From positions 62,001-126,000 of the forward strand of contig DASQWI010000006.1 of the NCBI GenBank assembly GCA_035640355.1: a stretch of 64,000 nucleotides of DNA, written 5' to 3'. The stretch is from Actinomycetota bacterium. GTDB taxonomy: Bacteria; Actinomycetota; UBA4738; HRBIN12. This document shows, piece after piece, positions 1-64,000 of this stretch. The position numbers and the translations under genes are program-made. Within the stretch, counting starts at the first letter, position 1, and every line of letters begins with the position of its first letter. Below the pieces are notes generated by a model. That model ran no database searches. It saw nothing but the letters and a program-made list of their open reading frames with translations, and had not been told where the DNA came from.

Positions 1-1326
1 GACCAGGAAACGGCCGCGACGTTCTTGATCGGGTACGCGCCCGGCTACTCCGACTTCTTGCTCCGCAGGCTGGCGAAGACGCTCTCGACCGAGATCCTCG
101 TCGAGGCCGGTCTCGTGCTCGGCGAAGGGGGAGACGTTCGAGATCGGTTCCGCGGCCGGATCACGTTCCCGGTGCACGACCTGTCCGGCCGAGCCGTCGG
201 GATCGGAGCGCGGTCGATGCCCGGACGCGAGGACGGACCGAAGTACCTGAACTCTCCGGAGACGCCGATCTACCGGAAGGGCGAGGTCCTGTACAACCTG
301 CACCGAGCGAAGGGCGGTATCGCGCGGACCGGCGACATCCACGTCGTCGAGGGGTACACCGACGTGATCGCCATGGCCCAGGCCGGGATCGAGACCGCGG
401 TGGCGACGTGTGGCACGGCGCTCGGTGAGGGGCACTTCCGCCTCGCGTCGCGGTTCGCCGAACGCATGGTGCTGGCGTTCGACTCCGACGAGGCCGGCGC
501 GCGCGCCGCCGAGCGCGCGTTCCAGTTCCTCGAGTCATACCCAGTCCGCGCCGTCGTGCTGATCCTGCCCGAGGGCAAGGACCCGGCGGACGTCGTTCGC
601 ACCGAGGGTGCTGAGGCGCTCCTTTCGATGACCAAGGAGGCCGTCCCGCTCGTCGAGTACATGCTCCGGCGCACCGTCGCGCGGCATGACCTCTCCACTG
701 TCGAGGGGCAGAGCGCGGCCGTCGCCGCCGCGCTCCCAATGCTCGAGCACCTTCGCGACCCGATCCGCCAGAGCGAGTACGGGCACCTGCTCGCCGAGCT
801 CGCCGGCGTGAGCGATTCATCGGTCTCGATCGCGCTCGACCGAAGACTCGGGGGGCGGCCCGTCGAGGTCCGTCAGGCCGTGAAGCGCTCATCCGCGCAG
901 GAACGCGTCGAGCGAGAGATGCTCCGCCTGCTCGCACGCGGTGGCGAGCCCGTCACCGACATCGTGGACAGATTGGAGCCGATTCATTTCCAGATGGCGC
1001 GCAACCGCGAGCTCTTCGCGTTGGTGCACGCGGCGGACGGCGACGTTCGTGGCTACGCCGCGCGTTCGGACAACGACAAGGCCGTGGCCGCGCTCTCCGC
1101 GCTCGCCGTCGAGCCGACCGAGAGCGAACCGACGCGTGGTTACGCCGAAGACGTGTGGGCGAGACTGCAGGAATTCGCGCTCAAACGACGCAGCACCGAG
1201 GTCAGATCGCAGCTGCAGAAGCTCAATCCGCAGTCCGATCCGCGATACGACGAGCTGTTCCAGCAACTGATCGCGCTCGACGGCGAGTTGCGCCGGCTCC
1301 GCGGCCGAGCCCATTCGATCGGTTGA
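1..1326 (+). CDS. dnaG: DNA primase, C-terminal part (cut by left edge)
   Basis: Primase makes the RNA primers for lagging-strand synthesis at the replication fork. The frame is open from base 1, so the start codon and the zinc-binding domain (roughly the first 170 residues of a ~600-residue family) lie outside the window. The visible part begins in the RNA-polymerase core with IGYAPGY. The TOPRIM metal-binding motifs follow as VEGYTDVIA and FDSDEAGARA. The helical C-terminal region that contacts DnaB ends at a TGA at 1324-1326. rpoD follows 69 bases later, the classical macromolecular-synthesis neighbourhood. Family identity is certain; only the N-terminus is missing. Confidence 0.97.
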   Translation, partial: DQETAATFLIGYAPGYSDFLLRRLAKTLSTEILVEAGLVLGEGGDVRDRFRGRITFPVHDLSGRAVGIGARSMPGREDGPKYLNSPETPIYRKGEVLYNLHRAKGGIARTGDIHVVEGYTDVIAMAQAGIETAVATCGTALGEGHFRLASRFAERMVLAFDSDEAGARAAERAFQFLESYPVRAVVLILPEGKDPADVVRTEGAEALLSMTKEAVPLVEYMLRRTVARHDLSTVEGQSAAVAAALPMLEHLRDPIRQSEYGHLLAELAGVSDSSVSIALDRRLGGRPVEVRQAVKRSSAQERVEREMLRLLARGGEPVTDIVDRLEPIHFQMARNRELFALVHAADGDVRGYAARSDNDKAVAALSALAVEPTESEPTRGYAEDVWARLQEFALKRRSTEVRSQLQKLNPQSDPRYDELFQQLIALDGELRRLRGRAHSIG

Positions 1327-1395
1327 CGGTCGTGGGCACGCGGGTTATCGCCTCGTACACTCTCGACATTCCACTCCCCGTAAGGACTTGAGCGC

Positions 1396-2700
1396 GTGAC
1401 GGAAGTGGCCCGCGATCTGGGCTTGGAAGAAGCAAAGGAAGCCATAGCCGCTCGAGGCCGAGAGCGCGGATTCGTCACATCTGACGACGTCCTCGAAGCG
1501 GTTCCGGTCGACGACTTCACCCCCGAACAGGTCGAGGAGTTCCTGACGCAGGTCGAGGAACACCTCCGCGGCGAGGGCATCGAGGTCATCGAGATCCCCG
1601 GCGACGACGTCGACGCGTCCGCACAGCGCCAGATCGACGTCGATCTGCTGAAGGCGCCGACGAACGATCCGGTCCGGATGTACCTGAAGGAGATCGGGAA
1701 GGTTCCGCTCCTGACGGCGGCGCAGGAGATCGACCTTGCGCGCCGGATCGAGACGGGGGAGTTCGCCACCGAGCTCCGCCAGCTCGTCGACGAGGACGGC
1801 CGCGTCGACCAGAAGCGCCTTCGTCGCGTCGCCGAGTCCGTCGTGGCGATCCGCGACCACCAGATCGACAAGTTCGGCAAGGTCGAGGGGATCGGCCGAG
1901 ACAAGGTCTCCCGTTCGTACCGGCCGAAGACGCACGAAGAGCTGAACGACTTCCTTCGCCGAGTCGAGCGCGACGGTCAGCTCGCCAAGCGCAAGCTGAT
2001 CGAGGCCAACCTCCGGCTCGTCGTGTCGATCGCCAAGCGATACGTCGGACGAGGGATGCTCTTCCTCGACCTGATCCAAGAGGGCAACCTCGGTCTGATT
2101 CGCGCCGTCGAGAAGTTCGACTACGCCAAGGGGTTCAAGTTCTCCACGTACGCGACGTGGTGGATCCGTCAGGCCATCACGCGGGCGATCGCCGACCAGG
2201 CGCGCACGATCCGCATTCCCGTCCACATGGTCGAGACGATCAACAAGCTCGTGCGCATCCAGCGTCAGCTGCTTCAGGACCTCGGCCGTGAGCCTGCGCC
2301 CGAGGAGATCGGTCGACAGATGGGCATCGCCGCCGAGAAGGTCCGGGAGATCCTCAAGGTGTCGCAGGAGCCTGTGTCACTCGAGACGCCGATCGGGGAG
2401 GAAGAGGACTCACACCTCGGCGACTTCATCGAGGACTCGGATGCCGTCGTGCCCGTCGATGCGGCGAGCTTCATCCTCCTGCAAGAGCAGCTCGAGGCCG
2501 TGTTGCACACGCTCTCCGAGCGGGAGAAGAAGGTCATCCAGCTGCGGTTCGGGCTCATCGACGGACACCCTCGGACGCTCGAGGAGGTCGGACGGGAGTT
2601 CGGCGTCACGCGCGAGCGCATCCGGCAGATCGAGTCGAAGACGCTGTCGAAGCTTCGTCACCCCAGCCGCTCGCAGAAGCTCCGCGATTACCTCGAGTAG
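1396..2700 (+). CDS. rpoD: primary RNA polymerase sigma factor (sigma-70)
   Basis: Housekeeping sigma factor that directs RNA polymerase to most promoters. The 434 residues show region 1.2 (about 94-125, [16 protein letters not shown]), region 2 (about 199-280, including the -10-reading helix [17 protein letters not shown]), region 3 and region 4 with a helix-turn-helix near 393-417 ([20 protein letters not shown]). The protein ends in RDYLE, like other primary sigmas. The start is GTG at 1396, with AAGGA at 1382-1386 upstream. It is shorter than streptomycete HrdB because the acidic N-terminal extension is small. It sits just downstream of dnaG. Confidence 0.97.
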
Positions 2701-2746
2701 TCACGCGAGAACGAGCGGAATCAGGGAAGCGCTACCGAACGCGCTC

Positions 2747-2995
2747 CTAGTTCATCGACAGGTCGTCGACGTCCGCGACGAGTCGCCGCTGGATCGTCGC
2801 GCGGGCGCGCTGGATCGCCTCGACCCCTTTCCAGCTCGCGCGCTCGGCGAGGTCGACGAAACGAACCGCCGACGGGTGACGCGACATCGCCGCGCGAACG
2901 CCCGACGGGCGTTCCTCCACATCACGCTTCGTCATCTCGCGGCCGATCAGGTACCCGATCACGCCGCCTACGACCATCCCGGCCTTGAATCGCAC
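2747..2995 (-). CDS. small membrane-anchored hypothetical protein
   Basis: An 82-residue protein of unknown function. It opens with a short glycine-rich hydrophobic segment (AGMVVGGVIGYLIGREM, residues 5-21), followed by a basic, mostly helical tail. This suggests a single membrane anchor with a cytoplasmic helix, reminiscent of YtxH-type proteins, though I cannot assign it to a family. The start is GTG at 2995; an ATG at codon 7 is an alternative. It converges on rpoD with a 46-base gap. Confidence 0.55.
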   Translation of the reverse strand: MRFKAGMVVGGVIGYLIGREMTKRDVEERPSGVRAAMSRHPSAVRFVDLAERASWKGVEAIQRARATIQRRLVADVDDLSMN

Positions 2996-3057
2996 ATTCG
3001 GAGCCTAGTCGATCGGCGGGCGCGCCGGGGCCGGTTGGTAGACTTCTGTCGATTCGT

Positions 3058-3130
3058 TCCGGGGTAGCTCAATTGGCAGAGCGGCGGACTGTTAATCCGT
3101 AGGTTGTGGGTTCAAGTCCCACCCCCGGAG
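3058..3130 (+). tRNA. tRNA-Asn (anticodon GTT)
   Basis: A 73-base cloverleaf. The acceptor arm pairs TCCGGGG (3058-3064) with CCCCGGA (3123-3129), and the discriminator is G. The D arm is GCTC...GAGC, the anticodon loop CTGTTAA reads GTT, and the T arm is GTGGGTTCAAGTCCCAC. CCA is not encoded. Confidence 0.96.
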
Positions 3131-3329
3131 CTTCACAAACGTCGAAGTAGTCCATGCTGTATCCCGACTAGGACGCCGCCGCAGATGCTGTTGCCAAGGC
3201 AGAGAAGCTGTTCGGATGGCGGTTGACAACTCCCCCGAGGCAGAGGCCACGGACGGTCCAAGGTCTCCAGGCCGAGCTCCGACTCCGGTATGGTCCGGGG
3301 TACCGTCCGTTTGTAAAGGGAGACGGGGC

Positions 3330-3824
3330 ATGAAGAGATTCCTCCTCGTCATCGCTCTCGCGTTGGGGTGGCTGGCCTCAAACGCCCTGCCTGCCATCGC
3401 GGACGAGCACGTGGCTAAGCCGTCCAACTGGTCGCACGAGGGGACCACGGTCTACACCACGACTGCGATCAACCAGCACAACCAGTTCGGCGATCTACAG
3501 GGAATCCTGAAGTTCCGCCAGCGCTCGCCGAACACCGGTGACTTCGACATTGAGATCGACTATGTCCGACTGTATCGGGCGCTGCCTCATCGGGCTGGCC
3601 TCCTGGTTGGAGGGAACAACATCGAGAAGAACCTGCTCGTCACCGAGACCTGGACGTATGTGAACAGTGGATGGCAGCGGTGCGGTCCGGACCTTCCGAT
3701 CGGCCGCTACTACGCCGTCTCCCGCTTCCAGATCATCCATAAGCACAACGTCGGTGCCTACGACTTCTCCGGTTGGAGGGTCGTGCGCACGGCCAGCTGG
3801 CATTACGACGGGCGCTGCTTCTGA
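3330..3824 (+). CDS. secreted protein of unknown function
   Basis: A 164-residue protein with a clear Sec signal peptide: MKR, a hydrophobic stretch to about residue 20, then LPAIADEH. The mature part is rich in aromatic residues and beta-strand-like. I recognise no family. The start is ATG at 3330 with AAAGGGA about 9 bases upstream; a longer in-frame start at 3216 would bury the signal peptide and is rejected. It lies 81 bases before another secreted protein on the same strand, so the two may be an extracytoplasmic pair. Confidence 0.7.
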   Translation: MKRFLLVIALALGWLASNALPAIADEHVAKPSNWSHEGTTVYTTTAINQHNQFGDLQGILKFRQRSPNTGDFDIEIDYVRLYRALPHRAGLLVGGNNIEKNLLVTETWTYVNSGWQRCGPDLPIGRYYAVSRFQIIHKHNVGAYDFSGWRVVRTASWHYDGRCF

Positions 3825-3905
3825 ATCGCGCCTGCAGCGCAAAGAGAAGCCCCCGGGCGTGCTCCGCTCTAGCAACTTCCCAATCGGGTCAGCGTTCTAC
3901 TGAGT

Positions 3906-5228
3906 GTGAGGAGAGCTCTTCCGTTCTTGGTCGTATGGCTGTTGGCCTCTCAGCTCTTAGCTGTCCCGGCGGCGCGCTCCCAAACTGCTGTGACCGGACG
4001 GATCGATCAGGACACGACCTGGGCCGTGGGCGGCTCTCCGTTCGTTCTCATTGGACAGGTCGTAGTTGCCGCCGATGTCACACTCACGATCGATCCCGGA
4101 GTGCAGGTCCGTGGGACTGTGGGATCGTCCCTTCTCGTCAACGGGGCACTGCGAGCCGTCGGCATACAGGAGCAGCGAATCATCTTCACCAGCGATTCTG
4201 GACAGCAAGATTGGAACGGAATCCACTTGACTTCGACAAAGTCGAGCCATGGCTCTAGTGAGCTCCGCTTCGTCACGATCGAGACGGCGACGCGAGGGAT
4301 CAAATGGGACGTGACCCATTCGGGGACGGAGTTCGCGGACAACGAGCTCGACGGCAATCAGGTAGCACTGGTCTTCGACAACCCGATTGACGGGACGGTG
4401 GTTCAGCGGAGCGTCTTTACGAACAACCACATAGCGGTAACTGGTAAGACGCGAAACTTCGTCGGGATCTACGAAAGTGACTTCTGGAACAACGAGATCA
4501 ACCTGCTTCCGCGGCCGGAGAGTCCATACGACTGCGGGCAAGATGACGGCGTGTGGGACATCCACAGGAACGACATCCTCCGGGGGCCGGTGAACTCCGA
4601 GTACTTCTCCAAGGACATCCAGACGCCATCGGGCAGCGGTGTCAGCGAGTACAAGGTGTTGGCAACGGATAACTGGTGGGGAACCACAGACGACGCGTCC
4701 ATCAGGGCACGGACCCAGAAGAACTTCGAATGCTGCCCCCTGCCCGTGGAGAAGGAGGTTCAATGGGAACCGTTCTCCAGCGCGCCCCATACTGCGTGGG
4801 GGCCCATCGGTGAGGTTCCGGATCCACCCTCGGAGCCTTTGATCCACGGCGACCCTTCCACAATCACAACGATCGAGCGGCCGCGTCACAGCAGGTGCAT
4901 CGATCTGGAAGAGCTGCGCCGGATCCGAGGTGGATCAAGTGGGGTGTTCGGCGAGGTTGAACGAGTGAGGCTCGCGCTCATGCGACGCGCGGGTGCGTGC
5001 CGGTGGTGGCATCCCAACGAAGGTCGGTTCCTGCAAGGAGATTGCTCGCAACCGAACTGGTTCCGCCCGTCCCGGCAGGAGAAGACGGCGGGCAGCCTGG
5101 AGTGGTCGTACAGCTTGCCGAAAACCCTCCGAGCCGGCCGCTACGTTGCTTTGGCGACTGGCGGCGCGGAATCTATCCAAGCTGCCCGCAACAGCAACGC
5201 TTTCCGCTTGGTCGATCGCCCCACCTGA
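3906..5228 (+). CDS. secreted right-handed beta-helix-like protein
   Basis: A 440-residue exported protein with a signal peptide (MRRALPFLVVWLLASQLLA, cleavage probably after PAARS). The N-terminal half resembles a parallel beta-helix. It has regularly spaced short hydrophobic strands, Asn turns and the phrases GTVVQRSVFTNNHIAV and DNWWGTTDD, typical of pectate-lyase-fold repeat proteins. The C-terminal ~150 residues are Cys-containing (CIDLEELRRI, GDCSQPNW) and unassigned. No catalytic site of a known polysaccharide lyase is evident, so it could be an adhesin or a carbohydrate-binding protein. The start is GTG at 3906. Codon use is slightly less GC-rich than in its neighbours. Confidence 0.7.
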   Translation: MRRALPFLVVWLLASQLLAVPAARSQTAVTGRIDQDTTWAVGGSPFVLIGQVVVAADVTLTIDPGVQVRGTVGSSLLVNGALRAVGIQEQRIIFTSDSGQQDWNGIHLTSTKSSHGSSELRFVTIETATRGIKWDVTHSGTEFADNELDGNQVALVFDNPIDGTVVQRSVFTNNHIAVTGKTRNFVGIYESDFWNNEINLLPRPESPYDCGQDDGVWDIHRNDILRGPVNSEYFSKDIQTPSGSGVSEYKVLATDNWWGTTDDASIRARTQKNFECCPLPVEKEVQWEPFSSAPHTAWGPIGEVPDPPSEPLIHGDPSTITTIERPRHSRCIDLEELRRIRGGSSGVFGEVERVRLALMRRAGACRWWHPNEGRFLQGDCSQPNWFRPSRQEKTAGSLEWSYSLPKTLRAGRYVALATGGAESIQAARNSNAFRLVDRPT

Positions 5229-5276
5229 CCGCGACCGCCTGAACCCGTCGGCGTCAGTCGTCCATGATGCTCGTAC

Positions 5277-6533
5277 ATGGAGATGCCTGTGGAGCTCAAG
5301 ATCGAGGACGTCGCGGCGCGAGCGGGGGCGGACGTCCGGTACGTCCGCAGGCTCATCGACCTCGGCGCGATCGGGCCTGAACGCGATGGCTTCAGCGAAC
5401 GCGACGCGCACGTCGTGGCCTTGCTCCAGGTGTGGGAGCGGGCCGGGCTCCCGGCGGAGTCGATCCTCTCCGCGGTCGAATCCGGGGAGTTGTCGCTCGA
5501 CTTCTTGGAGACGCCAGGGTGGGATCTGCCGGCGCCGCTGGACCGCACGTACCGGCAGCTCGCCCAGGAGCGAGGCGTCCCGGTCGATCTCCTACTGGCG
5601 ATTCATGGATCGATCGGGTTCGCTCCTCCCGATCCGGATGAATGGGCTCGACCCGACGACGCCTTGATGGCGGATCTCGCCCGGATCGCCCTCGAGATCG
5701 GCGGGTCGGAGGACTCGGTCCGGCGTCTCTTCCGTGTCTATGCAGACAACCTGCGCAGGCTTGTCATCGCCGAGGCCGATCTCTACGTGGAGCAGATCGA
5801 GGAACCGAGGCGGCGAGCAGGAGCAACCTCGCCGGAGCTGATGCGTGGCGGCGCCGAGGTTGGCCAGCGCATCGCCGCGTTGGTCAAAGACACGATCGGA
5901 GCGATCTACGAGCGGCACCGTCAGCACATCTGGGCACAACACTCGGTCGAGACGGCCGAGGGCGTCCTCGAGCGCGCCGGCCTGACTGATCGGGCAGAGC
6001 GGGTACCCACGATCTGCTTCGTCGATCTCACGGGCTACACGCGCCTGACCGAAGAGCACGGTGATGAGACGGCGGCCCGGCTCGCCTCTCGGCTGAACGC
6101 ACTCGTCGACGGGGTCGCGCTCAGGCACGGGGGGAGGCCGGTGCGGTGGTTGGGTGACGGAGGCATGTTCTTGTTCCCCGAAGCAACGGCTGCGGTTCGG
6201 GCGGCGCTCGAGATGACCGAAGGCGCTCCGGCGGCCGGACTTCCGCCCACACATATCGGGATCCATTCGGGGCCGGTGGTCTTCCAGGACGGTGATGTCT
6301 ACGGTCGGACCGTGAACGTGGCCTCGCGCATCGCCGACCTCGCTCAGGCGGGCGACGTGCTCACGACGGAGGAAACGATGCAACAGGCGAAGGGGGCCGA
6401 GGTCGGCTGGGTCCGAATCGGACCTACCGAGCTGCAAGGGGTTGGGAAGCCCGTGATCCTCTATCGGGCGGTCGCTTCGACGTCAACAGTTCGAACGAGC
6501 CAGAGTAGGACTGTCCCCTACACTTTGTCCTGA
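5277..6533 (+). CDS. class III nucleotidyl cyclase with MerR-like N-terminus
   Basis: A 418-residue protein. Residues about 5-45 resemble a MerR/excisionase-type helix-turn-helix (KIEDVAARAGADVRYVRRLI). A helical middle follows, and the C-terminal cyclase homology domain covers about 240-405. Visible catalytic features are the metal aspartates in FVDLTGYTRL and WLGDGGMF and the Asn/Arg pair in GRTVNVASRI. The position that usually carries the adenine-selecting Lys is Arg here (PVRWLGD), so nucleotide specificity is uncertain. No membrane segment is present, so it should be soluble. It ends one base before tRNA-Met. A cyclic-nucleotide-binding protein at 26718 is a possible effector in the same window, but this is speculation. 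Confidence 0.87.
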   Translation: MEMPVELKIEDVAARAGADVRYVRRLIDLGAIGPERDGFSERDAHVVALLQVWERAGLPAESILSAVESGELSLDFLETPGWDLPAPLDRTYRQLAQERGVPVDLLLAIHGSIGFAPPDPDEWARPDDALMADLARIALEIGGSEDSVRRLFRVYADNLRRLVIAEADLYVEQIEEPRRRAGATSPELMRGGAEVGQRIAALVKDTIGAIYERHRQHIWAQHSVETAEGVLERAGLTDRAERVPTICFVDLTGYTRLTEEHGDETAARLASRLNALVDGVALRHGGRPVRWLGDGGMFLFPEATAAVRAALEMTEGAPAAGLPPTHIGIHSGPVVFQDGDVYGRTVNVASRIADLAQAGDVLTTEETMQQAKGAEVGWVRIGPTELQGVGKPVILYRAVASTSTVRTSQSRTVPYTLS

Positions 6534-6534
6534 C

Positions 6535-6608
6535 GGGGCGGTAGCTCAGTTGGTCAGAGCAGCGGACTCATAATCCGTCGGTCGCAGGTTCAAGTCCTGC
6601 CCGCCCCA
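6535..6608 (+). tRNA. tRNA-Met (anticodon CAT)
   Basis: A 74-base cloverleaf. The acceptor arm pairs GGGGCGG (6535-6541) with CCGCCCC (6601-6607), and the discriminator is A. The anticodon loop CTCATAA reads CAT, and the T arm is GCAGGTTCAAGTCCTGC. The paired first base excludes initiator tRNA-fMet. Elongator Met is the best call; the lysidine-modified tRNA-Ile2 also carries CAT and cannot be excluded by eye. CCA is not encoded. Confidence 0.93.
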
Positions 6609-6756
6609 CAGAGAAAGGCGTTGCCGTTCCGCGCCGATAGCTCGTCACTCGCTCGCATCCGAGCGCTACACTGCACCCCTGAGCTAGTTGACCGACCTCG
6701 GCACCACCCCCGCGCCACCCGGCGCCGGTGGAAGCACGCACAGGGAGGTCAACCGA

Positions 6757-6843
6757 ATGGCTCACGAACCCCGCCTCGCCCGAAACCGCGAACACGCTCG
6801 CCGCGATATCTCTTTGCGCCATGTCCGACGGAGATCTCCGTGA
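6757..6843 (+). CDS. putative 28-residue leader peptide of the ABC-F gene
   Basis: A short ORF in the leader between tRNA-Met and the ABC-F gene. ATG at 6757 is preceded by GGGAGG (6743-6748) at normal spacing, and the ORF runs 28 codons. Its TGA (6841-6843) overlaps the GTG start of the ABC-F gene (6840-6842), so the two are arranged for translational coupling. Nine of 28 residues are Arg, including R-N-R and R-R-R runs. Arg/Lys-X-Arg/Lys is the known macrolide-dependent stalling motif in erm-type leaders, and several ABC-F resistance genes are controlled by leader-peptide attenuation. That role here is inference. Confidence 0.5.
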   Translation: MAHEPRLARNREHARRDISLRHVRRRSP

Positions 6844-8435
6844 ACGTCCTGCAGGTCCGAGGGCTGGGCGTCGAGGTGGCCGGCCGGCCTATCGTCGAGG
6901 GACTGACGCTTACCCTCCGGGTCGGCGACAAGGTCGGAGTCGTCGGTCGGAACGGGGCCGGCAAGACGAGCTTGTTGAGCGTGGTCGCGGGCGAATCGAC
7001 ACCCGTTGCCGGGACGGTGTTCCGTCGCGGCGCCGTCGGGTACCTGCGTCAGGACCCGCGCAAGCACCGCGAGGCCGACGACCACACCGGGCTGGCGCAC
7101 ATACTCCAGGCGCGGGGCCTCGCGGAGATGGAGGAGCGGCTCGAGAGGCTCAGGCTCTCGCTCGAAGAGCGCCACATGGAACGCGACGTCTCGCGATTCA
7201 CCAGGCTCGAGGAACGGTACCGGGCCGCCGGTGGGTACTCGGGCGAGGCGGAGGCGCTCCGGATCTCGGCGGGGCTCGGGCTGGCACATGACCGCCTGGA
7301 CCTGCCAGTAGCGGCGCTGTCAGGCGGCGAACGACGCCGCCTCGAGCTCACGAGGATCCTCTTCGGAGGATCGGACCTCTTGCTCCTCGACGAGCCCACG
7401 AACCACCTGGACGTCGACGCACGGGACTGGCTGATGCGGTTCCTCGCCACCTACAGAGGTGGGCTCGTCGTTGTGAGCCACGACATCGGATTGCTCGACC
7501 GCTCGATCTCGCGGATCCTGCACCTGGACGACCACGGGATCGTCACCTACCGGGGGACGTACTCGCAGTACCGGCAGGCGCGGCGCCAGGACGAGATCAG
7601 GCTCGCGACGCTCGCCGAACGACAGCGAGCCGAGATCCACCGGCTGAAGACCCTCGCGGACTCGATGCGAGGACAGACCGCCAAGCGGGCGCGCAAGGCG
7701 AAGACACTCGACACCCGCGTGTCGCGGCTGCGATCGGACGCCATTGAGCCCCCCAAGCGCGAACGACGGTTCGCTTACCGGTTCCCAAAGCCGCCGCACA
7801 GCGGCCGGATGGTCATGGAGGCCGACCGGCTGACCAAGGGCTACGGCGGGCCGCCGGTGTTCGAGGACGTCTCGTTCGACGTCGAACGGGGCGAACGGAT
7901 GCTCGTGATGGGGTTGAACGGCGCGGGGAAGACCTCACTCCTGCGCATCCTCGCCAGCGTGTCAGAGGCCGACACCGGCTCGCTCCGCGTAGGCGTCGGC
8001 GTCTCGCTCGGCTACTACGCGCAGGAGCACGAAGGGATCGTCGGCGGCCGCGACGTGCTATGGCACGTGAAGCAGGAGTCGCTCGCTGGAGACCTACAGC
8101 TTCGCGAGCTGCTAGGGATGTTCGGGCTCACGGGCGACGTGGCGTTCCAAGACGCCGGCACCTTGTCGGGCGGAGAGAAGACAAAGCTCGCGCTCGCGCA
8201 GCTGGTGGCTGGCCGGCACAACCTGATCCTGCTTGACGAGCCGACGAACAACCTCGATCCGCCGTCGCGGACCGCAATCGCCGAGGCGCTGGCGTCGTGG
8301 CAGGGCTCGATGGTGCTTGTCAGCCACGACGTGGGCTTTGTCCGTGCCTTGGAACCGCAACGGGTGCTGATGATGCCCGACGGCGAGCTCGCCTTCTGGA
8401 GCGACGACCTGCTCGAGCTCGTTGCGCTTGCCTGA
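6840..8435 (+). CDS. ABC-F family ATP-binding protein (ribosome-associated)
   Basis: A 531-residue cytoplasmic protein with two ABC ATPase domains and no membrane domain. Walker A motifs are GRNGAGKT (about 34) and GLNGAGKT (about 357). Signatures are LSGGERRRLEL (about 159) and LSGGEKTKLAL (about 442). Walker B motifs are LLLDEPTNHLDVD and LILLDEPTNNLDP. The basic inter-domain linker (KRARKAKTLDTRVSRL) is typical of ABC-F translation factors, which bind the ribosomal E site; some confer antibiotic resistance, others tune translation. Start GTG 6840 has GGAG 6 bases upstream and overlaps the leader ORF stop. An upstream in-frame start at 6621 would give a low-complexity extension and is rejected. 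Confidence 0.93.
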   Translation: MNVLQVRGLGVEVAGRPIVEGLTLTLRVGDKVGVVGRNGAGKTSLLSVVAGESTPVAGTVFRRGAVGYLRQDPRKHREADDHTGLAHILQARGLAEMEERLERLRLSLEERHMERDVSRFTRLEERYRAAGGYSGEAEALRISAGLGLAHDRLDLPVAALSGGERRRLELTRILFGGSDLLLLDEPTNHLDVDARDWLMRFLATYRGGLVVVSHDIGLLDRSISRILHLDDHGIVTYRGTYSQYRQARRQDEIRLATLAERQRAEIHRLKTLADSMRGQTAKRARKAKTLDTRVSRLRSDAIEPPKRERRFAYRFPKPPHSGRMVMEADRLTKGYGGPPVFEDVSFDVERGERMLVMGLNGAGKTSLLRILASVSEADTGSLRVGVGVSLGYYAQEHEGIVGGRDVLWHVKQESLAGDLQLRELLGMFGLTGDVAFQDAGTLSGGEKTKLALAQLVAGRHNLILLDEPTNNLDPPSRTAIAEALASWQGSMVLVSHDVGFVRALEPQRVLMMPDGELAFWSDDLLELVALA

Positions 8436-8442
8436 ACCCGCC

Positions 8443-8463
8443 CCGCTCTCGCAACCGGAGCGG
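8443..8463. terminator. possible bidirectional terminator hairpin
   Basis: CCGCTC (8443-8448) pairs with GAGCGG (8458-8463) around a 9-base loop. It lies in the 71-base gap between the convergent ABC-F and histidine kinase genes. There is no T tract, so this is placed on position and stem alone. Confidence 0.3.
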
Positions 8464-8506
8464 CCGACGAATCGCTCGCGCCAGCGTCGCCGCTTGCTGG
8501 TTTGAA

Positions 8507-10513
8507 CTACGACTCGCTGACCCCGGCACGGGCCAAGCGGTGCTGGGGAGCTCTTCGATGTCCGTTGGCGCCGTCGGCCGCATCGACGTCTCTTGCTGGA
8601 AGCCACAGACAGAAGACCGAACCCGAGTCGTCTGATTGATCCAGCCACACGCGGCCGCCGAGGGACTCCGCCGTCCGCCGCGAGATGTGCAGGCCGAGCC
8701 CCATCCCGCCGTTGGATCGCGTCAGCCCGTGGTCCACTTGGTAGAAGCGGTCGAAGATGCGCTCGCGCTCGGACACGGGAATTCCCTCGCCGCGATCTCG
8801 GAACGACACTCGTACACCGTCTCCCTCGGTCTCCGCCGATACGGTGACCGGCGTATCTGCCGGCGAGTACCTGAGCGCGTTGTCGAGGAGGTTCGAGACG
8901 ATGCGCCGCACGTCCTCCTCATTGGACCATACCGGCGGCACGGAAGGGGGAAATTGCAGAACGATCCGGCCGGACGGAAGGTCGTCGACTCGATCCGCGA
9001 CCATGCGTCCAACGAGTCCGGCAAGCCCGACGGGAGCCAACCGGTCGGTAGGTATCGGCGTTTCGACCCGAGACGTGAACAGGAGATCCTCGACGAGCGA
9101 GCGAAGTCGCTCGCCGGCCCGATCCGCGGCAGACAGGAATTCCACACGCTCGTTCTCGGACATTCCATCGCGGGCGCCGAGCATGGTCTTGACGTACCCC
9201 TGAATGCTCGTCAGCGGGCTGCGAAGCTCATGCGAGATCGTTGCCAACAGGTCGTCCATGAGCTTGTTCGTCTCGGTCTCACGGGCGAGCGCCTCCTCCA
9301 GCTGTTGCGTGAGACGCGCGTTCCGAATCGTGATGGCGACGTGCTTCGCGAGCGATTCGAGTAGCTGGAGATCTTCGCTGTCGAAGGTGGAGAAATCACT
9401 GCCGCGGTTTGCGACCGTCAGGATGCCAACGGGGCCGTCTTCTCCTCTCACGGGGACAACGATGGCGTCAACGATGCCGAGCGAACTGAAGTGCTCGGCC
9501 AGCTGAGCGTTGCGGATTGGCCGAGCGAGCAGGACGCCTTCGTCCTCGGCGGCGACGCGGGCCCAGACTCCCTGCTTGGGATCGAGGTCCACGGGGGTAA
9601 GTATTGCGACCTGTTCGCCGGGCCCGACGCGGGATGCAACCTGATCCATCCCCGCGTCGTCCAGCAGGACTAGCTCGGCGAAATTCGCCCGAAACGTCTC
9701 GCGTAGGTGCTGGAGCAGCATCGGCAGCATCTCGTCGAGGTGCAGCGATCCCTGCGCGATCTGAGTAGCTCGCTGCAATAGAAGGACATCGTCTCGCTCC
9801 CGTTGCGCCGTGAGGTATGCGCGACCTGCGAGGAACGCCGCCGCCGCCGGTATCGCGACCACGAGGAGGCCGGGCGGGTAATAGAGCAACACCATGGCTG
9901 CGACCAGGCCCAGGCCCGTCTTCGCGAACGTGAGCGCGGTTCCGATGCCGAGAACATGCTCGAACCGCATCCTTCCGCCCTCGGACAGGGCTGTCGCCGC
10001 GTTCGCCAGGATTCCGGCGGCGACGTTCGCCACCGTGGTCGCGGTGGCGACGGCAAGCCACACGGCGGGCCAAGCGGACCCCACGCCGTGGATGATCGGC
10101 ACGAACACGAAGACCGCGATAAGCGTTGTCGCCGCTCGCTGAGCCACGCTGAAGGCAGCGGTGAGAGGCGTCTGACGCCGGTACAGGGCGAGCGCAGCGC
10201 CGACGCCGATCGCCTGCGCAAGCACGATCGTCGCGGGCGGCGAGAAGACGATGCCCACGACCAGTGGCACCTCGGACAGGGTGAGAGGGCGCGCGTCTCG
10301 GCCGATCTTGACGTCCAGGACGAACACTTCTGCGACGGCGAAGCCGAGTGCGAGCATCCACCAGGTCACCTGGACGCCCTCGAGCGGCGGAGTCACCGAT
10401 CGCGTGGCCGTCAGCAGGACAACCGAGGAGGCGGCCGCAAGCGCGCCCGTGAGAAACCAGACACGGGCGGCGCCGCTGATCCGCTGGTACGACGACCTCA
10501 GGTGGGCAAGCAC
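8507..10513 (-). CDS. membrane sensor histidine kinase with GAF domain
   Basis: A 668-residue kinase. The N-terminal third (to about residue 235) has several hydrophobic segments, giving a multi-pass sensor module. A GAF-like domain follows (about 250-395). The HisKA dimerisation helix carries the phospho-acceptor in ISHELRSPLTSIQGYV (near 427). The HATPase domain has N box DNALRYSP, G1 box DRGEGIPVSERERIFDRFYQ and G2 box GGMGLGLHISRR. I prefer GTG 10513, which has GGAGAGGGAG just upstream, over GTG 10549, which has no ribosome-binding site. No response regulator is adjacent, so the partner is unknown. Confidence 0.92.
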   Translation of the reverse strand: MLAHLRSSYQRISGAARVWFLTGALAAASSVVLLTATRSVTPPLEGVQVTWWMLALGFAVAEVFVLDVKIGRDARPLTLSEVPLVVGIVFSPPATIVLAQAIGVGAALALYRRQTPLTAAFSVAQRAATTLIAVFVFVPIIHGVGSAWPAVWLAVATATTVANVAAGILANAATALSEGGRMRFEHVLGIGTALTFAKTGLGLVAAMVLLYYPPGLLVVAIPAAAAFLAGRAYLTAQRERDDVLLLQRATQIAQGSLHLDEMLPMLLQHLRETFRANFAELVLLDDAGMDQVASRVGPGEQVAILTPVDLDPKQGVWARVAAEDEGVLLARPIRNAQLAEHFSSLGIVDAIVVPVRGEDGPVGILTVANRGSDFSTFDSEDLQLLESLAKHVAITIRNARLTQQLEEALARETETNKLMDDLLATISHELRSPLTSIQGYVKTMLGARDGMSENERVEFLSAADRAGERLRSLVEDLLFTSRVETPIPTDRLAPVGLAGLVGRMVADRVDDLPSGRIVLQFPPSVPPVWSNEEDVRRIVSNLLDNALRYSPADTPVTVSAETEGDGVRVSFRDRGEGIPVSERERIFDRFYQVDHGLTRSNGGMGLGLHISRRTAESLGGRVWLDQSDDSGSVFCLWLPARDVDAADGANGHRRAPQHRLARAGVSES

Positions 10514-10800
10514 GTTCGCTCCCTCTCCGCTCCACCGACTCCGGTCCACGATTCTGGTTAGGGCGCGGTCGCTCTGAATCGGCCTTCGGGCTCATTCCGG
10601 TCGACCAGCGGGGGAGGCCGTTGGTCGCGACCGGCGTGCGACCACCTACGACGTCGGGGCCGGCCGGCGGATGCCGGCCTCGCCCCTCGGCAACACCTCG
10701 AGTTCGCGGATACCTTCGGGAACGAATCTATCCCTCGGTAACGCGCCGCGGTGTACCCAGGGACATTGACGGACACCTATGGTCGCCTTACCATCCGACG

Positions 10801-11505
10801 ATGATCCAGGAGCGGACGGTCAGCCAGATCGTCGGCCAGACGGTCAGCGCTCTGCGTCAGGCGGCGGGGTTGTCCCAGGCGGAGCTCGCGTCGGCGATGC
10901 GAGAGATTGGATTTCCTTGGCAGCGACAGACCGTCGCCAGGGTCGAGCGGGGCGTTCGAACGCTGAACGTGGATGAGCTCGTCGCCCTGGCCGCGTATTT
11001 CGAGATGCCGGTTCCGGCGGTGCTCGCCCGGCCGGAGGTTCTCGGCCCCTCAGCTGTGTTCGAGGAGTGGCGACCGGTCCGCATCGGCGATCGCCTGATC
11101 GACGTTCGCGACTGGCTCAACGCCGTGTGGCAGCGAGGGCGCACGCAGAACGACCGGGCCGATACCGACACGCAGCGCGGGATCGACGCCATCGTGGGCA
11201 ACCTCGAGCGGCCATGGGCGGCGTACTGGCGACGCGGTGCTGAAGCGGCGCGGGCATTTCATCGAGCATGGACCGAGCGCGACGACCGGAAGCGATCCGG
11301 CCCCATCTTCCTCGTTGATGAGGACATTGAGATCGGGACCACACGGCCACTGTGGGGTCAGCCGGTCAACATCAAGCTTGAGGCCGGTGTTCCGTACACC
11401 GCTCGAGACGAGTTCGAGGCGGAGACGATCCGCCAGTCGACCAACGCGCGGGTGGTGACCAAGCAGCGGGCGTACAGGATGCGGCGGCGGGCGGGGGAGC
11501 CGTGA
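10801..11505 (+). CDS. XRE-family helix-turn-helix regulator
   Basis: A 234-residue protein with an N-terminal Cro/C1-type helix-turn-helix (about residues 8-68; ALRQAAGLSQAELASAMRE, then WQRQTVARVERGVRTL). The remainder is charged, without recognised motif, and ends in a basic tail (KQRAYRMRRRAGEP). It is probably a DNA-binding transcriptional regulator; target and signal are unknown. The start is ATG 10801; no Shine-Dalgarno sequence is visible, so it may be translated from a leaderless or short-leader mRNA. It is divergent from the kinase at 8507-10513 across a 287-base gap in which I see no other gene. Confidence 0.78.
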   Translation: MIQERTVSQIVGQTVSALRQAAGLSQAELASAMREIGFPWQRQTVARVERGVRTLNVDELVALAAYFEMPVPAVLARPEVLGPSAVFEEWRPVRIGDRLIDVRDWLNAVWQRGRTQNDRADTDTQRGIDAIVGNLERPWAAYWRRGAEAARAFHRAWTERDDRKRSGPIFLVDEDIEIGTTRPLWGQPVNIKLEAGVPYTARDEFEAETIRQSTNARVVTKQRAYRMRRRAGEP

Positions 11506-11933
11506 TGGTGGGTCGGATACCCCAGGTCTCAAACCGGCGCCCGAGGTACTCAGCAGCGGTTACCACTCGCACCGGCGTGCACGAGACCCGTTCGGGAGAC
11601 GTCGTTTTCGTCGCATAGCCCTGGCGTAGGAGTTCGAGCGGCCAGCCTCCGTCTCACTCCTGACATCGCGGCGCGGGTGGAAGTCACTCCACCAGATCCA
11701 AACGTCCATGGCCTCGCGTGGCTGCCGCCGCGTCCATGGGCCCCCGCGCGGCTACCGCCACCAACGGTGGTGTCTACGTCAAAGGAAGGGGTGGAACTCG
11801 CAACCTTCGGCCGATGGCGTAGGGATGCCACGACCGCACCATCGGATGCGCAGGGGACCACCGATGTCCCTACAGAGGAGCTGTGGCCGGAGTGACGGCT
11901 GTTGAGGCCGAGGCCGCGGCAAGGAGGCGCCCG
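11506..11933. other. 428-base non-coding gap
   Basis: I find no convincing gene here; short open frames lack ribosome-binding sites and recognisable content. The clearest structure is a hairpin at 11676-11693, GGTGGA, a 6-base loop, then TCCACC, without a T run. The right end holds the strong ribosome-binding site AAGGAGG (11921-11927) of the following gene, and its promoter is probably in this gap. Confidence 0.5.
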
Positions 11934-12335
11934 ATGAAGAGGATGCTGGCGTTGCTGGTCACCGTCGGCGCGATCGTCGCGATGGTGCCCAGGCCGGCGC
12001 TCGCGACGAACTACACCATCGTGTACGGCGGCGCAGCGGACGATCGGATCGAGGGTGGGCCTGGGCCGCAAGAGATCCGCGGCAAGCAAGGCGACGACTT
12101 CCTGATCGGCGGCAAGAGCCCGGACGTCCTCCGGGGCGGAAAGGGCGACGACAACCTATGGTCGGGGCTCGGCGGCGTTCCGGACCAGGTGTACGGCGGT
12201 CCTGGAGACGACAAGCTCAACAACTTCGACAGCGGCCAGGCCGGCCAGGTGCTGGACGGCGGCCATGGGTTCGACATCTGCACCGGCGACAAACACGACA
12301 CATTCGTCAGTTGCGAGGTCGTGAGATTCCGGTGA
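11934..12335 (+). CDS. small secreted RTX-like calcium-binding repeat protein
   Basis: A 133-residue exported protein with a signal peptide (MKRMLALLVTVGAIVAMV, cleavage near ALA). The mature part is made of glycine/aspartate nonapeptide-like repeats (GGAADDRIEGG, GKQGDDFLIGG, GGKGDDNLWSG, GGPGDDKLNN), the pattern of hemolysin-type Ca-binding beta-rolls. The tail FDICTGDKHDTFVSCE has two Cys that may pair. Unlike classical RTX toxins it has an N-terminal Sec signal, is very small, and no type I secretion genes are nearby. Start ATG 11934 has AAGGAGG 6 bases upstream; an upstream in-frame start at 11883 would bury the signal peptide. Confidence 0.8.
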   Translation: MKRMLALLVTVGAIVAMVPRPALATNYTIVYGGAADDRIEGGPGPQEIRGKQGDDFLIGGKSPDVLRGGKGDDNLWSGLGGVPDQVYGGPGDDKLNNFDSGQAGQVLDGGHGFDICTGDKHDTFVSCEVVRFR

Positions 12336-12431
12336 CCCTTGGCGGTACCGGGCGTCGGCACGTTCGATAGGCACGGTACCCGTTCCGTTTCGGCGGCGTT
12401 CAGCGATGTCGCGGGCGTACGATTTGACTCG

Positions 12432-12767
12432 ATGGCGTATGACGAGGCGCTCGCCGATCGGATCCGGGAACTGCTCAGCGGCGAGCGAGGCGTAGCGGAG
12501 AAGAAGATGTTCGGCGGGCTCGCCTTCCTGCTCCGCGGCAACATGGCCGTGGCCGCCAGCGGGCAGGGTGGAGTGTTGGTTCGTTGCGACCCAGACGAAT
12601 CCAACTCGCTGGTCGCCAAGACGACCGCTCGACCAATGGTGATGCGTGGGCGCTCCATGGATGGTTGGCTGCGGGTCGGTGCGGACGATGTGCGCACGAA
12701 ACGACAACTCGAGAGATGGGTCCGGATAGGCACCACGTACGCGCGGTCGCTCCCGCCGAAGCCGTAG
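12432..12767 (+). CDS. TfoX N-terminal domain protein
   Basis: A 111-residue single-domain protein resembling the TfoX N-terminal family (MAYDEALADRIRELLS, then KKMFGGLAFLLRGNMAVAA, then WVRIGTTYARSLPPK). Stand-alone copies are common in actinobacteria and their biochemical role is unknown; competence control should not be assumed from the family name. The start is ATG 12432 because the family begins at this point; the upstream in-frame extension is not conserved-looking. It converges on the AlkD-type gene with a 30-base gap. Confidence 0.85.
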   Translation: MAYDEALADRIRELLSGERGVAEKKMFGGLAFLLRGNMAVAASGQGGVLVRCDPDESNSLVAKTTARPMVMRGRSMDGWLRVGADDVRTKRQLERWVRIGTTYARSLPPKP

Positions 12768-12797
12768 ACCTGCTCAACGAGCAGACTCGGACGACCA

Positions 12798-13535
12798 TTA
12801 CGAGGCCGCCTTGCGCTCGTTGTACGCCGACATCAGCGCGTTCTTCCGGGTTTCGTCGAGGTACTTGACCGCCTCGCGGATCGTGACACCGGAGGCGCGG
12901 TGCGCTCTCGGCGCCAACCATTCGTAGACCTCGTCGGGACGGCGTTTCGCGGTCTCGCGAAGCACCCAACCGATCGCCTTGCGGATGAAGAACTCCTTCT
13001 CGTCGAGCATCGCATCCGCGTATGAGGCGAACCGCCGGAAGCCGGCTCCATGCTTGAGTGGTAGGAGCTGCGCCAACAGGGCCGACCGGCGGAGCCAGAA
13101 GTCGTCGTCCGTCGCCCACGCGTCGAGCCTCGCCGCGCCCTTCGGGTTCCGCAGGATGATCTCGCCGACCACGTCGCCGCTCAGCACGTCGACGAGCGCC
13201 CACGTCTTCGACTGGCGGATGAGCCGCTCGATGAGCTCGAGATCGCCGGGCTCGAGAACGGCGACATATTCCTCGAGCAGCATCGCGGCCATCATCCGTC
13301 GCTCGAAGACGGGTTTGGCCCACAGCGCCTCGATGAGCGCAACCACGTCCTCACGCGGGAGATCTCGATGCTGCTCGGCGAAGCTCTTCATGACCGTACG
13401 GATCCCCCACACCGAAACACCGAGGAAGTCGAGGTCGCTTTTGAGGTATCGCTTCTCGCCCTCGGCGCGCTTACGTGTCCCGAGCTTGCGCAGATCCCGT
13501 TCGAGATCGTCGGCAACGGCGTGAGCGAGGGCCAT
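12798..13535 (-). CDS. DNA alkylation repair protein, AlkD-like glycosylase
   Basis: A 245-residue all-helical HEAT-like repeat protein of the AlkC/AlkD family, which excises positively charged N3- and N7-alkylpurines. The expected DNA-gripping residues are visible at the right spacing: Trp112 and Asp116 in KTWALVD, Arg149/150 in FWLRRSALL and Trp190 in IRKAIGWVLRE, against W109, D113, R148 and W187 in Bacillus cereus AlkD. Length is normal. The start is ATG 13535. It is divergent from the DinB-like gene, with little room between them for promoters. Confidence 0.9.
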   Translation of the reverse strand: MALAHAVADDLERDLRKLGTRKRAEGEKRYLKSDLDFLGVSVWGIRTVMKSFAEQHRDLPREDVVALIEALWAKPVFERRMMAAMLLEEYVAVLEPGDLELIERLIRQSKTWALVDVLSGDVVGEIILRNPKGAARLDAWATDDDFWLRRSALLAQLLPLKHGAGFRRFASYADAMLDEKEFFIRKAIGWVLRETAKRRPDEVYEWLAPRAHRASGVTIREAVKYLDETRKNALMSAYNERKAAS

Positions 13536-13544
13536 CGGCGATGA

Positions 13545-14066
13545 ATGCTAGAGCGCGCTAAACCGCGGCGTGCGACGATCGGCGCCGTGGACGAGCGCGT
13601 GCTCCGATGGGCGGTCAACGAGCCGTTGCTCGCCGAGGAGGTCCGGTTCTGGGCGCAGCTTCACGCGCTCGTCGACTCTCTTCCCGAGGACAAGATCGAT
13701 CGCCCCGGCTACTTCCAAGAAGGCTGGTCTGCGAAGGACCTGGTGGCGCACGTGGGCACGTGGCTCGCCGAGGCCGCCGTGGTTCTCGAGCGGATCCGCT
13801 TCGGCACCTACCGGCGCGAGGAGATCGACATCGATGCCATGAACGCGGAGTTCTTCGAAGCGATGCATGACGTTCGTTTTACGGACATACGTGTCCAGGC
13901 AAGCGCCGCGCCCAACCAGATGCTTCGGGCGTGGGGCACGCTGGACGGCCCCTCCGAGGATGCGGACTGGTGGATTCGCAAGGCCGGTCCGGAACACTAC
14001 GCCGAGCACCTGCCGCGGCTGGAGGAATGGGTGGCGGAGATCGGCCCGGACCAACGTGGCGCCTGA
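13545..14066 (+). CDS. DinB/maleylpyruvate-isomerase-like protein
   Basis: A protein of up to 173 residues that resembles the DinB/MDMPI four-helix superfamily, whose members bind a metal and often act as thiol-dependent transferases (mycothiol in actinobacteria). The hallmark WSAKDLVAHVGTWLAEA with its His is present near residue 67. A second His-rich stretch, HYAEHLPRLEEW, lies near the C-terminus. Substrate is unknown. ATG 13545 lies only 9 bases from the divergent AlkD start; GTG 13587 would leave more promoter room and is a good alternative. The stop overlaps the next gene by one base (TGATG). Confidence 0.7.
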   Translation: MLERAKPRRATIGAVDERVLRWAVNEPLLAEEVRFWAQLHALVDSLPEDKIDRPGYFQEGWSAKDLVAHVGTWLAEAAVVLERIRFGTYRREEIDIDAMNAEFFEAMHDVRFTDIRVQASAAPNQMLRAWGTLDGPSEDADWWIRKAGPEHYAEHLPRLEEWVAEIGPDQRGA

Positions 14067-14659
14067 TGGGGGGACTCGAATGGTTGCGGATGGCCGTTCA
14101 TTCGGGGCAGGATGAGGGTATATCCACTTGGAGAATGTCCCTGGAATCCTTCACGACTCTCGCGCTCCCGAGGGATCTCGGCACGCCGGCACAGGGCAGG
14201 CGCCTGCTCGAGTCTGCTCTCGAGTCGTTCCCGGAATCCGTTCTCGCCGACGCGCAACTCCTTCTCACTGAAGTGCTGTCGAACGCGATCCTCCACGGCT
14301 CCGCGGGTGCCGGCGCGCGCATTGACGTGTCGGTCGAAGCGGACGAGTCCATCGTCCGGGTGACGGTTACCGACCCGAGCCCACAGTTCCCACGACCGGC
14401 GATCCATGCCCCCGATCCCCTGGCCGCATCGGGGTGGGGTTTGTATCTTCTCGAGCGCCTCGCCACGCAGTGGGGCGTCGAAGACGCGCCCGACGGCGGC
14501 TCGGCGGTGTGGTTCGAGCTCCGCGTCAGTCGATCACATCCGACGCCGCCCACCCCGCGGCGAACCGCGCCAGCTGAATCGGACAATCACTCCAGAGTCT
14601 CGCCGCCGCGATTGGTCGCACGGTCGCGATCGACTCGGCGTGCGCCGGCGCCGTTCTGA
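14066..14659 (+). CDS. anti-sigma-factor-type ATP-binding protein (HATPase_c_2)
   Basis: A protein of up to 197 residues with one GHKL ATPase domain of the RsbW/SpoIIAB serine-kinase kind: N box LLLTEVLSNAILHGSAG, G1-like VTVTDPSPQFP and G2-like GWGLYLLERLATQWGV. Such proteins usually bind a sigma factor or phosphorylate an anti-anti-sigma partner; none is adjacent, so the target is unknown. The C-terminal ~40 residues are low-complexity and basic. ATG 14066 is coupled to the upstream stop; ATG 14135 (MSLESF, with GGAG upstream) also fits the domain boundary and may be the true start. Confidence 0.78.
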   Translation: MGGLEWLRMAVHSGQDEGISTWRMSLESFTTLALPRDLGTPAQGRRLLESALESFPESVLADAQLLLTEVLSNAILHGSAGAGARIDVSVEADESIVRVTVTDPSPQFPRPAIHAPDPLAASGWGLYLLERLATQWGVEDAPDGGSAVWFELRVSRSHPTPPTPRRTAPAESDNHSRVSPPRLVARSRSTRRAPAPF

Positions 14660-14717
14660 TCGCGCGGGGGGCGGGCGATGGTTACGCCGAGCGCGTAACC
14701 AGATCAGGGAAACGGTC

Positions 14718-15485
14718 CTACGAGGGGACGAGCTCGTCCCCGACGCTGACATCGCCCGGCTCGACAACGCGCGCGTAGACGCCGAACTGAAGGTTCCCCT
14801 TTCCGGAGACCCCACGGTACTGCTTGATGACCTTCAACGTCGGGAAATCCCGCAGGCCGGTCGCCGGGTCGAGCGTGGTGACCACGCATCGGGGGACAGG
14901 GTCCTCGACCTCGAGCAGCGCCTCGCCGACACGCACGCTCCTTCCACGCCAGGCGTCCTCCTCGTGCGGTCGCGACACGCCCTCCACCTCGATCGTCATG
15001 CGGAACCGTCCGGGATCGACGTTGTCACGCCCACCTCGGCGGGCGAGCTCGGCCACTGACGCGAGCGAGACCAATGTGACGGGCCGGACGTCGAGCGCAT
15101 CGCTCGCGCGATCGGGACGAACGAGGCGGACCTCGGTGCCTGCGTAGTCGGACAGCGCTTCGGTGAAATCGCCATCGACCTCGTGCGCCAATACGGACCG
15201 GCCGTAGAAGTCGACGACCAATTCACGGCCGTCGGCGACGGCGCTGCCCGATGAGACGATGCCGTTCGGTAGACGGAGCTCGAGCCACTCGCGGTCGGCG
15301 TCGTACGTCGCATGGATCGGCAGGATCGGCGATTTCGTCGCGCCGGAAAAGCGCTTGCCGTCGCCGTCGACGAAGAAGAACGCCCGGTCACCGACGGGGC
15401 CGCGCCGATGCAGGTAGATCCGATCGGGGTGGTGGAGCGCCGTCGACTTCACCGGCGTGACGTTGAACCGCGCGACGGTCGGCAT
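14718..15485 (-). CDS. MOSC domain-containing protein
   Basis: A 255-residue soluble protein with the two-part layout of MOSC proteins. An N-terminal beta-barrel domain (about 3-120, starting VARFNVTPVKSTALHHPD) is followed by the C-terminal MOSC domain with the conserved Cys in DPVPRCVVTTLDPATG. The family includes the molybdenum cofactor sulfurase C-terminal domain and mitochondrial amidoxime-reducing component; Mo-cofactor or sulfur-carrier chemistry is likely, but the substrate is unknown. No other molybdenum cofactor gene is in the window. The start is ATG 15485. It lies 30 bases downstream of the SARP gene on the same strand. Confidence 0.88.
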   Translation of the reverse strand: MPTVARFNVTPVKSTALHHPDRIYLHRRGPVGDRAFFFVDGDGKRFSGATKSPILPIHATYDADREWLELRLPNGIVSSGSAVADGRELVVDFYGRSVLAHEVDGDFTEALSDYAGTEVRLVRPDRASDALDVRPVTLVSLASVAELARRGGRDNVDPGRFRMTIEVEGVSRPHEEDAWRGRSVRVGEALLEVEDPVPRCVVTTLDPATGLRDFPTLKVIKQYRGVSGKGNLQFGVYARVVEPGDVSVGDELVPS

Positions 15486-15515
15486 CAGCCAAACGCTAGC
15501 AGCGAAAGATGCGGG

Positions 15516-16277
15516 TCAGTCGGAACGTAAGATCTCGAGATACAGGGACTCTGTCTCAACGGACGGACCGGCCCCCAGCTCGTCGGCGAGCGTCATCCGG
15601 CACCGCTCGTACGCGCGAAGCGCTTCAGCGCGATTGCCCGCTCCCGAGTGCGCGCTCATCAACAGGCGATATCCGCTCTCCCGGAACGGCTCCAGGGCGA
15701 TCACCCGTTCTGCGTCGCGCGAGGCAGGCCCATACTGTTCGCGAACGAGCTGCACGTGGGTCCGGCATTCCAGCGCCCGCACGTGGACGTCGTGCAGATC
15801 GGCTCGCCGCTGCGCGACCCATCGTCCGTCTTCGCCCGGGAGGAATCCCCTGCGAGCGATGGCGTTCGCGGCGAGCGACCAGCCCATCGCGCCGTCGAGA
15901 TCTTCCTTTTCGAGCGCCGTCTCCGCTCGGTGAACGGCGTCCGCGGCCACCTCGATGTCAACCCACGTCTCCGGCGGGAGCTTCAGCTGGTAACAGCCGA
16001 ACGCGTGGGCCAGGGATTCGCCGTCCAGCTCGACCTGCGCGATCGCCGCCCGAACCTTGCTGATCAGCGCGCGGAGCGCGACCTCCCACGCGGGCGGAGG
16101 CTCGCCCGACCACAGCTCGTCGGCGATGGCGTCCTTGGAGACCGGCGCGCGCTCGGCGGCAAGCATGGCGAACGCGACTCGCCCTTGGGGGCCGGCAAGG
16201 CGCTCCTCGGTGACGAGGACGTCGTCGCGCTCGAGCATCACCATTCCCGCCAGGTAGACACGAAGGGTTCCCGTCAT
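15516..16277 (-). CDS. SARP-type regulator with BTAD domain
   Basis: A 253-residue transcription factor. The N-terminal ~95 residues form an OmpR-like winged helix (LRVYLAGMVMLER, LAGPQGRVAFAMLA, VSKDAIADELWSG). The rest is the helical bacterial transcriptional activator domain (WVDIEVAADAVHRAE, then AEALRAYERCRMTLADELG). This is the small SARP architecture (AfsR/DnrI/RedD type) without an NB-ARC ATPase or TPR extension. SARPs often activate secondary-metabolite clusters, but no such cluster is here. The start is ATG 16277; a longer frame upstream overlaps the divergent gene and looks non-coding. Confidence 0.87.
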   Translation of the reverse strand: MTGTLRVYLAGMVMLERDDVLVTEERLAGPQGRVAFAMLAAERAPVSKDAIADELWSGEPPPAWEVALRALISKVRAAIAQVELDGESLAHAFGCYQLKLPPETWVDIEVAADAVHRAETALEKEDLDGAMGWSLAANAIARRGFLPGEDGRWVAQRRADLHDVHVRALECRTHVQLVREQYGPASRDAERVIALEPFRESGYRLLMSAHSGAGNRAEALRAYERCRMTLADELGAGPSVETESLYLEILRSD

Positions 16278-16340
16278 CCGCGCTCCAACGAACCGCCAAC
16301 GGTCGATCCCTAGTATCCGGCAGCAGAGGAGGTGAGGCCG

Positions 16341-16487
16341 ATGCTCAAGCAGGTGACGTGCGAGTGCGGTTGGACGGCGAAGGGCACGGAAGACGAGCTC
16401 GTTCCGCAGATCCAGAAGCATGGCCGTGAGGTCCATGGCATCGAGGTCACGCGGGAGCAAGCGGTCGCGCAGCTCGTGCCGGCATAG
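16341..16487 (+). CDS. DUF1059-like small protein
   Basis: A 48-residue protein beginning MLKQVTCECGWTAKGTEDEL and continuing with VPQIQKHGREVHG, then IEVTREQAVAQLVPA. The Cys-x-Cys-Gly-Trp start, the K-H-G-R-E-V-H segment and the length match the small DUF1059 family of unknown function. It is preceded by a strong GAGGAGGTGAGG at 16327-16338. It is divergent from the SARP gene and followed 58 bases later by the metal ATPase on the same strand, so the two may be co-transcribed. The paired Cys and His residues suggest metal or redox chemistry; that is inference. Confidence 0.75.
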   Translation: MLKQVTCECGWTAKGTEDELVPQIQKHGREVHGIEVTREQAVAQLVPA

Positions 16488-16545
16488 CGCGTCCACAACG
16501 GGCGTGGCGTCTCCAGAAGCGCCCCCGCTCGTAGGATGGCCGATC

Positions 16546-18873
16546 GTGGCACGACGCGTGAAGTTCTCCTCCGCAACGGTCTTCCTCGCTCTTTCCGTGG
16601 TGGGTATCGCCACCGGCGGGGCATTCCGACTCGCCGGGAGCGCCCACGCGGCCGACCTGGCATGGGCGATCACGACCGCTGTCGGTCTCGTCCCCATCGT
16701 GTGGGAGGTCGTCGCCGGCGTGGCCCGTCGACAGCCGGGGGTCGATGTCATCGCCGTGCTGGCGATGGGCGGCGCGCTCGCGCTTGGCGAGTACCTCGCC
16801 GGCGCGGTCATCGCGTTGATGCTCGCGACCGGCCGGTCGCTCGAGGAGTTCGCCGACACCCGGGCACATCGGGAGCTCTCGGCGCTGTTGGAACGTGCGC
16901 CTCGGACCGCGCACCGTTATGCCGGCGCCGAACTGCGATCGATCTCCATCGAAGAGGTCGGACCCGGCGATCGCCTGCTCGTCAAACGCGGCGAGGTCGT
17001 CCCCGTCGACGGGATCCTCGAATCGGAGAACGCCGTGCTCGACGAATCCGCGCTCACGGGCGAGAGCCGTCCGGTGGAGTGCGTTCGCGCCGAACGGCTG
17101 CGGAGCGGCGCCGTGAACGCCGGCGAAAGCTTCGACCTGCGCGCGGTGGCCTCCGCGAGGGAAAGCACGTACGCCGGCATCGTCCGTCTGGTCGAACAGG
17201 CTCAGAGGGAGAAGGCCCCGTTCGTCCGGCTGGCCGATCGCTACGCGCTCGTGTTCGTTCCTGTCACGCTGGCGATCGCGGGCGGCGCCTGGGCGATCAC
17301 CGGCGACGCGGTTCGGGCGCTCGCCGTGCTCGTGGTCGCCACGCCGTGCCCGCTGATCCTCGCGGCACCGATCGCTATCGTCGCGGGCATCTCGCGCGCG
17401 GCCAAGCGCGGCATCATCGTGAAGGGCGGCGGTTCGCTCGAGGCCCTCGCGCGCGGAACGGTTCTCCTGTTCGACAAGACGGGGACGCTGACCGCGGGTG
17501 CGCCAGAGCTCACCGACGTCGAGCTGTTCGGTGGTGGCGATCCGGCCGAGGTCCTTCGGCTTGCCGCGTCGCTCGATCAGGTCTCACCGCACGTGCTCGC
17601 CGGCGCGATCGTCACCGCCGCGCGCCGGCGCGACCTGCCCCTGACGTTCCCCATCGAGGTTCGAGAAGAAGGCGGCTCGGGGATCCGCGGCATCGTAGAT
17701 GGCCGCACAGTCGCCCTCGGCAAGGCGTCGTGGGTGGCGCACGGCGGTCCGCTTCCCGATCGTGCTCGCGAGGTTCGGCGGCGAACGGCGATGGAGGGTT
17801 CCTCCAGCGTGTTCGTCTCGATCGATGGTGCGGTGGTCGGCACATTGATCCTGGACGATCCGATCCGTCCCGACACGCCGCGCGTGATCCGAACGCTGCG
17901 CCGCGCCGGCGTGAAGCGCGTCGTGATGGTCACCGGCGATCACGCGGACGTGGCGGAGTCCGTCGGCATCGCGATCGGCGTCGACCGGATCCTCTCGGAG
18001 CGCGACCCGGCGGACAAGGTCGACGCGGTTCGCGCGGAGGGCGAGGGCGCGGTGACGATCATGGTCGGCGACGGCGTCAACGATGCGCCGGCGCTCGCCG
18101 CGGCCGACGTGGGCGTGGCGATGGGCGCTCGCGGCTCGACCGCGTCGTCGGAGGCGGCGGACGTCGTGCTCGCGGTGGATCGTCTTGACCGCGTGGCAGA
18201 GGCGATCCGGATCGCGCGCCGGTCTCGCGGGATCGCCTTGCAGAGCGTGCTCGCCGGCATGGGACTGTCGTTCGGGGCGATGTTTCTCGGCGCCGCTGGA
18301 CTGCTCGTGCCGGTCGCCGGCGCGCTGGTACAGGAAGCGATCGACGTCGCCGTGATCGTGAACGCCCTGCGCGCGCTGCGTGGAGACCGAGCGAGTGCAC
18401 AGGCCGCCGCCGGCCCCGGTTCGCAAGTCGGCGAACGCTTCCGTGCTGAACATCGAGAGTTCGCCCCGGAGCTGCAGAGGATCCGTTCGGTCGCGGACCG
18501 TCTCGACACGTTCGCGCCCGCGGACGCGCGCGAGGAGCTGGAACGGATCAGGTGGTTCCTGCTCGAGCGCTTGCCGCGACACGAGCAGGAAGAGGAAGCC
18601 GCGGTCTATCCGGTCGTCGCCCGGCTCATGGGCGGCGAGGATCCGATGGGGTCGATGGAACGCGCGCACATGGAGATCGAACATCTGGCGCGCGTGTTCG
18701 GCCATCTCGTCGCTGACACCCCTGAAGACGGACCGACGCGCGAGGACCTCGTCGACCTTCGCCGCGTGTTGTACGGGCTTCACGCCGTTCTTCGGCTGCA
18801 CTTCGCACAGGAGGAAGAGGCCTACTCGTGGCTGGCGAGCGATCGGCCGCAGGACGAGCTGGCAACCGTGTAG
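16546..18873 (+). CDS. P1B-type metal ATPase fused to hemerythrin domain (P1B-5-like)
   Basis: A 775-residue membrane ATPase. Actuator motif LTGES lies near 171, the phosphorylated Asp is D310 in FDKTGTLT, the HP-like motif is SPHVLA, and the hinge GDGVNDAP is near 507. The transmembrane metal motif is Thr-Pro-Cys (266-268, VVATPCPLIL) rather than Cys-Pro-Cys. There is no N-terminal metal-binding domain. After the last membrane segments, residues about 628-765 form a hemerythrin-like domain with candidate iron ligands H636, H679, E683, H708/H713, H746/H752 and E757. TPC plus a C-terminal hemerythrin defines P1B-5 ATPases, linked to Ni/Fe export in Sinorhizobium. The start is GTG 16546 with AGGA upstream. 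Confidence 0.93.
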   Translation: MARRVKFSSATVFLALSVVGIATGGAFRLAGSAHAADLAWAITTAVGLVPIVWEVVAGVARRQPGVDVIAVLAMGGALALGEYLAGAVIALMLATGRSLEEFADTRAHRELSALLERAPRTAHRYAGAELRSISIEEVGPGDRLLVKRGEVVPVDGILESENAVLDESALTGESRPVECVRAERLRSGAVNAGESFDLRAVASARESTYAGIVRLVEQAQREKAPFVRLADRYALVFVPVTLAIAGGAWAITGDAVRALAVLVVATPCPLILAAPIAIVAGISRAAKRGIIVKGGGSLEALARGTVLLFDKTGTLTAGAPELTDVELFGGGDPAEVLRLAASLDQVSPHVLAGAIVTAARRRDLPLTFPIEVREEGGSGIRGIVDGRTVALGKASWVAHGGPLPDRAREVRRRTAMEGSSSVFVSIDGAVVGTLILDDPIRPDTPRVIRTLRRAGVKRVVMVTGDHADVAESVGIAIGVDRILSERDPADKVDAVRAEGEGAVTIMVGDGVNDAPALAAADVGVAMGARGSTASSEAADVVLAVDRLDRVAEAIRIARRSRGIALQSVLAGMGLSFGAMFLGAAGLLVPVAGALVQEAIDVAVIVNALRALRGDRASAQAAAGPGSQVGERFRAEHREFAPELQRIRSVADRLDTFAPADAREELERIRWFLLERLPRHEQEEEAAVYPVVARLMGGEDPMGSMERAHMEIEHLARVFGHLVADTPEDGPTREDLVDLRRVLYGLHAVLRLHFAQEEEAYSWLASDRPQDELATV

Positions 18874-18878
18874 CGGGT

Positions 18879-19565
18879 CTACGTCGTGGCCCGGCCGCGC
18901 CGGGGGATCCACACTCGGAACGACGCGCCACCCGCCTCACGCGACTCGACCCACGCGCGGCCGCCGTGGAGCTCGGCGAAACGACGCACCAGCGAGAGTC
19001 CGATGCCGACACCCGGACCGTCGTCTGATCGTTTGTTGAACGGATCGAAGATCGCCTCGCGCCGCTCGGCCGGAACGCCCGGTCCCTCGTCGTCGACGAG
19101 GATCACGACGCCGTCGCCTTCTGCGCAAGCCGAGACCCAGACCTTCGCACCGTCGGGTGTGTGACGAACGGCGTTCGTCAGCAGGTTCTCCACGATCCGC
19201 TCGACCTTCGACTCGTCGATCTCGGCGACGACATCCTCGGCATCCACGACGATCTCGCGTTCCGTACGCAGCTCGGATTCGTTCACCACGCGCTCGACCA
19301 ACGAGCCAACGTCCGTGGGCCACAGCTTCGGTCGCACGATCCCCCGCGACAGCCGGTCGAGGTCGAGGAGATCGTTCACCATGCGTTCGAGCTTGCGAGC
19401 GTTCGTGCCGATGCGCGCGGCGAGGTCCCTCACCTCGTTGCTCTCGAACGAGCCATCTTCGAGCGTCGCCGCGAGCCCGATGATGGCCGACAGGGGAGTC
19501 CGCAGGTCGTGAACCACCGCCGCGACGAACGGATCCTTCGGGACCTCCGCGCTCGAGAGCGCCAT
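18879..19565 (-). CDS. short soluble histidine kinase
   Basis: A 228-residue kinase with only the catalytic core. The HisKA helix carries phospho-acceptor His19 (AAVVHDLRTPLSAIIGL). The HATPase domain has N box ENLLTNAVRHTPDG, G1 VDDEGPGVPAERREAIFDPF and G2 GVGIGLSLVRRFAELHGG. It has no sensor, PAS or membrane segment, so signal input must come from a partner. Convergent with the metal ATPase (5-base gap). No response regulator is adjacent. The start is ATG 19565, close to the DHp helix, so an upstream sensor has been lost or never existed. Confidence 0.9.
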   Translation of the reverse strand: MALSSAEVPKDPFVAAVVHDLRTPLSAIIGLAATLEDGSFESNEVRDLAARIGTNARKLERMVNDLLDLDRLSRGIVRPKLWPTDVGSLVERVVNESELRTEREIVVDAEDVVAEIDESKVERIVENLLTNAVRHTPDGAKVWVSACAEGDGVVILVDDEGPGVPAERREAIFDPFNKRSDDGPGVGIGLSLVRRFAELHGGRAWVESREAGGASFRVWIPRRGRATT

Positions 19566-19635
19566 CGCGGTTCATGCTAGCGCCGACATCGACGCCTTCC
19601 AGGACCTCTCCTTGAACGATCTGCGTCGTGCCTGC

Positions 19636-21237
19636 TCAGCGAGCGGCAACGCCGCCATCGGCGCGTGGATCGCTGCCCGCGTCGAACGACCCGTCGTCCA
19701 TGACCCTGATCAGATGGGCGTGTCCGACATCTTCGCTCACGTCCTCGAGGACATCGACTCGGTAACCGTTGGTGGTCAGCGCGTCCCGTGTGGACGGGGG
19801 AACCGCGCCCTCGGCGACGAGCGCGCGCTCGGTGGACCCGAGCTCCATGCCCCCGACGAGCCAGCGCGGCGCCCGAACGGCGCTCGCGGCGTCCATCCCA
19901 AGGTCGAACGCACGCAGGATCGACATCGCGTCGATCTGCGGCTGGCCTCCGCCGCCCATCGTTCCCGTCACCGCTGCGAGCTGCCCTTCGCGCTCGACGA
20001 TTACGGGGAGAAGCGTATGCGCCGGGCGTTTCCCCCCTGCGAGTGCGTTCGGATGGTCGGGGTCGAGGACGAACGCGGCGCCGCGGTTGTGAAGCACGAC
20101 TCCGGTAGCGGGGTCCAGGATGCCTGAACCGAACCCGGAGTACAGACTTTGGATCAACGCGATCGCGAGGCCCCGATGGTCCGCGGCGACGAGCGCGACG
20201 GTGTCGTCCGTGAACGATCGTGCGGCTTCGCTCAGTTGTGGCTCGCGTACCTGGTCGACGATGCCGGCGAGGTGGCCTTCGTCGAGGAGCGTCCCGGCGG
20301 GGACGCGGGCGAAGCGGGGATCGGCGTTGTGTCGGTCGCGGTCGATCGCCGTGACGCGGAACACCTCCGCGATCGTTCCGGCGTCCGGACCGAGTGGATC
20401 CGGATCGATCTCCAGTCGCTCGATTGCGGCGAGGATCTGCAGCAGAACGAACCCCTGCGAGTTCGGCGGCGCGACGTTCACGTCGAGGTCGCGATAGCGG
20501 AGCTTGAGCGGCGAGTCGAGCTCGGCCTCGTGCGCTGCGAGATCGTCGATCGTCATCGCTCCCCCGAGCGACGCGAGATGGTCGGCGATGGACGCACCGA
20601 TCTCGCCGCCGTACAGCGCTTCGGGACCTCCGTCCACGAGCGTCTCGAGCGTTCGCGCGAGGGCCGTCTGGACGAGGATGGAAGCTTCGCCGAGCATCGT
20701 CGCGTCTCGTGCGTACACGTCACGCAGGCCGGGGTCGGCGAAGATCTGCTCTCTGTGTGACCTGATGCTCTCGGCGAGCGAGCGTGCGACGGCAGTCCCG
20801 TCGCGCGCGAGCGAGATCGCTCGGGTGAACGCACGCGAGAACCCCAGATCCGACCAGTGTTTCCCGAGTTGCCACCATCCGGACACGGCTCCGGGAACCG
20901 TCACAGCGTGTGGACCGGACTCCGGCATCGTCGCGAATTGGCGTGCGAGCGAATCGATGTCTGAGGCCGCGGCCGCTGCCCCGCTCGCGTTCAGCACCAC
21001 GGTTCGACCGTCCGGCTCGTGGATCAGCGCGAACAGATCGCCGCCGACGCCACACATGTGTGGGTACACAACGGCGAGGGTCGTCGCGGCGGCCAGTGCC
21101 GCGTCGACGGCGTTCCCGCCGCTGTCGAAGGCCTCCAGCCCCGCCGCGGTCGCCTCGACGTGCGGCGTCGCGATGGCGAAGCGCCGCCCCGTCCCTGAGA
21201 GCGCGCGCTCGATCGAACCGCCGTCGCTCGCGTGCAT
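19636..21237 (-). CDS. ggt: gamma-glutamyltransferase family protein
   Basis: A 533-residue Ntn-hydrolase of the gamma-glutamyltranspeptidase family. These proteins cleave themselves into large and small subunits at a Thr that becomes the nucleophile; here that is Thr346 in FTDDTVALVAADHRG. Other family marks are the N-terminal ATPHVEATAAGLEAFDSGGN, HMCGVGGDLFALIHEPDG and MGGGGQPQIDAMSILRAFD near the end. There is no signal peptide, so it is probably cytoplasmic. Some relatives are cephalosporin acylases or glutathione hydrolases; substrate is open. The start is ATG 21237, 19 bases downstream of lhr on the same strand. Confidence 0.92.
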   Translation of the reverse strand: MHASDGGSIERALSGTGRRFAIATPHVEATAAGLEAFDSGGNAVDAALAAATTLAVVYPHMCGVGGDLFALIHEPDGRTVVLNASGAAAAASDIDSLARQFATMPESGPHAVTVPGAVSGWWQLGKHWSDLGFSRAFTRAISLARDGTAVARSLAESIRSHREQIFADPGLRDVYARDATMLGEASILVQTALARTLETLVDGGPEALYGGEIGASIADHLASLGGAMTIDDLAAHEAELDSPLKLRYRDLDVNVAPPNSQGFVLLQILAAIERLEIDPDPLGPDAGTIAEVFRVTAIDRDRHNADPRFARVPAGTLLDEGHLAGIVDQVREPQLSEAARSFTDDTVALVAADHRGLAIALIQSLYSGFGSGILDPATGVVLHNRGAAFVLDPDHPNALAGGKRPAHTLLPVIVEREGQLAAVTGTMGGGGQPQIDAMSILRAFDLGMDAASAVRAPRWLVGGMELGSTERALVAEGAVPPSTRDALTTNGYRVDVLEDVSEDVGHAHLIRVMDDGSFDAGSDPRADGGVAAR

Positions 21238-21256
21238 CAACGCACGATAGTTCGCG

Positions 21257-24200
21257 TCACGCGCGGAGCGACAGTCCGCGGTAGCCGTCGACGAAGCCCG
21301 CCGTGCGCAACCGGTCGGCGTGCGGAGAGCTCGTCGCCGGCTCCCCGTCGATCCGCGACAGCTCGATCTTCCGCACCCGTCCGTCCTTCACGAGCGCTGC
21401 GAGCGAATCGGGCCAGTCGGAGTTCGCCGCATCGTCGAACGTGACGAGCGTTCGGCCACCACGCTCGAGATAGGCCGCAAGCGCGCCGTCGGCCAGCACG
21501 ACGTACGAGCCGGCGGTCCGGGCGGGTCGACCGGTGCTCTCGGGCCACGCGAGCGCCGCCCCGTACGGCTGCGCCGGGTCCGCCGCGGCAAGGGACAGGA
21601 CGATCGACTCCGTTCGGTCCGGTTCCCTCAGCTCACGCAGACGTTCCACGGCGCCCGGCGCCGCGAACTGCGCCGCGCCGAGGCCGTCGACGAAGTAGCC
21701 GCGCCGGACCTTGCCCGACTCCTCGAGCGCCCGGAGCACCCCGTACACTCCGGCGTATCCGCCCGGCGCGGCTTCGGCGAGAACAGCCTCACGCGTCAGC
21801 ACGCCGTGCCGCTCGAGCAGTTGCATGGCGCGGGCATGCGCCGTCTCGGTCGGCGACGGCGCGGGATCGAGGAGCGGCGCGACGAGCGACCACCTGCCGG
21901 CGGCGGCCGGCGGCCCGGCGCGCCGGAGGGCTCCGGGCCGCGGCCTTCCCGAACCCCTCGACCGCTTCGATCCGCGGCCGAGGAACGCACGAAGCGGCGC
22001 GAGCGTGTCGTTCGTGACCTCGCCCGCCCACACCAGGTCCCACAGCGCCGAGAGCACCGCCCGCTCGTCGGGCTCCTCGCTGGCCCGAAGGAGCTCCGGC
22101 CAGAACGACGCGCCGTGCGTTCCGAGGTGGGCGCGGAGACGCTCGTGGATGTCGCCGGAGGGGCGTTCGTCCGGCGGTGGGGGAGCCAATAGTCGAAGGC
22201 TGTCGCGGAACGCCAACATCACGCGGCCGTCGTCCGCGCCGACGCCGCCGGCGCCCGTCCACACCAGCTCACCGCTCGCGCACAACGCGTCGAGGTCGGA
22301 CGATCGATACCCCTGCGCGCGGCTCGGCAGCACGTCCGTCTCCAGGATCGAGGCGTGGATCGCCGCGCCTTGCAGTTGCTCGATCGTGTCGACGAGCGCG
22401 GTCGGTCCGGTTCGCGGACGCGCGACCGAGTGCCACCGCGGGAGGAACCGAGCCAGCGTCGCGGCGTCGACGGGCTCGACCTCGCGACGGAGCGAGGCAA
22501 GGGAACGGCGCCGCAGCGAACGCAACACGTCAACGTCCACCCACTCGCGTTCCAAACCGCCGGGGCGGAACTCGCCGAACGCCACCCTGCCTTCCGACTC
22601 GAGATGCCCGAGCGCTCGGCGAACGCGTTCTTCCGTGGCACCGAGTCGCGCGGACGCATCGCGCACGTGGAACGGGCCGTGCGTGCGCGCGTATCGTGCG
22701 ACGAGTGACTCGAGCGGCGCTGCAACGGGTTCGGCGAAGACCGCCGGAACGCCGACGGGGAGCGCGGCGCCCAGAGCGTCCCGGTAGCGCGCGGCGTCCT
22801 CGACCGCCACGAACCGTTCCTCTCCCGCGACGTGGAGTCGGACGGCCCGACCCTCGCGTTCGAGCCCATCGATCCACGCGCTGGGGTTGTCGTTCGATCG
22901 TAACGAGATCTCGTCGATCGAGAGGTCACCGAGTCGCCGCAACAGGTCATGGACGTCGTCGCCGTTTCGCGCGCGACGTCCCTCCGCGAGGTGCTGAAGC
23001 TCGAGCTCGAGGTCGGCGAGCGCGTCGGGGTCGATCAGCTCGCGAAGATCCTCGGCTCCGAGCAACTCGCGCAGCAGATCGCGGTCGAGCGCGAGGGCGG
23101 CGGCCCTGCGTTCGGCAAGCGGCGCGTCACCTTCGTACATGTAGACGGCGATCCATGCAAACACGAGCGACTGCGCGAACGGCGACGCTCGTTCGAGATC
23201 GACGGGCACCACGCTGACCCTTCGGGCGCGAACGTCGCCCAGCACCTCTTTGAGCGCCGGCAGGTCGAACACGTCGCGGAGGCACTCGCGGGTCGCCTCG
23301 AGCAAGATGGGGAAGGTCGGGTAGCGCGAGGCGACCTCGAGCAGCTCCTTCCCGCGCTGCCGCTGCTGCCACAGCGGTGTCCGCTGACCAGGCCGGCGAC
23401 GCGGGAGAAGGAGCGCGCGCGATGCGGCTTCGCGGAACACGCTCGTGAACAGCGCCGTCGCGGGGAGTCGCCGCAGCACGAGCTCCTCCACATCCTCCGG
23501 GTCGACGATGAGGTCCTCGACCGGGATGCGCTCCTCCGACTCCGGGAGTCGGATCACGATGCCGTCGTCGCTCCACAGCACCTGCACGTCGAGTCCGTAC
23601 GCTTCCTCTAGGCGCGCCTCGATGGCCATGGCCCACGGCGCGTGCACCTTCGCGCCGAACGGCGAGAGCAGGCACACGCGGTAGTCGCCGAGCTCGTCGC
23701 GGAACCGCTCGACGACGATCGTTCGGTCGTCGGGGATCGCGCCCGCCGCCTCGCGCTGATCCTCGAGGTACGCAACCAGGTTCTCGGCCGCGAGCTCGTC
23801 GAGCGCGAACTCGGTCCGGAGCCGCTCGACGGCCCGTCCATGCGGTGCAGCGGCGAGCTCCCGCGTCGTCGCGCCGAGCGCGCGACCGAGCTCGAGAGGG
23901 CGCCCCGGCTTGTCGCCCTTCCAGAACGGCATCTTCCCCGGCTCTCCGGGTGCGGGCGAGACGACGACGCGTTCGAACGTGATGTCCTCGATCCGCCACG
24001 CGGTCGCGCCGAGCAGGAACACCTCGCCGCGGCGGCTTTCGTACACCATCTCTTCGTCGAGCTCGCCGACGCGACGCCCGTCGACGGTGAAGACGCCGAA
24101 CAGTCCGCGATCGGGGATCGTGCCACCGCTGGCGATGGCGATCCGTCCCGCGCCCTCTCTCGCGCGCAGCACGTCCGATCGCCGGTCCCACACGATGCGG

Positions 24201-25645
24201 GGGCGGAGCTCGGCGAACTCATCTGAGGGATAGCGCCCCGATAACAGATCGAGCACGTTACGGAGCAGCTCATCCGAGAGGTCGGCGAAGTTCGCGGCGC
24301 GCCGCACCACTCGGGCCAGATCGTCGACCGTCCATTCGTCAACCGCGCACATCGCGACGATCTGCTGTGCGAGGACGTCGAGCGGGTTCCTGGGGTAGTG
24401 CGTCTCCTCGATCTGGCCGTTCAGCATCCGCCGAACGACGACCGTCGCCTCAAGGAGGTCGCCGCGGTACTTCGGGAACACCTTCCCCCGCGAGGGCTCG
24501 CCGACGTGATGACCCGCACGCCCGATCCGTTGCACCCCGCGTGCGACCGAGCCGGGCGACTCCACCTGCACGACGAGGTCGACCGCCCCCATGTCGATCC
24601 CGAGCTCGAGCGAGCTCGTCGCGACGATGCCCTTCAGCACGCCGCGCTTCAGCCGGTCCTCGATGTCCAGTCGTTGTTCTCGGGCGATCGAACCGTGATG
24701 GGCGGCGACCAGGTCCTCGCCGGCGAGCTCGTTCAGCCGCGACGCGAGCCGCTCGGCCAGGCGACGTGCGTTCGTGAACACGATGGTCGAGCGATGGCTC
24801 TGCACGAGCTCGAGAAGCCGAGGGTGGATCGACGGCCAGATGCTGATCCGCTCCGGCGGCTGGGTCGGGTCCTGGGCCGGCTCGTCGGGGAGGGTTCCGA
24901 TGGAGGCCATGTCATCGATCGGAACCACGACCTCCACCTCCATCGGCTTTCGGAGGCCGGCGTCGACGACGGTGACCGGCCGCGGTCCGTTCTCCGCCTG
25001 TCCGCCGAGGAATCGAGCGATCTCGTCGAGCGGGCGTTGCGTCGCCGAAAGGCCGATGCGTTGTGGCGGCGCGTGTGTGATCTCCTCGAGCCGCTCCAGC
25101 GACAGCGCCAGGTGCGCTCCACGCTTTGTCCCTGCGATCGAGTGGATCTCGTCGACGATGACCCATCGGACGCTCCGCAGCACCTCGCGAGCGCGAGATG
25201 TAAGCATCAGGTACAGCGACTCAGGCGTAGTGATGAGGACGTCCGGCGGCCTCGTCGAGATGCGACGGCGATCGTTCGCCGGGGTGTCGCCCGTGCGGAT
25301 CGCCACGTGCGGCGTGTGGATCGGGACGCCGAGCCGTTCCGCAGCGAGACCGATCCCGGTGAGCGGTGCCCGGAGGTTCTTCTCGACATCGACCGCGAGG
25401 GCTCGGAGCGGCGAGACGTAGAGCACGCGGCAGCGGTCCGCGGGCGACGGCGGTGGCTCGGTGGCCAGACGGTCGAGCGCCCACAGGAACGCAGCGAGGG
25501 TCTTGCCCGAACCCGTGGGAGCCAGGATCAGCGTGTGCGCGTCTTCCGAGATCGCCGGCCAGCCGAGCTCCTGCGCCGGCGTCGGTGCGGCGAACGTCGC
25601 GGAGAACCACGACGCGACGGGAGGGGAGAACCGATCGAGTGCCAC
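21257..25645 (-). CDS. lhr: Lhr-type large ATP-dependent DNA helicase
   Basis: A ~1460-residue superfamily 2 helicase of full Lhr length (mycobacterial Lhr is ~1500). The N-terminal core has LAPTGSGKTLAAF (Walker A, about 40-50), VIVDEIHSIAGTKRG (Walker B, about 165), SATQRPL (motif III) and RIGRAGHHVGEPSRG (motif VI). The winged-helix and beta-barrel part and a long C-terminal domain follow. Lhr translocates 3'-5' on single-stranded DNA, unwinds RNA-DNA hybrids and is damage-inducible in mycobacteria. GTG 25645 gives the usual N-terminus (LDRFSPPVASWF); ATG 25687 would add 14 residues coded across a palindrome, so I prefer the shorter start. Confidence 0.95.
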   Translation of the reverse strand: MALDRFSPPVASWFSATFAAPTPAQELGWPAISEDAHTLILAPTGSGKTLAAFLWALDRLATEPPPSPADRCRVLYVSPLRALAVDVEKNLRAPLTGIGLAAERLGVPIHTPHVAIRTGDTPANDRRRISTRPPDVLITTPESLYLMLTSRAREVLRSVRWVIVDEIHSIAGTKRGAHLALSLERLEEITHAPPQRIGLSATQRPLDEIARFLGGQAENGPRPVTVVDAGLRKPMEVEVVVPIDDMASIGTLPDEPAQDPTQPPERISIWPSIHPRLLELVQSHRSTIVFTNARRLAERLASRLNELAGEDLVAAHHGSIAREQRLDIEDRLKRGVLKGIVATSSLELGIDMGAVDLVVQVESPGSVARGVQRIGRAGHHVGEPSRGKVFPKYRGDLLEATVVVRRMLNGQIEETHYPRNPLDVLAQQIVAMCAVDEWTVDDLARVVRRAANFADLSDELLRNVLDLLSGRYPSDEFAELRPRIVWDRRSDVLRAREGAGRIAIASGGTIPDRGLFGVFTVDGRRVGELDEEMVYESRRGEVFLLGATAWRIEDITFERVVVSPAPGEPGKMPFWKGDKPGRPLELGRALGATTRELAAAPHGRAVERLRTEFALDELAAENLVAYLEDQREAAGAIPDDRTIVVERFRDELGDYRVCLLSPFGAKVHAPWAMAIEARLEEAYGLDVQVLWSDDGIVIRLPESEERIPVEDLIVDPEDVEELVLRRLPATALFTSVFREAASRALLLPRRRPGQRTPLWQQRQRGKELLEVASRYPTFPILLEATRECLRDVFDLPALKEVLGDVRARRVSVVPVDLERASPFAQSLVFAWIAVYMYEGDAPLAERRAAALALDRDLLRELLGAEDLRELIDPDALADLELELQHLAEGRRARNGDDVHDLLRRLGDLSIDEISLRSNDNPSAWIDGLEREGRAVRLHVAGEERFVAVEDAARYRDALGAALPVGVPAVFAEPVAAPLESLVARYARTHGPFHVRDASARLGATEERVRRALGHLESEGRVAFGEFRPGGLEREWVDVDVLRSLRRRSLASLRREVEPVDAATLARFLPRWHSVARPRTGPTALVDTIEQLQGAAIHASILETDVLPSRAQGYRSSDLDALCASGELVWTGAGGVGADDGRVMLAFRDSLRLLAPPPPDERPSGDIHERLRAHLGTHGASFWPELLRASEEPDERAVLSALWDLVWAGEVTNDTLAPLRAFLGRGSKRSRGSGRPRPGALRRAGPPAAAGRWSLVAPLLDPAPSPTETAHARAMQLLERHGVLTREAVLAEAAPGGYAGVYGVLRALEESGKVRRGYFVDGLGAAQFAAPGAVERLRELREPDRTESIVLSLAAADPAQPYGAALAWPESTGRPARTAGSYVVLADGALAAYLERGGRTLVTFDDAANSDWPDSLAALVKDGRVRKIELSRIDGEPATSSPHADRLRTAGFVDGYRGLSLRA

Positions 25646-25667
25646 GCGGACACCGTACCGCGCACAG

Positions 25668-25684
25668 CGGACACGATATGTCCG
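25668..25684. promoter_or_regulatory. inverted repeat between divergent genes (possible operator)
   Basis: CGGACA (25668-25673), five bases, then TGTCCG (25679-25684): a perfect 6-base inverted repeat. It lies 23 bases upstream of the preferred lhr start and 48 bases upstream of the bactofilin-like gene, in the 86-base divergent gap. Spacing and symmetry suit a dimeric repressor site, but no cognate regulator is evident. Confidence 0.35.
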
Positions 25685-25731
25685 CATCTCCGCTGCTCCG
25701 GATCGGTGAAACCCGCCGGTAGGATGCCGCC

Positions 25732-26721
25732 GTGCCGCGCGCCCCGTACCTGCTCGCGTTCACCGTGACGGCGTTCGTGACCTTCGCTCCCGCAGCCATT
25801 GCACAGGAGACAGATGAGCGGCGCGACTCCGGCGATCTCATCGTTTTGTCGGGCGAGGTGACGATCCGACGGGGAGACCAGGTGGGGGAGGTCATCGTGG
25901 GGCGCGGCGCGGTCACCGTCTCCGGTGTGGTTCGAGGCGACGTCATCGTGATGGACGGATCGATCGACGTCGGCGGCCAGGTGAGCGGCAGCGTGGTCGC
26001 CGTTGACGGCTCGGTCACGCTCGGACCAGACGCGCAGGTCCTCGGCGACGTGATGGCGCGCGATCGCGTTCGCGCGGATACCGCGTCACGCGTCGGCGGC
26101 ACCGTACGCGAGGGCGCCGCGTTCACGTTCCGAACGCCGATCGAGCTGTTCGGCCCGCTCGGCACGTGGGTCGCCGTCGCCTTCTCGACGCTCGTTCTCG
26201 GCGCTCTGTTGTTGCTCGTCGCGCCGGGAGGGGCGGAAACGGTCGCGCGTGTGGCGCGCGGGTCGCCATGGGCCTCGGGCGGGATCGGCGTAGCCGCGTT
26301 CATCCTGATTCCGGCGGTCGGTCTGCTCGCACTCGTATCGCTCGTCGCGCTGCCGTTCGGCCTCGGACTGCTCCTCGCGCTCGCGTTCCTGTGGTCGATC
26401 GGCGTCGCGTGGACCGCGTTTGTGATCGGACGAGCGATCTGGGGCGTTCCGCGCTCGGGATGGCTCGCGTTGCTGATCGGATGGGCGATCCTAGCGGCGG
26501 TGCTGGCAGTCCCAATCGTCGGCGGAATCGCGTGGTTCGCAGCCGCGGTGTTCGGCCTCGGCACGATGACGTTGGCGGTGTGGCGCGCTCGCCGGACCGG
26601 TGGACGTCACCGGCCGGGTGGCAGGATCCCGGCGGAACGCGTCATCGAGGTTCCCGAACGGCGCGAGCCTCAGCCGATGATCACGGAGCGAGCGATGGAG
26701 CAGGAAGGCACCGGCATATGA
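25732..26721 (+). CDS. exported bactofilin-like repeat membrane protein
   Basis: A 329-residue protein. It has a signal peptide or first anchor (LLAFTVTAFVTFAPAAIA). About 90 residues of beta-solenoid-like repeats follow, each giving short strands ending in Gly-Asp or Asp-Gly (GDLIVLSGEVTIRRGD, GDVIVMDGSIDVGGQ, GSVVAVDGSVTLGPD), as in polymer-forming bactofilins. Three to four membrane segments lie between about 145 and 280, and the C-terminal tail is basic. The repeats should lie outside the membrane, unlike cytoplasmic bactofilins. The start is GTG 25732. Its stop overlaps the next gene (ATGA), so the two are likely one operon. Confidence 0.75.
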   Translation: MPRAPYLLAFTVTAFVTFAPAAIAQETDERRDSGDLIVLSGEVTIRRGDQVGEVIVGRGAVTVSGVVRGDVIVMDGSIDVGGQVSGSVVAVDGSVTLGPDAQVLGDVMARDRVRADTASRVGGTVREGAAFTFRTPIELFGPLGTWVAVAFSTLVLGALLLLVAPGGAETVARVARGSPWASGGIGVAAFILIPAVGLLALVSLVALPFGLGLLLALAFLWSIGVAWTAFVIGRAIWGVPRSGWLALLIGWAILAAVLAVPIVGGIAWFAAAVFGLGTMTLAVWRARRTGGRHRPGGRIPAERVIEVPERREPQPMITERAMEQEGTGI

Positions 26722-27134
26722 GCGACGAGCTCGTCGGCCGCCTCCGCGAGATCCCGTTGTTCTCGGAGGTCGACGACGAGCACCTTCGTCGCATCGCCGA
26801 CATGGCGACATCGTTCGAGGTCGGGTCCGGGTTCGTGCTGATCGAACACGGACAGCCGGGGTCGGGCATGTTCGTCGTGATCGATGGGACGATCGAGATC
26901 GACTTGCCGAACCACGCACCGTTCACGCGTGGTGCGGGTTCGTTCGTCGGCGAGCTGTCGCTCCTCACCGACACGCCGCGCGTCGCGCGGGTGCGAGCAC
27001 TGACGCCCGTCCGCGGCGTAGCCATCTCGCGCGCGGAGTTCTGGGAGCTTCTCGATTCCGAACCGCGCGTGGCCGTGGGGATGCTGCCCGAGCTCGCGCG
27101 CCGTCTCGTCGAGAGCGAGACGGAGCATGCCTGA
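26718..27134 (+). CDS. cyclic nucleotide-binding domain protein
   Basis: A 138-residue protein consisting of one CRP-type cyclic nucleotide-binding fold: LREIPLFSEVDDEHLRRIA, GQPGSGMFVVIDGTIEI, then the phosphate-binding-cassette-like GSFVGELSLLTDTPRVARV. The Gly-Glu-Leu-Ser and downstream Arg match the cassette, so cNMP binding is plausible. There is no DNA-binding domain, so it is not a CRP regulator; it may act as a small sensor subunit. The start ATG overlaps the stop of the bactofilin-like gene, suggesting co-translation and joint function. Confidence 0.88.
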   Translation: MSDELVGRLREIPLFSEVDDEHLRRIADMATSFEVGSGFVLIEHGQPGSGMFVVIDGTIEIDLPNHAPFTRGAGSFVGELSLLTDTPRVARVRALTPVRGVAISRAEFWELLDSEPRVAVGMLPELARRLVESETEHA

Positions 27135-27144
27135 TCGAGCCGAG

Positions 27145-27588
27145 TTAGCGCCGGCGCCCGAGAAAGAACAGACCCACGATCGCCCCGACGGCCGCGCCGA
27201 GGGCCGCGGCCTGCTTCGTGTTCATGAGCACACGAGCGCCGTCGGCGACGGTCACCTTGGGCGAGATCACTACCCCGACGAACGCACCTCTGCCGATCGA
27301 GGCCGACCCGGCGAGGACGGACTGCGTCCCGCCTTGCGTGAACGACACATCGCCACGCGCCATCACCGGCCCGCAGCCAGCTTGATGGAACGAGACGTTC
27401 CCGCCCGATAGGACCGGGCCGCAGCCCGCTTGCTCGAGCGAGACGTCGCCCCGCGCCATGACCGGTCCGGCGATCGATCGCTCGAACCGAACGTTCTCCG
27501 CCCGCAACGCGCCGACGAGCGAGCGCTCGACGGACAGGTCGCCTACCGCGGCGAGCGATCCGACAACCCGGCTTCCTTGTTCACTCAT
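27145..27588 (-). CDS. repeat protein with C-terminal membrane anchor
   Basis: A 147-residue protein of unknown function. The middle carries about three 16-residue repeats of the form AGCGPVMARGDVSFTQ (also AGCGPVLSGGNVSFHQ), predicted to form a short beta-solenoid reminiscent of polymer-forming proteins. The C-terminus is a single membrane segment (AAALGAAVGAIVGLFFLGRRR) with positive residues after it. It lacks a signal peptide, so the repeats are probably cytoplasmic. Start ATG 27588 has GGAGG 8 bases upstream; an extra 11 codons upstream lack support. It converges on the cNMP-binding gene next to the other repeat protein, so this block may be a small envelope module. Confidence 0.65.
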   Translation of the reverse strand: MSEQGSRVVGSLAAVGDLSVERSLVGALRAENVRFERSIAGPVMARGDVSLEQAGCGPVLSGGNVSFHQAGCGPVMARGDVSFTQGGTQSVLAGSASIGRGAFVGVVISPKVTVADGARVLMNTKQAAALGAAVGAIVGLFFLGRRR

Positions 27589-27696
27589 CGTTCTCGCCTC
27601 CGATCGAGTCGTTGGCGACATCGTAGGTACGACGGCGGCGCCAAGCGAACCGCGGCTCCCGGGCGGCGCGTGATCGCTGGCCTATGCTCTGGTGTC

Positions 27697-27993
27697 GTGG
27701 GCTTGACGGAGAATGGTGGCGCGCCGGAGCACCGGCCGACGTGCTACCTGTGCGGCCGGCCGACGTACGATCCGGACAAGCGCGAACGGCAATGGGTCCG
27801 AGCGACGTCGGGCGGGCGGCAGGTACTCGTATGCCCGACGTGCCAGGAGGACCGGCCGGACTGGGCCGTGCAGCTCGACCGATGCGAGTCCTGTGGCGCT
27901 ACGCGGCTTTCTGCCATGCTCGGACAGGTCGTGTGCCGCGCGTGCGGCCACGTCCGCGGCGAGCCGGTCGAGCACGCGTGGACGGGCGCTTAG
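27697..27993 (+). CDS. four-CxxC zinc-ribbon protein
   Basis: A 98-residue protein with four Cys-x-x-Cys knuckles at C16/C19, C46/C49, C63/C66 and C80/C83 (CYLCGRP, CPTCQED, CESCGAT, CRACGHV), enough for two zinc ribbons. No other domain is visible, so it could bind nucleic acid or protein. The start is probably GTG 27697. The TAG stop (27991-27993) lies inside the tRNA-Val gene, giving a 10-base same-strand overlap between a coding region and a tRNA. Function is unknown. Confidence 0.65.
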   Translation: MGLTENGGAPEHRPTCYLCGRPTYDPDKRERQWVRATSGGRQVLVCPTCQEDRPDWAVQLDRCESCGATRLSAMLGQVVCRACGHVRGEPVEHAWTGA

Positions 27994-28055
27994 CTCAGCG
28001 GGAGAGCGCTTCCCTTACAAGGAAGAGGTCGGGGGTTCGAGTCCCTCAGCGCCCA
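27984..28055 (+). tRNA. tRNA-Val (anticodon TAC)
   Basis: A 72-base cloverleaf. The acceptor arm pairs GGGCGCT (27984-27990) with AGCGCCC (28048-28054), and the discriminator is A. The anticodon stem CTTCC/GGAAG holds loop CTTACAA, reading TAC. The T arm is CGGGGGTTCGAGTCCCTC. CCA is not encoded. Confidence 0.96.
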
Positions 28056-28159
28056 CGCCAGGCCCACAACGAACGCCGCCCTTCAGACCTCCGGACACGC
28101 TGCCGATAACCCCGAGACCAGGAGTTTCAGGCGCTGTTCGACCGGGATGGAGGTGACCG

Positions 28160-28579
28160 ATGAGACGCATCGCAATTCTAGGGCTCGCGGCAGCCCTCCT
28201 TCTCGCACTCGCAGCCACTCCCGCAGAGGCGGCCGTCAAAGAAGTGAACGCCGGTGTGAACGCAGTCGCCTGGGACGAAGAGTTCGTCTGGGACGGCCAG
28301 CACTACGCCCAGTGCGATGTCCAAACGTATAACTGGGGCAACGACCCTCGGGTCGACCTCTCCTGCGACGGCGCCGAAGGGTACGGGACAGCGTGGGTTC
28401 GGGTCAGGGTCCCGGGTATCAGTGGGAAGGTGACGGGGGTTCGAGCTGAGCTCACGGGTGACTGCACGAACAACAGGAACGTGTCGTGGAAGAAGAAGCG
28501 ATCCAAGGTGCTAGTAACCGTGAGCATTCACGCCGACGCGTTCTGTCAGGTCCGGGCGATACGGGTGAGCTACTCGTAG
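28160..28579 (+). CDS. small secreted protein of unknown function
   Basis: A 139-residue exported protein. The signal peptide is MRRIAILGLAAALLLALAATPAEA with an AxA cleavage site. The mature chain has four Cys (QCDVQ, SCDGAEG, DCTNN, FCQVR), probably two disulfides, and is beta-strand-like with a Trp-rich start. No family recognised. Start ATG 28160 has GGAGGTGA 5 bases upstream. It is a stand-alone gene between tRNA-Val and mscL. Confidence 0.7.
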   Translation: MRRIAILGLAAALLLALAATPAEAAVKEVNAGVNAVAWDEEFVWDGQHYAQCDVQTYNWGNDPRVDLSCDGAEGYGTAWVRVRVPGISGKVTGVRAELTGDCTNNRNVSWKKKRSKVLVTVSIHADAFCQVRAIRVSYS

Positions 28580-28632
28580 AGAAGGGCCGGGTTCGCTCGG
28601 CTGCCCCTTGAGCCCCATTCGCCCACGGCTGT

Positions 28633-29031
28633 CTACGAGCCGGCCGTCACGAGCTGACTCGTACAGTTCGGACAGCGCACAGCATTGATGGGGATCTCCG
28701 TCTGACAGTACTCACAAGGCTTGGTGTTCTTCGGCTCTTCAGTCGGTGCGTTCAGCCGGTTGTACGCCTGGACCAAAAGGAACAGAACCCACGCGATGAT
28801 CAGGAAGCTCACCACGGCGGTGAGGAACGCTCCATACGGGATCGGCGTGTCATTCAAGGTGAACGTGAGGTGATCGAAACTCACCTCGGCGCCGAAGATG
28901 GCAGCGATGAAACTCAGAATGATGTTGGTGAACGCGGTCACCACGGTCGCGAATGCGACTCCCAGGATGAAGGCCACGGCCAGCTCGAGGAGATTGCCGC
29001 GCATCACGAACTTCTTGAACTCAGCAAGCAT
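28633..29031 (-). CDS. mscL: large-conductance mechanosensitive channel with C-terminal zinc ribbon
   Basis: A 132-residue MscL, which opens under membrane tension to release osmolytes during hypo-osmotic shock. It has the N-terminal amphipathic helix (MLAEFKKFVMRGNLLELAVA), TM1 (AFILGVAFATVVTAFTNIIL) with the conserved small residues, a periplasmic loop and TM2 (YGAFLTAVVSFLIIAWVLFLLV). Instead of the usual C-terminal helical bundle alone, residues 106-123 form a zinc ribbon (C106, C109, C120, C123; CEYCQTEIPINAVRCPNC). The start is ATG 29031. The zinc ribbon variant is present in some actinobacterial MscL proteins. Confidence 0.93.
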   Translation of the reverse strand: MLAEFKKFVMRGNLLELAVAFILGVAFATVVTAFTNIILSFIAAIFGAEVSFDHLTFTLNDTPIPYGAFLTAVVSFLIIAWVLFLLVQAYNRLNAPTEEPKNTKPCEYCQTEIPINAVRCPNCTSQLVTAGS

Positions 29032-29130
29032 CGTTCCCCTCCTTTGGTCCGGCTCATAGCCTAGCCACGCTTATCGACTCAGGGCGGGTCGAACCAACTC
29101 GCTCAGGAGATCAAGGAACAGCAGCTCGCT

Positions 29131-30888
29131 CTACGCCAGGTCCTGAGGCGGTCTGGGGAATGTCACGGAGTCAGCGTCCGACGGGTCTTCGCTCGGCGCC
29201 CGAAGCATCTGCACGCGTCGTAGCTCGCTCTTGAATTGTTCTTCCAAGTCGGCGACACGAATGCTCTGCTCTTCGATCGCCGCTCGGACAGTTGTCAACC
29301 TACGGACCAATTCCTGGGCGTCGTCAACGTTTTGCTGCGATGCGAAGGAATGGCTGTTCACGGCTGTGAGATCGTCAGTCTCGCCCGTTTGGGAGCTTGA
29401 GATTCCCAAATGGAGGTGGGTGATCGGCCCTCGCTGGCTTCGGCGCCGGCGGGTTGAACGGGACACTGCCTCGAGCACGCCGAGGGCCGGTGGGACAACG
29501 ATGAGTCCGGGATTGATGGGCGTCGCGTCTGTCGTCGGCGACGGCGTCTCGGTGGGCTCCGGTTCGGGACTTGGCGACGGCGTCTCGGTCGAACTGGGCG
29601 AGGGGGACTCGGTCGGTGACGGTGTCTCGCTCGGGGTGGGCGACGGTGTCTCGCTCGGAGTCGGCGACGGCGTGTCCGTCGGACTGGTCGACGGCGTTTC
29701 GGTCGGAGTCGGCGACGGAGTGTCAGTCGGAGTGGGCGACGGAGTGTCGGACGGAGTCGGCGTCGGCGTCTCCGTTGGTTCGGGTTCCGGACTGGGCGAC
29801 GGCGTCCCGGTCGGTTCCGGTTCGGGACTGGGCGACGGCGTGTTCGTCGGTTCCGGTTCGGGACTCGGCGACGGCGTGTTCGTCGGTTCCGGTTCGGGAC
29901 TCGGCGTTGGTCTCGGCGGTGGGCCGTGACTCGGCTCCGGTTCGGGACTGGGGGCGGGCGTCTCGCTCGGGACGGGCGATTCTGGCGACGGGCTTACCGT
30001 TGCGCTCTCGTCCGGCGGCGGCGATGGCTCCGGCGTGATGGTCGAATCGACGGGAGGCGGGGGAGCTTCGCTTCCCGGCACCAGGTCTCTGAGGATGGCA
30101 AGCAATGTCGTAGCGGCCTCCGGCGACATCGACGGCACCAGTGGTCGCAGCGTTGTGGCGATCTGCTCGTCGAGGGCAGTGACATCTCCGCCCGAGGCCA
30201 AAGCCAGCGCTCGCTGCGTCCACAGCGTCGCCGCGAGTGATCCCACCTCGGAGGGGTCCGCGGTCGACACACGCTCGGCCAGTTCGTCCAGAGACCGGAA
30301 CGCCGCGGAGATATGCACGTTCGCTTCGCGATTTCCGTCAGGACCCGACGGCACGCCGCCGTAAGGACCAACGAACAGGGCGATGGCGATGATCAGGATC
30401 GCCGCCGCGGCGGCGCCCTGCATTCGTTCCAGCCAACGTAGATGGTTGCGCACCCCTGGTTCGCTCAACGAAAGAGGTTCGAGTGCGGCTTGGACGCGGG
30501 CCGTCTCGGTCCGTACGCCTCGCCGCGTGCTCTCGAGCGCGAAGCCCAGCTCCTTGATGCCGGCCCCTTCCTCGATGACCGAATCGGCCTCGCCGAGCAG
30601 CTCGGCTGGCGCTGTGGTGTCCGATGATGTGACGAGGATGAACTTCGTCGCCGGCGACGCGCGTCGGAGGTCGGCAATGACTGGAACGCCGTGGTCGACG
30701 GCGGTGTTCTCGTTGAGGACGAGCACGTCGGGTTGGTATTCGCGGACGGCTTCCGCGGTATCGTGCGCAGCCCCCGCCTCGGCGACGACGACGTAACCCG
30801 CCTCGTCGAGAAGGAAACGAACGAGGCCGCGTTCGAGCGGGCGTCCGTCTGCGACGACGGCGCGCGGCTGCGAGGTTGTTCGCCTCAT
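29131..30888 (-). CDS. membrane protein with degenerate receiver domain and Pro/Ser/Thr repeat
   Basis: A 585-residue protein in four parts. Residues 1-125 resemble a response-regulator receiver, but the phospho-acceptor position is Asn59 (PDVLVLNEN) and the conserved Lys is replaced in SVIEEGAG, so phosphorylation is unlikely. One membrane segment lies near 156-175 ([16 protein letters not shown]). A helical stretch precedes a ~200-residue low-complexity region of [12 protein letters not shown]-type repeats. The C-terminal ~100 residues include a coiled coil ([19 protein letters not shown]). The repeat probably spans the wall as a stalk. ATG 30888 has GAAGAG at proper spacing; ATG 30894 does not. 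No family assigned. Confidence 0.72.
29530..29975. repeat. tandem repeat encoding Pro/Ser/Thr-rich stalk
   Basis: Imperfect tandem repeats of 18-36 bases within the preceding gene. The clearest array is a 36-base unit repeated near 29812-29910 (core GGTTCCGGTTCGGGACT), and 24-base variants built on GTCGGAGTCGGCGACGG fill 29630-29765. Such arrays vary in copy number between strains and are prone to assembly collapse. Confidence 0.85.
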
Positions 30889-30917
30889 GCCCATCTCTTC
30901 AGTGATAGCCCTCGTTC

Positions 30918-30989
30918 CTGTATAGCCCATCACGGCCACGTGTACAGCTACCTAACCGGACTAGTCCTTTCGGCCGATGCAGGCTCGGC
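30918..30989 (-). promoter_or_regulatory. structured leader upstream of the degenerate-receiver gene
   Basis: On the minus strand the 134-base gap before the receiver-like gene holds a hairpin GCCGA-7 bases-TCGGC (30989-30973), then the perfect 10-base palindrome GGACTAGTCC (30967-30958), then AGGTAGCTGTAC and a distant CTGTA/TACAG pair (30918-30947). The order of small stems looks like a structured RNA leader or a compound operator. I cannot assign it to a known riboswitch class. Confidence 0.35.
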
Positions 30990-31022
30990 TTTAGGGAAGA
31001 CGTCGAGTGGGTGGTGGTGGTC

Positions 31023-31310
31023 TCAGTCGCGGTTGCCGAGCCCTCGTCCGGAGCCGCCGATGAGCCCGAGATCGGCTGCGACGCCGATCACGATGACGAT
31101 GATGCCGCCGGCCTCGATCCCGCCTCCCTGGGAAGTGAACTCATTCCTCGCGATCGCGTAGCCGATCGATGTCGTCGGCAAGAAGAAGAAGCCGAGAACG
31201 CCCCACCATCCGCTCGAGAACGCGCGGCTCAGGTAATCGGTGAACAACCACATGACGAACATCACGACGCGGGGAGTGATGAGGGCGAGGATGACGAGGA
31301 GGCAGCCCAT
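31023..31310 (-). CDS. small integral membrane protein
   Basis: A 95-residue protein with two to three hydrophobic segments: MGCLLVILALITPRVVMFVM at the start, WWGVLGFFFLPTTSIGYAIA in the middle and a C-terminal GGIIVIVIGVAADLGLIGG. This looks like the short actinobacterial membrane protein family of unknown function that starts with GCLL.ILAL..PR. The start is ATG 31310, 4 bases after the phosphatase stop on the same strand, so the two are probably co-transcribed. An ATG 12 codons upstream lies inside the phosphatase gene and is less likely. Confidence 0.72.
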   Translation of the reverse strand: MGCLLVILALITPRVVMFVMWLFTDYLSRAFSSGWWGVLGFFFLPTTSIGYAIARNEFTSQGGGIEAGGIIVIVIGVAADLGLIGGSGRGLGNRD

Positions 31311-31314
31311 CCGA

Positions 31315-31926
31315 TCAGTTCCGCGCTCGCATGGCTGCCTCTGCAACGACGACGGCGCGCGTCGGGACGCGTCGGTTCCAGACGACGATCGCTGGGCCGT
31401 CGCGCTCGTGCGAGAGGATGGATACCGACGACGGGTCGATCCGGAGATGAGTCCCGAACGTTATCGGGAGCCCGAGGAACCGAGCGCCGATCGCCCGCAT
31501 GCAGTGGCCGTGGCCGAACAGCAACACGCTCGGGCCGAGCGTCTGAATCTCCCCAAGCAGCGCGTTGATGCGGTGCTCGATCTGCTGTGGCGTCTCGCCG
31601 CCTGGACTGCCTTCTCGGAAGAGCTCCCAGCCGGGAGCCTTGTCCCAGATCTCGTTCGTCGTGAGTCCTTCGTAGTCGCCGTAGTCGACTTCCGTCAGCG
31701 CATCGTTCGTCTGCACGCGGTCACCGAAGCCCGCGAGCTTCGCCGTGTTGACGGCGCGTTGCATGGGGCTCGACAGCACCGCGTCGAAGCGGTGATCCGC
31801 GAGGAGCTTGCCCATCGCGACGGCCTGGAGCTCTCCTTCGACGGTGAGCGGGAGGTCGGTTCGACTCGTGTGTTGACCCGACAGTGTCCATTCCGTCTCG
31901 CCGTGTCGAACGAGCCAGATCGACAT
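31315..31926 (-). CDS. histidine phosphatase family protein
   Basis: A 203-residue member of the phosphoglycerate-mutase-like superfamily. The catalytic RHG motif is at the N-terminus (WLVRHGETEWTLSGQHTSRTD). Other active-site residues are in VLSSPMQRAVNTAKLAGF, the acidic EVDYGDYEGLT and the second His in VLLFGHGHCMRAIGARFL. It is likely a small-molecule phosphatase rather than glycolytic mutase; the substrate is not evident. The start is ATG 31926, 67 bases from the divergent radical SAM gene. Confidence 0.93.
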   Translation of the reverse strand: MSIWLVRHGETEWTLSGQHTSRTDLPLTVEGELQAVAMGKLLADHRFDAVLSSPMQRAVNTAKLAGFGDRVQTNDALTEVDYGDYEGLTTNEIWDKAPGWELFREGSPGGETPQQIEHRINALLGEIQTLGPSVLLFGHGHCMRAIGARFLGLPITFGTHLRIDPSSVSILSHERDGPAIVVWNRRVPTRAVVVAEAAMRARN

Positions 31927-31993
31927 GCGCGGAACCCTAGATCACCCGGATCGGGAGTTGCAGCGACTCGAACATGTGTTCTATCCTCGGTCG

Positions 31994-33994
31994 ATGCCCG
32001 AACAGCTCTTCGAGATCGCCCGGCGGACGTTCGACACCCCGGAGTTCCGCGGGATCGAGTTCATCGAGGCGGAGTGCAAGACGATCATCAATCAGGTCCC
32101 GGGCAACTACCTGCCGTTCAAGTACACGATCAACCCGTATCGGGGATGCTCGCATGCTTGTGAGTACTGCCAGATCGGTGAGACTCCGATCTTGATGGGA
32201 GACGGCCGAACGAAGCCTCTCGCCGATGTGGAGGTGGGAGACGAGGTATACGGGACCGTGGCTGGAGACAAGTACCACTACTACGTCAAGACGCGCGTGC
32301 TCGCCCATTGGTCGACAGTGAAGACCGCGTACCGAATCACATTGGTAGACGGAACTGAGCTCGTTGCCAGTGGTGACCATCGCTATTTGTCGAACCGAGG
32401 TTGGAAGTACGTAACCGGATCGGAGCAGGGGCCCGATCAGCGACCGCACCTCACTCTGAGGAACAAACTGATGGGCACCGGCCGCTTCGCGATCCAACCG
32501 ATCCACGACACGCATTATCGATACGGCTATCTCTGCGGAATGATTCGCGGAGACGGCCACCTATCGACTGATGCGGCATTTTCATCTACTCGTGTGGCCA
32601 ATCAGTTTCGTCTCGCGCTCGTCGATCTAGAGGCGCTCCGGCGAACACGTGAGTATCTGACCGAATTCGACATCGCTACGCGAGAGTTCCTCTTCCAAGA
32701 GGCGGTCGGCGCAAGGAAGGCGTTGTCTGCGATTAGCGCCTCAGGCCGCACCCGCGTCTACGCAATCGAGGATATTTGTTCGATCCCGACCAACCCATCC
32801 GATTCCTGGCGCAAGGGATTCCTTGCCGGAATCTTCGACGCTGAAGGCAGCTATAGTTGCGGCATCCTGCGTATCGCAAACACCAATGCGATTGTGATCG
32901 AGCGGCTTGTTCATTGCTTGCGTCGGTTTGGGTTCCGCTTCAGGCTGGAGGTAAAAAAACGAAAGAACCCTGTCGTCTACGTCTGTGTCCTGGGTGGTGT
33001 ACGCGAGCATCTTCGCTTCTTTCACACCGTAGATCCGGCTATCACGAGGAAGCGTTCGATCGACGGCCAAGCTATCAAGAGCAATGCGCCGTTGGGAGTC
33101 GAAGCCGTCGAACCACTGGGTGTCGACCTACCGATGTACGACATCACCACCGGCACCGGCGACTTCATCGCGAATGGAGTCGTGAGCCACAACTGCTTTG
33201 CCCGACCGACGCACACGTACCTCGACATGAACGCGGGCAAGGACTTCGAGTCGAAGATCGTCGTCAAGGTCAACGCACCCGATGTTCTGCGTCGTCAGCT
33301 CGGCGCCAAGAAGTGGAAGGGCGAGGGCATCGCGATGGGCACGAACACCGACCCGTATCAGCGCGCCGAGGGCCGATACAAGCTGATGCCCAGGATCATC
33401 GAGGCGCTCAGTGATTACCGGAACCCGTTCTCGATCCTCACGAAGGGAACGCTGATCCTGCGCGACCTCGACCGGCTCGTCGAGGCGGCGAACGTCACGG
33501 AGGTCACGACGGCGTTCTCGATCGGGACGCTCGACGAGGACGTTTGGCGCACGAGCGAGCCCGGCACGCCCCACCCGAAGGCTCGCATGGAGGCCGTCGC
33601 GGCCCTGAACGAAGCGGGCATCCCGTGCGGGATCCTGATGGCGCCGGTCCTTCCGGGCATCTCCGATCGTCCTGACCAACTCCGAGCGGTGGTTGTCGCC
33701 GCGATCGATGCGGGCGCCACGCACGTCTCGCCGATCCTGTTGCACCTGCGGCCTGGCGTGCGCGAGGAGTTCATGCCGTGGCTCGCAGAGACCTACCCGG
33801 ACCTCGTTCCCCGTTACGAGCAGATGTACCGAACGCCGTACGGACCGCCCGGCGACCGGAACGCGCTCGGCGATGCTGTCGGCGATCTCATTCGCGAACT
33901 CGGCGGCACGCGGCCGGCGCCGGAGCGCCCCCGCCGGTGGCGAACCTCGGAACGCCCTCGTGGAGAGAAAGCCGAACAGCTCGAGCTCCTTTGA
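31994..33994 (+). CDS. Rv2578c-type radical SAM protein interrupted by an intein
   Basis: A 666-residue precursor; removal of the 342-residue intein leaves 324 residues. The extein resembles the mycobacterial Rv2578c family (spore-photoproduct-lyase-like). The [4Fe-4S] motif is Cys-x3-Cys-x2-Cys, GCSHACEY before the intein and CFARPTHTY after it, so the third cluster Cys is the first residue after the intein. Downstream motifs include MGTNTDPYQRAEG and GIPCGILMAPVLPG. The physiological reaction is unknown. The host enzyme can only bind its cluster after splicing. Start ATG 31994; an upstream in-frame start at 31925 would overlap the divergent promoter region. Confidence 0.95.
   Translation: MPEQLFEIARRTFDTPEFRGIEFIEAECKTIINQVPGNYLPFKYTINPYRGCSHACEYCQIGETPILMGDGRTKPLADVEVGDEVYGTVAGDKYHYYVKTRVLAHWSTVKTAYRITLVDGTELVASGDHRYLSNRGWKYVTGSEQGPDQRPHLTLRNKLMGTGRFAIQPIHDTHYRYGYLCGMIRGDGHLSTDAAFSSTRVANQFRLALVDLEALRRTREYLTEFDIATREFLFQEAVGARKALSAISASGRTRVYAIEDICSIPTNPSDSWRKGFLAGIFDAEGSYSCGILRIANTNAIVIERLVHCLRRFGFRFRLEVKKRKNPVVYVCVLGGVREHLRFFHTVDPAITRKRSIDGQAIKSNAPLGVEAVEPLGVDLPMYDITTGTGDFIANGVVSHNCFARPTHTYLDMNAGKDFESKIVVKVNAPDVLRRQLGAKKWKGEGIAMGTNTDPYQRAEGRYKLMPRIIEALSDYRNPFSILTKGTLILRDLDRLVEAANVTEVTTAFSIGTLDEDVWRTSEPGTPHPKARMEAVAALNEAGIPCGILMAPVLPGISDRPDQLRAVVVAAIDAGATHVSPILLHLRPGVREEFMPWLAETYPDLVPRYEQMYRTPYGPPGDRNALGDAVGDLIRELGGTRPAPERPRRWRTSERPRGEKAEQLELL
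32168..33193 (+). mobile_element. intein with LAGLIDADG homing endonuclease domain
   Basis: In-frame 342-codon intein. It begins with Cys1 (TGC 32168-32170, CQIGETPILMGDGRTKPLA) and ends with His-Asn (MYDITTGTGDFIANGVVSHN) before Cys+1 (33194). Block B is present as VASGDHRYL. Two dodecapeptides mark a DOD endonuclease: YLCGMIRGDGHLST and FLAGIFDAEGSYS, both with the catalytic acidic residue. All splicing residues (C1, penultimate H, terminal N, C+1) are intact. The stretch is less GC-rich than the flanking extein and contains A-rich codons, consistent with horizontal arrival. Confidence 0.96.
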
Positions 33995-34052
33995 GCGAGT
34001 GTCATCGCCCTGCCCAGCGGTGGTTCAATGCGCATCGGCTACCCTCATGTCG

Positions 34053-34763
34053 ATGCGCGGGATGGACCGACTGCTCGATCTCCAAGCCACCGATTCCTCG
34101 ATCGACCGTCTCGAGCATCGCCGCGGGCAGCTCGAGGCGGGCGAAGACCTGGCGATCGCCAGAAAGCAGATGGAGGACGCCGAGTCGCGACTCGGCGAGC
34201 TTCGCCTCGCGCTCGACTCGGTCGCCTCGCAGTCGTCTCGATTCGAACACGACATCGAATCGATTGGCCGAAAGCTCGACGACGAGCAAAAGCGCATGTA
34301 CGACGGGAGTATCGCCAACGCCAAGGAGCTCGAAGCGCTCCAGCACGAGATCACGAACCTGAAGGAGCGACGGTCTCGCGCCGAAGATGAGGTGCTCGAG
34401 CTTATGGTTCGACGTGAGGAGATGGACGCCCGCACATCGAAGGCGACGGAGGAGGTCGCGGCCGCTCGTGCGCGCGTGGATGAGGTCGGCGGTGACGCGG
34501 CGAGAGAGCTGGACGACATAGCCCGGAACCTCGACGAACTTCGCGCGACGCGCTCGGAGCTCACCAACCAGATCGACGAGGAGCTGCTCGAGCTGTACGA
34601 CGACCTCCGTCGACAGAAGAAGGGGATCGGCGCCGCGGCGATCGTCGACGGCGTGTGCCAGGCGTGCCACGAGAAGCTTTCCGCGATGGAGCTGGACCGG
34701 CTGAAGCGCGACGACGGCATCAAAAGGTGCGAGTACTGCCGGCGGATCGTCGTCTTCGCGTGA
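34053..34763 (+). CDS. C4-type zinc-ribbon coiled-coil protein
   Basis: A 236-residue protein, mostly long coiled coil (about residues 10-180, heptads such as LDDEQKRMYDGSIANAKELE). The C-terminal zinc ribbon is VCQACHEKLSAMELDRLKR then RCEYCRRIVVF, four Cys in two pairs. It matches the widespread actinobacterial zf-RING_7 protein that precedes an RNase H gene (mycobacterial Rv2229c-like). Molecular role is unclear; a nucleic-acid or ribosome-linked function has been suggested for relatives. ATGs at 34047, 34053 and 34062 are all possible. The stop overlaps the RNase H start (GTGA). Confidence 0.88.
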   Translation: MRGMDRLLDLQATDSSIDRLEHRRGQLEAGEDLAIARKQMEDAESRLGELRLALDSVASQSSRFEHDIESIGRKLDDEQKRMYDGSIANAKELEALQHEITNLKERRSRAEDEVLELMVRREEMDARTSKATEEVAAARARVDEVGGDAARELDDIARNLDELRATRSELTNQIDEELLELYDDLRRQKKGIGAAAIVDGVCQACHEKLSAMELDRLKRDDGIKRCEYCRRIVVFA

Positions 34764-35227
34764 TCGTCGCGTGTGACGGTGCCGCGCGGGGCAATCCGGG
34801 CCCCGCCGGCATCGGCGTTCAGATCACCGACACGAATGGAGCGGTTCTTGCCGAGGTCGCCGAAGGCATCGGCGTGGCCACGAACAACGTCGCCGAGTAC
34901 ACGGCTGCGATCCGCGGGCTGGAACGCGTTGCAGAGCTGGGCGCGACCGATGTGTTGCTGCGTTCTGACAGCAGACTGCTCGTCGAGCAGCTCTCGGGCA
35001 GATACCGAGTGAAGAACCCCACGCTGCAGCGGTTGCATGCTCGCGTACGGTCGCTCGCCGCCGGATTCCGAGCCGTTCGGTACGAGCACGTTCCACGCGA
35101 GGAGAACATAGAGGCCGATCGACTGGCGAACGACGGCGTGGATGCGTGGCTCGCCGGAGCCGGCGCTACGTGGTCACGTCCCCCGCGGTCTCCTGGTCTG
35201 CTGGAGGGGGAGGAGGAACGGACGTAA
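34760..35227 (+). CDS. RNase H-like protein
   Basis: A 155-residue type I RNase H fold protein, which would cleave RNA in RNA-DNA hybrids. The catalytic carboxylates are D6 (ACDGAARGNPGPAG), E46 (NVAEYTAAI), D70 (LLRSDSRLLVEQ) and D120 (NIEADRLAND). In mycobacteria the equivalent (Rv2228c) carries a C-terminal CobC-like phosphatase domain; here the protein stops after RNase H with a short acidic tail, so it is the single-domain form. Start GTG 34760 overlaps the upstream stop. The 3' end overlaps the convergent lipoprotein gene by 62 bases. Confidence 0.92.
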   Translation: MIVACDGAARGNPGPAGIGVQITDTNGAVLAEVAEGIGVATNNVAEYTAAIRGLERVAELGATDVLLRSDSRLLVEQLSGRYRVKNPTLQRLHARVRSLAAGFRAVRYEHVPREENIEADRLANDGVDAWLAGAGATWSRPPRSPGLLEGEEERT

Positions 35228-36101
35228 CCAGCCCTTCGAGCGGGAACTCGAAGAGGACCTGGTTCCGGTCGCGACGACCGAGCTTGTAGGCGAGCGTCAG
35301 GACGCGGCCCGACGCGGTCGGTTGCAAACGGAACGCGAGGATCCCCTCGACCTCCGACGCCGGCGGCACGACCTCGAACGATCCGCTGATCACCGCTGGT
35401 ATTCGTTCGAACCCGTCTCCTTCCTCCACGTAGAGGCCCGTTGAGTTCGCGTCGAGGAACAAGGGCTCCGATGCGTCGTTTCGTATCACCATGTTGAACT
35501 GCCAGTTCGGCGGGAACATGAACAGCGAGTCCAGCTGCACCTCGACCTGCTGCTCCGTCCGCACCTCGTCTCGGAAGGCCTCGATCGCCTCGGACATCCG
35601 CACGCCGTCGCGCTGAAGATCGAACACCTTGTACGTCGCCGCATCGTCGGTCTGCATGAGCGTGACCGCGCCGTCGAGGATCCGCACCGACTCGAAAGCG
35701 TCATCCTCATCCGGATCGATGTGGAAGACGACCGACGCCGACAGGGCGACCTGCGCGATCCGAGCACGGTCCTCCTCGAGAGATCCGACGAACTCCACGT
35801 CGCGAACGTCGGCGACCGCGTCGATCGCGCCTTCGAACTCTCGGTGCTGAACGTCGAGCCACCGCACCCACGTGTCGAGCTCGGGGCTGGCCACCGATTG
35901 GGCGAGGGCGCCTACCCCCTCCGTCGGCGAGGCGGCATATGCGGAGACGAAGTCCACGACGGCTGCTCTGGCGGCCGAGGCTTCGAGGGCCGGGGCTCCT
36001 CCTAACTGCTCGACAGCGATCGGCGCAGCCGGACCGTTGGGTTGCGGGGCGCAGCCGCCGACCGCGAACACCGTCGCGATCAGGAGCGAAGCGGGCCGCA
36101 T
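35166..36101 (-). CDS. lipoprotein of unknown function
   Basis: A 311-residue exported lipoprotein: MRPASLLIATVFAVGGC gives a signal peptide with lipobox ending at Cys17. The mature protein begins with a Pro/Ala-rich linker, then two probable alpha/beta or immunoglobulin-like regions without recognised motif. It ends in a Pro-rich tail (SVPPPPPADQ). The start is ATG 36101, 36 bases from the start of the divergent RNase P RNA gene; an upstream in-frame start at 36203 would run into rnpB and is rejected. The 3' end overlaps the RNase H-like gene. Confidence 0.75.
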   Translation of the reverse strand: MRPASLLIATVFAVGGCAPQPNGPAAPIAVEQLGGAPALEASAARAAVVDFVSAYAASPTEGVGALAQSVASPELDTWVRWLDVQHREFEGAIDAVADVRDVEFVGSLEEDRARIAQVALSASVVFHIDPDEDDAFESVRILDGAVTLMQTDDAATYKVFDLQRDGVRMSEAIEAFRDEVRTEQQVEVQLDSLFMFPPNWQFNMVIRNDASEPLFLDANSTGLYVEEGDGFERIPAVISGSFEVVPPASEVEGILAFRLQPTASGRVLTLAYKLGRRDRNQVLFEFPLEGLVTSVPPPPPADQETAGDVTT

Positions 36102-36125
36102 CGTCCGCCGATGATACGGCGCCCG

Positions 36126-36131
36126 TATACT
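36126..36131 (+). promoter_or_regulatory. -10 element of the rnpB promoter
   Basis: TATACT, one mismatch to TATAAT, 7 bases before the first base of the RNase P RNA P1 helix. This is the right distance for transcription to begin at the mature 5' end. The -35 region (near 36103) is weak. Confidence 0.55.
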
Positions 36132-36137
36132 CGTTCC

Positions 36138-36530
36138 GCGGAGGAGCCGACCGGGCGACCGCGGGCGGAGACGTTCGAGGAAAGTCCGGGCTCCGAAGGG
36201 CAAGGGTGCTGGGTAACACCCAGGCGGGGCGACCCGCGGAAAGCGCCACAGAGAACAGACCGCCGCGTTGCGGTAAGGGTGAAACGGTGAGGTAAGAGCT
36301 CACCAGCGGATCGGGTGACCGGTCCGGCTCGGCAAGCCCCACCCGGAGCAAGGCCAAGCAGGGAGCGTTCGGCCGCGGAATTCCCGGCCGGAGGGGTGGC
36401 CCGCCTCGAGTTCCCGGGTCGGCTGCACGAGGGCGACGGCCCCGGGATCCCGAGAGGGATCCAGAGAGATGGTCGCCGCGACGGTCGCAGATCGTCGCAC
36501 AGAACCCGGCTTACAGGTCGGCTCCTCCGC
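36138..36530 (+). ncRNA. rnpB: RNase P RNA
   Basis: The catalytic RNA that matures tRNA 5' ends. The ends pair as helix P1: GGAGGAGCCGACC at 36140-36152 with GGTCGGCTCCTCC at 36516-36528. Universal core elements are GAGGAAAGTCCGGGCTCC (CR I, near 36176), ACAGAGAACAGACCGCC, GGTAAGGGTGAAACGGTGAGGTAAGAGCTCACC and, at the 3' side, ACAGAACCCGGCTTACAG (CR V). Length near 390 bases fits the bacterial type A class found in actinobacteria. lipA ends 10 bases beyond on the other strand. Confidence 0.97.
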
Positions 36531-36540
36531 GTTCCGCCGG

Positions 36541-37509
36541 TCAGCCCGCGAGCGCTGCGTTCGCGCCGATCGCGCGCCGAAGCTGCTTGCCGGCGTGGTA
36601 GCTGGAACGAACGAGTGGCCCGGCCTCGACGTGGGAGATGCCGAGCTCGCTCTCACCGAAGCGCTCCCACCGGGCGAACTCGTCCGGGTGTACCCACCGG
36701 TCGACGGGCAGGTGATAGGTGGTCGGCTGCAGGTACTGCCCGATCGTCACGATGTCCACGCCGGCGTTTGCCAGGTCGTTCAGGGCCTCCGGAATCTCGT
36801 CCGGGGTCTCGCCCATGCCGAGGATGAGATTCGACTTGGTGATCTGCCGTTCGCGCAGACGCTTGGCGATCCGGAGCACCTCGAGCGAGCGACCGTAGCC
36901 GAAGGCCGGCCGAATCCGGCCGTGAAGACGGCGCACGGTCTCCAGGTTGTGCGCGAAGACGTCGGGCTCGGCCTGGATGACCGTCGCGATGTCGCGCTCG
37001 CCGCCCTTGAAGTCGGTCGGCAGCACCTCGACGCCACAACCGGGTACCGCGTGGCGAACGGCTCTGATCGCGCTGGCCCATATTCGCGCGCCGCCGTCCG
37101 GAAGATCGTCGCGGGCGACGCCCGTGAGGACGACGAACCGAAGACCCATCTCCTTCACGGCCTCGGCTATCCGTCGGGGCTCGTCCTCGTCGACCGGATC
37201 GGGCTTTGCCGTCATGACGTCGCAGAAGCCACAGCGACGGGTGCACTTGTCGCCGAGCATGAGGAACGTCGCCTCGCGCTCCTCCCAACACTCGTGGATG
37301 TTCGGGCACATCGCCTCTTCGCACACCGTGTGCAGCGAGAGGCCGCGCATGATGCCTTTCAGCTCCTGGTAGTTCGGTCCGGTCTGGAGTCGAACCTTCA
37401 GCCACGGTGGCTTGCGTTCGTCGTCGACCGGGGGAGCGGTCGGCTTCCCGTTCGTCGACACGATCGGCAGATGGAGCCGGCGGTGGTTGGGGTTGTGATC
37501 GGCGTTCAT
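36541..37509 (-). CDS. lipA: lipoyl synthase
   Basis: A 322-residue radical SAM enzyme that inserts two sulfurs into octanoyl groups on E2/GcvH to make lipoate. Auxiliary cluster Cys63, Cys68 and Cys74 lie in CEEAMCPNIHECW; the radical SAM cluster Cys89, Cys93 and Cys96 lie in CTRRCGFC. The C-terminal RSSYHAG carries the conserved Arg-Ser-Ser-Tyr. ATG 37509 overlaps the E1beta stop (ATGA), placing lipA third in the E1alpha-E1beta-lipA unit. Its partner lipB is at 41417, and SUF genes that could supply clusters are in the same window. Confidence 0.97.
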   Translation of the reverse strand: MNADHNPNHRRLHLPIVSTNGKPTAPPVDDERKPPWLKVRLQTGPNYQELKGIMRGLSLHTVCEEAMCPNIHECWEEREATFLMLGDKCTRRCGFCDVMTAKPDPVDEDEPRRIAEAVKEMGLRFVVLTGVARDDLPDGGARIWASAIRAVRHAVPGCGVEVLPTDFKGGERDIATVIQAEPDVFAHNLETVRRLHGRIRPAFGYGRSLEVLRIAKRLRERQITKSNLILGMGETPDEIPEALNDLANAGVDIVTIGQYLQPTTYHLPVDRWVHPDEFARWERFGESELGISHVEAGPLVRSSYHAGKQLRRAIGANAALAG

Positions 37510-38495
37510 CAGAACCGGGCGAGCTCCAGCATGTGCGTGTAGATCCGGTCCGCGTCGGGGAGGAACGCGTGCTCGAGGTTCGTCGCGAAACCCATCGCCG
37601 GAACATCGGGACCCCCGATCCGAACGATCGGGCCGTCGAGGTCGAACATCGCCTCCTCGGCGATCGCCGCCGCGATCTCAGCGCCGGCGCCGTACGTGCG
37701 GTTGTCCTCGTACACCACCATGGCCTTCCCAGTCTTGCGAACGGATGCCAGGATCGTCTCGGTGTCGAGAGGATTGATCGTCCGAACGTCGACGACCTCG
37801 GCCTTCACACCCTCCTGATCCTGCAATCGCGACGCCGCCTCGAGACACACGTGCAGCATCAGCCCGTACGAGATGACCGAGAGGTCGTCTCCCTCGCGCT
37901 TCACGTCCGCCTTGCCGATCGGAACGACGAACGGCTCGTCGGGCACATCTCCCTTGATCAGCCGGTACGTCCGCTTGTGCTCCAGGAACAGGACCGGGTC
38001 CGGATCGTCGATCGCCGCCCGCAGCATCCCGGTCACGTCGTACGGCGTCGACGGGACGACCACCTTGAGTCCGGGGATGTGGCCGTAGAACGCCTCGATC
38101 GACTGGGAGTGATAGAGCGCGCCGTGCACGCCGCCGCCGTACGGGGCGCGAACGACCATCGGTAGTCCGAAGTCACCGTTGGTGCGATACCGCATCCGCG
38201 CCACCTCCGACACCATCTGGTCGAAAGCCGGATGGATGAAGTCGGCGAACTCGATCTCGGCGACGGGCAGCAGGCCGTGGAGCGCCATCCCCACGGCGAT
38301 CCCGACGATCATCCCTTCCGCGATCGGCGTGTCGATCACGCGCTCCTCGCCGAACTCGTCGAGGAATCCCTGCGTCACTCGAAAGACGCCGCCGCGCGTC
38401 GCGATGTCCTCTCCCAGCATGACGACACGTTCGTCCGCGGCCATGCGCTCGTGGAGGGTGTCGTGGATGGCGGTGACGACGTTCTTCTCGGTCAC
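37509..38495 (-). CDS. 2-oxoacid dehydrogenase E1 component, beta subunit (set 1)
   Basis: A 328-residue transketolase-like subunit that completes the thiamine-diphosphate site with E1alpha. Family motifs: VMLGEDIATRGGVFRVTQGF (conserved Glu that activates ThDP), IAEGMIVGIAVGMALHG, PYGGGVHGALYHSQSIEAF and VVVPSTPYDVTGMLRAAI. The C-terminal transketolase domain carries DVRTINPLDTETILASVRKT. GTG 38495 overlaps the E1alpha stop by four bases. A branched-chain oxoacid type (BkdA2) fits best, but pyruvate cannot be excluded. There is no E2 in this unit; the E2 at 42129 may be shared. Confidence 0.92.
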   Translation of the reverse strand: MTEKNVVTAIHDTLHERMAADERVVMLGEDIATRGGVFRVTQGFLDEFGEERVIDTPIAEGMIVGIAVGMALHGLLPVAEIEFADFIHPAFDQMVSEVARMRYRTNGDFGLPMVVRAPYGGGVHGALYHSQSIEAFYGHIPGLKVVVPSTPYDVTGMLRAAIDDPDPVLFLEHKRTYRLIKGDVPDEPFVVPIGKADVKREGDDLSVISYGLMLHVCLEAASRLQDQEGVKAEVVDVRTINPLDTETILASVRKTGKAMVVYEDNRTYGAGAEIAAAIAEEAMFDLDGPIVRIGGPDVPAMGFATNLEHAFLPDADRIYTHMLELARF

Positions 38496-39511
38496 GCCTC
38501 GTCGCCTTCGGAGAACACGTGGCGCGTGAGGCTCGAGGGTTCGGGGTCGGGGGCGCTCCACGCCTGATCGACGGCCTTGTCGACCTCGGCCTTGACCTCG
38601 ACCGCGAGCTCGTCGACTGCGCTCTTCTCGAGAACACCGACCTTTCGAAGGTAGTGCTCGAACAGATGCAGCGGGTCGCGGTGCTTCGCCGCCTCCACCT
38701 CCTCGCGCGTGCGGTACGAGCGGTCGTCGTCGTCGGATGTGTGCGGGAAGAAGCGATACGTCTTCGCCTCGATCAAGGTCGGGCCTTCGCCGGCGCGAGC
38801 GCGATCGACCGCTGTGCGCATGGCGCCGTAGCACGCGATCACGTCGCTCCCGTCGACGACGACTCCGGGGAAGCCGTACGCCGGACCGCGGTCCGCCACG
38901 TTCTCGACCGCCATTTGCTTGTCCTGGGCGACCGATATCGCGTACTGGTTGTTCTCGCAGATGAACACGATCGGGAGCTTGTGGATCCCGGCGAAGTTCA
39001 GCCCCTCGTGCCACGCGCCCTCGGACGTGGCGCCCTCGCCGAACCAGCATCCGACGACGGCGTCCTCCTTGCGGTACTTCGCGGCGTACGCGATCCCCGC
39101 GGCGTGGGGAACCTGCGTGGCGATGGGAGAGGAGTGGCTGATGATGCCGAGACGCCGTGAGCCCCAGTGGCTCGGCATCTGGCGACCTCCCGAGGACGGG
39201 TCGTCTGCCTTCGCGAACAATCCGAGAAAGATCTCGACCGGGGTCATCCCGGCGACGAGGACGACCGCCACATCGCGGTAGTACGGGACCCAGATGTCCT
39301 GCCCCCGCCGGAGCGCCCACGCCGTGCCGACCTGACAGCCCTCGTGTCCCGAGACGGGCACGACGAACGGAGCCTTTCCCTGACGGTTGAGGCGGAAGGA
39401 GGCCTCGTCGACGAGGCGAGCCGTCAGCATCGTCCGGTAAATCGAGAGGAGATCGTCCTCTCCGAGGCCGAGAGCCTCGTGCGATGCTGGCGTGGTCACT
39501 CGGGTCGCCAC
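38492..39511 (-). CDS. 2-oxoacid dehydrogenase E1 component, alpha subunit (set 1)
   Basis: A 339-residue ThDP-binding subunit. The ThDP/Mg motif is GCWFGEGATSEGAWHEGLNFAG followed by CENNQYAISV. The substrate-side region is VPVSGHEGCQVGTAWALRRGQD, and PHTSDDDDRSYRTREEV is the regulatory loop seen in branched-chain E1alpha proteins. This supports a branched-chain 2-oxoacid (BkdA1-like) enzyme more than pyruvate. It is the first gene of the E1alpha-E1beta-lipA unit. ATG 39511. A thioredoxin gene lies divergently upstream. Confidence 0.92.
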   Translation of the reverse strand: MATRVTTPASHEALGLGEDDLLSIYRTMLTARLVDEASFRLNRQGKAPFVVPVSGHEGCQVGTAWALRRGQDIWVPYYRDVAVVLVAGMTPVEIFLGLFAKADDPSSGGRQMPSHWGSRRLGIISHSSPIATQVPHAAGIAYAAKYRKEDAVVGCWFGEGATSEGAWHEGLNFAGIHKLPIVFICENNQYAISVAQDKQMAVENVADRGPAYGFPGVVVDGSDVIACYGAMRTAVDRARAGEGPTLIEAKTYRFFPHTSDDDDRSYRTREEVEAAKHRDPLHLFEHYLRKVGVLEKSAVDELAVEVKAEVDKAVDQAWSAPDPEPSSLTRHVFSEGDEA

Positions 39512-39716
39512 GTCACCATCCTCGCCGGAAATGGTAGCACCGGGGTTGCTTCATCAAGCTCCGCCGCATGCGGGAAGGGTTCCCAGTTCGTACGCGTTGT
39601 ATCCCACGGCGCGCGGTAACCATCCGATCGACGGGTAAGGTGAATGACGTGGCACAAGCGGAGATCCTGCAGCACGAGCCGGCATCGACGCGACCGACGC
39701 GAACTTCACCGAGGCG

Positions 39717-40451
39717 GTGGTCGAGGAGTCGAAGCGACGGCCGGTGGTCGTCGACCTGTGGGCCGCGTGGTGCGGGCCGTGCCGGGTGCTCGGGCCCATC
39801 CTGGAGAAGGCCGCGCAGGCGCGAGGCGGGCAGTTCCTGCTCGCAAAGCTCGACGTCGATTCCAACCCGTACACCGCGGGGCGGTTCGGAGTCCAGAGCA
39901 TCCCGACGGTCGTGGCGTTCAAGGACGGCAATCCGATAGATGGTTTCATCGGCGCGGTCCCCGAGCCCATGGTGAACGAGTTCATCGACCGCCTGCTGCC
40001 GACCGAGGCGGATCTCGATGCGACGCGGGCTCGCGAAAGCGAGCTGGAAGGTGATCTCGTCGACGCGGAGTCGACGTACCGCGCGGCGCTCGAGGCCGAG
40101 GATTCGAACCGTGACGCGCGGGTCGGTCTCGGTCGCATCCTCGCCGAGACGGCTCGCGACGACGAGGCACGACAGGTGCTCGCGCCGATCCTTCCCGATC
40201 CCGAGGCGGATGGCGTGATCGCCGGCATCGACGTCCGGTCCTGGGCGAACGTGGAGGGGCCCGGAACGCTCGCCAGCGCGAAGCGGCTGGCCGCACAGGG
40301 GCGGTACCGCGAGGCCCTCGACGGCATGCTCGGCGCTCTCGGCGACGACCCGGAAGCCCGTGCGGCGATGCTCACGATGTTCGCTGCGCTCGGCGACGAG
40401 GAACCGATCGTCGGCGAGTACAGGCGAAAGCTCGCGAACGCCCTGTTCTGA
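39717..40451 (+). CDS. thioredoxin-TPR protein (YbbN/CnoX-like), N-terminus probably frameshifted
   Basis: Thioredoxin domain with active site WCGPC (Cys19/Cys22 from GTG 39717) followed by a helical TPR-like region (residues about 105-244, GRILAETARDDEARQVLAPI), the layout of CnoX/YbbN holdases. The usual first strand and helix are missing from this start. The same frame upstream encodes GIDATDANFTEAV, the expected beginning, but has no start codon. A start with good ribosome-binding site (GTG 39649 after AAGGTGA) is in the neighbouring frame and reads MAQAEILQHEP. One missing G at 39681-39682 would join them. It is either a sequence error or a damaged gene; the rest of the protein is intact. 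Confidence 0.85.
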   Translation: MVEESKRRPVVVDLWAAWCGPCRVLGPILEKAAQARGGQFLLAKLDVDSNPYTAGRFGVQSIPTVVAFKDGNPIDGFIGAVPEPMVNEFIDRLLPTEADLDATRARESELEGDLVDAESTYRAALEAEDSNRDARVGLGRILAETARDDEARQVLAPILPDPEADGVIAGIDVRSWANVEGPGTLASAKRLAAQGRYREALDGMLGALGDDPEARAAMLTMFAALGDEEPIVGEYRRKLANALF

Positions 40452-40454
40452 GCG

Positions 40455-40626
40455 GGACGCTTCACCCGTTCCGCTCGTCGACGCGGTCCACCAAGCGGGA
40501 TGGCACGGCGTTCGGATCAGGCGCCTTCGCGACGTCGAGTGGGCCGCCCGGCTCCACGAGCCGGGGCCGTTCGGCTGGCTCGATGAGCGGCCGTGCTATG
40601 TCATCGTTGCGGACGCCGAGTCATAG
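40455..40626 (+). pseudogene. possible 3' remnant of a methyltransferase-like gene
   Basis: An open stretch of about 57 codons with strongly protein-like content (HGVRIRRLRDVEWAARL, then GPFGWLDERPCYVIVADAES) ending at TAG 40624-40626. It has no ATG, GTG or TTG in frame after the thioredoxin stop. The Pro-x-Tyr-Val-Ile-Val-Ala ending resembles the last strand of class I methyltransferases. It is best seen as the tail of a decayed gene. It overlaps the convergent methyltransferase stop by 6 bases. Confidence 0.3.
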
Positions 40627-41406
40627 CTTGGCGCACCAGAAGACCTCGGTCCGATAGGGCATCACGATCTCATCGCGACCGCGAAGCTCCGGATCCGTGT
40701 CGAGCATCTCCTCGACCTCGGCGATCACCCGATCGCGCTCGTCGTCCGGCGCGCTCGCCACGTAGCTCACCGAGAGAACGCGATCGACGAACTGCTCGCG
40801 CGTCAACTTCTGCACGTGGTACGCGAGCTGGTGGTGGAGGGGTCCGAAGAGCTCGGTCCGCGTGAACGCGCCGCGCCATCGCATGTCGCGGTACCGCGGG
40901 CCACTGCCTGAAAGCCGGTCGAAGATGGCGGTCAGGCGCTCGGACCAGTCGGTCGCCTCGTCTCTGACGTTCCAGATCACACCGAGCGCGCCATCCGGAC
41001 GGAGCACCCGGTGGATCTCGCCGAGAGCCCGGTTGCCGTCGAACCAATGGAACGCCTGCGCCGCGACGACGGCGTCCGCGCTCGCCTCCGCGAGCGGGAT
41101 CGCCTCGGCTACGCCGTCGAGCACCGTGACCGTCGGGCAGTTGCGTTCGAGCGCCTGACGCATCGCCGAGACCGGCTCGACGGCAACGATCCGCGAGCCG
41201 GTCGGGACGATCAGCTCGGTGAACTTCCCCGTCCCGGCGCCAAGCTCCACGACGTCAGTTCGTTCGCCGATCTCGAGCTTCCGGATGAGGAACGCGACGG
41301 CGTCCTCCGGGTACGTCGGCCGTCCGCGCTCGTATCGCTCGGCCGCCGCCTCGAAGCCCCGGGCGGCGGCGTCGTGGACCCGCCGGTCTTCGCGAGTCAC
41401 GTCCAC
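40621..41406 (-). CDS. class I SAM-dependent methyltransferase
   Basis: A 261-residue methyltransferase of the UbiE/methyltransferase-11 type. Motif I is VVELGAGTGKFTELI. VAVEPVSAMRQALE follows (acidic residue binding the SAM ribose), then DGVAEAIPLAEASADAVVAAQAFHWFD (split below 20 residues as DGVAEAIPLAEAS and VVAAQAFHWFD) and EIHRVLRPDGALGVIWN. Substrate unknown. The start is ATG 41406, 10 bases downstream of lipB, so it is probably the last gene of the lpd-to-lipB unit. Confidence 0.9.
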   Translation of the reverse strand: MDVTREDRRVHDAAARGFEAAAERYERGRPTYPEDAVAFLIRKLEIGERTDVVELGAGTGKFTELIVPTGSRIVAVEPVSAMRQALERNCPTVTVLDGVAEAIPLAEASADAVVAAQAFHWFDGNRALGEIHRVLRPDGALGVIWNVRDEATDWSERLTAIFDRLSGSGPRYRDMRWRGAFTRTELFGPLHHQLAYHVQKLTREQFVDRVLSVSYVASAPDDERDRVIAEVEEMLDTDPELRGRDEIVMPYRTEVFWCAKL

Positions 41407-41416
41407 ACACGCTCGG

Positions 41417-42124
41417 TCAGATAGCAGACGCGACGGCGGTCGAGAGCCGTCGAGGCGGCCACGCGGTCTCCTCGGTCACGAGTCGACGTCCGAAAACGTC
41501 TTCGAACCGGCGGGCTACCAGCGGCACCATCTCGTCGACGGTTACGGTTCTACCCGCCAGCTCGGAGAGTGACGTTACTCCCTCGTCTGAGAGCCCACAG
41601 GGAACGATCGCGTCGTACCACGACAGGTCCGTCGAGCAGTTGAGCGCGAACCCGTGGAGTGATACCCGCATCCGCATCAGGCGGACGCCGATTGCGCATA
41701 CCTTCCGGTTTCCGGACCACACGCCGGTCTGGACAACGTTCCGTTCGAGCGGCATGCCGACGTCAGCCGCGGCGCGGATCACGACCTCCTCGAGATCGCG
41801 TACGAACCGCAGCGCATCGGGCCGCGAGCCCAAGTCGAGCACGGGATAGCCCACGAGCTGACCCGGCCCGTGGAACGTGAACGAGCCGCCCCGATCGATG
41901 TACCTGAGGTCGGCTCCGGCGGCGCGGATGGCGTCCTCGGTCCACACCACGTGATCCGGTTTCGACCGCCGTCCCGCCGTGAACACCGGCGGGTGTTCGA
42001 GCAGGATCAACGTGTCTGCGCCGGTGCCTGCGAGACGCGCCTCCGCGAGCTCGTGCATCGCCGCGTTCGCTTCGTCGTAGTCGACGGGTCCGTCGGGGCG
42101 GATCAGACGAGCCGGACGAGACAT
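41417..42124 (-). CDS. lipB: octanoyltransferase
   Basis: A 235-residue enzyme that transfers octanoate from acyl carrier protein to lipoyl domains, the first step of lipoate synthesis. Catalytic Lys141 (SGNRKVCAIGVR) and Cys176 (VPCGLSDEGVTSL) match the Lys/Cys dyad of mycobacterial LipB (K142, C176). The substrate pocket motif GGSFTFHGPGQLVGYP is also present. The start is ATG 42124, 4 bases after the E2 stop, so the enzyme that primes the lipoyl domain is co-expressed with it. LipA in the neighbouring unit completes the pathway. Confidence 0.96.
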   Translation of the reverse strand: MSRPARLIRPDGPVDYDEANAAMHELAEARLAGTGADTLILLEHPPVFTAGRRSKPDHVVWTEDAIRAAGADLRYIDRGGSFTFHGPGQLVGYPVLDLGSRPDALRFVRDLEEVVIRAAADVGMPLERNVVQTGVWSGNRKVCAIGVRLMRMRVSLHGFALNCSTDLSWYDAIVPCGLSDEGVTSLSELAGRTVTVDEMVPLVARRFEDVFGRRLVTEETAWPPRRLSTAVASAI

Positions 42125-42128
42125 TCGT

Positions 42129-43559
42129 CTAAACGCCGATGTCCTCGGCGAAGTCCCACGATTCCAGGTTGTTCTTCACGCGCGACAGGAACCGCGTCGC
42201 CACCTCGCCGTCGATCACGCGGTGGTCCCACGACATCGAGATGTTCACCATCGAGCGCACGGCGATGGCGTCGTCGATCACGACCGGTCGTTTGGTGATC
42301 GCGTCGAAGGACAGGATCCCCGTGTTCGGCGTGCTGATGATCGGAACGGACGCGACCGACCCGTACGGGCCGGGGTTGGTGATCGTGAACGTTGCCCCCT
42401 GCACCTCGTCGGGCTTCAGTTGATGCGCGCGCGCCCGTTCGGCGAGGTCAGCGATCGCACGCGCGATGCCGACCGAGTTCATTCCGTCGGCGCCCTTGAT
42501 GACGGGCACGATGAGACCGGCGTCGTACGACACCGCGATGCCCATGTTGACGTAGCGATGGAGGACGATGCTCTCGCCGTCCAGCCTGGCGTTGACGTAG
42601 GGGTACTCGAGCAGCGCGTCGACGGTCGCCCGCACGACGAACGGTAGGTACGTGAGGTTCACGCCGTACTTCTGGCGGAAGGCATCCTTCGCCCGCTCTC
42701 GGATCTTGACCAGGTGATCGACGTTCACCTCGACCAGCGTCCACGCCCGCGCGGTCGTCTGCGTCGACCCCAGCATGTGTTCGGCGATCCGCTTGCGGAT
42801 GTGCGTGACCGGGACGACCTCTTCGCCCTGACCGGCGGTGGGGGCGCGAAGCGGCGCGGCGGGTGCGGCTGCGGGTGCAGGGGCGCTCGGAGCGGGGGCC
42901 GGTGTGGTGGCCGGCGCGATGGCCGGCGCTGCGGTCGCGGCAGGTGCCGCGGCAGGTGCGGCCTCGCCTCGAGACGCGACGAACGCGAGGATGTCGTTCT
43001 TGGTGATCCGGCCGCCGGTTCCGGTTCCCTGGATCTGTCCCAGGTCCACCTGGTGCTCGTCGGCCAGCCTCCGAACGAGTGGCGAGAGGATCTTGGACCT
43101 CGGACCCTGGTCGGCCTGTGCCGCAGCCGGTTCGGTGGACGGCGTCTTCGGCGACGGCGTCGGCTGACTCGGAGCCTGCGCCGCGGCCACGACCGCGGCG
43201 GGTTCGACCTGCGGCGTCTCGACCGGGGCGCTCTCCTGAACGGGCGGTCCGGAGGCGGTGTCGGAGTCCGCGTCGCTCGGCGCCGGCTCCTCCTTCGCGG
43301 CTTCGGGTTGCGCGGCCGCGGCGCCGTCACCCGAGTCGATCGTCGCCAGATCTGTACCGACGGCGACGGTCTGTCCCTCCGGGACGAGGATCTGCGTAAG
43401 CGTTCCCGCCGCCGGCGAGGGAACCTCGGTGTCGACCTTGTCCGTGGAGATCTCGAAGAGCGCCTCGTCCTGTGCGACTTGGTCGCCCTCGTGTTTGAGC
43501 CACTTGAGGATCGTTCCCTCGACGACCGTCTCGCCGAGCTGCGGCATCTTGACCTGCAT
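42129..43559 (-). CDS. dihydrolipoamide acyltransferase (E2)
   Basis: A 476-residue E2 core. The single lipoyl domain (1-77) carries Lys41 in EISTDKVDTEVPS. An acidic, Ala/Pro-rich linker follows, then a peripheral subunit-binding domain (about 158-195, SPLVRRLADEHQVDLGQIQG), a second Ala/Pro linker and the catalytic domain with active-site His in SMSWDHRVIDGEVATRF. The Ala/Pro linkers are flexible swinging arms. It is the only E2 visible, so it may serve both E1 pairs. The start is ATG 43559, 71 bases after E1beta of set 2. Confidence 0.95.
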   Translation of the reverse strand: MQVKMPQLGETVVEGTILKWLKHEGDQVAQDEALFEISTDKVDTEVPSPAAGTLTQILVPEGQTVAVGTDLATIDSGDGAAAAQPEAAKEEPAPSDADSDTASGPPVQESAPVETPQVEPAAVVAAAQAPSQPTPSPKTPSTEPAAAQADQGPRSKILSPLVRRLADEHQVDLGQIQGTGTGGRITKNDILAFVASRGEAAPAAAPAATAAPAIAPATTPAPAPSAPAPAAAPAAPLRAPTAGQGEEVVPVTHIRKRIAEHMLGSTQTTARAWTLVEVNVDHLVKIRERAKDAFRQKYGVNLTYLPFVVRATVDALLEYPYVNARLDGESIVLHRYVNMGIAVSYDAGLIVPVIKGADGMNSVGIARAIADLAERARAHQLKPDEVQGATFTITNPGPYGSVASVPIISTPNTGILSFDAITKRPVVIDDAIAVRSMVNISMSWDHRVIDGEVATRFLSRVKNNLESWDFAEDIGV

Positions 43560-43630
43560 GAGCCCTCCTCGTTCGGGCTACCGCTTCGCCACGTGATCCC
43601 TCTTGTTGGGCTACCGCTCCCTGTGCACTG

Positions 43631-44683
43631 CTACCACGCCGACAGCTTGCGGACCGCGTCCTCGATGTCCGATACCTGCGGGAGATAGGCGTCTTCGAGC
43701 GCGGGGGAGAACGGCACCGGCACGTTCGGGGGCGCCAGGCGAACGACCGGCGCGTCGAGCGACTCGAACGCCTCCTGGGCGATCACGCTCGCGACCTCCG
43801 CCCCGACGCCGAGGAACCGGTGGCTCTCGTACAACACCACTGCGCGGCTCGTCTTCGCCACAGACGCCAGGATCGCCTCGGTATCGAGCGGGACGATCGA
43901 GCGGAGGTCGATCACCTCGACGTCGATTCCCTCCTGCGCGAGCGTCTCGGCCGCGTCGAGCGCGTGATGGGCCATCATTCCGTACGACACGATCGTGACG
44001 TCGCGACCTTCACGCTTCACGTCTGCCTTGCCGATCGGGATCAGGAAGTCGGGGTCCTCCGGCACCTTCTCCTTGACGCGGCGGTAGATCCACTTGTGTT
44101 CGAGGAACACGCACGGGTTGTCGTCGCGGATGGCTGATTTGATCAATCCCTTGGCGTCGGTGGGGAATGCCGGGCACATCACCTTCAGGCCGGGCGAGTG
44201 GGCGAACCACGGCTCGGGGTTGAACGAGTGGAAGCTGGACGCGCGAACGCCTCCGCCCGACGGAGCGCGAAGCACGACCGGCGCCGGAACCCCGCTTCGG
44301 TAGTGGTAGCGGGCGAGCGCCGTCGTGATCTCGTCGAACCCGCTCGACATGAAGTCCGCGTACTGGAACTCGGCAACCGGGCGGAACCCCTCCATCGCCG
44401 CCCCGAGCGCCATGGCCACGATGGTCTCCTCCACGATCGGCGTGTCCATGACGCGCTCTGGTCCGAATCGCTCGATGAAGCCTTCGGTCACCTTGAACGC
44501 GCCCCCGTAGACGCCGATGTCCTCGCCGAGCAGGAACACGCGCTCGTCGCGTTCCATCTCTTCCCACAGGCCCTCGGCGACCGCAACCAGGTAGGTGGCC
44601 TGGCCGTCGTCGTCGCGCTTCCCGCGTGGTTCGGCGCCGTGACCGGCAGCACCGGCCTCGAGTGTTCTGGTCGTCGAGGCCAT
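43631..44683 (-). CDS. 2-oxoacid dehydrogenase E1 component, beta subunit (set 2)
   Basis: A 350-residue E1beta. Motifs: FLLGEDIGVYGGAFKVTEGF with the ThDP-activating Glu, VEETIVAMALGAAMEGFRPV, PSGGGVRASSFHSFNPEPWF and the C-terminal DLRSIVPLDTEAILASVAKT. About 30 N-terminal residues before the domain are low-complexity. ATG 44683 overlaps the E1alpha stop by one base. It belongs to the lpd-E1alpha-E1beta-E2-lipB unit. Pyruvate or acetoin-type dehydrogenase (PdhB/AcoB) is the likely class. Confidence 0.92.
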   Translation of the reverse strand: MASTTRTLEAGAAGHGAEPRGKRDDDGQATYLVAVAEGLWEEMERDERVFLLGEDIGVYGGAFKVTEGFIERFGPERVMDTPIVEETIVAMALGAAMEGFRPVAEFQYADFMSSGFDEITTALARYHYRSGVPAPVVLRAPSGGGVRASSFHSFNPEPWFAHSPGLKVMCPAFPTDAKGLIKSAIRDDNPCVFLEHKWIYRRVKEKVPEDPDFLIPIGKADVKREGRDVTIVSYGMMAHHALDAAETLAQEGIDVEVIDLRSIVPLDTEAILASVAKTSRAVVLYESHRFLGVGAEVASVIAQEAFESLDAPVVRLAPPNVPVPFSPALEDAYLPQVSDIEDAVRKLSAW

Positions 44684-45747
44684 CAGGTCGGCGTCCCTCC
44701 GCCGCGGCCGGGCTCGGAGGTCCAGTAGCCGTCCTCGACCCACAGGCCCTTGGTCACGTCGCCCGGTTCCGGTAACGGCGAGTTCTGGGCGAACTCGTAG
44801 CCGTCTTCGAATTCCCGCTGGATACGCTCGTCGAGCTCCTTGACGGTCGTGTCGTCGACGACGCCGTTCGAGCGGAGCAACTCCTCGAACCGCTTCACGG
44901 GGTCCTTGTTCTGCATGTAGTCCTCGAGGAGTTCCTTGGGAACGTACTTGGCCGGGTCGTGACCGGCGTGACCGCGCCAGCGCAGCGACACGCTCTCGAT
45001 CAGCGTGGGGCCGCCACCGTCTCGGGCGCGATCGACCGCCTCGCTTGCCGCCTGGTACACGTCCAGGACGTTCGCGCCGTCAACGCGAACGCCCGGCATC
45101 CGGTACGCCCCGGCGCGCTCGGCGATCGTCGGCACCGGGAACTCGAGCGGGTTCGGCGCCGAGTACGCGTACAGGTTGTTGTTCACGACCCACACGACGG
45201 GGAGCTCGTAGATCCCCGACACATTCAGCGCCTCGTGCCAGCGTCCGTTCGACGTTGCCCCGTCGCCGCAGATCGCCATCGCAACGCGCGGCTCGCCGCG
45301 CCGCTTGTACGCGAGGGCGGCGCCGCATGCGACTGGATATGCGATCGGCAGATGCGACATCACGGTCCACGTTCGGTTGCCCTGCCAATCGCCGATGTGA
45401 CTGTTCCCGTCCCGTCCGCGCGTGTAGCCGTCGATCCGGCCCCAGAACTGCGCCATGACGCGGCGGAGCTCGAGTCCCTTCGTGAGTTGCGCCGACAGAT
45501 CGCGATGCGTTGGAAACAGAGAGTCATCGTCGCGCAGCGGATAGACCACGCCGACGTGCGTGCCCTCCTGACCGCGGCCGGAGTAGATGGCGCCGGGCAG
45601 CCGGCCCTGCCGGTACAGCGCCTCCATCCGCTCGTCGAAGTACCTGCACAGCTTGAGCTTGTGCAGGATGTCCTTCAGCTGGTCGTCGGAGAGACCGACG
45701 CGCCACTTTTCCGCGGCGGCCTTCTTGTCCTTGACGCGGGTCGCCAT
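44683..45747 (-). CDS. 2-oxoacid dehydrogenase E1 component, alpha subunit (set 2)
   Basis: A 354-residue ThDP-binding subunit. Motifs are IYSGRGQEGTHVGVVYPLRD, the ThDP/Mg site ICGDGATSNGRWHEALNVSG, VVNNNLYAYS and HAGHDPAKYVPKELLEDY. The sequence is clearly different from set 1, so the two E1 enzymes probably have different 2-oxoacid substrates; this one resembles the PdhA/AcoA kind. ATG 45747 follows the lpd stop after one base, which supports a single transcript. Confidence 0.92.
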   Translation of the reverse strand: MATRVKDKKAAAEKWRVGLSDDQLKDILHKLKLCRYFDERMEALYRQGRLPGAIYSGRGQEGTHVGVVYPLRDDDSLFPTHRDLSAQLTKGLELRRVMAQFWGRIDGYTRGRDGNSHIGDWQGNRTWTVMSHLPIAYPVACGAALAYKRRGEPRVAMAICGDGATSNGRWHEALNVSGIYELPVVWVVNNNLYAYSAPNPLEFPVPTIAERAGAYRMPGVRVDGANVLDVYQAASEAVDRARDGGGPTLIESVSLRWRGHAGHDPAKYVPKELLEDYMQNKDPVKRFEELLRSNGVVDDTTVKELDERIQREFEDGYEFAQNSPLPEPGDVTKGLWVEDGYWTSEPGRGGGTPT

Positions 45748-45748
45748 C

Positions 45749-47131
45749 TCAGGTCCCGTGCAGCGGCTTGCCGGCGAGCGCGAGGAAGGCCTCGCCGACG
45801 CCCTCGGACAGCGTCGGATGCGGATGGATCAGCGCGGCCACTTCGGCGGGAACCGCTTCCCAGTTCACGATCAGCATGCCCTCGGAGATGAGGTCCGTGA
45901 CGTGCGGTCCCACCATGTGAACGCCGAGCACGGGACCGCCGGCCTTCTCGGCGACGACCTTCACCATTCCGCCCTCGCCGACGATGTTCGCCTTCCCGAT
46001 GCCCTGGAGATTCAACCTCTCGACCTCCACGTCGTGGCCTCGCTCGACCGCCTGCGCCTCGGTCAGCCCGACGGAGGCGATCTCCGGGGAGCAGTACGTG
46101 ACGCGTGGGATGCCGGTGTACTCGATCGCCGGAATCGTCTCCCCGCCGATCCGCTCGGCCACGGCGTACCCCTCGGTGAACGACACGTGCGCGAGCTGCA
46201 GCGGCGTCGCGGCGACGTCGCCGATCGCCCACACGCGGCTCGCGGTCGTCTGCAGCTGATCGTCGACCTTGACGAACCCCCGGTCGACCTCGACGCCCGC
46301 TTCCTCCAGGCCGAGGCCTTCGGTGATCGGTCCGCGTCCGACCGCCACGAGGCACACGTCCGCCTTGGTGGTCTCCTTCTTGCTATCGCCTGTCGTGAAC
46401 GTGACGTCGACGCCGCCGTCGTGTTCGGTTACGTCCTCGACGGATGCGCCGGCGTAGGTCGAGATCCCGCGTTTGCGAAACGCGCGGGCGATCTCCTTGG
46501 AGGCGTCCTCGTCCTCGAGCGGCGCGATCCGCGGCAATGCCTCGACCAGCGTGACCTCGGCGCCCATCGACCGGTAGAAGCTCGCGAACTCGAGACCGAT
46601 CGCGCCGGCCCCGATGATCACCACCGAGCCGGGGATGGTGCCGTAGGTGAGCGCCTCATCGGACGTGATGACCCGATCCGAGCGCTGCAGCCCCGGCAGG
46701 AGCCGCGGGGTCGAGCCCGTCGCGAGGACCACGTCGGTCGCTTGGAGCGTCCGGCCATCGACCTCGACCGATGGTCCGGATCTGAGCGAGGCGGTCCCGT
46801 TGACGACGTCGATCTTCCTCGCTTTCACCAGGCCGGTGAGGCCCGACACGAGCTTGTCCACCATCTTCGCTTGGAACGCCTGGATCTTCGACCAGTCGGG
46901 TTGGCCACTGGCGCTGATGCCCCACTCGATCGACCGGTTGACGGTGTCCATGACGGACGCAGACTGCAGCAGCGCCTTGGTGGGAATGCATCCGCGTAGC
47001 AGACACGTGCCGCCGAGGCGTTGGTCGCGTTCGACAAGCGCGACACGCTTGCCCAGCAAAGCCAATCGGAGGGCGCAGGAGTATCCACCCGTCCCGGCCC
47101 CGATCACCACGACGTCGTAGGCGTCGGCCAT
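45749..47131 (-). CDS. lpd: dihydrolipoyl dehydrogenase (E3)
   Basis: A 460-residue flavoprotein that reoxidises dihydrolipoamide with NAD+. The FAD site is VVVIGAGTGGYSCALRLA, the redox disulfide Cys43/Cys48 is in GGTCLLRGCIPTKAL, the NAD site is VVIIGAGAIGLEFASFY, and the C-terminal catalytic His-Pro-His is in LIHPHPTLSEGVGEAF. The start is ATG 47131; an upstream in-frame extension of 166 codons overlaps gcvT and is non-coding. It heads the minus-strand dehydrogenase unit and diverges from gcvT across 75 bases. E3 could serve both dehydrogenases and the glycine cleavage system. Confidence 0.97.
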   Translation of the reverse strand: MADAYDVVVIGAGTGGYSCALRLALLGKRVALVERDQRLGGTCLLRGCIPTKALLQSASVMDTVNRSIEWGISASGQPDWSKIQAFQAKMVDKLVSGLTGLVKARKIDVVNGTASLRSGPSVEVDGRTLQATDVVLATGSTPRLLPGLQRSDRVITSDEALTYGTIPGSVVIIGAGAIGLEFASFYRSMGAEVTLVEALPRIAPLEDEDASKEIARAFRKRGISTYAGASVEDVTEHDGGVDVTFTTGDSKKETTKADVCLVAVGRGPITEGLGLEEAGVEVDRGFVKVDDQLQTTASRVWAIGDVAATPLQLAHVSFTEGYAVAERIGGETIPAIEYTGIPRVTYCSPEIASVGLTEAQAVERGHDVEVERLNLQGIGKANIVGEGGMVKVVAEKAGGPVLGVHMVGPHVTDLISEGMLIVNWEAVPAEVAALIHPHPTLSEGVGEAFLALAGKPLHGT

Positions 47132-47206
47132 CCCGGAAGACCATGCTACAGCCCTTGTCGCTTCCACCCGCCGCGCGTGGGTCGCGACGTCCGTACGATG
47201 CGGCGG

Positions 47207-48310
47207 ATGACCGGCGCCGAGCTTCGCCACAGCCCGCTTGAGGACGTCCACCGGCGACTTGGCGCGAAGCTCGGCGCGTTCGGTGGCTGGTTGATGCCGA
47301 TCGAGTACGCGGGGACGCTCTCGGAGCACCGGGCCGTTCGGGAGCGGGCCGGCCTGTTCGACCTGAGTCACCTGGGCAAGGTGGACGTGGTCGGTCCCTC
47401 GTCGCTCCCGACGATCCAACGGCTGTTCACGAACGATGTTCGCAGGGTCGACGTTGGCGCGTCTCAGTACCACCAGATGTTGAACGAACGCGGAGGTGTC
47501 GAGGAAGACCTGTTCGTGTACCGCCTCGGCGAGGAGCGGTGGTTCGTCGTCCCCAATGCTGCGAACAAGGACGGGGTCGTCGACGCGCTTCGCGGTACCG
47601 CCGCCGATGAAGCCGCGGTCATCGACCACGAAGACTGGGGGTTCCTCGCCGTGCAGGGCCCGCGTTCACAGGAGATCGTCACCGCGCTGTGGCAGGACGG
47701 CGTCGAGCTTCCGTTCCGGGGGTGCCGGATCGTCCACCACGGTGACGCAGAGGTGGTGCTCGCCCGAACCGGCTACACCGGCGAGCGCGGCTACGAGCTG
47801 TTCGCCTCCGCCTCCGTCGTCGCCGAGCTGTGGGATGCGCTCACGATGGCGGGCGCCGGTGTGCAGATGGAACCGTGCGGGCTCGGGGCGCGAGACGTGC
47901 TTCGGCTGGAGATGGGCTACCCGCTGTACGGGCAGGACCTCGTTCCCGATCGCACACCCCTGGAAGCGGGCTTCGGGTGGGCGGTGTCGTTCGACAAGGG
48001 GCAGTTCATCGGTCGTGACGCGCTGATCGAACAGCGCAGCGGGCCGTTGCCCAGCCGGCTCCGAGGTCTGGTGACACGGGACCGCCGGAGCATTCCCCGT
48101 GCGCACCAGCGAGTGTTCGCTGCTGATGATGAGATCGGCGAGGTGACGAGCGGAACCTTCTCGCCGCTCCTCGGCGTGGGGATCGCGCTCGCGTACCTGT
48201 CTCCCGGCGATGCGTTCGAGCCCGACGCGGAGGTGGAGATCGACATCCGGGGACGGCGGGCATCGGCGCGTGTGGTCGCGACGCCGTTCGTCGAACGATC
48301 GCCGCGCTAG
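47207..48310 (+). CDS. gcvT: glycine cleavage T protein (aminomethyltransferase)
   Basis: A 367-residue folate-dependent enzyme that transfers the methylene group from aminomethyl-lipoyl GcvH to tetrahydrofolate. N-terminal motif LGAKLGAFGGWLMPIEYAG, catalytic-loop FDLSHLGKVDVVGP (Asp of the aminomethyltransferase fold), LARTGYTGERGYELF and GARDVLRLEMGYPLYGQDL. The C-terminal barrel is RRSIPRAHQRVF to VEIDIRGRR. Start ATG 47207, with ATG 47198 as a close alternative. gcvH and gcvP are not in the window, so a full cleavage system is implied but not seen. Divergent from lpd. Confidence 0.94.
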   Translation: MTGAELRHSPLEDVHRRLGAKLGAFGGWLMPIEYAGTLSEHRAVRERAGLFDLSHLGKVDVVGPSSLPTIQRLFTNDVRRVDVGASQYHQMLNERGGVEEDLFVYRLGEERWFVVPNAANKDGVVDALRGTAADEAAVIDHEDWGFLAVQGPRSQEIVTALWQDGVELPFRGCRIVHHGDAEVVLARTGYTGERGYELFASASVVAELWDALTMAGAGVQMEPCGLGARDVLRLEMGYPLYGQDLVPDRTPLEAGFGWAVSFDKGQFIGRDALIEQRSGPLPSRLRGLVTRDRRSIPRAHQRVFAADDEIGEVTSGTFSPLLGVGIALAYLSPGDAFEPDAEVEIDIRGRRASARVVATPFVERSPR

Positions 48311-49041
48311 ACGGTGAGGCGTTGCGGCGCCGCGGCGGCCGCGATGAAGTCCTCGACCGACGCGCCCCCGAACTCCGTTCCCTTCAGCAGGCGGCCGAGC
48401 ACCTGTGGCGCCTTGGGAGTGTCGGGCATCAACGCGACGACGACGTACAGCCCCGAGCTCGGGATGCCGACCTGGCGCACCGGCCCGTACCCAGGAGCCG
48501 CAACGAAGTACGCCCACCGCGAAGGACGGTCACGGATGCTGCAGGTGCCGATCCCACGAGCGACGTAGTCGCCGGGCGAGCCGGGCCTTCCCGACGCGAA
48601 TTCCGGACGATGGTTCGCGATCACCTCGCGGGTCGAGCTGCATCCGGATGAGCCCGTGATCATGTCGAGCGCGGGACCCGTGGCGGCGAGGTAGTAGTAG
48701 TCCGACGGGACCCCCACGCGCGTTCCGTCGATCCACACCGCCGCGAACCCCTCGGGGGGTGGCCGGTCGCCGCGCCATGGGTTGGGGCTCGGCGCGGCCA
48801 GGAGGCCCTGGGTCGGGTCGTCGATGGAACCCGCCGTGCTCGGGTGCCAGCCGTCGGGGAGCCGGGCCGTCACCGCTCCCGCCGTGACCTGCCGGTAGGG
48901 GCTGGGTGACTCCGTGATCAACAGCTCCGCGAGGGGTGAGTCATGGGATGCCGTTATAGCCGCGTCGCGGCAACCCGCGGCGACCAGCGAGACCACGCTG
49001 AGAATGAGGAGTTTTCGCACCCCGCCGTTCCCGGCGAGCAT
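48307..49041 (-). CDS. lipoprotein of unknown function
   Basis: An exported lipoprotein of about 240 residues. The signal KLLILSVVSLVAAGC ends in a lipobox Cys; translation may start at ATG 49041 or GTG 49020, the latter giving a standard-length signal. The mature chain has four Cys (SSGCSSTREV and GTCSIRDR among them) and no recognised domain. It resembles generic actinobacterial surface lipoproteins. It is convergent with gcvT (4-base overlap of stops) and 102 bases downstream of cobS. Confidence 0.7.
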   Translation of the reverse strand: MLAGNGGVRKLLILSVVSLVAAGCRDAAITASHDSPLAELLITESPSPYRQVTAGAVTARLPDGWHPSTAGSIDDPTQGLLAAPSPNPWRGDRPPPEGFAAVWIDGTRVGVPSDYYYLAATGPALDMITGSSGCSSTREVIANHRPEFASGRPGSPGDYVARGIGTCSIRDRPSRWAYFVAAPGYGPVRQVGIPSSGLYVVVALMPDTPKAPQVLGRLLKGTEFGGASVEDFIAAAAAPQRLTV

Positions 49042-49143
49042 AGACCTGCCTCGCCGGCTCGCGCCACTCGGGCCTCGACCGGTCCCCTCTCGCGGCGCAG
49101 CGCAGCGTTTCGCCTGCCTCGTAGCGCCCTGGAAAGTGCCCGG

Positions 49144-49884
49144 TCAGGCCAGGGCAAGCGCGGTGGCCAGAGCCAGTGTCTCGGAGAGCTCGACGGCGGC
49201 CCCGAACACGTCACCCGTCGTGCCGCCGAGGCGAACCGCCGCCCACCTGCCGACGATCGCGGTCCCCCCGGCCGCCACGATGACCATCGGCGGGAAGGCC
49301 GTCCCCACGGCGAGGACGCCGATCGCCACCGCCACGAGGGACGCTCCGGCACACGCGCGCCACCCGACGGCGCGCGTCCACGTGTGACGAGGTCCGACGT
49401 AGGGGAACGCCGCTGCCAGCGCGATCGCCGCGACGCGAGCCACGGCGCCGGCCGCGACGACCTCGGTCGGGAACGTTCCGTCCTCCGCCAGCGCGGCAAC
49501 GACCGAGATCTTGAGCACCAGGTCGAGGGCCAACGCGGTCCCGCCGAAAGCGCCCAGCCGCGGATCCCGCATCGCCTCCGCTGGGTCGCCTCCGGACAGC
49601 GCCGCGCCGACCCCGTCGGCCACGTCGGCGAGCCCGTCCAGGTGCAGCGCTCCGGTCACCAGAACGCCACTAGCTACGCCGATGACTCCGGCCACCATCG
49701 GCGGGAACGCGAGTGTCGCTCCCCACGCTGCCCCCGCGACGAGGGCCCCGACCCCCGCCCCGACGAGGGGGAACAGCAGCGCTCCATTCACGAGGTGGCG
49801 CGGGGCGATCGCCGCCCCGCGCCCAATCGGTATGGCCGTCAGGAACGTCACCGCCGCGAAGACCGATCGGCCGCCGCTACGCAC
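49144..49884 (-). CDS. cobS: adenosylcobinamide-GDP ribazoletransferase (cobalamin synthase)
   Basis: A 246-residue membrane enzyme joining adenosylcobinamide-GDP with alpha-ribazole (phosphate), the last assembly step of cobalamin. Family motifs ALHLDGLADVADGVGAALSG near residue 80 and GGTTGDVFGAAVEL near the C-terminus, with about six hydrophobic segments. GTG 49884 overlaps the cobT stop by 8 bases, so it is the last gene of the seven-gene cobalamin unit. The first ~10 residues precede the usual TFLTAIPIG start of the family. Confidence 0.95.
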   Translation of the reverse strand: MRSGGRSVFAAVTFLTAIPIGRGAAIAPRHLVNGALLFPLVGAGVGALVAGAAWGATLAFPPMVAGVIGVASGVLVTGALHLDGLADVADGVGAALSGGDPAEAMRDPRLGAFGGTALALDLVLKISVVAALAEDGTFPTEVVAAGAVARVAAIALAAAFPYVGPRHTWTRAVGWRACAGASLVAVAIGVLAVGTAFPPMVIVAAGGTAIVGRWAAVRLGGTTGDVFGAAVELSETLALATALALA

Positions 49885-50980
49885 GGCTCACTCCGGCCGT
49901 ATCGAACGTCGCCATGTCGCTCAACAGCGCGGTCGACGCGTTCACGAGGTGCAGGGCAAGCGCGGCACCCGACCCTTCGCCGAGCCGAAGGCCCAGATCG
50001 AGAAGCGGATCGAGACCGAGATCGTCGAGCACCAGGTTGTGCCCGGGCTCGGGTGACCGCGTCGCTGCGATCATAGAGTCGACGACGGGCGGCGCGAGCC
50101 GCGCAGCCCCGAGCGCCGCCGCTCCTGTCACGAACCCGTCGAGGACCACCGGCACGCGGCACGCTGCAGCACCGAGGATCACACCGACGAGGTAGGCGAT
50201 CTCGAGTCCTCCGACCGAGGCGAGGGTCTCCAGCGGGTCGCGTTTCGACCGGTCGTCGTCCAGGCCGTTCGCCGTGAGTGACCGCCGGACGACGTCGACC
50301 TTCCGCCGAACGCCTTCGTCGTCGACGCCGGTCCCCGGGCCGCATACAGCGGCGGCGTCGGCGGGCAGCAACGCGGCACAGATCACACCGGCCGTCGTGG
50401 TGTTGGCGATGCCCATGTCGCCGAGGGCGACGATCTCGATCCCGTCGCCGGCGAGCTCGTCCGCGAGCTCGATCCCGCGCGCCATGAGGCCGGCGAGCGT
50501 CGACGGATGCATCGCGGGACGGATCGTCATGTCGCTCGACCCGCGGACGCCGTCGACGATGTCACACCGGATGTCATGCGTCACGGGAGGATCGATCACG
50601 CCGACGTCGACGACGACCAAGCGGGCGCCCACGTCTCGAGCGAGAACGCAGGCCGCGGCCCCGCCCGCGTCGAAGTTCGCGAGCATCTCCGCGGTCACGG
50701 ATTGCGGATACGCGCTGACGCCCTCGGCGGCGACGCCGTGATCCGCCGCGGCGACGACGAGGGCCGCACGCGGGTGACGAGGTGGCACGGCGCCTCGGAT
50801 CGCCGCGATCCGGGACACCAGCTCCTCGAGTCGGCCGAGGCTCCCGCGCGGCTTGGTCTTCTCGTCGAGGAGCGCCTCGACGGTTCGCCGAACGTCATCG
50901 CTGGGAGGGCGAATCCGGGCGATGGTCTCGTTGATGGTCGTGCGAGCGTGCGCGGTGTCGTCCGCGACCTTCTCCCTCAC
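49877..50980 (-). CDS. cobT: nicotinate-nucleotide--dimethylbenzimidazole phosphoribosyltransferase
   Basis: A 367-residue enzyme that makes alpha-ribazole phosphate, the lower ligand of cobalamin. Motifs: KPRGSLGRLEELVSRIA, AAADHGVAAEGVSAYPQSVT, LGDMGIANTTTAGVICAALL and, at the catalytic end, RLGEGSGAALALHLV with the conserved Glu. The start is GTG 50980, overlapping the cobU stop (GTGA). It uses free dimethylbenzimidazole; no bluB is in the window, so the base must come from elsewhere or be imported. Confidence 0.96.
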   Translation of the reverse strand: MREKVADDTAHARTTINETIARIRPPSDDVRRTVEALLDEKTKPRGSLGRLEELVSRIAAIRGAVPPRHPRAALVVAAADHGVAAEGVSAYPQSVTAEMLANFDAGGAAACVLARDVGARLVVVDVGVIDPPVTHDIRCDIVDGVRGSSDMTIRPAMHPSTLAGLMARGIELADELAGDGIEIVALGDMGIANTTTAGVICAALLPADAAAVCGPGTGVDDEGVRRKVDVVRRSLTANGLDDDRSKRDPLETLASVGGLEIAYLVGVILGAAACRVPVVLDGFVTGAAALGAARLAPPVVDSMIAATRSPEPGHNLVLDDLGLDPLLDLGLRLGEGSGAALALHLVNASTALLSDMATFDTAGVSRA

Positions 50981-51507
50981 GCCGTCTCCGGCGGTGCCAG
51001 CGCCACTGCGCGCCCGGCAACCATCAGGTACGAGCGATCGGCAACGCGCGCGAACACCGCGTTCACCTCGCCGAGCACGTCGCGGTAGCGACGGGCCAGC
51101 GCGTTCGTCGGCACGATCCCCAGGCCCACCTCGTTGCTCACCACGACGGCGTGTTCGGATCTCGTAGCGAGCGTGCGGGCGACGTCCTCCGCCTCGGCGA
51201 CGATCGCAGTGTCGCCGAGCCGAGCTTCAAGAGCGTTCGACACCCAGAGCGTGAGACAGTCCAGCACGACCGCCACGTCGTCCCCGAGCGAATCGATCGC
51301 GCCGGCGAGCTCCACGGGCGCCTCGACGGTCTGCCACTCAGATGGGCGCGCCTCCTGGTGACGCCTGATCCGCTCGGTCATCTCATCGTCACGCGCCTCA
51401 GCGGTGACGACGACGACGACGATGGGGGATCCAAACGTCGTCGCGAGCCGCACCGCGAGGGCCGACTTCCCGCTCCGAGCGCCACCGAGCACGAACGTGA
51501 GTGCCAT
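50977..51507 (-). CDS. cobU: adenosylcobinamide kinase/guanylyltransferase
   Basis: A 176-residue bifunctional enzyme that phosphorylates adenosylcobinamide and then attaches GMP. The P-loop is FVLGGARSGKSALA, the guanylyl-accepting His is in RIRRHQEARPSEW, and VVSNEVGLGIVP closes the active site. Normal family length. ATG 51507 overlaps the cobO stop by one base; its own stop overlaps cobT. The chain btuFCD-cobO-cobU-cobT-cobS forms a salvage route from imported corrinoid to adenosylcobalamin. The symbol cobP is used for the same enzyme in other species. Confidence 0.95.
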   Translation of the reverse strand: MALTFVLGGARSGKSALAVRLATTFGSPIVVVVVTAEARDDEMTERIRRHQEARPSEWQTVEAPVELAGAIDSLGDDVAVVLDCLTLWVSNALEARLGDTAIVAEAEDVARTLATRSEHAVVVSNEVGLGIVPTNALARRYRDVLGEVNAVFARVADRSYLMVAGRAVALAPPETA

Positions 51508-52076
51508 CAGAACTCGATCCCTCGCACCGCACCGATTCCGGAGTCGAACGCGTGTTTCACGTTGACCATCTCCGTGACGGTGTCGGCGACCTCTCGAAGG
51601 CGGTCGGGCGCGTCGCGTCCCGTCGCCACGACGTTGACGTGCTGTGGGCGGTTCCGGATCGTCTCGACGACGTCGCTCTCGTCGATCCATCCCCAGTTGA
51701 TCGGGTACGTCACCTCGTCGAGCACGACCAACTCGTGCTCGCCGCCGCGGATCATCCGGCTCCCCGAACGCCACGCCTCGCGCGCGATCGCTTCCGTGCA
51801 TTCCATGTCGGTCGAGTCCCACGTGAAGCCGTCGCCGATCGACCACCAGTCGAAGCCGAGGCGCCGTCCCGAGGCCTCTTCGCCGGTTCGCCACCGATCG
51901 TCCTTCACGAACTGAACGACGCACACGCGCCACCCCCGGGCCACCGCGCGCATGGCGATCCCCATAGCCGCCGACGTCTTTCCCTTCCCGTCGCCGGTGT
52001 GCACGAGGACGCGCGAGGCCACGCGCGTTCGTCCGGGTCGAGGTCCTCGGCGCGGCGGTTCGGAGGCCGTGGTCAT
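51507..52076 (-). CDS. cobO: cob(I)alamin/corrinoid adenosyltransferase, CobO/BtuR type
   Basis: A 189-residue enzyme that transfers the 5'-deoxyadenosyl group of ATP to reduced corrinoid. The P-loop VLVHTGDGKGKTSAAMGIAM is at the N-terminus; VVQFVKDDRWRTGEE, VVLDEVTYPINWGW and NVVATGRDAPDRLREVADT follow, as in CobA/CobO/BtuR. The first ~20 residues are basic and disordered-looking. ATG 52076 overlaps the btuD stop. An ATG 13 codons upstream lies within btuD and is less likely. Confidence 0.95.
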   Translation of the reverse strand: MTTASEPPRRGPRPGRTRVASRVLVHTGDGKGKTSAAMGIAMRAVARGWRVCVVQFVKDDRWRTGEEASGRRLGFDWWSIGDGFTWDSTDMECTEAIAREAWRSGSRMIRGGEHELVVLDEVTYPINWGWIDESDVVETIRNRPQHVNVVATGRDAPDRLREVADTVTEMVNVKHAFDSGIGAVRGIEF

Positions 52077-52876
52077 CGGTGGTCGCTCCCGCGCGATGAC
52101 GGGACGATTGCCCACCCGAGGTCGCCCTCATCGATGACCTGAACGCTCGCCCCGAAGTGCTCCGAGATGACGGCGGCGTCCAGGACCTCGTTCCGCGTAC
52201 CCGTCGCGACGACGCGGCCCCCCGACAACAGGACGAACCGGTCGGAGAACCGCCCGGCGAGCGTGAGGTCGTGCATCGCCGACACCACGGTGAGGCGTTC
52301 CTGTCGTCGAAGCTCGTCGACGAGCTCCAGCACGCGTACCTGGTGCCCGAGGTCGAGGCCGGTGGTGGGCTCGTCGAGGAGCAACAGCGGCGCTTCCTGC
52401 GCGAGGGCGCGCGCCAGGACCGCGCGTTGTAGCTCGCCGCCCGAAAGCGTGTCCAGACGGCGATCGGCCGCCCACGCGAGATCGAGGCGCTCGAGTGCCG
52501 AATCCGTCGCCGCGACGTCGGCGCGGCCCTCGGCGCCGAGCGGACCGACGTGAGGCGTCCGCCCCAGCAGCACGTACCGGCGGACCGTCATCGCCTCCGG
52601 GATAACGGGGTTCTGTGGAACGAGGGCCACCGAACGCGCCCGCTCACGGCGCCGATGCTCCTCGATCCGCCGTCCGAACAGCTCGACCGAGCCATCCCGG
52701 TCGACGAGTCCGGCGCACGCGTGCAGGAGCGTGGTCTTTCCTGCGCCGTTCGGTCCGACGACGCAGGTCCACGAGCCCATGGGGACGTCGAGCGAGACGT
52801 CGCGAAGGACCTCGCGGCCCCCGAGGCGGACGGCGAGCTCGCGCAGACGGAGGGCACTCCCGACGCCCGCCGTCAC
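52073..52876 (-). CDS. btuD: corrinoid ABC transporter ATP-binding protein
   Basis: A 267-residue ABC ATPase. Walker A is VVGPNGAGKTTLLHACAG, Q-loop ALVPQNPVIPEAM, signature TLSGGELQRAVLARAL, Walker B LLLLDEPTTGLDL and H-loop SAMHDLTLAGRFSD. This is the FepC/BtuD class that powers uptake of corrinoids, heme or siderophores; the riboswitch and cob genes in the same unit point to corrinoids. GTG 52876 overlaps the btuC stop (GTGA). A longer frame upstream is not coding. Confidence 0.94.
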   Translation of the reverse strand: MTAGVGSALRLRELAVRLGGREVLRDVSLDVPMGSWTCVVGPNGAGKTTLLHACAGLVDRDGSVELFGRRIEEHRRRERARSVALVPQNPVIPEAMTVRRYVLLGRTPHVGPLGAEGRADVAATDSALERLDLAWAADRRLDTLSGGELQRAVLARALAQEAPLLLLDEPTTGLDLGHQVRVLELVDELRRQERLTVVSAMHDLTLAGRFSDRFVLLSGGRVVATGTRNEVLDAAVISEHFGASVQVIDEGDLGWAIVPSSRGSDHR

Positions 52877-53880
52877 GTCAGCCTCCCCGCGTTCCGTCGA
52901 AGTGCGAACAGGAAGAACGGCGCCCCGACGAACGCCGTGATCACGCCGATCGGTATCTCGGCCGGCGCCACGACGGTCCGCGCAAGGACGTCGACGAGGA
53001 TCACGAACGATGCTCCGAACAGGACCGAGAGCGGCAACACATGGCGATACGAGGTCCCTGAGAGCAGCCGAACCGTGTGCGGCACGATGATGCCGACGAA
53101 GCCGATCAGCCCGGCGACGGAAACCGCGGCGGCCGTAGCCAGCGACGCGGCGACGACGACGATCGTCCGGAGCCGGCCGACGTTCAAGCCGAGGCTCTCG
53201 GCCTCGAGGTCGCCCACCTCGATGACATCGAGCAGCCGGCGCACCGTCCACAGCGTCGCGACCGCCAGGAGCACGGAGGGCAGCGCGATCCGAACGTCGT
53301 CCCATCCGGCCGTGCCGAGCCGTCCGAGGATCCAGCTGTACACCTGCCGCAGCGTCTCGGACCGCTGCTGCTGGATGAACGTCTGCACCGCCGTGAGGAA
53401 GGACGCGACCGCGATCCCGCCGAGCACCAGGCTGGTGGCCGAACGACCGCCCAGCGCCGAACGGCCGAGCGAATAGGCGAGTCCGACCCCGCCGATCGCC
53501 CCGGCGAACGCGGCGAGCGGCACGGTCACGGCGAACGCATCCGACGGCCCGAACGCGACGGAGATCGTCGCTCCGAGGCCGGCCCCGGCGGCGGCGCCAA
53601 GAAGGTACGGGTCGGCCAACGGGTTGCGGAACACGGCCTGGTAGGCGGCGCCCGATGCCGAGAGCGAGGCGCCGACCAGCGCCGCGACGACGACGCGAGG
53701 CAGCCGCAGGTTGGCCAGGATGGCTGCGTCCTGATCGGAAACCGACGTCGCACCGCCGAACGACACGGCCCACCGCAGAACGGCGCTCGGCGAGATGTGA
53801 GCCGGGCCCACGAGGATCCCCACCACGATCGAGGCAACCAGCACGGACGCCCCGATCGCCGCGGACGACGCTCTTCTCAT
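52873..53880 (-). CDS. btuC: corrinoid ABC transporter permease
   Basis: A 335-residue FecCD/BtuC family permease with about ten membrane segments. Typical marks: LRLPRVVVAALVGASLSASG, AVFRNPLADPYLLGAAAGAG, EAESLGLNVGRLR (coupling region), GLIGFVGIIVPHTVRLLSG and EIPIGVITAFVGAPFFLFAL near the end. It forms the dimeric membrane channel with BtuD. ATG 53880 overlaps the btuF stop. Substrate assignment to corrinoid rests on operon context. Confidence 0.94.
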   Translation of the reverse strand: MRRASSAAIGASVLVASIVVGILVGPAHISPSAVLRWAVSFGGATSVSDQDAAILANLRLPRVVVAALVGASLSASGAAYQAVFRNPLADPYLLGAAAGAGLGATISVAFGPSDAFAVTVPLAAFAGAIGGVGLAYSLGRSALGGRSATSLVLGGIAVASFLTAVQTFIQQQRSETLRQVYSWILGRLGTAGWDDVRIALPSVLLAVATLWTVRRLLDVIEVGDLEAESLGLNVGRLRTIVVVAASLATAAAVSVAGLIGFVGIIVPHTVRLLSGTSYRHVLPLSVLFGASFVILVDVLARTVVAPAEIPIGVITAFVGAPFFLFALRRNAGRLT

Positions 53881-54812
53881 GCCGCCTCCGCCTCTACGTC
53901 GGAGACGGCGTCGGCGATCGTCCGTAGGTACTCGACGATACGAGGACCCCACCGCGATGCGACGTCGTCGTCGAGCGGGACGACGTCCCTCCTTCGAACG
54001 GCGGTGATGCTGCTCCATCCCGGTCGTTCGGCGACGGTTGCCGGCGACTGCCCGCAGCACTTCGTATCGGCGAGGAAGATCAGATCCGGATCTGCGCGGA
54101 TCACGTACTCGGCGGAGAGCTGCGGATAGCCGCCGCCGCCGGCGGCGGCGTCCGCGATGTTCTCCAAGCCGACCAGGCCGTAGAGCTGACCGATGAACGT
54201 GTGCGAGGTTACCGAGTAATACGTGTCGTCGAGCTCGTGATAGAAGGTGAGCGGCGGCTGCGGCATCTCGACCGACGAAACGATCGAGTCGACCTCGGTG
54301 CGCATGTCGTCGACGACGGACGTCGCCGCTTCGGCGTTGCCAGTCGCCCGCCCCAGCTGTTCGATCTGCTCGTACGCGTCATCGAGCTTCGTGGCGGCCG
54401 GTTGCAACATCGTGGTGATCCCTAGGCCCTCGAGGGTCGACCCAAGGTCGCCGGGCTCCGTCGAGTACACGACGAGGTCGGGCTCGTAGGACGCGATGGC
54501 CTCGACGTTGGGCTCGAACCCGGACAGCTCCGTCGTCGGAGCGCCGGCCGGGAAGTTGGACTGGTCGTCGACGGCGATCACCTGATCGTCCGCGCCGATA
54601 GCGAACAGCATCTCGGTGGCCGTCGGCGACAGCGAGATGATCCGCTCGGGGCGTTCGTCGATCGTGACGTCGCCGTTTGCCGTCGTCACCGTGACCGGGA
54701 ACGCGGCCCCGGCGGACGGCCTCGTCGATTCGACATCGGCTTCACCGTCCGACGCGCACGCGGCCGCCACCACCGCGACCGAGACAACCAACAGAACAAG
54801 ACGTCGTCCCAT
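53877..54812 (-). CDS. btuF: corrinoid ABC transporter substrate-binding lipoprotein
   Basis: A 311-residue periplasmic-binding-protein-like lipoprotein: signal MGRRLVLLVVSVAVVAAAC with lipobox Cys19. The mature part has the helical-backbone cluster A-II fold: ERIISLSPTATEMLFAIGAD, SNFPAGAPTTELSGFEPNVE, AIASYEPDLVVYSTE. It delivers substrate to BtuCD. It is the first gene of the cobalamin unit, directly behind the riboswitch, which supports a corrinoid rather than siderophore ligand. The start is ATG 54812; a longer in-frame extension runs into the riboswitch. Confidence 0.93.
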   Translation of the reverse strand: MGRRLVLLVVSVAVVAAACASDGEADVESTRPSAGAAFPVTVTTANGDVTIDERPERIISLSPTATEMLFAIGADDQVIAVDDQSNFPAGAPTTELSGFEPNVEAIASYEPDLVVYSTEPGDLGSTLEGLGITTMLQPAATKLDDAYEQIEQLGRATGNAEAATSVVDDMRTEVDSIVSSVEMPQPPLTFYHELDDTYYSVTSHTFIGQLYGLVGLENIADAAAGGGGYPQLSAEYVIRADPDLIFLADTKCCGQSPATVAERPGWSSITAVRRRDVVPLDDDVASRWGPRIVEYLRTIADAVSDVEAEAA

Positions 54813-54884
54813 GCGCCCTCCTTCCGACCGGAGAGCGCGATGGGAACTGGGTCGAACCGCCCACGAACCGCCCTTCCGTCGAGG

Positions 54885-55060
54885 ACCGTCATCCGCGCCA
54901 CGGAGGAGGCGACCCGACTCGTCCCCCGGAGCGGGGGCTTCACGGTTGCGCGACAGTGCCGGATTCGAACCGGTCTTCGCTTGACTCCGCAGCACTCGAG
55001 CCCGTGCTCGAGCGAGCGTGTTGTAACACCGTGACGCCGAGGCAGCAACAGAGCAGGACG
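54885..55060 (-). promoter_or_regulatory. cobalamin riboswitch
   Basis: In the leader of btuF on the minus strand. The core reads AGTCAAGCGAAGACCGGT then TCGAATCCGG (54959-54973), followed by the B12 box GCACTGTCGCGCAACCGTGA (about 54959-54940), and a GC-rich stem CCCCCGC-TCC-GGGGG further down. This matches the conserved cobalamin aptamer core (GGGAA..CCGGTG..AATCCGGC..ACTGT.CGCAAC). Ends are approximate. In actinobacteria such elements repress cob/btu expression when adenosylcobalamin is plentiful. The remainder of the 54813-55126 gap holds the expression platform and the btuF ribosome-binding site. Confidence 0.9.
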
Positions 55061-55126
55061 TCCCTCGGCATCACCAAAGGTATGAGCGGAGTTCGGGCGA
55101 ACCGATCGCGCTGCGGGAGGTCGCGA

Positions 55127-55774
55127 CTATTCCACGAGGCCGCTGCGGATGGCGATCGCGACGGCCTGAGCGCGGTCGTTGGCGCCGAGCTTCTCGAAGA
55201 TCCGCTCGAGGTGCGTCTTCACCGTGTGGGGCGAGATCCCCAGGTCGTGGGCGACCTCTTTGGTCGTGGCACCGTACGCAACCTTCTGGAGGATCTCCTT
55301 CTCCCGACGCGACAGCGGCGGCGACTCCACGCGCTTCTCGGCGAGCTGGACCTCCTCGATGAATGCTCGAGTGAGCTGGGGGTGGATCACGGCCTTGCCT
55401 TCAAGGGCCAAGCGGGCGGCGTTCACGAGCTCCTCCGCGGACGCGTCCTTCAGCAGGTATCCGGAGACGCCGGCCTGGATCGCTTCGGAGATCGAAGCGC
55501 GGGACTCGTCGACCGTGAACAAGATGACCCGTGTTGTTGGCGAGGCTTCCCGAATCGCCTTGGTCGCGTCGATCCCGTTCATGCCGGGCATCCGCACGTC
55601 CATGAACACGATGTCCGGATTGAGCTCGCCGACCTTGATGACGGCGTCCTCTCCGCTCTCGGCCTCCCCGACGATCAGGACGTCCTTGGCCAGATCCAGG
55701 GCGGCGTGGAGCCCTTCCCGCGTGACGGGATGGTCGTCCACGATGAGCACGCGGATCTTCTGTTCGTCGCTCAT
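55127..55774 (-). CDS. NarL/LuxR-family response regulator
   Basis: A 215-residue two-component regulator. The receiver has acidic pair Asp13-Asp14 (LIVDDHPVTRE), phospho-acceptor Asp59 (VFMDVRMPGMNG), Thr in ILFTVDESRAS and Lys109 in GYLLKDASAEEL. The LuxR helix-turn-helix (about 150-212) is LSRREKEILQKVAYG, TTKEVAHDLGISPHTVKTHL. No kinase is adjacent; two orphan kinases are in the window but far away. The start is ATG 55774; a longer frame upstream overlaps the divergent DUF59 gene and is rejected. Confidence 0.95.
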   Translation of the reverse strand: MSDEQKIRVLIVDDHPVTREGLHAALDLAKDVLIVGEAESGEDAVIKVGELNPDIVFMDVRMPGMNGIDATKAIREASPTTRVILFTVDESRASISEAIQAGVSGYLLKDASAEELVNAARLALEGKAVIHPQLTRAFIEEVQLAEKRVESPPLSRREKEILQKVAYGATTKEVAHDLGISPHTVKTHLERIFEKLGANDRAQAVAIAIRSGLVE

Positions 55775-55846
55775 GGATCTCACGGAATAGTCGTTGGCCG
55801 AAGAGCGTCCATAGGATAGAGGCAGAAGTCCGTCGAAGGAACGAGG

Positions 55847-56239
55847 ATGTACGTGGACGAAACCCGCGAATCCGTGATCGAGGCCGAACAAGAGGGCGTG
55901 GCCGCCGCCGGAGACGCCGACCGTGCCCCCGGCGAGGTCGTCTCCGAGGACCGGGTCCTCGAGGCTCTCAAGCACGTCGTGGACCCCGAGTTGGGCATCA
56001 ATATCGTGGACCTTGGCCTCGTCTACGACGTGGACATCTCGCAGGAGGGCTTCGTTCACGTCGAGTACACGCTGACGACCATGGGCTGCCCGATCGGACC
56101 GCTGATCGAACAGCAGATGCAGTCGTTGATGGCCAACGTGCCGGGGGTGTCGGGGTTCGACGCCGAGATGGTCCTTCGGCCCCCGTGGAGCCCCGAGATG
56201 ATGTCGGAAGAGGCCAAGGCGGCTCTGGGCTACTTCTGA
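55847..56239 (+). CDS. DUF59/MIP18-like Fe-S assembly protein (SufT-like)
   Basis: A 130-residue protein. After a ~30-residue acidic N-terminus comes the DUF59 domain: RVLEALKHVVDPELGINIVD, LGLVYDVDISQEGFVHVEYT, TTMGCPIGPLIEQQMQSLM with a conserved Cys. Actinobacterial suf operons usually end with such a gene (sufT), which assists Fe-S maturation; here it lies about 1.6 kb upstream of sufB with a rhodanese in between. The start is ATG 55847. Divergent from the response regulator. Confidence 0.88.
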   Translation: MYVDETRESVIEAEQEGVAAAGDADRAPGEVVSEDRVLEALKHVVDPELGINIVDLGLVYDVDISQEGFVHVEYTLTTMGCPIGPLIEQQMQSLMANVPGVSGFDAEMVLRPPWSPEMMSEEAKAALGYF

Positions 56240-56361
56240 GCCCCCCGGCGGCCGGTGGCCGCGAGCGACGGCCGTATTGACACTCGCGAGGACCGACGAT
56301 TGACTCGCACCTGCAATTCCTAGCTCGCGGGTCGGAAATCGCTTTCGCGGAAGGAGTGGGC

Positions 56362-57204
56362 ATGGCCGGATACAAGAACCCCGATGCGCTGGTCGAGACC
56401 GACTGGCTCGAGGCGCACCTGAACGACGAGAACGTCAGGGTCATCGAGGTCGACGAGGACACCTCCGCGTACGACAAGGGGCATGTCGCGGGCGCGATTG
56501 GATGGAACTGGAACAGCGACCTGCACACGAAGGTCGGACGCGACTACGTCAGCCGGGCGGAACTTTCGCAACTGCTCTCGCGGGCAGGCGTCGGCGATGA
56601 CACCACGGTCGTGCTGTACGGCGGCAACAACAACTGGTTCGCGGCGTACGCGTACTGGATCGTGAAGCTCCGCGGGTTCGACAACGTGAAGCTCGTCAAC
56701 GGCGGCCGCAAGAAATGGGAGTTGGAGAGCCGGGAGCTCACGCAGGACGTCCCGTCGTACCAGCCCACGGGGATCACGCTGACGGCGCCCGAGCGGGACG
56801 AGATCCGAGCCCTCCGCGACCAGGTGCTGTCGAAGCTCGCGGACGCCACGTTCGTGGACGTTCGCTCGCCCGAGGAGTTCCGGGGGGAGAAGCTCGCGCC
56901 GGATCACCTGCCGCAAGAGCAGGCACAGGTGCCGGGACACATCCCCGGCGCGGCGAACGTTCCGTGGGCGAAGGCCGCGAACGAGGACGGGACGTTCAAG
57001 AGCGCAGACGAGCTGCGGGCTCTGTACGACGCGGAGGGCGTGACCGACGACCGTGAGATCATCGCGTACTGCCGGATCGGCGAGCGGAGCTCGCACACGT
57101 GGTTCGCGCTTACCGAGCTGCTCGGCTACCGCAACGTCAAGAACTACGACGGCTCGTGGACCGAGTACGGCTCGCTCGTCGGGGCGCCGGTCGACAAGGG
57201 GTAG
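56362..57204 (+). CDS. tandem rhodanese sulfurtransferase
   Basis: A 280-residue thiosulfate sulfurtransferase with two rhodanese domains. The first (about 10-130) lacks an active-site Cys (LYGGNNNWFAAYAYW). The second holds catalytic Cys237 in IAYCRIGERSSHTWFAL, the CRxGxR loop of thiosulfate-specific enzymes. It matches the actinobacterial CysA/SseA type. Start ATG 56362 has AAGGAG 5 bases before it; GTG 56356 overlaps that site and is unlikely. Placement between the SufT-like gene and sufB suggests a sulfur-handling role for Fe-S assembly; that link is inference. Confidence 0.94.
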   Translation: MAGYKNPDALVETDWLEAHLNDENVRVIEVDEDTSAYDKGHVAGAIGWNWNSDLHTKVGRDYVSRAELSQLLSRAGVGDDTTVVLYGGNNNWFAAYAYWIVKLRGFDNVKLVNGGRKKWELESRELTQDVPSYQPTGITLTAPERDEIRALRDQVLSKLADATFVDVRSPEEFRGEKLAPDHLPQEQAQVPGHIPGAANVPWAKAANEDGTFKSADELRALYDAEGVTDDREIIAYCRIGERSSHTWFALTELLGYRNVKNYDGSWTEYGSLVGAPVDKG

Positions 57205-57265
57205 TCGGTTCGCCGAGCGCGACGGCAGGCGTAGTGCGACGGGCCCGTGGGTAGCATGCCGTTCG

Positions 57266-57685
57266 ATGAGGTTCGACCGCGCCATGCGGATGGCCACGTT
57301 CGTGTTGGTGGCAGCGATCCTTGCCGTCGGGACCGCGTGTGATACCGACGCGGCAATCTCCGACCTGCAACGCTCGGCCGATGACGCGCTGGATGCACTG
57401 GCCACCGTGCGCGATCGGGTCGAGGAGGCCGCGGAGCCGATCGTCGACGAGATCAGCGCGGGCATCGATGACATCTCCGCCGAACTCGATCGCGTCGCCG
57501 ACCTGTCCGGAGAGCGTGCGCAGGAGGCGTATCGGGAGCTCGAGCGCCGCGCTGCCGAGCTCCAGGCCGATGCCGAGGCCGCGGGCGAGGACGCGACGGG
57601 CGAGGCCCGGCAGGCGTGGGAGCAGCTGCAGGATGCGCTGGCCGAGCTCAGGGCGCAGATCCAGGAGGCCATGGAGCGGGGGTGA
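57266..57685 (+). CDS. lipoprotein with helical coiled-coil body
   Basis: A 139-residue exported protein. The N-terminus MRFDRAMRMATFVLVAAILA followed by VGTAC gives a lipobox, so it is probably lipid-anchored. The mature part is almost entirely heptad-rich, acidic helix (DRVEEAAEPIVDEISAGIDD, ERRAAELQADAEAAGEDATG). Resembles small actinobacterial envelope spacers; no family recognised. ATG 57266. Lies before sufB but separated by 152 bases, so not clearly part of that operon. Confidence 0.7.
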   Translation: MRFDRAMRMATFVLVAAILAVGTACDTDAAISDLQRSADDALDALATVRDRVEEAAEPIVDEISAGIDDISAELDRVADLSGERAQEAYRELERRAAELQADAEAAGEDATGEARQAWEQLQDALAELRAQIQEAMERG

Positions 57686-57837
57686 CCTCGGTCTCCGAGA
57701 ACAGCGGAGTGGCAGCCTCCTGACCTGCGGAAACGCTCGGCCGTAATCCGATCACGCAGATAGACTTTGGTCGTCGGACGCGGGTATCCTGGATGGGACG
57801 GAACCCGCCATCCGTGGGCAGTCGGAAAGGATTCCCC

Positions 57838-59250
57838 GTGGCCGTCAGCCAGGAAGAACACCTCAAGGAGCTTTCCAAGGGCTATCGCTTCGGCTGGAAG
57901 GACCCTTCGCATTCGGTCTTCGAGCCGAAGAAGGGTCTCGATGCGCGTGTCGTCGAGGAGATCTCGACCCTGAAGGACGAGCCCGACTGGATGCGGAAGT
58001 TCCGGTTGAAGGCCCTGAAGCACTTCGAGCGGCGCCCGATGCCGTGGTGGGGGGCGGACCTCTCGGGCATCGACTTCGACGACATCTACTACTTCATCCG
58101 CTCGACCGAGAAGCAGGCGCAGAGCTGGGACGAGCTTCCGGAGGACATCCGCGGCACGTGGGACAAGCTGGGTATCCCCGAGGCGGAGAAGAAGTTCCTC
58201 GGCGGCGTTTCAGCCCAGTACGAGAGCGAGGTCGTCTACCACAAGATCAAGGACGAGCTCGACTCGATGGGCGTCATCTTCACGGACATGGATTCGGGGC
58301 TGCGGGATCACCCGGACATCGTTAAGGAGTACTTCGGGACGATCATCCCGCCGAACGACAACAAGTTTGCCGCGCTGAACTCCGCCGTGTGGTCGGGGGG
58401 CTCGTTCATCTACGTGCCGCCCGGCGTGCACGTCGACATCCCGCTCCAGGCGTACTTCCGCATCAACGCCGAGGCGATGGGGCAGTTCGAGCGGACGCTG
58501 ATCATCGCGGACGAGGGCAGCTACGTTCATTACGTCGAGGGGTGCTCTGCGCCGATCTACACGCGGGACTCGCTGCACTCGGCCGTGGTCGAGATCATCG
58601 CCAAGAAGAATTCGCGCGTGCGGTACACGACGATCCAGAACTGGTCGAACAACGTCTACAACCTGGTGACCAAGCGCGCCGCCGCGCACGAGGACGCCGT
58701 AATGGAGTGGATCGACGGCAACATCGGCTCGAAGGTGACGATGAAGTACCCGTCGATCTACCTGCTCGGCAAGGGCGCTCGCGGCGAAGTGCTGAGCGTG
58801 GCCTACGCGGGCAAGGGCATGCACACCGACGCGGGCGGGAAGGCGATCCACGCAGCGCCCCACACGACGAGCGTCCTGACGTCGAAGTCGGTCTCCAAGG
58901 ACGGCGGACGCACCGGCTACCGCGGCCTGGTCCGCATCGAGCCGGGCGCCGACCACGCCAAGTCCAACGTCCGGTGCGACGCGCTGATCCTGGACGAGGA
59001 ATCACGTTCGGACACATACCCGTACGTCGAGGTCGAGGAGGAGACCGCGCAACTCGGGCACGAGGCGAGCGTCTCGCGGATCGGCGAAGACCAGTTGTTC
59101 TACCTGATGAGCCGAGGGCTCAGCGAGGCCGAGGCGTCCGCGATGATCGTGAACGGCTTCATCGAGCCGATCACCCGTGAGCTCCCGATGGAGTACGCGG
59201 TCGAGCTCAACCGCCTGATCGAGCTGCAGATGGAGGGCGCGATCGGCTAG
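57838..59250 (+). CDS. sufB: Fe-S cluster assembly scaffold SufB
   Basis: A 470-residue component of the SufBCD scaffold, which builds [4Fe-4S] clusters from persulfide sulfur and iron. Recognisable SufB sequence: [80 protein letters not shown] with Cys, and the C-terminal [20 protein letters not shown]. The start is GTG 57838 with GAAAGGA upstream, the typical beginning for this family. First gene of sufB-sufD-Rieske-sufC-sufS-sufU. No sufR repressor is adjacent, unlike the mycobacterial operon. Confidence 0.97.
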
Positions 59251-59320
59251 CGGCCTCGCGGGCGCGGGACCGGACGAGGGCAGGCCGCGCGGTCTGCCCT
59301 CTTGCATGGATGGTGACGAG

Positions 59321-60637
59321 ATGACGCAGATCACGAAGACGGGGTTCGATGAGGAGGCCCTCGCGGCGCTCCCGTCCCCCGCGCCGTTCGTGGAGACGCT
59401 TCGCAAGCAGGCGTTCGACGAGTTCCTCGCGCTCCCCATCCCGTCGCAGGAGACCGAGGAGTGGCGGTACACGGACCTGGAGGGGTTCGACTTCGACCTG
59501 CGTCCGTTCGCCGATGGGGGACATGCCGACAACCTCGACGACGTTCCGGACGAGATCCTCGCCTCTGCCGGCACGGTCGGCGAGCGGGACGGGCTCCAGA
59601 TCCAGCGGAACTCCGAGGTCGTGGTGACGCACCTCGCGCCCGAGCTGAAGGCCAAGGGCGTGTGGTTCGGCGATCTCGACCGGGCCGCGGCCGATCGCCC
59701 CGACCTGATCGAGCGGTATCTCCACGACCTCGTGTCAACGGAGCGCTCGAAGTTCACCGCGCTGCACGCGGCGTTCCGTAGCGGCGGCACGCTTCTGCAC
59801 GTCCCTCGTGACGTTCGAGTGGAGCTGCCGATCCAGACCCTGACCTATCTCGACGCGGACGGCTCGGCGGTGTTCCCGCGGACGCTGCTCATCGCCGACG
59901 AGGGCGCCGAGGTGACGTTCATCGACCGGTACGTCTCGCCCCGGCTCGAGCGGGCGTTGAGCGACGCGATCGTCGAGATCCACGTCGGTCGGGGCGCGCA
60001 CGTTCGCTACGTCGCGCTGCAGGAGTACGGCGACGGCGTACAGCACCTCGCCGTGCAACGCGCGCGCATCGGGCGCGACGCGACGCTCAAGACGCTCGGC
60101 GTCGCGTTCGGCGGAACGCTTTCCCGCGCGGAGATCGAGGCCGTCCTCGCGGAGGACGGAGCCTCGAGCGAGATGCTCGGCGTGTACTTCGGCGACGGCG
60201 AACAGCACATCGACCATCGCTCGATCCAGGACCACATCGGTTCCCGCACGTCGAGCGACCTTCTCTACAAGGGTGCGATGCGCGACCGCTCGAATGCGAT
60301 CTACACCGGGACGGTGGTGATCGAAAAGGGGGGCCACCGGTGCGACGCGTACCAGACCAACCGCAACATCCTGCTGTCCGAGACGGCGCGCGCACACTCG
60401 GTTCCGAACCTGGAGATCCTCACGAACGACCCCACGCGATGCGGCCACGCCGCGAGCGTCGGCCCGGTGTCCGACGACGAGCTGTTCTACCTGATGAGCC
60501 GGGGGATCCCCGAGAAGGAGGCGCAGCGGCTGATCGTGTTCGGCTTCTTCCAGGAGGTGCTCGACCGGGTCGAGCTCCCCGAGGTGCGTGATGGCCTCGT
60601 CGCGGCGATCGAGGATGAGCTGGCGAGGGGGTTGTGA
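59321..60637 (+). CDS. sufD: Fe-S cluster assembly protein SufD
   Basis: A 438-residue paralogue of SufB that forms the SufB-SufD-SufC2 complex. It shows EEWRYTDLEGFDFDLRPFAD at the N-terminal domain, FRSGGTLLHVPRDVRVELPI in the beta-helix, LYKGAMRDRSNAIYTGTVVI and the C-terminal [20 protein letters not shown]. His in AYQTNRNIL/KGGHRCDAYQ region conserved. ATG 59321 has GGTGA upstream and fits better than ATG 59306. The stop overlaps the ferredoxin gene by 4 bases. Confidence 0.96.
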   Translation: MTQITKTGFDEEALAALPSPAPFVETLRKQAFDEFLALPIPSQETEEWRYTDLEGFDFDLRPFADGGHADNLDDVPDEILASAGTVGERDGLQIQRNSEVVVTHLAPELKAKGVWFGDLDRAAADRPDLIERYLHDLVSTERSKFTALHAAFRSGGTLLHVPRDVRVELPIQTLTYLDADGSAVFPRTLLIADEGAEVTFIDRYVSPRLERALSDAIVEIHVGRGAHVRYVALQEYGDGVQHLAVQRARIGRDATLKTLGVAFGGTLSRAEIEAVLAEDGASSEMLGVYFGDGEQHIDHRSIQDHIGSRTSSDLLYKGAMRDRSNAIYTGTVVIEKGGHRCDAYQTNRNILLSETARAHSVPNLEILTNDPTRCGHAASVGPVSDDELFYLMSRGIPEKEAQRLIVFGFFQEVLDRVELPEVRDGLVAAIEDELARGL

Positions 60638-60963
60638 ACGTGTCGCTGGTTCGCATCTGCGGCGTGCACGACGTGCCCGAAGGGGAGGTCCGGCGGTTCG
60701 AGCTGGATCATCGACCGTACGCCGTGGCGAACCTGGGCGAGGAGGGCTTCCGCGTCGTGGACGCGATCTGCTCGCACGCGCACTACTTCTTGGACGAGGG
60801 GGATGTCGACGTGGACTTCGAAACGGTGGAGTGCCCGAAGCACGGGTCGACGTTCGACCTCAACACGGGCAGGCCGCGGACGCTCCCGGCGACCCAGCCC
60901 GTAGAGGTGTTCCCGGTCAAAGTGGAGAACGACGACGTGATGATCGAGGTGGCAGAGGGATGA
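60634..60963 (+). CDS. Rieske-type [2Fe-2S] ferredoxin in the suf operon
   Basis: A 109-residue Rieske protein. The cluster ligands are Cys46/His48 (AICSHAHYFL) and Cys67/His70 (VECPKHGSTFDLNTGRP). Such ferredoxins are annotated as non-heme-iron oxygenase ferredoxin subunits and occur between sufD and sufC in streptomycetes. It probably delivers electrons or acts in cluster assembly; no oxygenase is nearby. The start is GTG 60634, overlapping sufD, and the stop overlaps sufC, so it is fully embedded in the operon. Confidence 0.94.
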   Translation: MNVSLVRICGVHDVPEGEVRRFELDHRPYAVANLGEEGFRVVDAICSHAHYFLDEGDVDVDFETVECPKHGSTFDLNTGRPRTLPATQPVEVFPVKVENDDVMIEVAEG

Positions 60964-61757
60964 CGACGACAGACATGACGACCGAAGCTGCGACGCTCGA
61001 GATCAAGGCCCTCGAGGCGTCCGTCGAGGGAAAGGACATCCTGAAAGGGATCGACCTGGTCGTCCGGCAGGGCGAGACGCACGCGCTGATGGGCCCGAAC
61101 GGCTCGGGCAAGTCGACGCTCGCGGCCGTGCTGATGGGCAGACCCGGCTACGCCGTGACGGCGGGACGCGTGCTGTTCAAAGGCGAAGACATCACCCGCC
61201 TCACCGCCGACAAGCGCGCCGAGCGGGGGCTGTTCCTCGCCATGCAGTATCCGGTCGAGATCCCAGGCGTCTCGGTCGTGAACTTCCTTCGGACCGCGTA
61301 CAAGAACGTCAAGGGTGATGAGATCAGTGCGCTTGCCTTCCGCAAGCACATGAAGGAGAAGATGGACCTCCTCGGCGTCGAGGACGCCATGGTCCAGCGC
61401 TACGTGAACCAGGGTTTCTCGGGCGGGGAGAAGAAGAAGAACGAGGTCCTGCAGCTCGCGGTGCTGGAGCCCGAGATCGCGGTGCTCGACGAGACGGACT
61501 CGGGGCTCGATATCGACTCGCTGAAGGCCGTCGCCAACGGCGTCGCGCAGCTCATCGGACCGAACCTCGGCGTGCTGCTGATCACGCACTACCAGAGGAT
61601 CCTCAACTACATCACGCCGGACTTCGTCCACGTCATGCTCGACGGGCGTATCGTGAAGTCCGGCGGCAAGGAGCTCGCGCAGGAGCTCGAGGAGAAGGGC
61701 TACGACGGCGTCCGCAAGGAGCTCGGGCTCGAGACCGTGCCGGCGTCCTCCGGCTGA
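60960..61757 (+). CDS. sufC: Fe-S cluster assembly ATPase SufC
   Basis: A 265-residue ABC ATPase that drives conformational change of SufBD. Walker A is ALMGPNGSGKSTLAAVLMG, Q-loop LAMQYPVEIPGVS, signature GFSGGEKKKNEVLQLAVLE, Walker B IAVLDETDSGLDID and H-loop LLITHYQRIL. The Asp-Glu-Thr-Asp-Ser and Gly-Glu-Lys-Lys-Lys variants are SufC-specific. The start is ATG 60960, overlapping the ferredoxin stop. Some ten residues at the N-terminus precede the family start. Confidence 0.97.
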   Translation: MTTTDMTTEAATLEIKALEASVEGKDILKGIDLVVRQGETHALMGPNGSGKSTLAAVLMGRPGYAVTAGRVLFKGEDITRLTADKRAERGLFLAMQYPVEIPGVSVVNFLRTAYKNVKGDEISALAFRKHMKEKMDLLGVEDAMVQRYVNQGFSGGEKKKNEVLQLAVLEPEIAVLDETDSGLDIDSLKAVANGVAQLIGPNLGVLLITHYQRILNYITPDFVHVMLDGRIVKSGGKELAQELEEKGYDGVRKELGLETVPASSG

Positions 61758-61771
61758 GGAGCACTGACGAC

Positions 61772-63022
61772 GTGGCGGTAACCGAGCAGCGAAAGGCGGA
61801 ACTGGACGTCGAGCGCATCCGCGCGGACTTCCCGATCCTGTCGCGAGCCGTCGGCGACAAGCCGCTCGTCTACCTCGACTCCGCCGCGACGTCGCAGAAG
61901 CCACGCGCGGTGCTCGACGCCGAGCGCGAGTTCTACGAGCGCCACAACGCCAACGTGCACCGCGGTATCTACATGCTCTCGGAGGAAGCGACCGAGTTGT
62001 ACGAGGAGGCGCGGGTCAAGCTCGCGTCGTTCATCGGCGCGACAGACCCCGCGACGGTGATCTTCAACCGCGGCACGACGGAGTCGATCAACGCGATCGC
62101 GCACGGGTGGGGCAGGAAGTGCCTCAAGGAGGGCGACGAGATCCTGCTCACGGACATGGAGCACCACTCCAACATCGTGCCGTGGCAGCTCGCCGCCAGG
62201 GCGACCGGCGCGACGCTCCGATACCTGCCGATCACCGACGACGGGCTGATCGATCTGTCGACGCTCGAGTCGTCGCTGACCGATCGAACCAAGGTGTTCG
62301 CGGTCACCGGCATGTCCAACTCGCTCGGGACGCTCACGCCGGTGCCTCTCCTCGCCGACGCGGCGCACGCGGTCGGTGCAGTGCTCGTCGTGGACGGCGC
62401 ACAGCTCGTGCCACATGTGCCGGTGGACGTTCGCGTGCTCGACTGCGACTTCCTGACAATCTCGGGACACAAGATGCTCGGGCCGACCGCGTCGGGCGGG
62501 TTCTACGCCAAGCGCGAGCTGCTCGAGGAGATGGACCCCTTCATCGGCGGCGGGCACATGATCCACGAGGTCTACCGCGAGTACTCGACGTGGAACGACG
62601 TGCCGGGCAAGTTCGAGGGTGGAACGATGAACATCGCGCAGGAGGTCGGACTCGCCGCCGCGGTGGACTACCTGCAGGCGCTGGGCATGGAGAACGTCCG
62701 CGCGCACGAGGAGGAGATCGCCGGGTACGCGATCGCGCGACTTCAAGACGCGGGCGCGCGGATCCTCGGCCCCGTCGATGTCTCCAAGCGCGGCGGCGCG
62801 GTGAGCTTCGTCTATCGAGACGTCCACCCACACGACGTGGCGACGGTACTGAACGAAGAGGGGATCGCGGTTCGCGCGGGACATCACTGCAACCAGCTGG
62901 TCATGCGGCGATTCAACGTGGCGGCGACGACGCGCGCGAGCTTCTACGTCTACAACACCCGCCGTGAGGTCGACGCGCTCGTGAACGCGCTCGGCAAGGC
63001 CGACGACGTCTTTGGAGCCTAG
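61772..63022 (+). CDS. sufS: cysteine desulfurase SufS
   Basis: A 416-residue PLP enzyme, group II cysteine desulfurase, that mobilises sulfur from cysteine as a persulfide. PLP Lys234 is in ISGHKMLGPTASGGFY; the active-site Cys373 is in VRAGHHCNQLVMRRF. Other marks: YLDSAATSQKPRAVLDAERE, NVHRGIYMLSEEATELYEEA. The start is GTG 61772, 14 bases after sufC. It hands sulfur to SufU encoded directly downstream. Confidence 0.97.
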   Translation: MAVTEQRKAELDVERIRADFPILSRAVGDKPLVYLDSAATSQKPRAVLDAEREFYERHNANVHRGIYMLSEEATELYEEARVKLASFIGATDPATVIFNRGTTESINAIAHGWGRKCLKEGDEILLTDMEHHSNIVPWQLAARATGATLRYLPITDDGLIDLSTLESSLTDRTKVFAVTGMSNSLGTLTPVPLLADAAHAVGAVLVVDGAQLVPHVPVDVRVLDCDFLTISGHKMLGPTASGGFYAKRELLEEMDPFIGGGHMIHEVYREYSTWNDVPGKFEGGTMNIAQEVGLAAAVDYLQALGMENVRAHEEEIAGYAIARLQDAGARILGPVDVSKRGGAVSFVYRDVHPHDVATVLNEEGIAVRAGHHCNQLVMRRFNVAATTRASFYVYNTRREVDALVNALGKADDVFGA

Positions 63023-63033
63023 GAAGGACACCG

Positions 63034-63480
63034 GTGGCGCTCGACGACATCTACAAGGAAGTCATCCTCGATCACTACAAGAACCCCCGGAACAAGCACG
63101 AGCTGCCGGGCGCCGCGCTCACCCACTCGAAGAACAACCCGCTGTGCGGCGACGAGATCACCGTGTTCGCGGACGCCGAGGACGGCAAGCTCCGGGAGGT
63201 GTCGTTCGTCGGCCAGGGCTGCTCGATCAGTCAGAGCTCCGCGTCGATGATGACGGAGACCGTCGCGGGCAAGACGATCGGCGAGGTCGAGGAGCTCACG
63301 GCGAACGTTCGGGGGATGCTTTCCGGCGACGTCGAACCCGACGAGGATGCGTTCGGCGAGCTGGTGGCGCTGAAGGGCGTCGTGAAGTACCCGATCAGGG
63401 TGAAGTGCGCCGTCCTCGCTTGGGACGTCCTGCAGGAGGCACTCTCCCAGGGGTCAAGTAGCCCAGCGGCAGCCCGCTAG
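63034..63480 (+). CDS. sufU: zinc-dependent sulfur transferase SufU
   Basis: A 148-residue IscU-like protein. The zinc ligands expected for SufU are Cys38, Asp40 (NPLCGDEITVF), Cys63 (GQGCSISQSSASMM) and Cys125 (RVKCAVLAWDVLQEAL). The zinc-bound Cys accepts sulfur from SufS. The insertion after Cys63 (TVAGKTIGEVEELTANVRGM) distinguishes SufU from IscU. The start is GTG 63034, 11 bases after sufS. The 3' end overlaps the convergent methyltransferase stop by 4 bases. It ends the suf operon. Confidence 0.96.
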   Translation: MALDDIYKEVILDHYKNPRNKHELPGAALTHSKNNPLCGDEITVFADAEDGKLREVSFVGQGCSISQSSASMMTETVAGKTIGEVEELTANVRGMLSGDVEPDEDAFGELVALKGVVKYPIRVKCAVLAWDVLQEALSQGSSSPAAAR

Positions 63481-64000
63481 GACCGTCGGCGTGACCTCGG
63501 CACGGCAGGAGTCCGAACCCCCACGAACCCGGTCTGCCCGACGCGGCTCTCGTCCGCCGTGAGGTGAACCTTCCGGACGTCGCCGAACCCGGCGTCGCGC
63601 ATGCCGGCGATCCACGTCCGGGTGGGAAACAGGCCGCACAGGTGGCTGTCGAGCTCCGAGTGCACCGAGCCGTCGGGTTCGTGGAAGACGTACGTGAGGT
63701 CCATCTGAACAGTGGTGTCGTCGGGATCGGGGTCGTAGGTCCACTCCAGGTAACGGAGCGCGCGATCGGGACCGTCGTGGCCGCCGTGGTCGGTGGTCTC
63801 GTAGAACGTCTCGGTCACCGAGTCGGGGACGAACAGCGCCGCTCCGCCCGGGGTGCAGTGCGCGAACGCCGTACGGAACACTGCGAACAGGTCGTCAACG
63901 GTCGTCATGTACGCGATCGCGTCGTGCACGAACACGCTGTCGAACGTTCGTCCCAACCGTACCGTCCGCATGTCGCCCTCGACGTGCTCGCACTCGGGGT
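63477..64000 (-). CDS. class I methyltransferase, C-terminal part (cut by right edge)
   Basis: The frame is open to the window edge, so the start and SAM motif I lie outside. Visible text begins CEHVEGDMRTVRLGRTFDSV, the acidic adenine loop and motif II of class I methyltransferases, then FVHDAIAYMTTVDDLFAVFR, CTPGGAALFVPDSV (motif III) and a beta-rich tail ending in VRTPAVPRSRRRS. An ATG at 63971 is internal. Substrate unknown. It converges on sufU. Confidence 0.88.
   Translation of the reverse strand, partial: PECEHVEGDMRTVRLGRTFDSVFVHDAIAYMTTVDDLFAVFRTAFAHCTPGGAALFVPDSVTETFYETTDHGGHDGPDRALRYLEWTYDPDPDDTTVQMDLTYVFHEPDGSVHSELDSHLCGLFPTRTWIAGMRDAGFGDVRKVHLTADESRVGQTGFVGVRTPAVPRSRRRS

Follow-up and report, generated by a model that had tools for sequence, protein, structure and literature searches.

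A radical SAM gene of the Rv2578c family is interrupted, directly before the third cysteine of its cluster motif, by an intein that we interpret, with a probability of about 0.88, as a mobile and most likely splicing-competent class 1 LAGLIDADG element which homed into the gene from another lineage. The gene lies in a stretch of 64,000 nucleotides, referred to here as the window. A chance reading can be discounted, as 92 distinct inteins were identified at exactly this site and the gene of a congener is uninterrupted. Taken alone, the element is nothing out of the ordinary within its curated family. The pattern to which it belongs could be new: judged from the sequences, one stock of inteins appears to be inserted consistently at the third cluster cysteine of radical SAM enzymes from many families.

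The interrupted gene and its intein

The precursor gene has an open frame of 705 codons without a stop, in which a further in-frame ATG occurs upstream, at 31925. Its product consists of a radical SAM N-part, the intein and a radical SAM C-part, in this order, and reads ...INPYRGC52-SHA-C56-EY-[C59 QIGETPIL...GVVSH399 N400]-C401 FARPTH... at the junctions. The features are as follows.

31994-33994, + strand: precursor gene, Rv2578c-family radical SAM protein with intein, 666 aa
31994-32167, + strand: N-extein, ending GC-SHA-C-EY
32118-32167, + strand: stretch of excess divergence upstream of the junction (11 differences in 50 nt against the empty allele), probable co-conversion tract
32147-32161, + strand: cluster cysteines 1 and 2 of the CxxxCxxC motif, Cys52 (32147-32149) and Cys56 (32159-32161)
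32168-33193, + strand: class 1 intein of 342 aa with LAGLIDADG homing endonuclease domain, GC 57.1%
32168-32170, + strand: intein Cys1 (Cys59), third-ligand slot of CxxxCxxC in the unspliced precursor
32354-32380, + strand: block B, TELVASGDH (SxxH form)
32531-32557, + strand: LAGLIDADG motif 1, LCGMIRGDG, Asp187 intact
32822-32848, + strand: LAGLIDADG motif 2, LAGIFDAEG, Glu284 intact
33134-33193, + strand: blocks F and G, MYDITTGTGDFIANGVVSHN (Asp383, His399, Asn400)
33194-33994, + strand: C-extein, its first residue Cys401 being the +1 nucleophile and, once spliced, the third ligand

The sequence-only reading had placed an intein exactly at the third cysteine of the cluster motif, at 32168-33193, and had equated the +1 nucleophile with the third cluster ligand. 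Both statements hold: Cys401 completes C-SHA-C-EY-C after splicing, so that the product carries the CxxxCxxC motif of the radical SAM superfamily (C52-SHA-C56-EY-C401), and intein-less homologues read CxxxCxYCFAR. The same reading was right that the splicing residues and both LAGLIDADG blocks are intact. In addition to Asp187 and Glu284 of the endonuclease, the protein possesses Cys1, Ser126/His129 in block B, Asp383 in block F, the terminal His399-Asn400 and Cys401 at +1, the set by which a class 1 intein is recognised from sequence, and those splicing residues that lie inside the intein are invariant across a 13-member intein alignment. Block B is of the SxxH rather than the TxxH form, its most conserved residue, His129, is intact, and a simple pattern count found Ser in 87 of the 92 relatives; the replacement of Thr by Ser is family-wide and therefore probably harmless.

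What could not be upheld is the claim that no cluster can be assembled until splicing is complete. Cys1 of the intein occupies the third-ligand slot, and CxxxCxxC is therefore complete both before and after splicing. The precursor enzyme may well be inactive, though not through a missing ligand.

Inteins in Rv2578c-type proteins are known, as the sequence-only reading stated, and NCBI curates a model for them (NF038136, “intein-containing Rv2578c family radical SAM protein”), which matches the window protein with 703 bits at a cut-off of 700. The Rv2578c model NF038135 gives 414.7 bits (cut-off 430), its match being split by the intein; the intein-less gene of the congener also remains just below this cut-off (421 bits), and so does the majority of the genes in its family group. 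Pfam detects Radical_SAM (PF04055) and LAGLIDADG_3 (PF14528, 40.1 bits). A search with PF14528 revealed no second intein in the genome to which the window belongs, while PF14890 is too insensitive for such a census, as it misses the window intein too. The fold predicted for the precursor (38-sequence alignment, mean pLDDT 83, pTM 0.61, with low confidence for residues 52-55) matches the intein-endonucleases PI-SceI and PI-PfuI and the endonuclease I-DmoI.

In base composition the intein stands apart from its surroundings, with a GC content of 57.1% (GC3 67%) against 67.0% (GC3 84%) for the C-extein and 67.4% for the window as a whole; GC3 of the exteins ranges from 84-88%. This comparison of 32168-33193 with its flanks, like a search for orthologues devoid of the intein, had been proposed on the basis of the sequence alone.

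The following genes are found in the neighbourhood.

28633-29031: MscL channel
31315-31926: histidine phosphatase
33693-34763: CT398-like coiled coil with zinc ribbon
34655-35227: RNase H
36541-37509: lipoyl synthase, itself a radical SAM protein, without intein

The region also includes, on the minus strand at 29131-30939, a gene of unusual architecture: behind a response-regulator receiver domain come a transmembrane-like segment and a long region of Ser/Thr/Pro/Glu repeats.

Empty alleles, probable homing and the census at the site

Within the class, the gene was identified in 19 of 27 genomes and the intein in only 3. The gene of a congener (G008; loci L016 and L091) is uninterrupted and encodes a protein of 96% identity, and 49 other empty genes are available for comparison. 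When the window flanks are joined across the intein, they align to the congener with 94.1% identity over 5.5 kb and reveal a clean empty site.

In a tree of 109 exteins, computed from intein-bearing and empty genes, presence or absence of the intein switches no fewer than 13 times. The nearest neighbour of the window extein is that of the empty congener, while the window intein groups with those of L008 (family f2) and L009, whose exteins lie far off; against these two, intein identity (63-65%) exceeds extein identity (57-59%). No sampled relative of the window intein is more than 65% identical to it.

The exteins of window and congener differ at 46 positions, 15 of which fall within 100 nt at the junction (binomial 2.5e-5, calculated post hoc), with 11 in the 50 nt upstream and 4 in the 50 nt after 33193. 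We read this as a sign that the intein recently homed into the window lineage and that a short flanking tract was co-converted. The co-conversion argument is weakened by an uneven divergence along the locus, as differences are crowded again some 2.4-2.6 kb downstream of the junction. Because the surrounding sites are empty and differences accumulate at the junction, a gain in the window lineage is favoured over a loss in the congener.

The 92 inteins at the exact site were parsed from Rv2578c- and PA0069-type genes in named genomes and phylum scans; the parse demands the motif before the insert and hence documents the third-cysteine site only, other sites being possible. The hosts are uncultured Actinomycetota, Micromonospora, Asanoa, Actinoplanes, Geodermatophilus, Microbacterium and others. 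Lengths fall into three classes: 57 inteins have at least 320 aa, 21 have 270-315 aa, and 14 have 143-166 aa, the latter being endonuclease-free mini-inteins. This series from full-length through eroded to mini is the usual endonuclease decay. Position 1 is Cys in 91 of the 92 cases. The lone Ser is found in Cryobacterium algoritolerans (L104, 2938-4779), where the C-extein is frameshifted, and for this reason the variant was set aside. A broken frame with an in-frame TAG was also seen in an intein-less Rv2578c homologue of a relative (G005, contig C68, 42893-43628; L020, L022), which is likely a pseudogene or an assembly error.

Third-cysteine inteins in other radical SAM families

Scanning viral contigs with the window intein as the single query returned no relative. 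When an alignment of Rv2578c inteins only was used instead, 24 loci were obtained, and all of the best eight (L155-L162, with intein matches that each start at 2501) carry an intein before the third cysteine of CxxxCx[YF]C. The hosts apparently represent different radical SAM families. These viral loci, together with three from cellular and plasmid DNA, are listed here.

L155, viral: PA0069-like
L156, viral: sulfatase-maturase or peptide-maturase-like
L157, viral: tungsten-cofactor-maturase-like
L158, viral: PapB-like
L159 and L161, viral: SPASM proteins
L160, viral: DUF1848
L162, viral: Cxxx-repeat RiPP maturase (TIGR04115, 388.9 bits, cut-off 350)
L132, 1381-3101, Streptomyces plasmid: related intein at the last cysteine of CxxxxxCxxC, DUF5131/radical SAM mobile pair A
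L212, 838-2796, - strand, G220: related intein at the last cysteine of CxxxxxCxxC, DUF5131/radical SAM mobile pair A
L213, 913-2676, - strand, G117: QueE (7-carboxy-7-deazaguanine synthase; TIGR03365, 309.7 bits), intein at the third cluster cysteine

The inteins of L157, L159 and L161 terminate in Lys-Asn, not His-Asn. That of QueE starts with Ser and ends in Arg-Asn; its Ser1 provides a natural control for ideas that involve Cys(-3) and Cys1. The intein-bearing gene of L132 is missing from the gene table of the plasmid and adjoins the three-Cys-motif partner protein TcmP.

None of the 16 weaker viral loci is at the third-cysteine site. Where their context is readable, they are located in other proteins (terminase-like, phosphoesterase-like and others, as judged by eye) or are free-standing endonucleases. 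Two of the latter, L163 and L169 (around 2501), are close to the endonuclease domain of the window intein, and their N-termini (KIEWTD and KIEWAD) resemble the start of DUF5131 (AIEWTEATWNP); by this resemblance they are possible remnants or relatives of an intein endonuclease at DUF5131 genes.

The A4 profile, used in a scan of the phylum, derives from third-cysteine inteins and thus scores such inteins more favourably. The viral ranking, based on the Rv2578c-only alignment, is free of this bias, yet relatives are non-independent draws. Strict host specificity for radical SAM proteins was rejected, as a near relative in phage Rctr197k (L131, 292-3561), the only clear one with another type of host protein, is inserted in a helicase-like extein; the record calls it a “radical SAM protein-like protein”, a name that probably stems from similarity of the intein to intein-bearing radical SAM entries. 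In a tree of 41 inteins, those at the third cysteine cluster, with 3 label changes against a mean of 14 after shuffling. A single clade gave an AU p of 0.076, which became 0.25 when the phage helicase intein was added. A strict single origin was not demonstrated by this tree, which needs 3 label changes and in which long branches meet; nor was a single clade rejected. Our literature search, for which subscription papers were mostly outside reach, retrieved no paper on Rv2578c inteins or on the third-cysteine pattern as such.

Predicted splicing, redox precedent and the nature of the element

Splicing would begin with an attack of Cys59 on the Tyr58-Cys59 bond. The thioester would then pass to Cys401, Asn400 would cyclise, and ligation would restore C-SHA-C-EY-C-FARPTH with its [4Fe-4S] motif. 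An intein is also present in MoaA of Pyrococcus abyssi, and MoaA is a radical SAM protein. There, a disulfide between Cys(-3) and Cys1 is reported to block splicing (Callahan 2011, in the accounts given by PMC10663303 and PMC3922620). The sequence-only reading had raised the possibility of a switch by iron, redox or oxidants, and for the redox part of this idea the MoaA intein offers a direct experimental precedent. Cys56 of the window precursor is at extein position -3 relative to the intein, so that Cys56 and Cys59 are placed as in the MoaA redox trap, and oxidation could block the first step. By this precedent the redox-relevant pair would be Cys56 and Cys59, not the +1 nucleophile alone. 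A block by oxidation is probably within the chemistry of the precursor and a likely property of it; its use as a physiological switch is hypothetical.

Zinc and copper inhibit other inteins by binding to active-site residues (PMC10663303), and the nucleophile could be sequestered by a metal or cluster held between Cys52, Cys56 and Cys1. As the MoaA disulfide has a precedent, while none was found for the cluster-binding idea, the Cys(-3)-Cys1 disulfide would be the better-founded switch, and it would also be better founded than one based on the absence of a ligand.

Of several possible explanations for the presence of the intein, we lean towards a purely selfish element with constitutive, condition-independent splicing, whose site is due to target conservation alone. 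Its endonuclease looks active, its distribution is patchy, and both the horizontal signal and the divergence at the junction are in accord with this explanation, as is the general preference of inteins for conserved active-site positions. The mean distance to active-site residues is reported as 8.3 A for inteins and 21.1 A for other C/S/T residues (PMC3359363), so that placement at a conserved C/S/T beside the active site is usually what inteins do, and conserved insertion sites have been argued to slow intein loss and to resist host immunity (PMC2814812). An invariant cluster motif would suit the element well: it would be a lasting target that provides Cys at +1 and an almost invariant aromatic residue at -1, in a protein of indispensable function from which only exact removal would keep the enzyme. 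The invariant Cys, the aromatic residue and the indispensable function thus suffice to explain the site without a benefit to the host. Target conservation explains less well why the stock keeps to radical SAM DNA that shares little beyond the motif; our best guess is that both the splicing domain and the endonuclease have become adapted to C-x-[YF]|C, which is probably the reason for the host preference. A selfish origin is, moreover, compatible with condition-dependent splicing, and redox sensitivity in vitro is chemically likely from the Cys(-3)/Cys1 pair.

It is from this pair that a competing explanation starts, in which a Cys56-Cys59 disulfide would halt splicing under oxidation and free the oxygen-labile enzyme only under reducing conditions, a benefit that would help to keep the intein. 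We consider this possible but distinctly less probable than a purely selfish element. The spacing is exactly that reported for the MoaA redox trap and recurs in all third-cysteine inteins seen, except for the QueE intein and the frameshifted L104. Conservation is no evidence here, as Cys(-3) is retained anyway as a cluster ligand and Cys1 is needed for splicing; conservation as a test of switch against parasite was accordingly rejected, Cys(-3), Cys1 and Cys(+1) each being needed for other reasons. Persistence of mini-inteins without endonuclease (14 of 92) could indicate a benefit, but would also follow from the requirement that a deletion be exact. The patchy distribution and the congener without intein count against redox gating, and the QueE intein with its Ser1 cannot form the disulfide. 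Extending the idea to a superfamily-wide stock at the third cysteine, with at least eight families (actinobacteria, plasmids, phages), where Cys1 would be a placeholder for the ligand until splicing hands the position to Cys(+1), and where maturation would be sensitive to redox state or cluster, seems doubtful to us.

More improbable by a clear margin is gating by the cluster itself, where CxxxCxxC of the precursor would bind iron or [4Fe-4S] via Cys1 and so restrain splicing, which would hand the slot to Cys(+1). The motif is complete in the window precursor and in every third-cysteine intein seen that has Cys1, and the inhibition of other inteins by zinc and copper would fit. The folded intein active site may, however, keep Cys1 out of a cluster (confidence of the predicted model is low for residues 52-55), the QueE relative has Ser1, and Cys1 is accounted for by splicing alone. 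We give least credence to a degenerate, non-splicing element that leaves the enzyme dead. The enzyme may be dispensable, as its gene was not found in 8 of the 27 genomes of the class (several of them incomplete), and the relative L104 combines Ser1 with a frameshift; against this, the window gene has retained all its splicing and endonuclease residues and a complete extein, in a frame uninterrupted by stops.

Every third-cysteine precursor with Cys1 carries a MoaA-type pair together with a complete cluster motif. The single case of MoaA thereby becomes a general question, namely whether inteins at iron-sulfur sites gate maturation by redox state or iron, or whether such sites simply serve a parasite well. 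Some hosts, Micromonospora and Microbacterium among them, are mesophilic, aerobic and tractable, and naturally occurring empty, full-length, mini and Ser1 versions can serve as controls.

Among known systems, the closest is the NF038136 family, which has the same host family and architecture as the window protein and differs in nothing essential. A curated intein model also exists for the tetraether lipid synthase Tes (NF045703), likewise a radical SAM enzyme; this model is weakly matched by the QueE intein. The similarity to PI-SceI and the TliVMA intein (E values in the 1e-13 range), to PI-PfuI (7e-13) and to I-DmoI (TM 0.7-0.78, for the endonuclease part) is one between a predicted model and known folds; PI-SceI, PI-PfuI and I-DmoI differ from the window intein in host protein and site, and sequence identity is about 15%. 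The intein of P. abyssi MoaA resembles that of the window, as far as the reported spacing allows the two to be likened, in its radical SAM host, the Cys at -3 and the catalytic Cys1, and its -3 spacing matches an insertion at the third cluster cysteine, as in the window protein. It differs in belonging to another radical SAM family and to an archaeal hyperthermophile.
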